DNA of 30,543 nt from a virus. The DNA lies in the IMG/VR virus record IMGVR_UViG_3300042296_000045, positions 1 to 30,543 of that record; one strand, written 5' to 3'. Of the stretch, positions 1 through 30,543 are shown piece after piece; positions within the stretch are counted from its first letter, which is position 1, and the number at the start of each line of letters is the position of its first letter. The notes under the pieces were generated by a model. The model did no database searches. It had not been told where the DNA came from and was given only the letters and a program-made list of their open reading frames with translations. The position numbers and the translations under genes were made by a program.

Positions 1-1609
1 CAAATAATGCAGATATATAATCAGTTGAAGCCTCCCAACCGTTACTAATACGTGTAAACAAATCAGCGTTTTGTGGTGTAAATCCTAAAGCATTTTGCTT
101 ATTATTAAATGTATTCCAATCGGTGCTACTTAAGTACCCATCGGCAGCCGTAGCCGCTTGACTTATCGATAGCGTTCTATTTGCTGATAAATCACCGCCT
201 CCGCTTAGTGGTGCAGTTGTGCTAATTGTACGAGCATTCGTTACAGGTGTAAACCCTAATGCCGTTTCAACTGTTTTATTCTCCCAAATGTCAGTTGCTG
301 AAGTATAAGCCAATACGTTGTTATTCGCTGCGCTTGTTATTTTTACATTGTGCAGTTCATCTAATTCGTAGCCGTTATCGACTTTAACAAATATCGAACC
401 TTGAGTTATGTGAGCGTGAATAACGTATCCAAGTATAACCAAATGATTTGGCGCAGTAGGTTTAACTTTTGTGGCTCTACCCGCAGTTGTAGGCGATAAG
501 TATAATATATCACCATCAGCCCACGTTTCGCCCTGTAATGAACCCGTTGTGTTTATGCCTCGCACAAGTCCACTTGTGGTTATGAAACCCTCTTGGTTGT
601 TGTTTATTGTTTCGGTTACAAGTCCGATTGTTTCTGCGCTTAAATTGTCGGTTGTGGCTTGCGCTAAATCAACTTTTAATCTTTGCCCTTGCGCTCCTGT
701 AACTCTAACCGCTTGGTAGTTTGCCTCTAATAAATTGACGTTTGTAGCCGTTTTATTTACTACTCTTAAAACTGACTCTTGACCGATTTGCAAAGTTACG
801 TTGCCGCCTTTCAATCCTAAATCAACCGTTCCATCGCTATCGTTCCAACGCATTACCCCAACTCCCGCAGTTCCCGTAGGTGTTTGGTCAAACTCAACCT
901 GTCCCGCTTTTAATTCGTACTCGCCCAAGTCCACGTTATCCGTAGCGCCTGTATATGGAACAAAGCCTGTTACATCAGGTAAATCAGCAGCAGTTATAAA
1001 CGGATTAACACCATCTTCGCCATCGTTAGTTAAATCTGAAGTGTTTGTAGGTATTACATTATAAAGTTCCCAAACCGCAGCACCTTCTGTATTATCAATA
1101 CAAATATAATTAGTGCCATCGTCTAAAGTCCAAATAGAACCTACTTTAAAACGTAAAGTAACATCAAAAGTACTATCAGGAACTGCATTAAAACCATTAG
1201 TTGAATTTCGTATAAATCCGTTGTTATCGAATACGTGGCGAATACCACCCTGCCACATATCTTCATAATCTACACCGCATATACGTGAAATACCACCACC
1301 TTGCCCAAAGTCGTACGTTCCTTTTTTTAGTGAAGAATTATTTTCTAATAAAATAGAATCAGTACTATTTAAAAGTATATCAGTACCACCTGTATTATTT
1401 CCAAACTCAAGTGTTTGTTCTAATGTTTGTTCACCACCACCACCGGTTACTTTGTTTATGTTTACTTGTATTATTTCTTCAGTAATGTTTAAAGTAACAT
1501 CTTCAGTAGTTTCAAACACATTAATATCAATTACTTCTTGAATTTCAGAAGATACTATATTAATTGTTTCATTTGTTTCAGAAACGTTTATGTTTACTTG
1601 TTCACACAT
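1..1609 (-). CDS. Tail fibre / appendage protein (3' end outside window)
   Basis: The reading frame opens at an ATG that forms TAATG with the stop of the upstream gene and stays open for 536 codons to the window edge, so the C-terminus is missing. Residues 1-55 hold short alternating polar/hydrophobic repeats of the V-N-I-N-V / E-x-V-x-I type, followed by a GGGG linker. The C-terminal part seen here has the fibre signatures LGFTP, T-x-APLSGG-x-LSANRTLSI and GYLSSTDWNTFNNKQ, which I know from side fibres of Bacteroidetes phages. Role inferred: receptor-binding appendage. Around positions 450-1000 GC content is visibly higher (about 47% in 481-540) than in the rest of the window, which suggests exchange of the host-range module. 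Confidence 0.85.
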   Translation of the reverse strand, partial: MCEQVNINVSETNETINIVSSEIQEVIDINVFETTEDVTLNITEEIIQVNINKVTGGGGEQTLEQTLEFGNNTGGTDILLNSTDSILLENNSSLKKGTYDFGQGGGISRICGVDYEDMWQGGIRHVFDNNGFIRNSTNGFNAVPDSTFDVTLRFKVGSIWTLDDGTNYICIDNTEGAAVWELYNVIPTNTSDLTNDGEDGVNPFITAADLPDVTGFVPYTGATDNVDLGEYELKAGQVEFDQTPTGTAGVGVMRWNDSDGTVDLGLKGGNVTLQIGQESVLRVVNKTATNVNLLEANYQAVRVTGAQGQRLKVDLAQATTDNLSAETIGLVTETINNNQEGFITTSGLVRGINTTGSLQGETWADGDILYLSPTTAGRATKVKPTAPNHLVILGYVIHAHITQGSIFVKVDNGYELDELHNVKITSAANNNVLAYTSATDIWENKTVETALGFTPVTNARTISTTAPLSGGGDLSANRTLSISQAATAADGYLSSTDWNTFNNKQNALGFTPQNADLFTRISNGWEASTDYISALF

Positions 1610-1941
1610 TATCGGGTTACATCATTTTTAATTAAAAAATTCCCTGAAATATAGGTTTTTACAACTCCATCAAAATCGAATTCAATATCGTAAATGTAAT
1701 TAAAAGCAGGTATATCTATAATTTGCTGATTGATACGAAATAAGCCATTTGGAGCATCTGTAATTGTTATTCCTGCATTTCCTACAGAAGTTAAAGATAA
1801 ACCAACTACACCACCGTATTCTTTGCGTAATTGCATACGAATAATAGTATCTGTTAAATCTACCGGTACAGTATCTACATTAATCTCGAAGTTTACTGCC
1901 TCGAACGTATCTGACTTTATGTGTGTGAAGTTTAAACTCAT
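1609..1941 (-). CDS. Small beta-rich appendage/baseplate protein (BppU-N-like)
   Basis: This 110-residue protein sits directly upstream of, and is translationally coupled (TAATG) to, the tail fibre gene. The pattern 'V-N-F-E-I-N-V-D-x-V-P-V-D-L-T-D-x-I-I-R-M-Q-L' resembles the N-terminal domain of BppU-type baseplate upper proteins, an Ig-like fold that anchors receptor-binding proteins. No signal peptide or membrane segment is visible. The family match is by pattern only; the fibre-adjacent position supports a virion role. Confidence 0.55.
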   Translation of the reverse strand: MSLNFTHIKSDTFEAVNFEINVDTVPVDLTDTIIRMQLRKEYGGVVGLSLTSVGNAGITITDAPNGLFRINQQIIDIPAFNYIYDIEFDFDGVVKTYISGNFLIKNDVTR

Positions 1942-2007
1942 TTTCTATTTTATTTAAAAATAATTGTAATTTTTGTACGTTCTTTTCTTTGGGTTTGTAT
2001 GTTTCTT

Positions 2008-2616
2008 TTATAGTATCCATCTAAATCTTGAATCAAATCTATTATTCCTTAATAAATATTTTTGATTATTGTAATCAATATTTGTTAATCTACAAGCTTC
2101 TTTTAAACCATAATATTCAATATTTGTTATTTTATCTATTACAGGTTTAGAATTAGATTTAGCCATTTTTAATTTACTTTCATCAGAAAATTTTATATTT
2201 TTAGAATGCGATTCGTTATTTTTATAATATTGAATTAATCCAATTCTTGACTTTTCAATATGTTCTTTAGAAGTTTTTAATCCTTTATTCCAACTTGGTT
2301 TACCAATTTTTTTTTCGCTCATTATTTTTTTAGATTCAACAGAATGTGTGTTTCCAAAATTACCTTCCCCACCTAAAGTTATATTTGATAAATTTTTTAT
2401 CCCATACTCACTTATTAAAAAAATCTCTAATTCACAAGCTTCTTCCCATAACAAATTTTCATATATTATTTCTACTTCATAATCTGTTTTATTTACTATA
2501 TTTTTCCAATATTGATTTCTTCCGTCTTTTCTAAAGGCTCTTCTTTCTTCTTTACCAATACCTATATAAAATATTTTATTGGTATCTAATCTTCTATGTC
2601 TATAAACAATTGCCAT
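2008..2616 (-). CDS. GIY-YIG homing endonuclease with NUMOD3 repeats
   Basis: The 202-residue protein begins MAIVYRHRRLD, two bases after the stop of the connector gene; a longer start 15 bases upstream would overlap that gene. Residues 3-45 form a GIY-YIG nuclease variant (VYRH ... FYIGIG ... RA ... RN.YWKNI). The centre carries NUMOD3-type DNA-binding motifs (SWNKGLK, SKEHIEKSR), and the C-terminus resembles the helix-turn-helix tail of such enzymes. It is free-standing, with no intron visible, and is inserted between virion genes. Its codon use is even more AT-rich than its neighbours. It is most likely a mobile selfish gene rather than a virion component. Confidence 0.85.
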   Translation of the reverse strand: MAIVYRHRRLDTNKIFYIGIGKEERRAFRKDGRNQYWKNIVNKTDYEVEIIYENLLWEEACELEIFLISEYGIKNLSNITLGGEGNFGNTHSVESKKIMSEKKIGKPSWNKGLKTSKEHIEKSRIGLIQYYKNNESHSKNIKFSDESKLKMAKSNSKPVIDKITNIEYYGLKEACRLTNIDYNNQKYLLRNNRFDSRFRWIL

Positions 2617-2618
2617 AA

Positions 2619-3119
2619 TTATAAAACCCAACCGGTAAAAGAACTATCTGTATCAGGGTAAACATCAGCATTTGAATTTTGGTTATATTCAGGAAACGAA
2701 GATTGATTAAAACACATATAATCTATAAACCTATTTGTGTAAGATTGTGCAACATCACGCTCTTTTTCAATCAAGAAATCTATTTCGTTTTTATCTACGT
2801 TTGTACTTGCTTCGCTTGTGTGTTTAAATACACCTTTATTAGCAATAGTATAAGCAGCGTAGGGCAAATATTCTACCATAGACCAATGTATTACCATAGG
2901 TTTGATATAAGTGCTTAAAAGCGTTGTATATGGTTCTTCTAAATCACCTGAAACTATATCATCATTAATCCTTTTAAATAATCGAGTACCAAGATAGTTC
3001 TGTATATGAATATCTTGAGCAATTTTAATAAATTGTATAAATTTATCAGTATCAATATTGCCATTTAATGCAGTAAATTTTACAATATCATCACGAGTTA
3101 TAAAGAGTGCCTGTGCCAT
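2619..3119 (-). CDS. Head-tail connector-like protein
   Basis: This 166-residue protein lies immediately downstream of the portal gene (3-base gap). The helical pattern 'FI..D.VKFTALNGN.D.DKFIQFIKIAQDIHIQNYLG' and the ending FTGWVL match a family that I recognise next to portals in flavobacterial siphophages and that behaves like gp6-type head completion/connector proteins. Role inferred: joins the portal ring to the neck. No catalytic residues are expected or seen. Confidence 0.65.
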   Translation of the reverse strand: MAQALFITRDDIVKFTALNGNIDTDKFIQFIKIAQDIHIQNYLGTRLFKRINDDIVSGDLEEPYTTLLSTYIKPMVIHWSMVEYLPYAAYTIANKGVFKHTSEASTNVDKNEIDFLIEKERDVAQSYTNRFIDYMCFNQSSFPEYNQNSNADVYPDTDSSFTGWVL

Positions 3120-3122
3120 TTG

Positions 3123-4904
3123 TTATTTATTATAATTTGGGTGGTGTCCTCTGTTTGGCATATCAATAGGTGCAATTTGCGCTTCTGACCATCCTGCAGG
3201 GTTTGGATTGTAACCTGCAATAGATGAAACTTCTTCACTTGAACTTAATGATTTATCTACATAAGGTGTACCATCTGTTTTTGTTTTTAATCTATAAAGA
3301 TTCTCATTCCATACGTGGCCACAGTTAACCCCGCCCTTATATTTGAACAAAGAATAATTTTGACCTTTATGCCCAAAAGAATTATTTACACCTATAAAAC
3401 TTGCTTGGTCTATATCTTCTTTTCTGTAAACAACACCATTTGCAGTTCTACCCATCATTCGTTTGCAAAATTCACGTGAATTACCACTTGAATATTTTTC
3501 AGCATATTCATAACGTACTTTAAATGTTTTTTTGTCTAATGTACTTTTAGCACTTGGATTAGATTTAATAACATCAGCTAATTTTTCAAATAAAGTTTGT
3601 TTAGCTTTAATTTTAGAATTTGCCCATTCTTCAATAGATATATTTGAATCTGAATATTCACGTTTATCTACTAATTCCCATTCATCATCTATAGTTTCAC
3701 CTGCTAAAGAATCTAATAACGCTTCGCCTTCTTCATCTGTAAAATCTGAACTTAAACAAGTATGTGAACTTAAACCTGTTTCTTCAGCTACTTGTTCTTG
3801 TGTAGTAGTGTTTTCTAAATCAGTAAATTCTAACGGCTGAATAGTTTTAAAGTATAGTTTCAATGAAATACCATTAATAGCTAAAATTTCATCTAAAGCA
3901 GCACAAATTTCTTCTTGGTATGGTTTAATAACAATGTTATCAAATAACAAAGTAGCAGTTTTAATTTCATCTGCATTATTACCTAAACCACCATCACCTG
4001 TACGTACTCCTAATAACATAGGCGAAGTTACACGATGTCCTACAATTAGTTTTTCAAAACATTCTTTGCTTAAGTATTCGTAATGTGCCGGTGCATCAGT
4101 TAAAGGTAAATCATCAACTGTAGTTTTACTTTCTGCATTAGCATTAAAAGCTACAATTACTTTTTCACCACGTGCGCCTGTTAGTTTAGAAAGTACATCG
4201 CTTTTAATTCTTTCGCGCATTTCTTCAGAAGGAATACCATTGTTAAAATTGATAACTTTAGTTCCGCTAAATCCGTTAGAAATATCATTAATTAGATAAT
4301 CAGATATAGTTTCTTCTAAATAGGCGTATGGTAAAGAACCTGAATAATCTATAGGTGTATAATAGTGAAATCCACTAACATAAGGTTTTACAATATAAAT
4401 TTCTACTTCGTTTCCGTTACCAAAACCAAAAGCAGGAATCTTTTTAGGTTCTTCACTTGGTTTTTTCTTTGTCCAATCAGGGAAATAATACCAATTTTCA
4501 ATTTCGCCTTTATCGTTGCATTTTTCAGCACGTAAAGTGTGCATAGGAAAGTGTGAAATAGATTTAACTTGTTTCTTTTCCATTACAACTTGCATTGCAG
4601 CCATCCCCAATAATTTGCGCTCTAATGCTACCTTTTTTAAACAATCAGGTTTAATTAAAGAAATCATTTGCGCATACTCATTAGGCTTTTTATTAGCATC
4701 TAATGCACCGATACCTTTACCATATATCATATTAGTAATACCGGTAATAATAGCACCGTTTGAAGTACTATACAAATATCTATCTATTAAATACTGAAAG
4801 TAATTGTTGTCGTTTCCGTATTCAATATAATTGGCTTTTTTATTCTCCTTAATTTCGGGTGAAGTATAAGCCGATAAATTAACAACTGAAATATTATTAG
4901 TCAT
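3123..4904 (-). CDS. Portal protein with an extra C-terminal domain
   Basis: The portal forms the dodecameric channel for DNA at the capsid vertex. Residues 1 to about 400 show the portal features: an N-terminal 'Y.EYG.DN.YFQYL.DRYL' segment, 'NGAIITGITNMIYGKG', a wing region with YYTPIDYSGSLPY, and the conserved helix region 'ISDYLINDISNGFSGTKVI.FN.G.P..E'. Residues of about 430-593 form a separate domain with EEWA, REFCKRMM, GVVYRKEDI, YKGGVNCGHVW and a PIDMPNRG tail. I associate that domain with the C-termini of XkdF-type protease proteins in related phages; here it sits on the portal. At 593 residues the protein is longer than a plain portal. Together with the major capsid and terminase genes this supports a siphophage-like head. 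Confidence 0.8.
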   Translation of the reverse strand: MTNNISVVNLSAYTSPEIKENKKANYIEYGNDNNYFQYLIDRYLYSTSNGAIITGITNMIYGKGIGALDANKKPNEYAQMISLIKPDCLKKVALERKLLGMAAMQVVMEKKQVKSISHFPMHTLRAEKCNDKGEIENWYYFPDWTKKKPSEEPKKIPAFGFGNGNEVEIYIVKPYVSGFHYYTPIDYSGSLPYAYLEETISDYLINDISNGFSGTKVINFNNGIPSEEMRERIKSDVLSKLTGARGEKVIVAFNANAESKTTVDDLPLTDAPAHYEYLSKECFEKLIVGHRVTSPMLLGVRTGDGGLGNNADEIKTATLLFDNIVIKPYQEEICAALDEILAINGISLKLYFKTIQPLEFTDLENTTTQEQVAEETGLSSHTCLSSDFTDEEGEALLDSLAGETIDDEWELVDKREYSDSNISIEEWANSKIKAKQTLFEKLADVIKSNPSAKSTLDKKTFKVRYEYAEKYSSGNSREFCKRMMGRTANGVVYRKEDIDQASFIGVNNSFGHKGQNYSLFKYKGGVNCGHVWNENLYRLKTKTDGTPYVDKSLSSSEEVSSIAGYNPNPAGWSEAQIAPIDMPNRGHHPNYNK

Positions 4905-5238
4905 ATATTATAAATTCATTAGATGTAGCATTTTGAACATACACACCCTGATTAATTGTATAAGTAGAAATAGATTGATTTGTACACATAACTTTATCTC
5001 TATAAACGACATTTGCGCCATCAAAACAAGTTAAAGCATATGTACGGCCATCTATTAGAAATTCAAACGTTAAATCTTCTTGAAATTGCATCCAATACTT
5101 TTCTTTAACAAGTACAGGATTTTCTATTTCGTGTTCTACATTCGCTAATTCATCTTTAAACACCATAGAAGTAATATTACAACTACGTGGCATAAACTTG
5201 AAATTTTGTGAGTATGTAGAATCCTTTAAAACTATCAT
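4897..5238 (-). CDS. Conserved virion-associated protein of unknown function
   Basis: This 113-residue protein uses the ATG at 5238 (MIVLKDSTY). The frame is open further up to 5307, but that stretch crosses a terminator hairpin (5286-5309) and cannot be the natural start. The pattern 'LTFEFLIDGRTYALTCFDG..VVYRDKVMCTNQ' followed by 'TY.INQGVY...T.NEFI' is familiar from a small protein in the head/tail block of Bacteroidetes phages. It overlaps the portal start by 8 bases, suggesting coupled translation. Function unknown. Confidence 0.65.
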   Translation of the reverse strand: MIVLKDSTYSQNFKFMPRSCNITSMVFKDELANVEHEIENPVLVKEKYWMQFQEDLTFEFLIDGRTYALTCFDGANVVYRDKVMCTNQSISTYTINQGVYVQNATSNEFIIYD

Positions 5239-5285
5239 TCTATTTTTTATTAAATAATAAATAAAAGTCGAAATTGTTTTAAAAT

Positions 5286-5309
5286 AAAAAAGGGTAGCTA
5301 ATGCCACCC
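5286..5309 (-). terminator. Rho-independent terminator after the tail-tube candidate
   Basis: On the minus strand a 7-bp stem (GGGTGGC / GCTACCC with one G-T pair, loop ATTA) is followed by a run of six T. It ends the transcript of the gene at 5332-5859 and shares the GCTACCC 3' arm with other terminators of the window. Confidence 0.85.
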
Positions 5310-5331
5310 TTAATTAAATTGTAAGAATAAA

Positions 5332-5859
5332 TTAAGTTCCTGAAACTACAGTAAATCCTACATCAGCTAAAGTATCACCCAAGAAGTTAGCAGGAACTCT
5401 TTCCATTCCTTTTAATTCTAACGTGTATCCTGATAAATCGCCCATTGCAGTACCTGTTACAATAGTTCCACCGGTAACATCCATTCCGTGTTCTAAACCA
5501 CAGTAGAAGAAGTTTCCGTTGTTATCTTCTACAATTACTTGTGGTCTACCATAAGCAAGTAGTTTAATTTGTTTGTGTGTAACTACATCTAAACTTTTCA
5601 ATTGAAGTTTTAAACTTTGGTCAAAAAATGTAGTTCCGTTTTCACGTGATGAAGTTATAGTTTGGTCAAAACTATTCGTTCCTTTTAATTCGTATTTGTA
5701 TGCAGTAGGTGTACCTGTAACAGTATCGATTACATCTGTATTTGTACCATTGTATGTGTATCCTGTTGCATCACCCCAATTCACAAAATAAACGGCTTTT
5801 AAACCGCCTACTGCTGATTTACAGGGTTCTAATCTTCCAAGTGTTAAATCACAAGCCAT
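5332..5859 (-). CDS. Probable major tail (tube) protein
   Basis: The 175-residue protein starts MACDLTLGRLEPCK and is beta-rich with low charge, like tail-tube subunits. Segments such as 'GLKAVYFVNWG', 'S.DQTITSSRENGTTFFDQSL.LQLK', 'KLLAYGRPQVIVEDNNG.FFYCGLEHG' and 'YTLELKG.ERVPANF' are those of an abundant virion protein family in Bacteroidetes siphophages. It is isolated by strong terminators on both sides (5923-5953 upstream, 5286-5309 downstream), as expected for a very highly expressed structural gene. Alternative: another major virion or capsid decoration protein. Confidence 0.6.
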   Translation of the reverse strand: MACDLTLGRLEPCKSAVGGLKAVYFVNWGDATGYTYNGTNTDVIDTVTGTPTAYKYELKGTNSFDQTITSSRENGTTFFDQSLKLQLKSLDVVTHKQIKLLAYGRPQVIVEDNNGNFFYCGLEHGMDVTGGTIVTGTAMGDLSGYTLELKGMERVPANFLGDTLADVGFTVVSGT

Positions 5860-5883
5860 TTTTATATTTTTTTATAAGTTATT

Positions 5884-5901
5884 GATAATTAGTTAATTAT
5901 C
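5884..5901. promoter_or_regulatory. Perfect 8-2-8 dyad upstream of the tail-tube candidate
   Basis: GATAATTA-GT-TAATTATC is an exact inverted repeat 25 bases before the start codon of the 5859 gene. On the plus strand it is followed by seven T, so it could also be a weak plus-strand terminator. An operator or mRNA-leader hairpin for the late gene is possible. Confidence 0.4.
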
Positions 5902-5922
5902 TTTTTTTATTTTAAGTAATAA

Positions 5923-5953
5923 TAAAAAAAAAGGTGGTGTTTATTCCACCACC
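5923..5953 (-). terminator. Strong terminator after the major capsid gene
   Basis: The minus-strand hairpin GGTGGTG / CACCACC (7 bp, 7-base loop) is followed by ten T. It lies 24 bases after the capsid stop codon and is the strongest terminator in the window, as expected after the most expressed gene. Confidence 0.9.
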
Positions 5954-5976
5954 CTTTTCTTGTTTATTTGTTATGA

Positions 5977-6921
5977 TTATGCAGCAGGAGTATACAATAC
6001 AATTTCACTACCAATTCCGTAGTTAACGGTAGCAGTAAAACGCATTACAACTCTGACGTTCTGTGAACCATCGATTGGCGACATATCAATTAATTGAACT
6101 TCATTTTGGTCTGATAACAAACCTGTACCGAAGAATAAGTTAGATTTTTGTGCAGCCATTACGTAATCATCAGCCATTCCGTTTGCAACGAAGATTTTTA
6201 CACCATCAAAAGACAAACTTCCGTTATTCCACCATTGTGTACCCAAATTGTTAGTACCATTAGCACCTAAACCTGAAGCACCAAAACCACCTAACGCTCT
6301 AACGTAAGCACGAGCAGCTGATTGTGAAAGGTATAAGTACAAATCTTCTTTTCCGTACAATGCAGCAGGAATAGCATCTACAACTTTTCCAAGTTCAGCA
6401 ATTACGTTAGCAGCAGTAATACCACCTGAAGCAGGTGAAGCAACATCAATAACAGTAGCATCAGCAGTAGCCAATGTTACAAGACCTGCAAACTCACCTG
6501 CATTAGCGTTAACACCTTTCCAAATATTTTGTTCTGTTTTTTCAGCAACTTTAGCAGCTACGTGTGAAATTAAGAAATCAGCAAATGAAGGTGGCAAATT
6601 ATCAAAAGCAGAATAACCCATTGTGATGGCTTCCCAAGTTTGGTGAAAGTCTTTTTTACACAATTGTAAGTTCACTTGGAATTCTTCAGGTTGCAAAATT
6701 CTTTCAGTCAATGTAACTGTAGAAGTAGCATCAAAATCACAAGTAGCATCTTTTACGATACCATCTGTAGCAATTCGTTGAATTACTTGTTTATATTTTA
6801 CGTTTGGCATAACTTCGATTCCACCATTTGCGATAGTAGAACCTGAAAGTAATGCAGCAGAAATATATTTTCCTGCGAATTCGCCTGCATAGGTCGAAGT
6901 AATAGAAGTAGTAGTAGCCAT
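5977..6921 (-). CDS. Major capsid protein
   Basis: This 314-residue protein is alanine/glycine-rich and neutral, with an HK97-like layout. An N-terminal arm (MATTTSITSTYAGEFAGKYI) and 'GGIEV.PNVKYK.VIQR' precede a helical region with AAKVAEKTEQNIWKG. A GLGANGTNN loop follows, and the C-terminal strands end 'VRVVMRFTATVNYGIGSEIVLY'. Location between the scaffold-like gene and the tail-tube candidate fits. No delta-domain is fused; the separate 182-residue protein upstream probably provides scaffolding. It is followed by a strong terminator. Confidence 0.85.
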   Translation of the reverse strand: MATTTSITSTYAGEFAGKYISAALLSGSTIANGGIEVMPNVKYKQVIQRIATDGIVKDATCDFDATSTVTLTERILQPEEFQVNLQLCKKDFHQTWEAITMGYSAFDNLPPSFADFLISHVAAKVAEKTEQNIWKGVNANAGEFAGLVTLATADATVIDVASPASGGITAANVIAELGKVVDAIPAALYGKEDLYLYLSQSAARAYVRALGGFGASGLGANGTNNLGTQWWNNGSLSFDGVKIFVANGMADDYVMAAQKSNLFFGTGLLSDQNEVQLIDMSPIDGSQNVRVVMRFTATVNYGIGSEIVLYTPAA

Positions 6922-6930
6922 TTTTTATTT

Positions 6931-7479
6931 TTAGTTAAAAAGTTTAGACATTACAATATCTTGTGTAGACATTGCTCGGTTAGGTGATATTTTATTTAAT
7001 TTAACAGTTGAAGTAACTTCAGGTGAATGTGTTAAAGGTTGAACATCAACTTCAGCACTTAATTGTACTTCTTCTTTTACTGATTTTAATTCAGCAATTT
7101 CAGCACGTAGTTTTTCAATTTCAGAAAAGAACATTTCTTTAGTGATTGATTCAACTACACGTTTAGGAGTAGCAGGAGCAGCACTCATTTCTTCTTCATT
7201 AGTAGTTTCTACTTCTTCAGTTTCAGGGGCAATAACTTCTTCTTCAGGCATTTCAATAGAAGCAATAACACCTTCTACTTCAACTTTTAAAACCATTCCA
7301 TCTTCAAGTTTGTATTCCCCTACAGGCAAAGCAATTCTATCTTCACCGTTTACAATAAATACCGCTGCTTCAGCCTCAAACATTTCTGCTTCGATAACAG
7401 TAACACCATCTTCAAGTTTCATTTGGGTAAGTTTTACCTCCATTCCCAATAACGTTTTGATTTCGTTAATTACATTCAT
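6931..7479 (-). CDS. Capsid assembly scaffold-like protein
   Basis: This 182-residue acidic protein ends 9 bases before the capsid gene. Residues 15-80 hold 'LEDG..VIEAE.FEAEAAVFIV' and 'IALPVGEYKLEDGMVLKVEVEG', a beta-rich segment typical of the protein preceding the capsid gene in Bacteroidetes phages. Residues 110-145 form a predicted coiled coil (MFFSEIEKLRAEIAELKSVKEEV), and the tail ends in a short helix (TQDIVMSKLFN). Coiled-coil scaffold proteins are usually cleaved out by the prohead protease, here encoded just upstream. Role inferred from position and architecture. Confidence 0.65.
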   Translation of the reverse strand: MNVINEIKTLLGMEVKLTQMKLEDGVTVIEAEMFEAEAAVFIVNGEDRIALPVGEYKLEDGMVLKVEVEGVIASIEMPEEEVIAPETEEVETTNEEEMSAAPATPKRVVESITKEMFFSEIEKLRAEIAELKSVKEEVQLSAEVDVQPLTHSPEVTSTVKLNKISPNRAMSTQDIVMSKLFN

Positions 7480-7526
7480 AGTACATTTTTTATTTATTAA
7501 TAATTGTTGTTTTAAATTGTTATAAA

Positions 7527-7682
7527 TTAGTTTGGTGCAGGTTCGTTACCTTGTCCTACTAAACTACCTATACCTTGTTCGTGTAATTCACCTGTGCAGC
7601 ATTTAGAATCGTATGTACCATTCTTACACAAGCACCCACGTTTACCACCTTTTGGTGATGTTACTTTTAGTTTCTTATTCAT
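7527..7682 (-). CDS. Cysteine-rich microprotein in the capsid block
   Basis: This 51-residue protein starts with an ATG that overlaps the stop of the protease C-terminal reading frame (8-base overlap). It reads MNKKLKVTSPKGGKRGCLCK followed by NGTYDSKCCTGELHEQGIG. Four cysteines (17, 19, 28, 29) in a C-x-C ... C-C layout suggest metal binding or cross-linking. I recognise the G-C-L-C-x-x-G-T-Y ... C-C-x-G-x-L ... Q-G-I-G pattern from short proteins near capsid genes of Bacteroidetes phages. Function unknown. Confidence 0.7.
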   Translation of the reverse strand: MNKKLKVTSPKGGKRGCLCKNGTYDSKCCTGELHEQGIGSLVGQGNEPAPN

Positions 7683-7986
7683 TTCTAATTTGTTTTAGTT
7701 TTCGTTGTGCCCATTCTATACCTGCATCACCACCCCAAGCTAACCACATTAATCTACCGCAGCCATCACCTAATTCTTTATTTGAATTTTGCCTTTGTCT
7801 TTCAAAGGAAGCCATACGTGCTATAGTATCTTCGCTAATATTTTCACGATTAGCTAATTGGTTTGCTCTTGCTTTTCCTACAGGCGTACCACAAGAACCC
7901 CAACCGTTTTCTTCTGCCCAACGTAAAGCTATTTTAGCGTTTTCTGTAGCTTGTTTTGGGTAGTCGTTATATGTTTCTAATTGGAC
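7675..7986 (-). CDS. Protease C-terminal domain read by -1 frameshift
   Basis: A 103-codon open frame follows the protease gene in the -1 frame and has no ATG, GTG or TTG between its upstream stop and its conserved part. The sequence runs VQLETYNDYPKQATENAKIA, then WAEENGWGSCGTPVGKARA, 'LANRENISEDTIARMASFER' and 'GDGCGRLMWLAWGGDAGIEWA'. I recognise this domain as normally fused in frame to virion morphogenesis proteins in related phages. It is reached from the protease by a -1 slip on the A10 run at 7987-7996, giving a fusion of about 301 residues. Alternatives are transcriptional slippage or a homopolymer sequencing error. Confidence 0.8.
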   Translation of the reverse strand, partial: VQLETYNDYPKQATENAKIALRWAEENGWGSCGTPVGKARANQLANRENISEDTIARMASFERQRQNSNKELGDGCGRLMWLAWGGDAGIEWAQRKLKQIRNE

Positions 7987-8579
7987 TTTTTTTTTTCGTT
8001 TGATAAAATCAATTCTTTAATTTTTTCAATCAATTCAAGTTCTTTATTTTGAGCTGATAGTTTTTGTTCATCACTAAAATAACCTTCAACACTTATACCT
8101 AAATAAGTTCCATTTTTAATTTCTGCCCAAACTTTGTCGTTATCAATACTCATAATAACCGCCCAAGAACCTTCTGTAGCATTTAAATCATACAAAGCAG
8201 TTTTATCCATTTTAGGATTTTCAACTGTCCAAGATTCAACAACTGAAACACCTTCAACTTCTGTTTTATGTTCTAAAGTAGCGTTGTTATTATTTAACTT
8301 TTTTAAGTATAATCTTGCTGCCTTATTTACTGTATCTTTTGAAAATGTAATGTTATATTCATAATCACCATTTCTTCTATAAATAAGTTTATCAGGAACT
8401 AAAGCCAAACCTATAATGATTCGTTTTTCATCATCAATAGATTTAAATTCTATTCTATGATTATTTAAAGCTACCCACGTTTCTTCAGTAGCAGGAAACT
8501 TTACTAAACTTAATGCTTCAATACCATCTTTATCGGTATTTTCATCAATGAATAATTCTATAGTATCTAATTTAGCCAT
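7977..8579 (-). CDS. Prohead (capsid maturation) protease, XkdF family
   Basis: This 200-residue protein matches the XkdF-type phage serine protease. ATLEHKTEVEGVSVVESWTV is at about residues 100-119, with the probable catalytic His104. 'GSWAVIMSIDNDKVWAEIKNG' follows, and 'YLGISVEGYFSD' carries the probable nucleophile Ser163. It would cleave the scaffold and capsid proteins during head maturation. The zero frame ends at TAG directly after a run of ten A, and a conserved C-terminal domain continues in the -1 frame, so a short and a long product are expected. It lies between tape measure and scaffold genes. Confidence 0.85.
   Translation of the reverse strand: MAKLDTIELFIDENTDKDGIEALSLVKFPATEETWVALNNHRIEFKSIDDEKRIIIGLALVPDKLIYRRNGDYEYNITFSKDTVNKAARLYLKKLNNNNATLEHKTEVEGVSVVESWTVENPKMDKTALYDLNATEGSWAVIMSIDNDKVWAEIKNGTYLGISVEGYFSDEQKLSAQNKELELIEKIKELILSNEKKKSN
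7986..7992 (-). other. Slippery heptamer A_AAA_AAG (-1 frameshift site)
   Basis: In the protease frame the codons are GAA AAA AAA AAG TCC AAT TAG, giving the heptamer A_AAA_AAG, the classic dnaX-type -1 slippery sequence, 7 bases before the zero-frame stop triplet. Slipping back one base leads directly into the C-terminal domain (GTC CAA TTA...). The run is ten A in total (7987-7996). Confidence 0.75.
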
Positions 8580-8621
8580 CGTTTTTTATTTTAAAATTAA
8601 TTTATACTGATTTTGTTTTAT

Positions 8622-10493
8622 TTATCCTAATGTAGCTGAACGGATTATATTGCGGTCTAAAGCTTGAGCTGTGGTCACGTTATTAGCGGTTACATAGGCC
8701 ATAACGGGTTGTTGTTCTCTATTACTAATTGCGCCTGCTAATTGATTTACACCTGTAGCACCTACTACGTTAAATTGTGGTGCAGCACCACCACCTGTAG
8801 GCCCGCTTGGTGATGTTCCACCTGAAGAACTACCACCACCACCTAAAGCACTTAATGCTTTTGATGTAGCAAGTAAGTTAGCAGCAATACCAATACCTGC
8901 ACCTGTATTATTTAAAAGTAATTTTTTACCTAAATATACAGGACCTAATATAGGACCTAATGTAGAAGCAGTAAATGTATCTGCCGCATTAGCTGCTTGT
9001 GTTGATGTAATGATTCTTGCAATACCTACTGCACTTTCAGCTATTAATAAACCTTTTTGTATATCTTTATTTTTATCAAATAAACCTTTTAATAAACTAA
9101 TACCACCTTCAAGAACTGAAAAAGTAGCCGCTTGAATTTCTTTTTTGGCTTCGGCTTCAGCTTTAGCAAGTGCTATTTTTTTCTTTGAATTTTCTTCTTC
9201 TGCATCATAAGATATTTTTTGATATTTTAAATTAACATCGTTTAATTCATTTAATTTAGCAGTTTCTAATTCAACAGTTGAAATACCTGCTTCTTTAGCT
9301 TTTTGTATTTGCGTATCGTATTTTTGATTTATTAATTCTAAATCTTTTTCTTGGTCTGTCATTAAAGCCAAGCGATTTCTTTCACGTGCATCTGATTCTG
9401 CTTTTAATAAAGCATCATATCTTGATTCCGCATCTTTACCTAAATCACTTGCTCTTTTTTGTCTTTCATCGTAAGCCTTTTTTTCAGCTTCTTCTTGTAT
9501 TTTTAATTGTTCTATTCTTGCATCGGCTGCTGCTTTTGCATCTGCTGATTCTTGGCGCAATAACATTTTACGTTGTCTATTCAACTTAATGCCTGTCATT
9601 GCATTTTCAGTTTCTGCTTCGTTTAAAGCTATTGTAGCTTCACGAATTTCACCTTTCATTTTCTTTTCCGCTTCGCCACCTAATGCTTTTGCTTTTTCTT
9701 TTAATATACGCAAATCTTCTGCTGCAATTCTTACTTTTTCCTTACTTGAAGCTGATTCTGCTTTTGTTACTTCTTCTAATGCCTTCTTTTTGTCTTTTAT
9801 TGAAGCAGTTTCATCAGTTAAAATTTCACGTGATTGTACAAGTAATTTATTTGTTTCAGATTGTGTTACTGCAAAAACCTTTCGTGCTTTATCATTAATT
9901 TGTTGTTGTTTTTCTAAAGCAGCAGCTATTTTAAAAGTAGTTCCATCAACTGCGTTGCCTAATTGTGTAAAAGAATTAGTAGCTTCTTTATTTGCTTTTT
10001 TAATAGCTTCACCTGCACCTTTAAAATCTAATGTTTGGAATTTATAAAAAGCCACAACAACTTGACCAAAAGCACGTGCTAAACCAAAAATAGCATCTTT
10101 AACTTGCGTACCTACTGCTTCAATTCCTGCCCAAACTTGTTTTATAGCTTTACCACCTTCTACACTACTTTGGAAAGCCTCATATAAGAATTTTAACGCT
10201 GCTACAATACCTGTTACAACTAAAACAACAGGGTTAGCCATTAACGCTTTAAAACTTGTGCTTAATGAATTTACACCACCTTCTGCACCTTTTAAACTCG
10301 GCACCATTCCTGTTATTACATTCTTAATATCAGAAAATACTTTACCGAATCCTGAAGCCTCTTTGGATTTATTGTTTAGTTTATCAGTTTCAACTTGCGT
10401 TTCTTTTAAAGCAGAATTAACCGATTTTAAATCTGTTTCGGTAGTTTTTAGGTTACTTTTGACCTCTATATTTACTTGGTACTTTTCTGCCAT
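8622..10493 (-). CDS. Tail tape measure protein
   Basis: This 623-residue protein sets tail length and is ejected with DNA. Residues 1-60 are polar. Residues 78-110 hold a hydrophobic stretch (FKALMANPVVLVVTGIVAAL). Residues of about 180-460 are long charged helices/coiled coil rich in A, E, K and Q. Residues 460-540 contain hydrophobic segments (FSVLEGGISLLKGLF, LLIAESAVGIARIIT). A glycine/serine linker (GGGGSSSGGTSPSGPTGGG) precedes the tail 'QFNVVGATGVNQLAGAI' and 'RNIIRSATLG', which is familiar from Bacteroidetes tape measures. Its length predicts a tail of roughly 90 nm at 1.5 Å per residue. Confidence 0.88.
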   Translation of the reverse strand: MAEKYQVNIEVKSNLKTTETDLKSVNSALKETQVETDKLNNKSKEASGFGKVFSDIKNVITGMVPSLKGAEGGVNSLSTSFKALMANPVVLVVTGIVAALKFLYEAFQSSVEGGKAIKQVWAGIEAVGTQVKDAIFGLARAFGQVVVAFYKFQTLDFKGAGEAIKKANKEATNSFTQLGNAVDGTTFKIAAALEKQQQINDKARKVFAVTQSETNKLLVQSREILTDETASIKDKKKALEEVTKAESASSKEKVRIAAEDLRILKEKAKALGGEAEKKMKGEIREATIALNEAETENAMTGIKLNRQRKMLLRQESADAKAAADARIEQLKIQEEAEKKAYDERQKRASDLGKDAESRYDALLKAESDARERNRLALMTDQEKDLELINQKYDTQIQKAKEAGISTVELETAKLNELNDVNLKYQKISYDAEEENSKKKIALAKAEAEAKKEIQAATFSVLEGGISLLKGLFDKNKDIQKGLLIAESAVGIARIITSTQAANAADTFTASTLGPILGPVYLGKKLLLNNTGAGIGIAANLLATSKALSALGGGGSSSGGTSPSGPTGGGAAPQFNVVGATGVNQLAGAISNREQQPVMAYVTANNVTTAQALDRNIIRSATLG

Positions 10494-10630
10494 TTTATTT
10501 CTCGTTTAAGTTGTGTATATCCTTTTTTAAATGTTGTAGGTAGTTCGTATTTACCTTTAGCAATTTCTATTAATTCACTTTGTCCGTAATGCTCTGTGCA
10601 TTGTAACAGTTCTAATATTTGTTTAAGCAT
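10472..10630 (-). CDS. Small protein before the tape measure gene
   Basis: This 52-residue basic protein (MLKQILELLQCTEHYGQSE...) starts 8 bases inside the end of the large tail gene (CAATATGCTTAA overlap) and ends 22 bases inside the tape measure gene. The tight overlaps favour a real coupled gene. A longer start is possible at 10660. Its position resembles that of tail chaperone genes, but the frameshifted chaperone candidate lies elsewhere (15162-15839). Function unknown. Confidence 0.6.
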   Translation of the reverse strand: MLKQILELLQCTEHYGQSELIEIAKGKYELPTTFKKGYTQLKREIKWQKSTK

Positions 10631-12959
10631 ATTGATAAATTGGTATATAAATAAATTCACTTGTTCCGTTCTTAAAACCTTCTAAAATTATATTATCAGT
10701 TCTATCTACTGCTGATGTGTTTGCAGGTATAGTAACTTCAAGTGTAATATCAGTATCATTATCAGTTGTTAATGGATAACTTAAAAATCCTGCTGCAAGT
10801 TTTACATCAAAATAATCTAAATCACCTTTATAAATTAAGTACTCAACTACCTGTGCAGTATTATCTACTTCTAATTCAGGTATGTTTGTTCTTCTAAAAA
10901 TATTAACACCTCCAATTTGTCTAAAATCGTTTAGTAGTTCTAATTCTACTTCACCTGTAGTTAAATCAGTAGTCATTGTGTTAATTATATATCGTTTATT
11001 AGAAACAATTAACCTATCATTTAATCGAATAGAAGTTAAAAGTTTAGGTGTAAAATTTCCTTTAACTTTTAATACCCTTGTGCGTTGATTATATAAATTG
11101 AAAATTTGATTTGAATAATATCTTTGGAATAATCCATTTGTAACTGTTTGTAAATACCAAGTTGAAATTTCAGCGTTCCAATTTAAAGTATTAATGTAAC
11201 TTAAATCAGTTCCACCTATTGCAATTTCGTTTGAAAATCTATGGTATTGTGAAAAGTCAGTTGTAGTAGTTCCATCTGTATAATAAGCATCTATAGCAGT
11301 ACCATCTAACTTAAATTGTTCTATACCATTACTATACAATAATAACGGCTTGGGTGTATATGCCTGTAAATCTTTATTCCAACAAGTAGCTGTTAAAAAT
11401 GTAGAATCAGTATATCTTTCAAACATTATATTTTCAAAAGGTAGTTTAACCTCGTAATTAGATGTAAATGCTGAATTAGGATTATCAAACATTAAATCAC
11501 CATATTCTAAAGGACTATTTTGAGAACTATATTTGTTATTTAAAATGTTTTCTGATTTTTCGTATTTAAAATCTATCTTCTTAAATAAATTTGCTGTTGT
11601 TATTTCTATATCATTTGCTTGTATATATTTAGTTACATCTACAACATCACCTATTTGATACCAAGCTTCAATTTGTTGAAATTCAAAAGTATTTTGGTCA
11701 ATTGGAATAACTACCAAATTAAGTGCTTTTACAATTCCTGATAAAAATGCTTCAACTGTAATATCAGGTATGTATCTTTTAATTTGTAAATCAGATGATG
11801 TTGTATTGCCATAAGAATAAGCAGTTCTATAAAAATAATTAGCACCAATTCCGTAATTACGTTTTAAATTTACAAACGCATCAAAAGTCATTGGTAAATT
11901 AGATGTAACTTTATATGTAAACTTATGCGTAACGTATTGACCACCTATAATTGTTTCGTTTATTCTTATTTTGCTAAAATAACCTAAATCACTATCGCCT
12001 TGCAAATTATTGTAGCTTGTGTAAAGTACTCCATTATCATAAATATCAACACTATATGTTATAGTAGATGAAGTAGGTTCTATTTTAATCCAAGATTCAA
12101 GTCTATCAGCTAATGGGTCTAATTCAAAAGAAATTGTACATTGTTCAAGTGCTAAATCAAATTCGGTAAATCCTGTTGTTTTACTGCTAAAATTAGGACT
12201 TAAAGCATCGCCATAAAAATTAAAAGTTTCTGCGTTTTTGCAATATAAATATAATTTTGTAAATTCAGTATAATTTAAAAAAGTACCACTAAAGTTTAAG
12301 CCGTAAGTATCTTCTATAAATTCAAATATTTTTTTTACCTGAATAGCAGGGAATAATTCTCTATAGTCTATAGCACCACTTGTTGTTGTAATATCAGAAC
12401 TTGTAGAAGTTCCAAATTCATATCTTCTATTACTGCCGATTAATGGAAATGTAATATCATCATATAACGTATATATTCTATTAGTAACATTACCAACGTT
12501 ATATTCAAAATTTAATGTATCGTAGCCATTTAAAGAAATTAATTTATCATCTTTAAATTTATCTTTTAACTGAACTAAATTCCCTACAAAGTTAATTGTG
12601 TATGATTCTATAAATCCGTTCTTTTTATTTGATTTTTGTAGAATAAATTTACCATCACGAAAAGGTATAGTATCTATTTCAATAAATCCGTAATACTTTA
12701 TTCTATGGTCAAATGCACCATCTACGTTTAATGGATTTTCATCATTATTTTCACCTACTGCTGATTCGTACCAATGCCTGAAAATAGCGTTATTGTGTTT
12801 GCTTGCAGGAATAGTAAACGATTGTGAATAGTCAGTAAATAGTTTACCAATATCGTTAAAATTTTGAATAGAAGAAGTTACTGAAATCTTTTCATCTTTA
12901 AACAATTCAATACGATTAGCAACACCATCAACATAAATAAATATTTGTACAGTTTGCAT
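10623..12959 (-). CDS. Large distal tail / baseplate hub protein
   Basis: The 778-residue, beta-rich protein is coupled (TAATG) to the gene upstream. The N-terminal segment has 'VTSSIQNFNDIGKLFTDYSQSFTIPASK.NN.IFRHWYE', known to me from a large tail protein of Bacteroidetes siphophages. The middle part has 'YIPDITVEAFLSGIVKALNLVV...', like hub/Tal domains. The C-terminal 40 residues (VTIPANTS ... R ... IILEG ... IYIPIYQ) look like a BACON-type Ig-like end, often linked to carbohydrate contact. It lies next to the tape measure gene, as expected for tail-tip proteins. Confidence 0.65.
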   Translation of the reverse strand: MQTVQIFIYVDGVANRIELFKDEKISVTSSIQNFNDIGKLFTDYSQSFTIPASKHNNAIFRHWYESAVGENNDENPLNVDGAFDHRIKYYGFIEIDTIPFRDGKFILQKSNKKNGFIESYTINFVGNLVQLKDKFKDDKLISLNGYDTLNFEYNVGNVTNRIYTLYDDITFPLIGSNRRYEFGTSTSSDITTTSGAIDYRELFPAIQVKKIFEFIEDTYGLNFSGTFLNYTEFTKLYLYCKNAETFNFYGDALSPNFSSKTTGFTEFDLALEQCTISFELDPLADRLESWIKIEPTSSTITYSVDIYDNGVLYTSYNNLQGDSDLGYFSKIRINETIIGGQYVTHKFTYKVTSNLPMTFDAFVNLKRNYGIGANYFYRTAYSYGNTTSSDLQIKRYIPDITVEAFLSGIVKALNLVVIPIDQNTFEFQQIEAWYQIGDVVDVTKYIQANDIEITTANLFKKIDFKYEKSENILNNKYSSQNSPLEYGDLMFDNPNSAFTSNYEVKLPFENIMFERYTDSTFLTATCWNKDLQAYTPKPLLLYSNGIEQFKLDGTAIDAYYTDGTTTTDFSQYHRFSNEIAIGGTDLSYINTLNWNAEISTWYLQTVTNGLFQRYYSNQIFNLYNQRTRVLKVKGNFTPKLLTSIRLNDRLIVSNKRYIINTMTTDLTTGEVELELLNDFRQIGGVNIFRRTNIPELEVDNTAQVVEYLIYKGDLDYFDVKLAAGFLSYPLTTDNDTDITLEVTIPANTSAVDRTDNIILEGFKNGTSEFIYIPIYQYA

Positions 12960-14059
12960 TATACTACATCGTTTATTAGGTTATAACTATATTCAAACTC
13001 TACTTCATAATTAATCATTTTATCCATTAAACCTGTTTTAATTGGCATAGATTTAGTTTTTATATTAGCAGGTTTATCATCTAATAAAATAGTTTCAGAA
13101 GCCATTAAATCAAACATCAAATCAGAATAGTTTTCATCTACCCAACCTGTATTTAGTTTAACTGATTGTGTGCCTACAAAATTAAACTGCTGCGTTTGGT
13201 TTCTTAATGGATTGTAATCCCAATTATCAGGCAATAATCTAAATTCACTATTTTTTACTTCTACGTTGTTTGTTTGTGCCTTCCAAAAGTTTAAGAACTG
13301 CCATCCACCATAACGATTAATAAACGTACAAACTACAGGAGTGTATTTCATTTCACACACAGGTAAAAATGTAACTGTAGGTAAAATAGTTTCTACTAAT
13401 TCGGATTCTATAATTACATCATTCCCGAAGTTGTGGTTTGTAATTTCCGTATTCTTTGCAGGTATTTTAAACATATAAGTTCCTGCATCAAATGTATCAT
13501 CTAAAATAGTAAATGTACTTGAAGATAAAGTTCTTCTATTTGTCCATTTAACTTCAGTAATAGCCGTGCCATCGTGTTCAATCAATACGTTAAAGTATGG
13601 TAATTCTGCTTGTGTAGAATCTTCATTATAATACTGAATAATATCAGGGTTTGTTAAATATCTTATTTGTTCAACTTCTACTTGGTTTGCTCCACCTAAA
13701 TAATCAGTAAATCCCTGAACACCTACAAAGTACCTGCTTCTTACTAACTCCCAATCTTTAACTTCTTCTGTATTGTAATACCATTCAGCATACACATAAA
13801 CCCACATATCATCATTATCTTCTTTTGGGTATAATTCAATAAGTGCATTAATAGTTTCTATTTGTTCTGCTATGTATGGTGATATATTAAATACAATAGC
13901 AGTCTGTGTAGGTGAAACTATATTTTTCTGTAAAGTGTAAGTAGCCGTTGCAGGTTGTGTTTCGTATTTATGCCAAACCCATAGCTTTAATAATGCTCCT
14001 GCTTGTCCTTCTTCATTTACTTCTATAAAGTATGGTGTACGTGCGTTAATTACTCTCAT
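12959..14059 (-). CDS. Tail protein, probable distal tail component
   Basis: This 366-residue, mostly beta protein starts MRVINARTPYFIEVNEEGQA; 'LLKLWVWHKY' and 'VFNISPYIAEQIE' follow, the pattern of a conserved protein preceding the large hub gene in flavobacterial siphophages. It overlaps the neck gene by 4 bases (ATGA) and the hub gene by one. A structural role in the tail tip is inferred. No enzymatic motif is seen. Confidence 0.6.
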   Translation of the reverse strand: MRVINARTPYFIEVNEEGQAGALLKLWVWHKYETQPATATYTLQKNIVSPTQTAIVFNISPYIAEQIETINALIELYPKEDNDDMWVYVYAEWYYNTEEVKDWELVRSRYFVGVQGFTDYLGGANQVEVEQIRYLTNPDIIQYYNEDSTQAELPYFNVLIEHDGTAITEVKWTNRRTLSSSTFTILDDTFDAGTYMFKIPAKNTEITNHNFGNDVIIESELVETILPTVTFLPVCEMKYTPVVCTFINRYGGWQFLNFWKAQTNNVEVKNSEFRLLPDNWDYNPLRNQTQQFNFVGTQSVKLNTGWVDENYSDLMFDLMASETILLDDKPANIKTKSMPIKTGLMDKMINYEVEFEYSYNLINDVV

Positions 14060-14643
14060 TTCTTATTATCTTTTAAACTTGTTTTCATTAAATCTTCTAC
14101 ATCTAAAGCGAATCCTTTTATTAAATCTTCTGTGATGTATTTCTTGTATCCTGCTTCAAATGGTTTTGTAAAAAATAAACTTGGTCTTATTCCTGTATGC
14201 CATAATGATTTTGTAATTATAGCAGCAGTTGTTTTATAAGACATTAATTTACCATTATCTTTTTTGTTCTTTTGATTCTTGGTTGTAAATTGGAATCTTC
14301 TTGCTTGTACCCATTTTAAAATAGAAGCATACATTGAACCGCCTTTTGATTTACCGCTACCAAATCTAAATGGACTATTACCGCCTCTTTGTTCGTATGC
14401 ATCACCATTCTTTTTTGTACCACCTACACCACGTACACCTTTATCCTGGAACTGTCCATAAAAAGGCATTTCAAAATAAACACCTATTGAATTAGGCATT
14501 GCTTTTACTTCACCCTTTAATTGACTATATAAATTGCTTGTAACATTCTTACCGCCTTTAGTTAGGTTAGTTCTACTTTGTTGTATTACGTAATCTCTAA
14601 AGCGTTCTAAAGTCTTTTGTGTATTTACTAAATTGTATGCCAT
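14056..14643 (-). CDS. Head-tail joining (neck) protein, HK97 gp10-like
   Basis: This 195-residue basic protein uses the ATG in TAATG (MAYNLVNTQKTL); a TTG two codons earlier is less likely. 'PFYGQFQDKGVRGVGG' and 'NSPFRFGSGKSKGGSMY' are typical of the gp10/neck family in Bacteroidetes phages (compare the 'Y..fqe.GT' signature). The C-terminus is helical and charged. It follows the tail-terminator gene, so it probably completes the head-tail interface. Confidence 0.65.
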   Translation of the reverse strand: MAYNLVNTQKTLERFRDYVIQQSRTNLTKGGKNVTSNLYSQLKGEVKAMPNSIGVYFEMPFYGQFQDKGVRGVGGTKKNGDAYEQRGGNSPFRFGSGKSKGGSMYASILKWVQARRFQFTTKNQKNKKDNGKLMSYKTTAAIITKSLWHTGIRPSLFFTKPFEAGYKKYITEDLIKGFALDVEDLMKTSLKDNKK

Positions 14644-15104
14644 TAGCAAATAGTTGTATCGTTTGCTGCTTCTACATTAAATGTAATTGTCCAACCTACT
14701 AACTTGTTTTCGAATCTATCGCTAAACGCTTCGTAATTTGCATTGCCGTTTAACTGATAACCTAAGGTGTATAAATCACCTCTACGCATTGATTCTACAA
14801 ATCGTTTACCTACTTCTAACTGTGTGTTAAATATATCTTGCTCGTTATCGTTATCTAACCACAAATCAGTAGATTCATCAGGTGAAATATCGCAAACATC
14901 CATAAGCAATACCGAAACATTAAATAGGTTTGTATTTCCACTTGCTGATTCTGCTACACTATTTACAATAACGTGTGCTAAAGGAAATATAGTACGCTTG
15001 TTTAAATCTACATTGAATATATCACCGGTAGAACAATTGTTTACTATACCATCTTGTAGTAGTGAATCTCTTAGTGCTTCAGTAATCTTATAATATGTTT
15101 TCAT
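14643..15104 (-). CDS. Tail terminator / tail completion protein
   Basis: The 153-residue protein carries 'TGDIFNVDLNKRTIFPLAHV', 'FNVSVLLMDVCD.S.DESTDLWLDNDNEQDIFNTQL', 'MRRGDLYTLGYQLNG' and 'F.DRFENKLVGWTITFNVEA', a set I know from tail-completion proteins of Bacteroidetes phages. Its ATG at 15104 lies inside the -1 frame extension of the chaperone gene (17-base overlap), which couples the two. Role: closes the tail tube and joins it to the neck. Confidence 0.7.
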   Translation of the reverse strand: MKTYYKITEALRDSLLQDGIVNNCSTGDIFNVDLNKRTIFPLAHVIVNSVAESASGNTNLFNVSVLLMDVCDISPDESTDLWLDNDNEQDIFNTQLEVGKRFVESMRRGDLYTLGYQLNGNANYEAFSDRFENKLVGWTITFNVEAANDTTIC

Positions 15105-15252
15105 TTCTTCTTAATTGTTGTGCTTCTAATTCGTTTTTTTCTTTTTCAAATGTTAAATATGTTAAACAGGTTGTAAGTCTAAGTTTGGAAACTTCATCAA
15201 ATCTTCTAACATCTCCCTGAGCAAGGCCATAGTAGGAGCTATACCAACTCCA
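15088..15252 (-). CDS. Tail chaperone T-part read by -1 frameshift
   Basis: In the -1 frame a 54-codon extension without its own start covers the otherwise empty 57 bases between the chaperone stop and the next gene. It reads WSWYSSYYGLAQGDVRRFDE, VSKLRLTTCLTYLTFEKEKN and ELEAQQLRRNENIL. The aromatic 'W.WY..YY.LA.GD' segment, the 'L.YL.FEKEKNELE' helix and the ordinary codon use are those of a real protein. I recall the same C-terminal pattern in phage proteins at this position. The fusion with the upstream frame would be about 250 residues. Confidence 0.78.
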   Translation of the reverse strand, partial: WSWYSSYYGLAQGDVRRFDEVSKLRLTTCLTYLTFEKEKNELEAQQLRRNENIL

Positions 15253-15839
15253 TTTTTTTCCAAACTGTGCTTCTCGGCTAAATCCATCAGCTGTTTGTCC
15301 TTCTCCAAATAATTCAGGGTAGAGATTAATAATGCGTTCCCTAAATGATAAAAAAAAACCATTGCACCTAAAGCTACATCTAACGGCATTTGTAACATTG
15401 CTTCTGCATATTCTGCTGAACCTTTATATTCTTCTATTAGGTATTTTTTGTTTAGCTTGTTTATTACCGGTCTGTATAAAACTGCCATTGCTTTATTCAT
15501 ATTATCCCAATCAGAAATGTACGTTTCTAAATCGGTATATTCTCCTAAGCTAATTTCATCTAAATTAGGAATAAAACCAAACTCTAAACCTTTGTGTTTA
15601 AATGTTTGAATTAACGGATAGTTGTTATTGAACATTTCGCCTAACTTATTTGTTATTGCGTTAATATCCTTCAACTTCATTAGTGATATTTCCTTTAATG
15701 ATACGTTGCAAAATATTTCTATCATCTTATGCTGCAAAAACTCACCTTCAGGATTATCTTTAGCTATACTTGTAAATCTTTGGTATTGTTCTAATGTTAT
15801 TTCTTTTAAAGATGTAGGTATAGAAATTTCTAACTTCAT
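15162..15839 (-). CDS. Tail assembly chaperone (G-type product)
   Basis: This 225-residue protein is mainly helical, with 'LEISIPTSLKEITLEQYQRF' at the start and 'FIPNLDEISLGEYTDLETYISDWDNMNKAMAVLYRPV' in the middle, a family conserved in Bacteroidetes siphophages. At codons 194-196 (GAA AAA AAT) lies a slippery heptamer from which a -1 shift yields a longer product. That arrangement is the hallmark of lambda G/GT-type tail assembly chaperones that load the tape measure protein. The zero frame ends '...FPNLDLQPV'. Unlike lambda, the tape measure gene is five genes further downstream. First gene of the virion operon, behind a terminator. Confidence 0.7.
   Translation of the reverse strand: MKLEISIPTSLKEITLEQYQRFTSIAKDNPEGEFLQHKMIEIFCNVSLKEISLMKLKDINAITNKLGEMFNNNYPLIQTFKHKGLEFGFIPNLDEISLGEYTDLETYISDWDNMNKAMAVLYRPVINKLNKKYLIEEYKGSAEYAEAMLQMPLDVALGAMVFFYHLGNALLISTLNYLEKDKQLMDLAEKHSLEKNGVGIAPTMALLREMLEDLMKFPNLDLQPV
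15252..15258 (-). other. Slippery heptamer A_AAA_AAT (-1 frameshift site)
   Basis: The zero-frame codons GAA AAA AAT GGA give A_AAA_AAT inside a run of seven A. A -1 slip continues with TGG AGT TGG and stays open for 54 codons. The site lies about 90 bases before the zero-frame stop, as in G/GT chaperones. Confidence 0.75.
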
Positions 15840-15888
15840 AAAGTTTTTTATTTAATAATAACTTTTATGTGAAATTGTATTAAACAAA

Positions 15889-15903
15889 ATAGCGAAGCTA
15901 TTG
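15889..15903 (-). terminator. Second small hairpin before the virion operon
   Basis: The minus-strand arms AATAGC / GCTATT (loop TTC) are followed by TTTTG. It lies 11 bases after the main terminator and may be a tandem terminator or a leader hairpin of the chaperone gene. Confidence 0.45.
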
Positions 15904-15907
15904 AAAT

Positions 15908-15934
15908 AAAAAAAGGGTAACATTTCTGCTACCC
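15908..15934 (-). terminator. Terminator before the virion operon
   Basis: GGGTAGCA / TGTTACCC (8 positions, one mismatch) with a four-base loop is followed by seven T on the minus strand, 27 bases after the stop at 15962. It separates the short third operon from the virion genes. Confidence 0.85.
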
Positions 15935-15961
15935 TAATTCCAACTATTTAACCAACTTTAA

Positions 15962-16234
15962 TTATGATTTAAAATACTCTATCCAAAAATCCCTAAGTGA
16001 TTGTGATATTTGTGCATAAGGAATCCATACATCGTTTCCTTCGTTTACCTTTAGTTCTATTCTGCGTTCTAAGGACATCTCAGGCATTTCTTCTACCTTG
16101 TATATACGTTTACATACATTCTTAGAATTAAACGTTATAAGCGCATCGTAAATACCTGTGGCATCTATTGTAGCTTCTGAATCAAAACATTCATCTGCGT
16201 ATTCTGTGTAGTAACTTATTTTATAGGTTCTCAT
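15962..16234 (-). CDS. Hypothetical protein
   Basis: This 90-residue protein (MRTYKISYYTEYADECFDSE...) is mixed alpha/beta, with 'ATIDATGIYDALITFN' and 'PYAQISQSLRDFWIEYF'. It is the last gene of the short operon behind the promoter at 16508-16568 and is followed by a terminator. I do not recognise a family. Confidence 0.65.
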   Translation of the reverse strand: MRTYKISYYTEYADECFDSEATIDATGIYDALITFNSKNVCKRIYKVEEMPEMSLERRIELKVNEGNDVWIPYAQISQSLRDFWIEYFKS

Positions 16235-16283
16235 TTGTTCTTTGTTAAAATTAATGTGCGTTACAGTCGCACCCCTGTTTTTA

Positions 16284-16478
16284 TTAGTTTAATTGGTTTT
16301 CTATTCCACAAACTTTATTGGCAAACATTAATAAAATTTGTACTTTATTTTCATTCCATTCTTCAACAGTAATTCCTATTTTTTTAGCAATTTCTACGCA
16401 AGTTTTTCTAAATTCAACATTTTCTACTAAATCAGTTCTTCTTTTGTATTCAGCTTTAATTAATTCTTGTGGTGTCAT
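16284..16478 (-). CDS. Hypothetical small protein
   Basis: This 64-residue protein starts MTPQELIKAEYKRR at 16478. The frame is open up to 16559, but that part contains the promoter, so the shorter start is used. The body is helical ('FRKTCVEIAKKIGITVEEWNENKVQILLMFANKV'), which could be a small HTH-like or helical bundle protein. First gene after its promoter, 29 bases from the TATATTTG box. Function unknown. Confidence 0.65.
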   Translation of the reverse strand: MTPQELIKAEYKRRTDLVENVEFRKTCVEIAKKIGITVEEWNENKVQILLMFANKVCGIENQLN

Positions 16479-16507
16479 AGTGTTTGTTTTTGTTGTTATT
16501 TCTTTGA

Positions 16508-16568
16508 CAAATATACACCCACTTTTGACATTATCAACACTCAATGTTAATTTTAACAAAACTTTAAC
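16508..16568 (-). promoter_or_regulatory. Promoter with tandem GTTAAA boxes (P-A)
   Basis: The minus strand reads GTTAAA-N5-GTTAAA (16568-16552), then TTG (16537-16535), a 19-base spacer and TATATTTG (16515-16508). The last two match the Bacteroidetes -33/-7 promoter. The leader up to the ATG at 16478 contains AATAACAACAAA. The two GTTAAA boxes start 11 bases apart and recur at two other promoters. Confidence 0.8.
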
Positions 16569-16713
16569 ATTTTAAGTATGCTTCTGCTATTTCATACATT
16601 TTCTTCATTAGCTTTATTTCACCAATGTTTCTTGGTAAAGCAATATCTACTTCTACATCTTTAACGTGATGTATGTAGCATTGAATAGTAGCTATGAATT
16701 GGCCGTAAGTCAT
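16564..16713 (-). CDS. Small protein after the large terminase
   Basis: This 49-residue protein (MTYGQFIATIQCYIHHVKDV...) starts at the base after the terminase stop codon and ends inside the upstream GTTAAA box of promoter P-A. The sequence 'VEVDIALPRNIGEIKLMKKMYEIAEAYLKC' is helical. The abutting position suggests co-translation with the terminase. Function unknown. Confidence 0.65.
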   Translation of the reverse strand: MTYGQFIATIQCYIHHVKDVEVDIALPRNIGEIKLMKKMYEIAEAYLKC

Positions 16714-17922
16714 TTAGTACACAAAGTAATTACCCTTGTTTTTATTTTCTAATTGGTATGTAACGCAGTAACGTAATGGGTCAAGTAAATGGTTGTGGGC
16801 ATCTTGTGGAGTTTTAGATTTCTTTTCTAACCAACAATAGTTATTTAGTTCCCTGATTAAATTAATTGATTCAGGTGAAACTATCAAATCATAATCTTGT
16901 AAAATACTAATGCCATACGTTACTGAATCAGGGCCTTTAACTGCAGGTACAATATTTAAACCTAATGTTTGTAGTTCACTAATTAATCTTGGTTCTGCCG
17001 AATCAGCAACTATTAAAGCATCGTTTGCGTGTTGCTTGTTTAAACTGTATATCTGTGATGTTGTTAAACCTTTTAAGTAAAACCTTTCGTTGATGTAAAT
17101 ACGTTTGTTAGATGTATCTATATTACATTCTAATAGTGTTGATTCATCTGCTGCAAATCCGTAATCTTGACCAAAGATAGATTTACCTACTTGCTTATAT
17201 TCTCCTATTGTCCAATTAGTAAATATAACTCCTTCTGCTTTGTCCATCCATCCACCTAATATTTGGTGGTTATACTTTTCCGGTCTACGTTGTTTTATGT
17301 TTTCTATCTGTGTTATAAAAGATTCAGATAGGTTTTCTATATTATCTAAGTATGTAGTGTGTATGTATGTAGTATCACCTTTTATTAAATTGCTTCCCGC
17401 TTGTACACCTTTATCTTCAAAGAACTTTTTATAAATAAAGTGTTCTTTTGTTGCAGGATTCAACACTAATAAAACTCTATTGTGTATTCCTTTTGTTCTT
17501 ATACTAAAATCAATCTTTTCAAATGTTTCTTCATCTGTTAATTCTTCTGCTTCATCTAATACCCAAGTAGTAACACCTGCTAAAGATTTAAGTGAAGCAG
17601 TTTGTGTTCCGCTGCTTGTTTTAATACCTTTAAATAGAATCTTAGAACCTGTTTTTAGATTTACTATTTCATCCTTAGTTATATAAAAATCGTTGCTTAA
17701 ATCGGCTCTTTCAATCTTATCTATAAATTCGGGTATAATAGAAACGTTTGCAGAAGTTAATGTATAACGTGTAAATAATATAACGTGTCCGGATTCATAA
17801 GTAAGCAATAGTAAAAAGGAATTAAGGGAATATGATTTACCACTTCCCCTGCCTCCTGTAATTACAAAGTATCTACTATCAGAACCAAGTAAATTATATT
17901 TCTGATTTATTGCTATTCCCAA
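16714..17922 (-). CDS. terL: Terminase large subunit
   Basis: The DNA-packaging motor ATPase and headful or cos nuclease, 402 residues, of the PBSX/Terminase_3 type. The Walker A motif GGRGSGKS is at residues 23-30 and Walker B VLDEAEEL at 121-128. Coupling motif region LLVLNPA is at 151-157. The C-terminal nuclease acids are at GQDYGF (Asp253), VADSAEPR (Asp307) and HNHLLDPLRY (Asp381). There is no in-frame ATG: the frame opens after a TAA within the small terminase gene, and TTG at 17922 is the only usual start before the conserved N-terminus. It overlaps the small-subunit gene by 29 bases. Confidence 0.92.
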   Translation of the reverse strand: MGIAINQKYNLLGSDSRYFVITGGRGSGKSYSLNSFLLLLTYESGHVILFTRYTLTSANVSIIPEFIDKIERADLSNDFYITKDEIVNLKTGSKILFKGIKTSSGTQTASLKSLAGVTTWVLDEAEELTDEETFEKIDFSIRTKGIHNRVLLVLNPATKEHFIYKKFFEDKGVQAGSNLIKGDTTYIHTTYLDNIENLSESFITQIENIKQRRPEKYNHQILGGWMDKAEGVIFTNWTIGEYKQVGKSIFGQDYGFAADESTLLECNIDTSNKRIYINERFYLKGLTTSQIYSLNKQHANDALIVADSAEPRLISELQTLGLNIVPAVKGPDSVTYGISILQDYDLIVSPESINLIRELNNYCWLEKKSKTPQDAHNHLLDPLRYCVTYQLENKNKGNYFVY

Positions 17923-18190
17923 CTTTGAAGATGTCTTTTATATTAAAATCATTTACGTTGTGTGTAGCTTCTATTATTTCTTTTGGTTTACCAAATATGT
18001 GTTCAGCTATAAACAATTGTCCACGTTGTGATTCCATTAAAGTATTTTTAACAAACGCAATCTTTGTTTCTTCTTCAGTTTCTTTATTGTATAATTGCCC
18101 TAATGCTTTTAGAAAAATGTTATTTACTTTTTCTTCTTCTACTTTAGGTGGTCTACCTTTTCCTAATTTATTTCCTTTTTCAAATCCCAT
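17894..18190 (-). CDS. terS: Terminase small subunit-like protein
   Basis: This 98-residue protein precedes and overlaps the large terminase gene. It starts 'MGFEKGNKLGKGRPPKVEEEKV', with a basic G-R-P-P-K arm that resembles the N-terminus of phage small terminases and DUF5681-like proteins, and has helical 'QRGQLFIAEHIFGKPKE'. Such subunits recognise pac or cos DNA. It is shorter than most small terminases. Position is the strongest argument. Confidence 0.65.
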   Translation of the reverse strand: MGFEKGNKLGKGRPPKVEEEKVNNIFLKALGQLYNKETEEETKIAFVKNTLMESQRGQLFIAEHIFGKPKEIIEATHNVNDFNIKDIFKVGNSNKSEI

Positions 18191-18230
18191 AGTTAAAAGT
18201 AATGTTTAAATATATTTCAATAAAAATAAT

Positions 18231-18410
18231 CTATTCTTCTTTTTGTTTATCAGGCCAATAGTATTCGCATTCTTGTTCACCATTTTCATTTACTTCTAAT
18301 GGTGGTATACTGAAATATGATTGCCTGTACTCACTTGGTTTAGATGTATACCTATAGCAAGTTTCTTTTAGTTCACATTGCCTCCCAATGCATTTACTTA
18401 TATCAGGCAT
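18231..18410 (-). CDS. Cysteine-rich zinc-finger-like microprotein
   Basis: This 59-residue protein reads MPDISKCIGRQCELKETCYR followed by YTSKPSEYRQSYF and a C-terminal CEYYWPDK. Cys7, Cys12, Cys18 and Cys48 could bind one metal ion. I recognise the 'D-I-x-K-C-x-G-x-x-C ... C-Y-R-Y-T ... Q-S-Y-F ... C-x-Y-x-W' pattern from small phage proteins of Bacteroidetes. It lies 40 bases before the small terminase gene. Function unknown. Confidence 0.7.
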   Translation of the reverse strand: MPDISKCIGRQCELKETCYRYTSKPSEYRQSYFSIPPLEVNENGEQECEYYWPDKQKEE

Positions 18411-18414
18411 ATTT

Positions 18415-18588
18415 TTATTTTTTAAATGATTCTGCTAATTCTATTATAGTTTCTTTTATACTATCTTGATGGAATCCTGCTTGGTGTAATAATCCAAAAA
18501 AATTATTAATATGTTCATCAATTCCTAAATCTTCAAATTCAGTTTCTATTGAATAAATGGTTTTATAATGTTCTAATATTAGTTTCAT
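18415..18588 (-). CDS. Hypothetical acidic microprotein
   Basis: This 57-residue protein (MKLILEHYKTIYSIETEFED...) is acidic and helical, ending 'ETIIELAESFKK'. It ends 4 bases before the next gene in the run of microproteins, and an A-rich leader precedes the ATG. No family recognised. Confidence 0.6.
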   Translation of the reverse strand: MKLILEHYKTIYSIETEFEDLGIDEHINNFFGLLHQAGFHQDSIKETIIELAESFKK

Positions 18589-18673
18589 ATTTTTTTTATT
18601 TAAAAGTGCTTCTTAATACACTATAGTTTATATTTCTTTTATTTTCTTATATAATTTAATTAAATAGTGCAAT

Positions 18674-18793
18674 TTAAAGCACATTAATAGATATATACAT
18701 TATTCCTAAAGTTAATAATAAAGCTACATAAACTTTAAAAGCAGTCTTTGCTAAAAATTTAATTTCTTTTCTGTCTTGTTCTGTTAGTTTCAT
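18674..18793 (-). CDS. Single-pass membrane microprotein
   Basis: This 39-residue protein has a charged N-terminus (MKLTEQDRKEIKFLAK) followed by one hydrophobic helix (VYVALLLTLGIMYISINVL). It overlaps the preceding gene by four bases (ATGA). An inner-membrane location with the N-terminus inside is predicted. Function unknown. Confidence 0.6.
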   Translation of the reverse strand: MKLTEQDRKEIKFLAKTAFKVYVALLLTLGIMYISINVL

Positions 18794-18930
18794 TTGTATA
18801 GTTGTTTAAGTTCTTTTCCTATTTCTATCCATTCAGGATAACCTTGTTTAATATATCCACTTACTACAAATCTTAAATAGTCTTTAGTGTATTTCTTATG
18901 TAGTAGTTCTGCTCTTTCTTTATTTGTCAT
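18790..18930 (-). CDS. Hypothetical basic microprotein
   Basis: This 46-residue protein (MTNKERAELLHKKYTKDYLR...) is helical and basic, with 'GYIKQGYPEWIEIGKELKQLYK'. It overlaps its upstream neighbour by 11 bases and its downstream neighbour by 4. Function unknown. Confidence 0.6.
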   Translation of the reverse strand: MTNKERAELLHKKYTKDYLRFVVSGYIKQGYPEWIEIGKELKQLYK

Positions 18931-19141
18931 TAACATTAGTAATTATTTTTGTATTTTCTTCTTGGTTTTTAATTGATAGTGCTATTCTTAAATTAGCTAT
19001 TTCCTGTTTGTAGTTTAGAATTATATTATCACTTGCTTTTTTTTCATTTTCAAGTTTATAATTTTGTTTTTCTAATTTATCTTCTTTTATTCTTAATTCT
19101 ACTATTTCGTTAATTAAGTATTGTAATGTTTTATTTGTCAT
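18920..19141 (-). CDS. Coiled-coil protein
   Basis: This 73-residue protein starts at the ATGA overlap (MTNKTLQYLINEIVELR) with the gene upstream; a longer start at 19174 would lie within that gene. Residues 10-62 form a continuous coiled coil rich in K, E, L and N. A dimeric accessory protein is likely; its function is unknown. Confidence 0.65.
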   Translation of the reverse strand: MTNKTLQYLINEIVELRIKEDKLEKQNYKLENEKKASDNIILNYKQEIANLRIALSIKNQEENTKIITNVNDK

Positions 19142-19359
19142 AGCTTTTCTATTTCGTTTCTTACTTCTAACCAATACGGATTATTTATAACTCGCATACC
19201 ATCTCTTTCTTCTGTTTCAGATAATAGTTCACCTACTGCAATTAAAGCGCATTCTATTGCCATTGGACAAATTATATTTCTTTCAAGATATAAATTGCTT
19301 TGAGATTGCCAATTTAACATTTTAATATATAATTCTTTTGCTTTTTCTTGTGGTGTCAT
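19138..19359 (-). CDS. Conserved small phage protein (MTPQEKAKEL family)
   Basis: This 73-residue protein has a start, MTPQEKAKELYIKML, and a tail, 'IECALIAVGELLSE ... NPYWLEVRNEIEKL', that are typical of a short protein found repeatedly in Bacteroidetes phages and prophages. It is joined to both neighbours by ATGA overlaps. Function unknown. Confidence 0.75.
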   Translation of the reverse strand: MTPQEKAKELYIKMLNWQSQSNLYLERNIICPMAIECALIAVGELLSETEERDGMRVINNPYWLEVRNEIEKL

Positions 19360-19559
19360 TCTTTATCTTCATCTATTAGTTTAACTTCTATTTCTTTTAT
19401 ACAACTTTCACACATTATTTCATCTTGTAATCCTGTTGTTATTATTATGCTGCATTTATTACATAATGTAGCACCTAAACCATTATTGTATTTATGTATT
19501 GGTTTGTATCCTGCTTTTAGTCGCATTAATATTTGCGCTCTTTCTTTTGGTGTACTCAT
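19356..19559 (-). CDS. Small zinc-ribbon-like protein
   Basis: This 67-residue protein has two C-x-x-C pairs, Cys33/Cys36 (LCNKC) and Cys50/Cys53 (MCESC), forming a putative zinc ribbon. The N-terminus (MSTPKERAQILMRL) resembles that of the MTPQEKAKEL gene next to it. ATGA overlap on both sides. A nucleic-acid-binding accessory protein is possible. Confidence 0.65.
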   Translation of the reverse strand: MSTPKERAQILMRLKAGYKPIHKYNNGLGATLCNKCSIIITTGLQDEIMCESCIKEIEVKLIDEDKE

Positions 19560-20068
19560 ATCTTTCTTTTACTATTTATTTCTACTAATTGGTTTAATCT
19601 AAACAAAAACAATTCGTAATGTTCAGTTCCTTCAAATCTATTTAATAGTTCTTTAATGTTTTTAATCGTTTCTTGCTCATCATTTAATAGTTCTTTTCTT
19701 AGTCTTTCATTTTCTATTTGTAAATCTATTAATTCGCCCTGTAAGCGATTAACTTGTTTGCGAAGTAAATCTATATCAGTTGAATCTATTTCTTTATCAA
19801 ACATCTTTAAAATGCGTTCTTTGTACTTGTTTAGTGTTGGGTTGTATCTTACAAGCATATCCCATTGATTCAAACCATAAATAACTGTAGCGTGATTCTT
19901 TTTAACTGAATTACCTATTTGTTTTAAAGTTGTTTTAGGTGCTATTTCTTTTATTAGTGTGTAGTATAAACTACGTGCTTCTACTTGCTCACGTGTACGT
20001 GTAGTATCATCTACGTTTATGTTTGTTTGTTGTAATACTAATTCTTTTATTTTTTCGTTAATTTCCAT
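19556..20068 (-). CDS. DnaA domain IV-like DNA-binding protein
   Basis: This 170-residue protein carries 'TRTREQVEARSLYYTLIKEI' (residues 24-42) and 'TTLKQIGNSVKKNHATVIYGLNQW' (46-69). That matches the C-terminal helix-turn-helix of DnaA (R-x-x-x-V-x-A-R ... S-L-x-x-I-G ... D-H-T-T-V), which binds DnaA boxes. The AAA+ domain is absent. Residues 95-165 are a long coiled coil, so dimers are likely. It may act as a phage replication initiator, mark an origin or divert host DnaA control. Confidence 0.75.
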   Translation of the reverse strand: MEINEKIKELVLQQTNINVDDTTRTREQVEARSLYYTLIKEIAPKTTLKQIGNSVKKNHATVIYGLNQWDMLVRYNPTLNKYKERILKMFDKEIDSTDIDLLRKQVNRLQGELIDLQIENERLRKELLNDEQETIKNIKELLNRFEGTEHYELFLFRLNQLVEINSKRKI

Positions 20069-20280
20069 TTTAATTTTTTTGTTTTTATTGGTTCTTTTCT
20101 TGCTAAATCAAATAAGATATGAAATCTAATTACTTCTACTGCTAAATGCACACCCTGACATACTTCAAATAGTTCTAAATCTTCGTAGTGTTTTATAACT
20201 TCACGTAGTTCTTCTAAACTCATTCCTTGTTCGTATTCGTACAAAGCAAGGTGATAATGTTCAGCAGTAATTTCTTTCAT
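20047..20280 (-). CDS. Hypothetical helical protein
   Basis: This 77-residue protein (MKEITAEHYHLALYEYEQGM...) is mainly helical with a basic tail (KTKKLKWKLTKK). It starts at the base that ends the MazG-like gene's stop codon and overlaps the DnaA-like gene by 22 bases. No family recognised. Confidence 0.65.
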   Translation of the reverse strand: MKEITAEHYHLALYEYEQGMSLEELREVIKHYEDLELFEVCQGVHLAVEVIRFHILFDLARKEPIKTKKLKWKLTKK

Positions 20281-20576
20281 TAATCCTTTTTAAATGTTCC
20301 GTTTTCCATTTTGCCTGTGCGTTTAGAAATAACATCATAAGCAGAAGCAATACAATCTTCAAGTATTAAACCTTCTAAATGTGCAATATTAGTTAATACT
20401 ACAATACAATCACCAATAGCATCTATTATTTCATCTCTATCGTTGTGAAGTAATGCCTTTGCTAATTCACCTGCTTCTTCTTGTAGTTTTAAAAACTGTG
20501 TTCTTGAATCTGAATTATTATAGATTCCTTTGTTAAACGCCCAAACTCTAATCTTATTAAAAATTTCTATTGTCAT
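20280..20576 (-). CDS. MazG-like nucleotide pyrophosphohydrolase
   Basis: This 98-residue protein is of MazG-like length. 'QFLKLQEEAGELAKALL' (residues 27-43) gives the metal-binding E-E-x-x-E, and 'DEIIDAIGDCIVVLTNIA' (48-65) gives the second E/D-x-x-D motif. The family hydrolyses (d)NTPs to NMPs and pyrophosphate; phage versions may clean the nucleotide pool or lower ppGpp. It sits 10 bases after the RecE-like exonuclease in the replication/recombination operon. Confidence 0.85.
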   Translation of the reverse strand: MTIEIFNKIRVWAFNKGIYNNSDSRTQFLKLQEEAGELAKALLHNDRDEIIDAIGDCIVVLTNIAHLEGLILEDCIASAYDVISKRTGKMENGTFKKD

Positions 20577-20586
20577 AATTATTTAT

Positions 20587-21354
20587 TTATAAAATTCCAC
20601 GTAATACATACTGATTCAAATCTACATCGCTACCTGCGCCAAAAAAGTATTTATAGTTGCTGATTCCCTGCTCTAACTTTTCTTTGCCTCTTTGGTAAAA
20701 TTCATCTGAACATTCAAAGATACCAATATCTAAACTACCTTTGTCAATGCATACAAAAACAAATTCATCTACACCAAACATTTCACGGTATAAATAAGCC
20801 TGCAAATCGTAGCTATATTTATCTGCTGAATATCTAAATTCATTTAATCCGGTAGTAGTTTTTAAATCTACTATCATATTATCACGTAATATATCTGCTT
20901 TTGCTCTAAATGGTAATCCATCTATCATTGCTATTTCAGGTACTTCAAATCCTGCTTTACTCATATAATGTACTGCTTCATCATTCTTTAAAATTGCATC
21001 AGCTAAACGTTCTGCATCACGCATTTCTGAAGATGTGTAAACTTCTTTACCTTCTGCCTTTGCTTCTTTGTATGCTTTTGCTGCTTTTGTTGCTGCATCT
21101 ACAATTACAAACGTATCTATTTTTTCGGGTTCTAATATCAATGTATGGAATAGTTTACCATCACGTAACGGTTGCGTTTCTGCCTGACCATACTTTGTAA
21201 CGTATTTATACGTTTTAGGCGATTTAAGCACCATTTTTAATGTAGAAGATGATAATGCTTGTTTACCTAAATAACCATAGTAAAATTCATCATTGTACAT
21301 ATTATCTAAAATTTCTTTTTTGTCCCAAATCTTGTTATCTAAAGTTGTAATCAT
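20587..21354 (-). CDS. PD-(D/E)XK exonuclease, RecE-like
   Basis: This 255-residue protein has the layout of PDDEXK exonucleases of the RecE C-terminal/DUF3799 type. 'LRDGKLFHTLILEP' contains the motif histidine (about 70). Glu140 lies in FEVPEIA, Asp154 in 'PFRAKADILRD', the core D-x-K in 'IVDLKTT' (Asp163, Lys165), and 'YDLQAYLY' carries the QxxxY motif. It should digest double-stranded DNA 5' to 3' and leave single strands for the ERF annealing protein encoded at 27495-28070. The pair forms a two-component recombination system split over two operons. Confidence 0.85.
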   Translation of the reverse strand: MITTLDNKIWDKKEILDNMYNDEFYYGYLGKQALSSSTLKMVLKSPKTYKYVTKYGQAETQPLRDGKLFHTLILEPEKIDTFVIVDAATKAAKAYKEAKAEGKEVYTSSEMRDAERLADAILKNDEAVHYMSKAGFEVPEIAMIDGLPFRAKADILRDNMIVDLKTTTGLNEFRYSADKYSYDLQAYLYREMFGVDEFVFVCIDKGSLDIGIFECSDEFYQRGKEKLEQGISNYKYFFGAGSDVDLNQYVLRGIL

Positions 21355-21355
21355 T

Positions 21356-21565
21356 TTATCTAATGTTTAATTGGTTTAAATTGTCCATTGTTTCTTCGTA
21401 GTTCAATACCTGTTTAATTTCTTCAAAGTAGGCATATTCTATTTGCCATAAAGATTCTAAAGAATTTTTGATTTTGTTTAGCTTGTTATAACTCCAAGTA
21501 TCATTTGTAGTACTTGCTAAATCAGTTAGTAACTGTAGTTCTTGTAAAATTTCTGTCTTTGTCAT
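21356..21565 (-). CDS. Hypothetical helical protein
   Basis: This 69-residue protein (MTKTEILQELQLLTDLASTT...) is helical and acidic, one base before the exonuclease gene. No motif recognised. Confidence 0.65.
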   Translation of the reverse strand: MTKTEILQELQLLTDLASTTNDTWSYNKLNKIKNSLESLWQIEYAYFEEIKQVLNYEETMDNLNQLNIR

Positions 21566-21665
21566 TTTTAATTTGTTTTAGTAATTCTTTTGCTTCTTGT
21601 TTTAATCTATATTCTATTTCAAATATAGTTTCTCGTTTTGGTAAAGGATTTTTTGAATATGCCAT
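21522..21665 (-). CDS. Possible basic microprotein
   Basis: A 47-residue frame (MAYSKNPLPKRETIFEIEYR...) covers the gap between 21565 and the gene at 21710. The first 34 codons look coding, but the 44-base overlap with the next gene is long for this genome. The natural end or start may therefore differ. Confidence 0.5.
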   Translation of the reverse strand: MAYSKNPLPKRETIFEIEYRLKQEAKELLKQIKNDKDRNFTRTTVTN

Positions 21666-21709
21666 TTTTTAAAATGCAGTTTATAGTATGCTGCTCCACT
21701 TTGTTATTT

Positions 21710-21871
21710 TTAGTTTTTGAAGTATTCGTAAGTTCTGTTTTTGTCTTTATACATCCAACCTTGTTTTTTTACAAATTCAGCATTAACTTCTTTTTTAGTT
21801 TTAGCAGTAAATTCAAACATAACTGATTCAACTTGTGTTCCTTTGTGCTTTGTTACTTTTAAAGTTATCAT
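21710..21871 (-). CDS. Hypothetical small protein behind promoter P-B
   Basis: This 53-residue basic protein starts MITLKVTKHKGTQVESVMFE at 21871. The frame extends to 21916, but that part contains the TATATTTG box and cannot be translated from this promoter. The sequence looks like a small beta-alpha fold ('EVNAEFVKKQGWMYKDKNRT'). It is the first gene of the operon leading to exonuclease, MazG, DnaA-like and terminase genes. Confidence 0.65.
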   Translation of the reverse strand: MITLKVTKHKGTQVESVMFEFTAKTKKEVNAEFVKKQGWMYKDKNRTYEYFKN

Positions 21872-21905
21872 AATTTTTGTTTTTTTATTTGTTGTTATCT
21901 GAGTA

Positions 21906-21965
21906 CAAATATACACCTATTTTTCAGTTATAAACAAGTTATTGTAATTTTAACTTTTCTTTAAC
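21906..21965 (-). promoter_or_regulatory. Promoter with tandem GTTAAA boxes (P-B)
   Basis: The minus strand reads GTTAAA-N5-GTTAAA (21965-21949), TTG (21937-21935), a 21-base spacer and TATATTTG (21913-21906). GGTGTATATTTGT is identical to the same part of P-A. The leader contains GATAACAACAAA before the ATG at 21871. Confidence 0.8.
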
Positions 21966-22027
21966 ATTTACTGTTCACTTATATTTTGTGTTTACGTTTA
22001 CGTGAACAAACTATTTTAATGAACAAA

Positions 22028-22044
22028 GGTAGCTAATTGCTACC
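22028..22044 (-). terminator. Terminator-like hairpin overlapping a gene end
   Basis: The perfect 6-bp stem GGTAGC / GCTACC with loop AATTA includes the TAG stop codon of the gene at 22033-22200. Only three T follow, so termination may be partial, but the arms match the stronger terminators of the window. Confidence 0.65.
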
Positions 22045-22200
22045 CTTATTTCTTAATTCCTGTTGTACTGCTCTAATCTTATCATTTAACTTTTCATCAT
22101 TGCCACCTTTTAAATATAATTGTTCTCTTTTCTTAAGTAGCTGAGTTAATCTAAATTCTAATTCTAATGTTTCAAATACTATTTGTTCAGTTCTATCCAT
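22033..22200 (-). CDS. Hypothetical coiled-coil microprotein
   Basis: This 55-residue protein (MDRTEQIVFETLELEFRLTQ...) is helical and charged, ending 'RAVQQELRNKGSN'. It overlaps the DUF3310 gene by 22 bases. Its last codons and stop form the 5' arm of the terminator hairpin. Function unknown. Confidence 0.65.
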   Translation of the reverse strand: MDRTEQIVFETLELEFRLTQLLKKREQLYLKGGNDEKLNDKIRAVQQELRNKGSN

Positions 22201-22400
22201 TTTGCTTGCTCTTTACGTACGTGTGTTAATTCTCTTTCTAAATAATCTATTGCTTTTTCTAAATCTTTTATTTGGTTGTCTTTCTTTCTTGCACGTGCTA
22301 CATATTTAATCACGTTTCCTTCGTTAAAGTTCAAATCATAATCTTTTACAAAATCAATTACATCATAGCTTTTGTTATTGTCGTAGTGTTGTGGTGTCAT
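22179..22400 (-). CDS. DUF3310 family protein
   Basis: This 73-residue protein shows the full DUF3310 signature. H-Y is near the start (MTPQHYDNNKSYDVIDFV), 'FNEGNVIKYVARARKKDN' is at residues 25-42 and 'DLEKAIDYLERE' at 46-57. The domain occurs in T7 gp1.7, which phosphorylates dGMP and dTMP, but this version is only the short domain, so kinase activity is uncertain. It is coupled by ATGA to the gene upstream. A nucleotide-metabolism role fits with the MazG-like gene. Confidence 0.85.
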   Translation of the reverse strand: MTPQHYDNNKSYDVIDFVKDYDLNFNEGNVIKYVARARKKDNQIKDLEKAIDYLERELTHVRKEQAKWIELNK

Positions 22401-22657
22401 TTTTTAAATCTTTTTGAGTGTTGTGTGTAAAGTTCCATAATCTTTTTATCTGCTTCGTATTGGCTAAATTCTTTTCTTACGTTATTTTCTTCTAAATAAA
22501 TTACCCTGTGTAAATCGTTTAAACTGTACTTGCTTATCCAATACTTATTATTTCCTGCAGGAACAATTACATAAGCTAAATTGTTTTGGTGGCAAATACG
22601 CATATCATTTAATTCTTTGTGTGCAGGATAAAATCTAACTTCTTGCTTTTTAGCCAT
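22397..22657 (-). CDS. Hypothetical basic protein
   Basis: This 86-residue protein starts MAKKQEVRFYPAHKELNDMR at an ATG that overlaps the stop of the previous gene by 8 bases. A longer start at 22723 would lie deep inside that gene. The mixed fold has 'QNNLAYVIVPAGNNKYWISKYSL'. No family recognised. Confidence 0.65.
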   Translation of the reverse strand: MAKKQEVRFYPAHKELNDMRICHQNNLAYVIVPAGNNKYWISKYSLNDLHRVIYLEENNVRKEFSQYEADKKIMELYTQHSKRFKK

Positions 22658-23009
22658 TGATTCGTAAAAATTCTGCCTGTGCATATTCAGCAAACCATTC
22701 TTTATTTTCTTTGTATTTATCAATTACTGCATTTATCATTACTATTTCATCTATAGTGCAGGTTTGTAGTTTTGTAATTACATCATCTATTGCATTTAAA
22801 ATGTTTGTAGTCATTTCTGCATCAGTTTTGTAAATAGTTGCGTACTCAGTTCTAACAATTTCTTCTAAATCCTTGTTTAAAGAATTAATCTTGTGTTTTA
22901 TCTGTTGCTTGTATTGCTTTGTAAAAAATAAATTTTCATTCGATTCAAGTAATAACTGCGATAGTAAAACTGATTTTAAATATTCTAATTGTATTGGGTT
23001 TTCTTTCAT
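22650..23009 (-). CDS. Hypothetical helical protein
   Basis: This 119-residue protein (MKENPIQLEYLKSVLLSQLL...) is almost entirely helical and charged. It is coupled by ATGA to the PD-(D/E)XK-like gene upstream and overlaps the next gene by 8 bases. Function unknown. Confidence 0.7.
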   Translation of the reverse strand: MKENPIQLEYLKSVLLSQLLLESNENLFFTKQYKQQIKHKINSLNKDLEEIVRTEYATIYKTDAEMTTNILNAIDDVITKLQTCTIDEIVMINAVIDKYKENKEWFAEYAQAEFLRING

Positions 23010-23398
23010 AATTGTTCTGCTAATTTAATTTGTAAATATGTTACTTCTTTTGCTATTCTATTTGTGTTTGTAAATTGCGTAGTTGCAGGATTCAGATAAT
23101 TAATTTCCCATATTGGGAATATTTTTAAAAGGTTAAACGAGAATATACCTTGTGGTGTTGAATTAATATACAAAGGAATATCTAAATGCTTTTCACATTC
23201 TTCTATCATTGCATCGTACTTTTTCTTTTCAAGTAGTAAAGTATCGTAATGTGCTTTTCTACATTTAAGTTCCAATCTAAATTTAGTATCAGGTGAGTAA
23301 CAATCCCATCTTGACATTTGATTTTTAGATTTAACCAAATCAGGAAATTTATTTTCCTTTAACCAATTAAATAAATCTTCTTCTTTCCAATTAAGCAT
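23006..23398 (-). CDS. Small PD-(D/E)XK-like nuclease candidate
   Basis: This 130-residue protein contains 'RWDCYSPDTKFRLELKCRKAHYD': Asp32, then Glu43-Leu-Lys45 on a strand, matching the D ... E-x-K core of the PD-(D/E)XK fold. It is followed by helix 'LLLEKKKYDAMIEECE' and strand 'IPLYINSTPQGIFSFNL'. Size and order fit Holliday-junction resolvase-like or VRR-like phage nucleases. Overlaps on both sides place it in the replication operon. Activity is inferred from the motif only. Confidence 0.6.
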   Translation of the reverse strand: MLNWKEEDLFNWLKENKFPDLVKSKNQMSRWDCYSPDTKFRLELKCRKAHYDTLLLEKKKYDAMIEECEKHLDIPLYINSTPQGIFSFNLLKIFPIWEINYLNPATTQFTNTNRIAKEVTYLQIKLAEQL

Positions 23399-23768
23399 CT
23401 AACTCATATTCGTTATATACTTTTCTAATTTCAGCTATTCTATCCCGCCAACAAGAACCACAATTTGAATTTTCTAATTTTTTATTAAAAATTCTAAAAT
23501 AAATATCTATTAATTTGTATTGTTGATTCACGGTTAATTGGTCTTTAACTACAATAAAAAATTCAGTTAAATAGTTATAATCTTCTTCGTTTAAACAATT
23601 TGGTTTGTGATACGGGAATAATTTGTTTAGTACTTCTTTTCTTTTATCGCACCCACAATCAGCACCGGTAGCCTTGCTAAACTTTTCTACTACTGCTTTA
23701 ATTCCTGTTGCCTCTGTGATTTGTTCTATTGTATCACCTAAACCTTGTGCTTTTTTTCTACGTGCCAT
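23391..23768 (-). CDS. Conserved protein with cysteine clusters
   Basis: This 125-residue protein starts MARRKKAQGLGDTIEQITEA. Cys38 and Cys40 (DCGCDKR), Cys58, and Cys103 and Cys106 (NCGSCWRDR) suggest a bound metal or Fe-S centre. I recognise the 'GLGDTIE.ITEATGIK...' start and CGCDKRKE motif from proteins of many Bacteroidetes phages. It lies directly downstream of the sigma factor gene and could partner it or the transcription machinery. Function unknown. Confidence 0.7.
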   Translation of the reverse strand: MARRKKAQGLGDTIEQITEATGIKAVVEKFSKATGADCGCDKRKEVLNKLFPYHKPNCLNEEDYNYLTEFFIVVKDQLTVNQQYKLIDIYFRIFNKKLENSNCGSCWRDRIAEIRKVYNEYELDA

Positions 23769-23779
23769 AATTTTTAGTT

Positions 23780-24322
23780 TTAATAAATTCCGTTATAATC
23801 GTTGTTAATGTAATCTTGGTAATCTTTATTGAATTTTGTATTTAAAATTTCTTTATAATTTTTTATTGAATTAAAAATTGATATTAAACTGATGTTTGTT
23901 TCTTTTGCTATATCCCGCATACTCATATCAGAATCACGGTATAGTTTAAATAGCTTTTCATCGTACCAATGCCAATTTTTTATTTCTTCATCTATTAGCA
24001 AACAAATATCATTATAAGCATTATGTTCATCTAAATTAGAATCATCAAATAAAGTAAACTGTTCATCTATAGAAACTTTATTTACTTTCATTTTTTTATT
24101 ATAGTACTGAAAGAATAAACTTTTTAAAGTGAAGAACACATAACCTTTTCTAACATTGCCTGAAGCATCTATAATCTTTGTAGCATCTGCATACTTGTAC
24201 AAAGCTATGTAAGTTTCTTGAACAATATCTTCAGCGTAGTCATATTCACCAAACGAATTAATTATCTTAATCCATTCATTGTGATGTTGTGCTACCTGTT
24301 TAAGCCATTTGTTGTTGTCCAT
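23780..24322 (-). CDS. ECF-like RNA polymerase sigma factor
   Basis: This 180-residue protein has sigma region 2 at residues 25-80, with the core-binding helix 'YAEDIVQETYIALYKYAD' and 'RKGYVFFTLKSLFFQYYNKK'. Sigma region 4 is at about 115-160, where 'LFKLYRDSDMSMRDIAKETN' and 'ISLISIFNSIKNYKEIL' form the -35-type helix-turn-helix. It should direct host RNA polymerase to phage promoters, probably late ones, since the capsid and tail operons lack an evident host-type TAnnTTTG promoter. The gene lies between a small membrane protein and the cysteine-cluster protein. Confidence 0.85.
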   Translation of the reverse strand: MDNNKWLKQVAQHHNEWIKIINSFGEYDYAEDIVQETYIALYKYADATKIIDASGNVRKGYVFFTLKSLFFQYYNKKMKVNKVSIDEQFTLFDDSNLDEHNAYNDICLLIDEEIKNWHWYDEKLFKLYRDSDMSMRDIAKETNISLISIFNSIKNYKEILNTKFNKDYQDYINNDYNGIY

Positions 24323-24507
24323 AAGAAATTGAATGATATTACAAATAAAAGCACTTGTATTGTGTGTTCAGTTTCATCTTCAAAATCTTCATCATTATAT
24401 AATGCTCCAAGCATTACACCTTTAATTGGAGTTATAATAATTTCGCAGTCTACAAACTGAAATACTATTAAACAAATTAAGCAAAAGCAAACAAGAAATA
24501 AAATCAT
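24292..24507 (-). CDS. Small membrane protein
   Basis: This 71-residue protein has two hydrophobic helices, 'ILFLVCFCLICLIVFQF' and 'TIQVLLFVISFNFLW', separated by an acidic loop (YNDEDFEDETEH). It overlaps the sigma gene start by 31 bases. A link to the sigma factor (anti-sigma) or to the host membrane is conceivable but unproven. Confidence 0.6.
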   Translation of the reverse strand: MILFLVCFCLICLIVFQFVDCEIIITPIKGVMLGALYNDEDFEDETEHTIQVLLFVISFNFLWTTTNGLNR

Positions 24508-24562
24508 AAATTATTGTTTTAAAGTAAATGCAAAATCGAACATTTTTTGTATCAAAGTAAAC

Positions 24563-24853
24563 CTAAAACATTTTCGCGGTTATACGTGCTTCTTTTCGTT
24601 CACGTTGTATCGGTTTAATTCTAAAATTTACTGTTATATCTGTTAATGTTTCATCTTTATCTTGTAATCCGTTTATTAAATCTTGTAGCGCAGTATAATC
24701 AAATTTAGATTCCAATGCACATAATCGTTCAATTAAACCTAAACTCGTTTGTATGTTTCTAAAATAATGCAGTAGTTCGTTGTTATCACACCAATGTAAT
24801 TCCATTCGTGCTGCTTCTGTTTTTAGTTCCTGAATTTTGTTTTCTAATTGCAT
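24563..24853 (-). CDS. Hypothetical helical protein
   Basis: This 96-residue protein (MQLENKIQELKTEAARMELH...) has an N-terminal coiled coil and a basic tail (RIKPIQRERKEARITAKMF). It starts one base after the stop of the RepA-like ATPase gene, so a replication accessory role is plausible. No family recognised. Confidence 0.65.
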   Translation of the reverse strand: MQLENKIQELKTEAARMELHWCDNNELLHYFRNIQTSLGLIERLCALESKFDYTALQDLINGLQDKDETLTDITVNFRIKPIQRERKEARITAKMF

Positions 24854-24854
24854 C

Positions 24855-25703
24855 TTAAAATACTCCTTTTAATACATCGTATAAATTACCTTCTACTTGT
24901 GGTAAACCTGCTTTGTTTACTTTAAAGCTAAAACTTTCAAAACTTGTATTTCTACTTCTTTTACACGATACGGTTACTAATTCTTTATTGACTGTGTTTA
25001 GTTCTAATTGTATTTGTGTTTCTGCCTTCTTTTCTAATGCTGAACCTAAATGCCCTGTAGGTTTATCAGTTCCAAAGTTTGAGTGAATAACGGTAACTAT
25101 ATGGCAATGCAGTTCTTTTGTCCATTTCATTAACTTCTGCACCACTAAATTAGATTCTTCTATATTGTTTACATCTGAACATAAATCTGCAATACCATCT
25201 ATAATTACTAAACCTATTTCTTTGCCTTCTAACTTTTCGTATAAACAATATTCTATAAAATCTATTCTACATTTTGCGCTTAATTGCCTTAATGCGTATG
25301 TATGGTAGTTTTCTATTTTATTACCTGACATTTCCATAGGTCTTTTAAAAACTAAAGAAGCGTGGAAATTTCCTTGCTCAGTATCAAAATGAATTAAATG
25401 TTTACCTTGTCTATTACCTTTTAAATCACCTGATATTCCGTTTATTTCATCGTTTAAATAAACTGCTGAAAGTAAACTAATAAAAAATGTTTTCTTGCTT
25501 TTAGGTGGTGCTTGTACAAAGCTAAAGTTTCCATAAGTTCCTACAGGTATAGGATATTCAATTACACCATCTTTTGTTTCAAATTGTTTAGTTCCAAATG
25601 AAATAGCAGGTAACGGATATTCTATTTTTTCTAAAGGGTTTATGTAACATTCTTCTTCATACAATTGCATTATTAATCTGTGTGCGTCTTTGTCTTGTGT
25701 CAT
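24855..25703 (-). CDS. RecA-fold ATPase, RepA/AAA_25 type replicative helicase
   Basis: The 282-residue protein uses the ATG at 25703 (MTQDKDAHRLIMQL), 8 bases after the upstream stop; a TTG further up overlaps that gene. The P-loop APPKSKKT (residues 65-72) departs from the usual G-x-x-x-x-G-K-T by lacking the glycines. It is followed by 'HLIHFDTEQG' (102-111), Walker B LVIIDGIADL (165-174), sensor 'VTVIHSN' (203-209) and 'TGHLGSALEKKAET' (216-229). This motif order is that of RepA-like hexameric helicases/AAA_25 proteins. It is the only replicative ATPase in the window, with no DnaB or polymerase, so replication probably relies on host enzymes. Confidence 0.8.
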   Translation of the reverse strand: MTQDKDAHRLIMQLYEEECYINPLEKIEYPLPAISFGTKQFETKDGVIEYPIPVGTYGNFSFVQAPPKSKKTFFISLLSAVYLNDEINGISGDLKGNRQGKHLIHFDTEQGNFHASLVFKRPMEMSGNKIENYHTYALRQLSAKCRIDFIEYCLYEKLEGKEIGLVIIDGIADLCSDVNNIEESNLVVQKLMKWTKELHCHIVTVIHSNFGTDKPTGHLGSALEKKAETQIQLELNTVNKELVTVSCKRSRNTSFESFSFKVNKAGLPQVEGNLYDVLKGVF

Positions 25704-25711
25704 TTGTCTTT

Positions 25712-26557
25712 TTATATTCCGCAATACCCACTATCACAATCATTAAAATCTTCATCAAATAATTCGTTTTGTACACCGAATTTTAAAATAGATTTATAAC
25801 TTGCTTGTGAGTTAAAAGTATTACCTGTTCTTTCTTCTTGTTTAATAAACCAATTAAAAGTGTCTAAATCTTTTTTGGCTATGTGTGATAAAAATAATGG
25901 ATTCCTATTTACACAACCTACACAATTATTTCTGTATGCAAATCTAACATTATTATTTTCCCAATAATTATAAATTGTATCTTTTTGAATATTGTTTTCA
26001 ATTAAAGGAAAAGTAGCATATCTGTAGGGTATATTTCCATATTTATTATTCTTCTTGGATTTACCTATAACGCATTTAAATAACTCTAAACCGTTTTCAT
26101 CTGCACGTTTCATTATATTTTCTTTTCTGTTTAATTCGTTTGGTCTTAAACCTAAACGCATCTCTACCGGTAGTTCAGTATTGTTTCTTAAATATTCAAA
26201 TATTGGTTTTATTTTCATATCAGTTGTACAATAACGTGCCATCATATTTGGTAAATAACCATAGTTTCTATTAATAATACTTTCAAATGTATCACCTGTA
26301 ACCCAAATTATTTCCCTTCCTATAAATTGTTCTAAATCTAAAATGGTATAAATAATATCATCCATTTCAGCAGTACCAATAAATTCCTTTCCTATTTTAT
26401 CGGATACTAATTGCCTTGTTTTTTCATCTTTACCTTTCATCCAAAGATTATCTTTATCTTCAATTCTTACTAATGAAAATAATTCTATATCTGCAGGAAA
26501 ATGTTTAGATAAATAAGCAGATGTTTTACCACCTGAAATACTGTTAACTGTTGTCAT
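25712..26557 (-). CDS. PP-loop ATPase, PAPS-reductase-like
   Basis: This 281-residue protein opens with the PP-loop SISGGKTSAYL (residues 6-16) of the PAPS reductase / N-type ATP pyrophosphatase superfamily. A central 'GLRPNELNR' follows (136-144). Cysteines lie at 110 (ARYCTTDMK), 212 and 215 (NNCVGCVNR), and 274 and 279 (CDSGYCG). Family members activate a substrate with AMP or reduce adenylyl sulfate; others thiolate tRNA or DNA (DndC, TtcA). The cysteine layout suggests an Fe-S or zinc site rather than the single catalytic cysteine of CysH. It sits directly before the RepA-like ATPase. Substrate unknown; nucleic acid modification is one inference. Confidence 0.75.
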   Translation of the reverse strand: MTTVNSISGGKTSAYLSKHFPADIELFSLVRIEDKDNLWMKGKDEKTRQLVSDKIGKEFIGTAEMDDIIYTILDLEQFIGREIIWVTGDTFESIINRNYGYLPNMMARYCTTDMKIKPIFEYLRNNTELPVEMRLGLRPNELNRKENIMKRADENGLELFKCVIGKSKKNNKYGNIPYRYATFPLIENNIQKDTIYNYWENNNVRFAYRNNCVGCVNRNPLFLSHIAKKDLDTFNWFIKQEERTGNTFNSQASYKSILKFGVQNELFDEDFNDCDSGYCGI

Positions 26558-26630
26558 CTTTCAAAAATCTTATTATTACAATTATTATAATAAAACATAA
26601 CGGTATTATATTCATTATTAAATTTTTCAT
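26544..26630 (-). CDS. Possible membrane micropeptide
   Basis: A 28-codon frame (MKNLIMNIIPLCFIIIIVII, then RFLKDDNS) begins directly after the SSB terminator and overlaps the PP-loop gene by 14 bases. It is one hydrophobic helix. Isoleucine-rich peptides arise by chance in AT-rich DNA, so this is tentative. Confidence 0.35.
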   Translation of the reverse strand: MKNLIMNIIPLCFIIIIVIIRFLKDDNS

Positions 26631-26634
26631 TACT

Positions 26635-26661
26635 AAAAAAAGGGTAGCTTTTACACTACCC
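26635..26661 (-). terminator. Terminator after SSB
   Basis: The minus-strand hairpin GGGTAG / CTACCC with an 8-base loop is followed by seven T, 8 bases after the SSB stop. It closes the operon started at P-C. No clear promoter lies between it and the next gene, so read-through is expected. Confidence 0.85.
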
Positions 26662-26669
26662 TGTTAAAT

Positions 26670-27005
26670 CTAAAATGGTAAATCATCATTACTTTGGCTT
26701 GCGTTAAATTGTTCAGCCATATCACCATTTAATCTTCCTGTAGCTTTTACTTCTTGCTTTATAGCAGTTGTTACTTTACCATCTGTCCAAACTACTTTAC
26801 CATTTCCAAGATAGTTTTTAGCTTTTTTTGCTTCACGTTCTTCTTGCGTTTGTGAATCAGTAATAGAAACATTTTGTCCCCATTGGTTTGTTTCATCACT
26901 AATTGATATTGTGCCATTGTAGTACACAGCGCCATCTTTACCAATTACAAATTTCTCTTTTGGTAGTTTGTCTACCCTTAAACTAAAATTAATTAATGTA
27001 CTCAT
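26670..27005 (-). CDS. ssb: Single-stranded DNA-binding protein
   Basis: This 111-residue protein is beta-rich in its first 85 residues (INFSLRVDKLPKEKFVIGKD ... GAVYYNGTISISDE), with 'GNGKVVW.DGKV', consistent with a short OB fold. It ends in a disordered, acidic tail with DDLPF at residues 107-111, the conserved tip that recruits replication and repair proteins. It is shorter than host SSB. Last gene of the ERF operon. Confidence 0.8.
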   Translation of the reverse strand: MSTLINFSLRVDKLPKEKFVIGKDGAVYYNGTISISDETNQWGQNVSITDSQTQEEREAKKAKNYLGNGKVVWTDGKVTTAIKQEVKATGRLNGDMAEQFNASQSNDDLPF

Positions 27006-27011
27006 ATTTAT

Positions 27012-27320
27012 TTATTTATTTGATTTATTGTAATTTAAAATTTTATCTAATTTATATTTATCTTTTTCAATTCCTGTTAATTCAATCATATTACTCCAAT
27101 ATTCTTCATCTCTAATTTTTTTCCAATCTGAAATATCTAAATCTATTGAATTAATAAATAATAATTTTTTCCAATAAGAAGAACATAATTCTTTTTGACC
27201 ATCAGCATTTGAATATTCTTTTTTAATTTGCTTATCAAATTGTATTATAACTTCATCTATCTTTCTATTCCCGCAAGAAATAAATTCATATTTAAAATCT
27301 TTATTATTCTTCCAGTTCAT
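27012..27320 (-). CDS. Hypothetical protein
   Basis: This 102-residue lysine-rich protein (MNWKNNKDFKYEFISCGNRK...) has 'IQFDKQIKKEYSNADGQKEL' and 'MIELTGIEKDKYKLDKILNY'. It overlaps the ribbon-helix-helix-like gene by 17 bases and precedes ssb. No family recognised. Confidence 0.65.
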   Translation of the reverse strand: MNWKNNKDFKYEFISCGNRKIDEVIIQFDKQIKKEYSNADGQKELCSSYWKKLLFINSIDLDISDWKKIRDEEYWSNMIELTGIEKDKYKLDKILNYNKSNK

Positions 27321-27495
27321 TATAAGGTAAATAATTTTTAATTAAGAATTTTAAAATAGCAGTTCTTGTGGTTTTGAATTTTTTAGCATTTTGTTCTAAA
27401 ATTTTATAATGTTCCTGTGGTATAGACATAAAAAATTTTTTGTGCTTTTGATTTTCTATTTCGTTTATTAAATCTTTTTCTAATTCTTCATCCAT
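27304..27495 (-). CDS. Ribbon-helix-helix-like DNA-binding protein
   Basis: In this 63-residue protein a strand (KKFFMSIP, residues 19-26) is followed by helix 'QEHYKILEQNAKKF' and, after a turn, helix 'TRTAILKFLIKNYL'. This is the CopG/Arc arrangement of a dimeric repressor. It is coupled to ERF by TAATG. It is a candidate regulator of the GTTAAA-box promoters, although that link is inference. Confidence 0.65.
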   Translation of the reverse strand: MDEELEKDLINEIENQKHKKFFMSIPQEHYKILEQNAKKFKTTRTAILKFLIKNYLPYNELEE

Positions 27496-28070
27496 TACTT
27501 AATTTTTAAAAGTTCTTCTTTTACTGATTTTGCTAATTTATATTTATTTTCTATGGTTGCAATATTACCACCTTTTTTTAAATATTCAATTGCTTGATTA
27601 AATTCAGGTGTATTTTTGTTTAACCACTTTTCTTCTGTTACCGGTTTGCTTTCTTTTCCGTGTGAATTAGTAGCATCAGCATCTTGTGTATCATCAATTA
27701 GTAACAAGTTACCTAACGCATACTTTTTACCATAAGATGAAGCAGAACCAAACTGTTGTGGAACTTGCATTCCTTTTTGTTGTAAATCTACACCTACAAT
27801 TGCAGTAGCTTCTATTTCGTTAATTTCGTTGTTATCGTGAATAGTAGCAGTAGAAACAATAATTGGTGTAGTTTCAAATATTACATTTACTTCTTCACGA
27901 ATAGTAAAGTAAACACCATACTTTTCATTAAATGGTTTTAAACCTTCTAATATATCTTCAGCACTTCTAAAGTTATATTTACCAAAGCTATTAAACCTGC
28001 TTTTGTTTGATTTAAACTCTACCTGTATTTTAGATAGTTTTTCTGCTAAACTTAATTCTGTTTTACTCAT
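27495..28070 (-). CDS. erf: ERF family single-strand annealing protein
   Basis: The 191-residue protein has the ERF core: 'FGKYNFRSAEDILEGLKPFN' (residues 29-48), 'ATIHDN' and the highly conserved 'FGSASSYGKKYALGNLLLID' (107-126) followed by DDTQDADATN. ERF proteins form rings that anneal single strands during phage recombination and genome circularisation. The C-terminal 50 residues form a helical tail typical of protein-protein contact. Partners likely include the RecE-like exonuclease (20587-21354) and SSB. Confidence 0.9.
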   Translation of the reverse strand: MSKTELSLAEKLSKIQVEFKSNKSRFNSFGKYNFRSAEDILEGLKPFNEKYGVYFTIREEVNVIFETTPIIVSTATIHDNNEINEIEATAIVGVDLQQKGMQVPQQFGSASSYGKKYALGNLLLIDDTQDADATNSHGKESKPVTEEKWLNKNTPEFNQAIEYLKKGGNIATIENKYKLAKSVKEELLKIK

Positions 28071-28072
28071 TG

Positions 28073-28339
28073 TTATTTATGTTTATTAATTATTTCTTTA
28101 AATTTTTCAATCACTAAATCTAATTCCATTTGTGATAAAGACCATCGTTGTAATGTATGTTCTAATGTTTCCCAACTTTTAGTAATATCTGTGTGATGTA
28201 TAAACATTTGGCCAAATTCAATTTTTAAATATATTTCTTCACCATACATATTTTTAATTTCATAAGTATCGCTAATACCTATTTCTTTATAATAGTAATC
28301 TTTAAAAATATATTTTAATAATATTCTTGTATTAGCCAT
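28073..28339 (-). CDS. Hypothetical protein
   Basis: This 88-residue protein (MANTRILLKYIFKDYYYKEI...) has beta-rich first 50 residues and 'ITKSWETLEHTLQRWSLSQMELDLVIEKFKEI' at the end. It overlaps its upstream neighbour by 8 bases and ends 2 bases before erf. Function unknown. Confidence 0.65.
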   Translation of the reverse strand: MANTRILLKYIFKDYYYKEIGISDTYEIKNMYGEEIYLKIEFGQMFIHHTDITKSWETLEHTLQRWSLSQMELDLVIEKFKEIINKHK

Positions 28340-28520
28340 TAGTTTCTTGTTTTAAATTATAAATCTGTTGTTTAATTATTCTTTTGTAATCTGTTGGGCA
28401 ATCATCTGCTGCTAACTCGAAGCAGTAAGTTTCTAACTGAGATAATAAATTATTCAATTTGCATACATTTCTTTGTAATGCTTCAATTTGAAATCTTTGG
28501 TAGTCTATTAAATCTTTCAT
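28332..28520 (-). CDS. Hypothetical coiled-coil protein
   Basis: This 62-residue protein (MKDLIDYQRFQIEALQRNVC...) is helical with 'KLNNLLSQLETYCFELAADD' and a basic tail. It is coupled by TAATG to the membrane microprotein upstream. Function unknown. Confidence 0.65.
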   Translation of the reverse strand: MKDLIDYQRFQIEALQRNVCKLNNLLSQLETYCFELAADDCPTDYKRIIKQQIYNLKQETNG

Positions 28521-28624
28521 TAGCTTCTAAAAATTAATTGTAAAATAAAATACATTGCGCATACAAAGCAGAATGTGTATTGGTACTCACGTTTTTGGAA
28601 AAAATCCTTGATAAATTGTTTCAT
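28520..28624 (-). CDS. Membrane microprotein, first gene behind P-C
   Basis: A 34-residue protein with a polar start (MKQFIKDFFQKREY) and one hydrophobic segment (TFCFVCAMYFILQLIF). Its ATG lies 29 bases after the TACATTTG box, and its stop forms TAATG with the next start, which supports translation despite the small size. Confidence 0.6.
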   Translation of the reverse strand: MKQFIKDFFQKREYQYTFCFVCAMYFILQLIFRS

Positions 28625-28653
28625 AATTTGTTATTTGTTATTGTTTGATGAAG

Positions 28654-28704
28654 CAAATGTATATCAAAAAAGTATATACTAATTTTTTTTAACAAAACTT
28701 TAAC
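28654..28704 (-). promoter_or_regulatory. Promoter with tandem GTTAAA boxes (P-C)
   Basis: The minus strand has GTTAAA-N5-GTTAAA (28704-28688), identical over 17 bases to P-A, then TACATTTG (28661-28654). No TTG lies at the usual distance. The boxes are about 10 bases (one helical turn) closer to the -7 box than in P-A and P-B. The leader contains CAATAACAAATAACAAA before the ATG at 28624. Confidence 0.7.
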
Positions 28705-28711
28705 AGGTAGC

Positions 28712-28739
28712 AAAAAAAAGGGTAGCTTTTAAACTACCC
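28712..28739 (-). terminator. Terminator after ninG
   Basis: GGGTAG / CTACCC with an 8-base AT loop is followed by eight T on the minus strand, 61 bases after the ninG stop. It insulates ninG from the P-C operon. Confidence 0.88.
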
Positions 28740-28800
28740 AATTTTCAAAGAAATAACAAAGAACAGACAAATTTAATTTAGTACCGCAAATACATAAATT

Positions 28801-29169
28801 TTATATTTTACTTTTATAGTATTCTATTTTTTCGAGCAAATCTACATCAGCAAATTTAACTGTTTTTCTCGATTCATTTAATAAAGTTATTGACATTGTT
28901 TCACCCAAGTATTTTGAGTATAAGTATTGTTCACCACTTCTCATAACATTACACGCATAGCATTGAACTTGTACGTTATCTTCGTTCCAACGTGTGCTAT
29001 AATGCCTTCTACTCATAAAATGACCTGCTTGCATTTTTTTCCATTCATCTTGTTTACCACAAGTAACACATTCAGCAATTCCATTTACTGCATACCTTTG
29101 CCGTATGTATTGACTGAAAACAGTATCTAACTTTTTAACTAATGAACTTCTACTTACTTTTTTAGCCAT
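28801..29169 (-). CDS. ninG: NinG/Rap family recombination protein
   Basis: The 122-residue protein has the NinG pattern of a zinc-bound, HNH-like fold. CVTCGK gives Cys34 and Cys37, 'MQAGHFMSRRHYSTRWNEDN' contains His50, and 'VQVQCYACNVMRSG' gives Cys70 and Cys73. Lambda NinG (Rap) processes branched recombination intermediates and channels them in the Red pathway. Here it may act with ERF and the RecE-like exonuclease. It is shorter than lambda NinG, with the core domain retained. It forms its own transcript between an AT-rich spacer and a terminator. Confidence 0.88.
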   Translation of the reverse strand: MAKKVSRSSLVKKLDTVFSQYIRQRYAVNGIAECVTCGKQDEWKKMQAGHFMSRRHYSTRWNEDNVQVQCYACNVMRSGEQYLYSKYLGETMSITLLNESRKTVKFADVDLLEKIEYYKSKI

Positions 29170-29386
29170 AACATATCGTATATTGCATTTTAAACGTTTC
29201 TAACGAACTTTCTTTAGTTTTTAGTATACTTATATACCTTGTATAAAAATAGTGTCTTAAATCGCTTAAAATCTTTTATTTTTAATTTTAATAATATATA
29301 TAATATAACACTAAATATAGTTAAATATATAACTAAAAAATATAATAATATATATAATATAATATAAATATATAAAATAAGCAAAA
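29170..29386. other. Very AT-rich intergenic spacer with repeats
   Basis: This is the longest stretch without a gene. 29278-29380 has almost no G or C. AATAATATATATAATATAA occurs twice (29290-29308 and 29344-29362). The 18-bp palindrome TAGTTA-N6-TAACTA (29318-29335) lies exactly midway. No TAnnTTTG promoter is visible on the minus strand, although ninG needs one. It could be a DNA-unwinding origin region, an operator region or simple low-complexity spacer. Confidence 0.5.
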
Positions 29387-29406
29387 AAGGAATTTTTATC
29401 TTCCTT
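29387..29406 (-). terminator. Terminator at the end of the lysis cassette
   Basis: AAGGAA / TTCCTT with an 8-base loop that contains the TAA stop codon of the 44-residue gene is followed by four more T on the minus strand. Moderate strength, AT-rich stem. Confidence 0.6.
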
Positions 29407-29530
29407 GACCTGCATATTGCTTTTTATAGTTCTTAGAAGTTTTTAATTTAGAAGTTTTACTTTTAGCGTGAATATTTGGTCTATTAATATCACGTTCAAT
29501 TTTTACAATAACCGAAGTTTGCTTTGCCAT
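29396..29530 (-). CDS. Basic 44-residue conserved phage protein
   Basis: MAKQTSVIVKIERDINRPNI is followed by a lysine/serine-rich tail (AKSKTSKLKTSKNYKKQYAG), giving a strongly basic protein that could bind nucleic acid. I recall very similar short proteins in Bacteroidetes phages. It overlaps the spanin gene by 28 bases. Function unknown. Confidence 0.7.
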   Translation of the reverse strand: MAKQTSVIVKIERDINRPNIHAKSKTSKLKTSKNYKKQYAGQGR

Positions 29531-29991
29531 TTGTATGCAGAATAAATTATAATTAGAATTAATAAAATCCACCAATAGTTTAAAATAGATTCTTTTCTAT
29601 CTATATTTTTAACTTTAGTGTTTTGTTTAGTAGAACTTTTAGCTTCAGTATGCTTTATAACGTGTTTTAAATCGATTTGAGCAACTTTATTTGTATTTTG
29701 GTATGTAGTATTGTCTTTAAGTTTTTTAATGCGTAATTTCACGTTAAAATACGTTTTACCATTTACTTTAATTTCTTTGGTAGAATCTAACGGTGTAATA
29801 GATATTTCAGTTTCTTCAGTATCAATATTAATATTAGTAGAATCATCTGTAGTTTTAATAGATTTACTACTATCAATTTGAGTTGTAATTACACTTGAAT
29901 CTTTTTTAATTTCTGTAGTGTTTACTTGTACTTTTCTTGAACCACAAGATAGTAATACTAAACTAACTAAAATATATAAATGCTTCTTCAT
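29503..29991 (-). CDS. Candidate unimolecular spanin (u-spanin)
   Basis: The 162-residue protein combines an N-terminal lipoprotein signal (MKKHLYILVSLVLLSCGSRK, lipobox LLSC with Cys16) with a C-terminal transmembrane helix (YWWILLILIIIYSAYKW, about residues 139-155) and a short basic cytoplasmic end. The 115-residue region between them is Thr/Ser/Lys-rich and mainly beta. One chain anchored in both outer and inner membrane is the definition of a u-spanin such as T1 gp11, which fuses the membranes in the last step of lysis. It starts 29 bases inside the endolysin gene, matching a lysis cassette. Confidence 0.8.
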   Translation of the reverse strand: MKKHLYILVSLVLLSCGSRKVQVNTTEIKKDSSVITTQIDSSKSIKTTDDSTNINIDTEETEISITPLDSTKEIKVNGKTYFNVKLRIKKLKDNTTYQNTNKVAQIDLKHVIKHTEAKSSTKQNTKVKNIDRKESILNYWWILLILIIIYSAYKWQSKLRLL

Positions 29992-30409
29992 TTCTTCTTA
30001 ATGTTAATCCACGTACTACTCTACCACCTGCTTTATTCCAACGTAAAAATTGGTCTTTTATCTTTGGATTCTTTGCATTTTCATTTACCATTTTAAGCAA
30101 AGTAGATAACTGAAAAGCTGATACTCCGATGTTGTAACAAAGTGAAACTAAAGAATTAAATTGATTTTGATTTATAGGGTATGTAACTAACTTACTTACT
30201 TTATCAGCAAATCTATCAGCTATTTCTTTAAACATTTCAAACGCTTCTGATTCTGTAATTGGTTTGTCTAATAACGTTACTTTTTTACCATTCGAATAGT
30301 AAGTATTTCCGTAACCTATCGTGGGAACTTTTGCAGAACACAAATATGGTTTAGCACTAAAACCTTCAAATTTTGTAATTAACCGGTAACCTTCTGAATT
30401 TAATTTCAT
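29963..30409 (-). CDS. Endolysin, GH24 lysozyme (muramidase)
   Basis: This 148-residue protein starts MKLNSEGYRLITKFEGFSAK. Glu15, Cys24 and Thr30 have the same spacing as the T4 lysozyme triad Glu11-Asp20-Thr26, with cysteine replacing the aspartate, as in some GH24 enzymes. 'VPTIGYGNTYYSNGK' and 'LVSLCYNIGVSAFQLSTLL' are further family motifs. It cleaves the MurNAc-GlcNAc bond of peptidoglycan. No signal peptide is seen, so export depends on the holin encoded just upstream (ATGA overlap). Confidence 0.92.
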   Translation of the reverse strand: MKLNSEGYRLITKFEGFSAKPYLCSAKVPTIGYGNTYYSNGKKVTLLDKPITESEAFEMFKEIADRFADKVSKLVTYPINQNQFNSLVSLCYNIGVSAFQLSTLLKMVNENAKNPKIKDQFLRWNKAGGRVVRGLTLRRNEEAFIYFS

Positions 30410-30543
30410 TTAGAAAATGTTTTAAAAAGTAAAGTAACTAATGCAGCAGTAAAAGCAGCTATAACAAATTTAGCTTGTCTAACATAAACTTTCATTTCAT
30501 TATCGTTATCTTCAAGTTCAGTTACTCTGTTATCAATATCTGA
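30406..30543 (-). CDS. Holin-like membrane protein (5' end outside window)
   Basis: Only the last 45 residues are present. A charged helical stretch (DIDNRVTELEDNDNEMKVYV) is followed by one transmembrane segment (FVIAAFTAALVTLLF) and KTFSK. A coiled coil plus C-terminal membrane helix is the XhlA layout. The stop overlaps the endolysin start (ATGA). It probably forms or assists the membrane lesion for endolysin release. Confidence 0.65.
   Translation of the reverse strand, partial: SDIDNRVTELEDNDNEMKVYVRQAKFVIAAFTAALVTLLFKTFSK

Follow-up and report, generated by a model that had tools for sequence, protein, structure and literature searches.

The window analysed here, which is the whole stretch of 30,543 nucleotides of the IMG/VR record IMGVR_UViG_3300042296_000045, carries on its minus strand an XkdF-like capsid protease gene that meets a second open frame at a run of ten adenines (Table 1). 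The XkdF-like identity proposed in the initial annotation was supported by the match of the protease core to PF14550 (Peptidase_S78_2/XkdF; E=1.2e-16, 61.3 bits vs a cut-off of 24). The protease ORF ended in SNEKKKSN*, its last codons being GAA AAA AAA AAG TCC AAT TAG as annotated, and the run was exactly ten A long. The -1 frame was open from stop to stop over 8016..7675, and its codons after the run began with GTC CAA TTA GAA ACA (VQLET). The start-less continuation of 103 codons that had been described in this frame was found as such, and the window ORF list contained no ORF of at least 60 aa in the -1 frame starting from ATG, GTG, or TTG. A separate start for the -1 frame was considered and rejected, since none of these three codons occurs before the domain and the separate HAD gene of relatives has an ATG. 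Gene callers give the window protease as a plain 200-aa protein, so that the module is lost.

Table 1. Positions of the protease gene, the A run, and the -1 frame in the window
Feature	Position	Strand	Remarks
XkdF-like capsid protease core	7977..8579	-	frame 0, 200 aa; Pfam PF14550 and PHROG head maturation protease families
Putative A10 slippage run	7987..7996	-	T10 on the plus strand; same in independent contigs
Heptamer A_AAA_AAG, in protease frame	7986..7992	-	from sequence
Frame-0 stop TAG	7977..7979	-	two codons past the run
Start-less C-terminal helical module, -1 frame	7678..7986	-	103 codons from GTC; about 101 aa from LETYNDYP
Stop codon of the -1 frame	7675..7677	-	
Small Cys-rich ORF (SPKGGKRGCLCKNG)	7548..7682	-	overlaps the module end

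The small Cys-rich ORF was located directly after the protease in many relatives, among them those without the module. The gene after the protease (6931-7479, minus strand) matched the C-terminal half of PHROG 24921 and the protease matched the N-terminal half, and in phage P12024S both halves were present in one protein of 349 aa (179-1228). An ORF among the structural genes (2008-2631, minus strand) resembled, by eye, a GIY-YIG-type homing endonuclease and contained an A9 run in the sense strand at 2307-2315.

Conservation of the -1 frame and exchange of the module

The -1 frame had been called conserved in the initial annotation, and this was upheld: the A10 run and the -1 frame were kept in four independent IMG/VR contigs (L082, L083, L086, and L169), with the -1 frame under purifying selection. 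In the C-terminal region, all 16 of the codons differing between the window and L083 were synonymous in the -1 frame, a pattern not expected of an untranslated stretch. The differing codons were likewise synonymous in 12 of 15 cases against L082 and in 11 of 13 against L086 and L169. A pattern derived from the site, GAAAAAAAAAAGTNCARYT, occurred in 15 stretches among 2.9 million viral contigs; 14 of these coincided with the 3' end of a gene for an XkdF protease, continued in each case in the -1 frame. At nine GAAAAAAAAAAGTNCARYT loci, one of them shared with L120, the -1 frame encoded a different domain, also start-less, which was assigned as HAD-like by a DxDxT motif read by eye (the PHROG match to nucleotidase was weak). 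The dN/dS values of these HAD-like modules in the -1 frame were 0.00-0.30, mostly near 0.1. A sequencing error or a broken gene was ruled out by the presence of A10 in independent contigs, the synonymous differences in the -1 frame, and the HAD dN/dS values. One GAAAAAAAAAAGTNCARYT locus, L166 (reverse strand near 3675), contained a divergent protease with A10, and its -1 module had lost an internal segment and stopped prematurely, representing either a decayed copy or an assembly fault.

The module of the window was predicted by AlphaFold2 to be an all-helical domain of five helices with a pLDDT of 93. No solved relative was found for it in the PDB by structure or by sequence, and no family in Pfam or NCBIfam. 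The fold recurred among viral predicted structures, on XkdF proteins, prohead proteases, portals, and others, and sequence matches to the module were also present in archaeal tailed viruses. Our guess is that the module plays its role in or near the prohead.

Presence of the module was linked to presence of the run. Relatives with 96-98% identity in the protease lacked the module and the A run together; L084 and L085, for example, had 97% DNA identity up to the protease end and neither run nor module, and the window was about 300 bases longer there. In a sample gathered by protein similarity, the module was directly behind the protease in 24 of 24 proteases with A9 or longer and in 4 of 56 without the run. 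Among the proteases of the window type, all seven with the run had a module, which was the helical domain in six and the HAD domain in L120. The HAD-like domain was also found out of frame in -1 with other 3' flanks, after A10 GTAAACC in L184 and after A10 TTAG in L515, and because these flanks differ, the putative slippage site appears to outlast the changes around it. As judged from these comparisons, the C-terminal module is exchangeable. The protease and module are indeed joined at A10, as the initial annotation had stated, but the module can hardly be called the protease's own C-terminal domain, since it is exchanged and since near-identical proteases lack both module and run. At the level of sequence comparison, the site was conserved, the -1 frame was selected as protein, and the run and an exchangeable module occurred together.

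In-frame junctions in portal genes

In L007 and L002, the helical module of the window was joined through A10 without a change of frame, and a -1 stop followed immediately. A second pattern, AAAAAAAAAAGATTGANTTR, occurred in 109 stretches; among the 80 listed, nearly all were in-frame junctions, mostly between a portal core, about 390 residues long, and several kinds of modules. Since selection by a DNA pattern would bias the sample, portals were collected by protein similarity, which gave 155 core/module junctions. A run of A9-A15, within the range of about nine or more that transcriptional slippage needs, was present at 139 of these junctions and absent from 16. The two other frames were closed as well, so that either of them leads to a defined end in the in-frame portals: the -1 stop was at most one codon away in 89% of the junctions (13% in the background at Lys/Asn codons), and the +1 stop at most four codons away in 97% (32% in the background). 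At some junctions the -1 stop was as far as 4-10 codons away. The residue after KKK varied freely among I, T, N, S, F, and C, with V in the proteases, and the -1 stop behind it was nearly always kept as TGA, TAA, or TAG. Such -1 stops were found in 31 of 36 distinct linkers, and about 15 were expected from synonymous randomisation. In portals with a GC content of 0.42, Lys was encoded by AAG 918 times and by AAA 680 times, and the junctions still used AAA AAA.

A census of A runs on the sense strand of 511 kb of non-redundant ORFs from portal-bearing loci gave 173 A7, 21 A8, 10 A9, and 72 A10. A portal junction was the site of 85 of the 87 runs of at least nine A (two of the 85 being in cut contigs and assigned by sequence), although the sequences are related and the counts are not independent events. 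No A7 or A8 was present at the junction site, and the run was never shorter than nine where present. The in-frame clades kept the frame whatever the run length. The portal tails behind A10 in L188, L200, L203, and L253 contained the helical domain, a HAD-like domain, 'KPNAGESKDDFLGRC', and 'RYRYGP..REFC' in varying sets.

The portal of the window itself (3123-4904, minus strand; PHROG portal, E=2e-86) has a long C-terminal tail. Unlike most of its relatives, its gene had no A run of eight or more, which suggests a tail in permanent fusion with the core. Among named phages, only Nonlabens phages P12024S/L were related in protease and portal, and the junctions of P12024S had no A10. A first scan of genome contigs yielded no relatives; a profile scan of genome contigs yielded seven, among which L462, from a Lutibacter MAG, had A10 at the portal junction. 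A flavobacterial host is likely for the window phage, and the same slippage device would be shared by many related phages, in their portal and protease genes; the hosts of these phages are probably flavobacteria.

A proposed slippage mechanism

We propose that the A10 run of the window is a programmed slippage site, which would set the ratio of the protease core (200 aa) to the core with the helical module (about 301 aa). If no slippage occurred, the ribosome would meet a stop two codons past the run and release the 200-aa form. Translation would run on into the module if the transcript gained a net one A or if the ribosome made the equivalent -1 shift, and the predicted junction peptide is identical for the two routes. 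Most relatives would have the opposite polarity, in which the module is in frame on the portal or protease core and slippage yields the core alone, as each of the other two frames runs straight into a stop. In either case, the purpose would be to equip only a fraction of the portal or protease subunits with the module. The short and long protease foreseen in the initial annotation are implied by the site together with the start-less frame under purifying selection. Recoding at the A run is very probable.

The slipping machine is probably, in the main, RNA polymerase. Polymerase slippage fits somewhat better because, across the relatives, the runs are at least nine long, C or T is tolerated after the run, both other frames are closed, and no conserved SD-like element or stem-loop was seen. 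A ribosomal -1 frameshift of the E. coli dnaX type, with a transcript that always has A10, would also account for the long form of the window protease and, in the in-frame clades, for the short forms, and we regard it as possible but doubtful. A_AAA_AAG is the best-known bacterial slippery heptamer; it lies in the right frame in the window, and A10G contains two in-frame slippery heptamers. In the in-frame clades the nearest stop is the -1 stop. Every out-of-frame module was found in -1 and none in +1, which speaks against the polymerase and which ribosomal shifting would match too. However, the run was never cut to the six A's needed by the heptamer, relatives contained A10C and A10T, and the +1 frame was closed as well. 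An upstream SD-like element was absent from the window and present at one of the 17 sites tested (L166). Folding of the downstream 70 nt was stronger than that of shuffled sequences in the window (z -3.3) and L184 (z -3.9), with most other sites near 0, and neither an RNA structure nor an SD-like element was conserved among the sites compared. An Rfam search of window positions 7500-8600 yielded sub-threshold matches only. The dnaX-type ribosomal shift of the initial annotation was thus borne out as regards the in-frame heptamer and the change of frame at A10, while the lack of a clearly conserved SD-like element or stem-loop and the C or T after the run argue somewhat against the ribosome as the agent.

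It is very unlikely that A10 and its flank serve only as a conserved linker, that is, a recombination joint or a poly-lysine hinge from which no slippage product matters. Shuffling of modules does happen at the A10 point, but such a linker leaves unexplained the purifying selection on out-of-frame modules that have no start codon, the persistence of the -1 stops while amino acids and stop type change, and the use of AAA AAA for Lys even where AAG is commoner. Also very unlikely is an assembly error or a homopolymer phase variation at the DNA level that puts each genome either in or out of frame, since, mutable as A10 is by replication slippage and with A12, A13, or A15 in some relatives, the window clade showed A10 in five assemblies made independently, as did all HAD contigs of the first set, L184 and L515 were out of frame with different flanks, and the in-frame clades stayed in frame at any run length.

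Returning to slippage by RNA polymerase, we lean slightly towards the view that in this large group of phages, probably those of Flavobacteriia, such slippage at A9-A15 is a standard joint between core and exchangeable module in the portal and XkdF protease. Each virus would then produce a set mixture of subunits with and without the module, and the polarity could be either one. The number of subunits in a portal ring is fixed, and the prohead is where the protease is believed to work. If a heritable slip site let only some subunits carry the extra tail, mixed portal rings or mixed protease pools would result, and studies confined to the annotated gene would overlook them. With its two polarities, the site would offer a natural experiment in the tuning of subunit ratios by phages.

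Comparison with known systems

Slippage at poly-A is known in dnaX, tssM, and IS elements. No earlier description of frameshifting or slippage in portal or XkdF genes was found in the open-licence PMC literature, which agrees with the impression in the initial annotation that a frameshifted XkdF protease had not been described. Within that literature, the proposed slippage-added modules on portal and XkdF genes appear to be new, and frameshift-added C-terminal domains and poly-A slippage are known.

Ig-like domains are added by frameshift to coat and tail proteins of phages T3, A2, A118, and PSA (PMC5009743). In the part of that source drawn on here, the likeness lies in a C-terminal module on a fraction of a virion protein, in some cases in frame and in others shifted, and portals are not mentioned among the carriers of frameshift-added domains. 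Our case differs from these additions in the helical or HAD-like module, the portal and protease carriers, and the long A run; no immunoglobulin-like beta-sandwich was present in the predicted structure of the window module. The lambda tail chaperone gpG/gpGT is similar in being a minor fusion product of a -1 shift in a phage structural operon, whereas here an XkdF protease is encoded and the site is a run of A9-A15.

In Citrobacter rodentium tssM1 and Yersinia tssM3, transcriptional slippage at A11 or poly-A produces the longer protein from one gene and the shorter protein from the other, and SD and structure are absent near the tssM1 site (PMC4256274). The poly-A run ahead of a stop and the occurrence of both polarities are shared with our case; the tssM product is a membrane protein of a secretion system for which slippage was shown by experiment, whereas the phage morphogenesis proteins here are supported by comparative evidence. 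Published slippage on 9-11 A gives two products in both polarities (PMC1088944, PMC4256274).

In Thermus thermophilus dnaX, tau and gamma arise by transcriptional slippage at A9, with a threshold of about nine A (PMC1088944), and transcription has been proposed as the route for the dnaX type with ten A (PMC3711429). As in dnaX of T. thermophilus and of E. coli, with its ribosomal -1 shift at A_AAA_AAG, a short and a long protein would come from one gene at an A run. The genes here differ in encoding phage portals and proteases, in the exchangeable module, and in that the E. coli stimulators were not seen as conserved. The polarity of dnaX, in which the normal frame gives the long protein and slippage shortens it, is that of the in-frame portal and protease clades, and it is reversed in the window.
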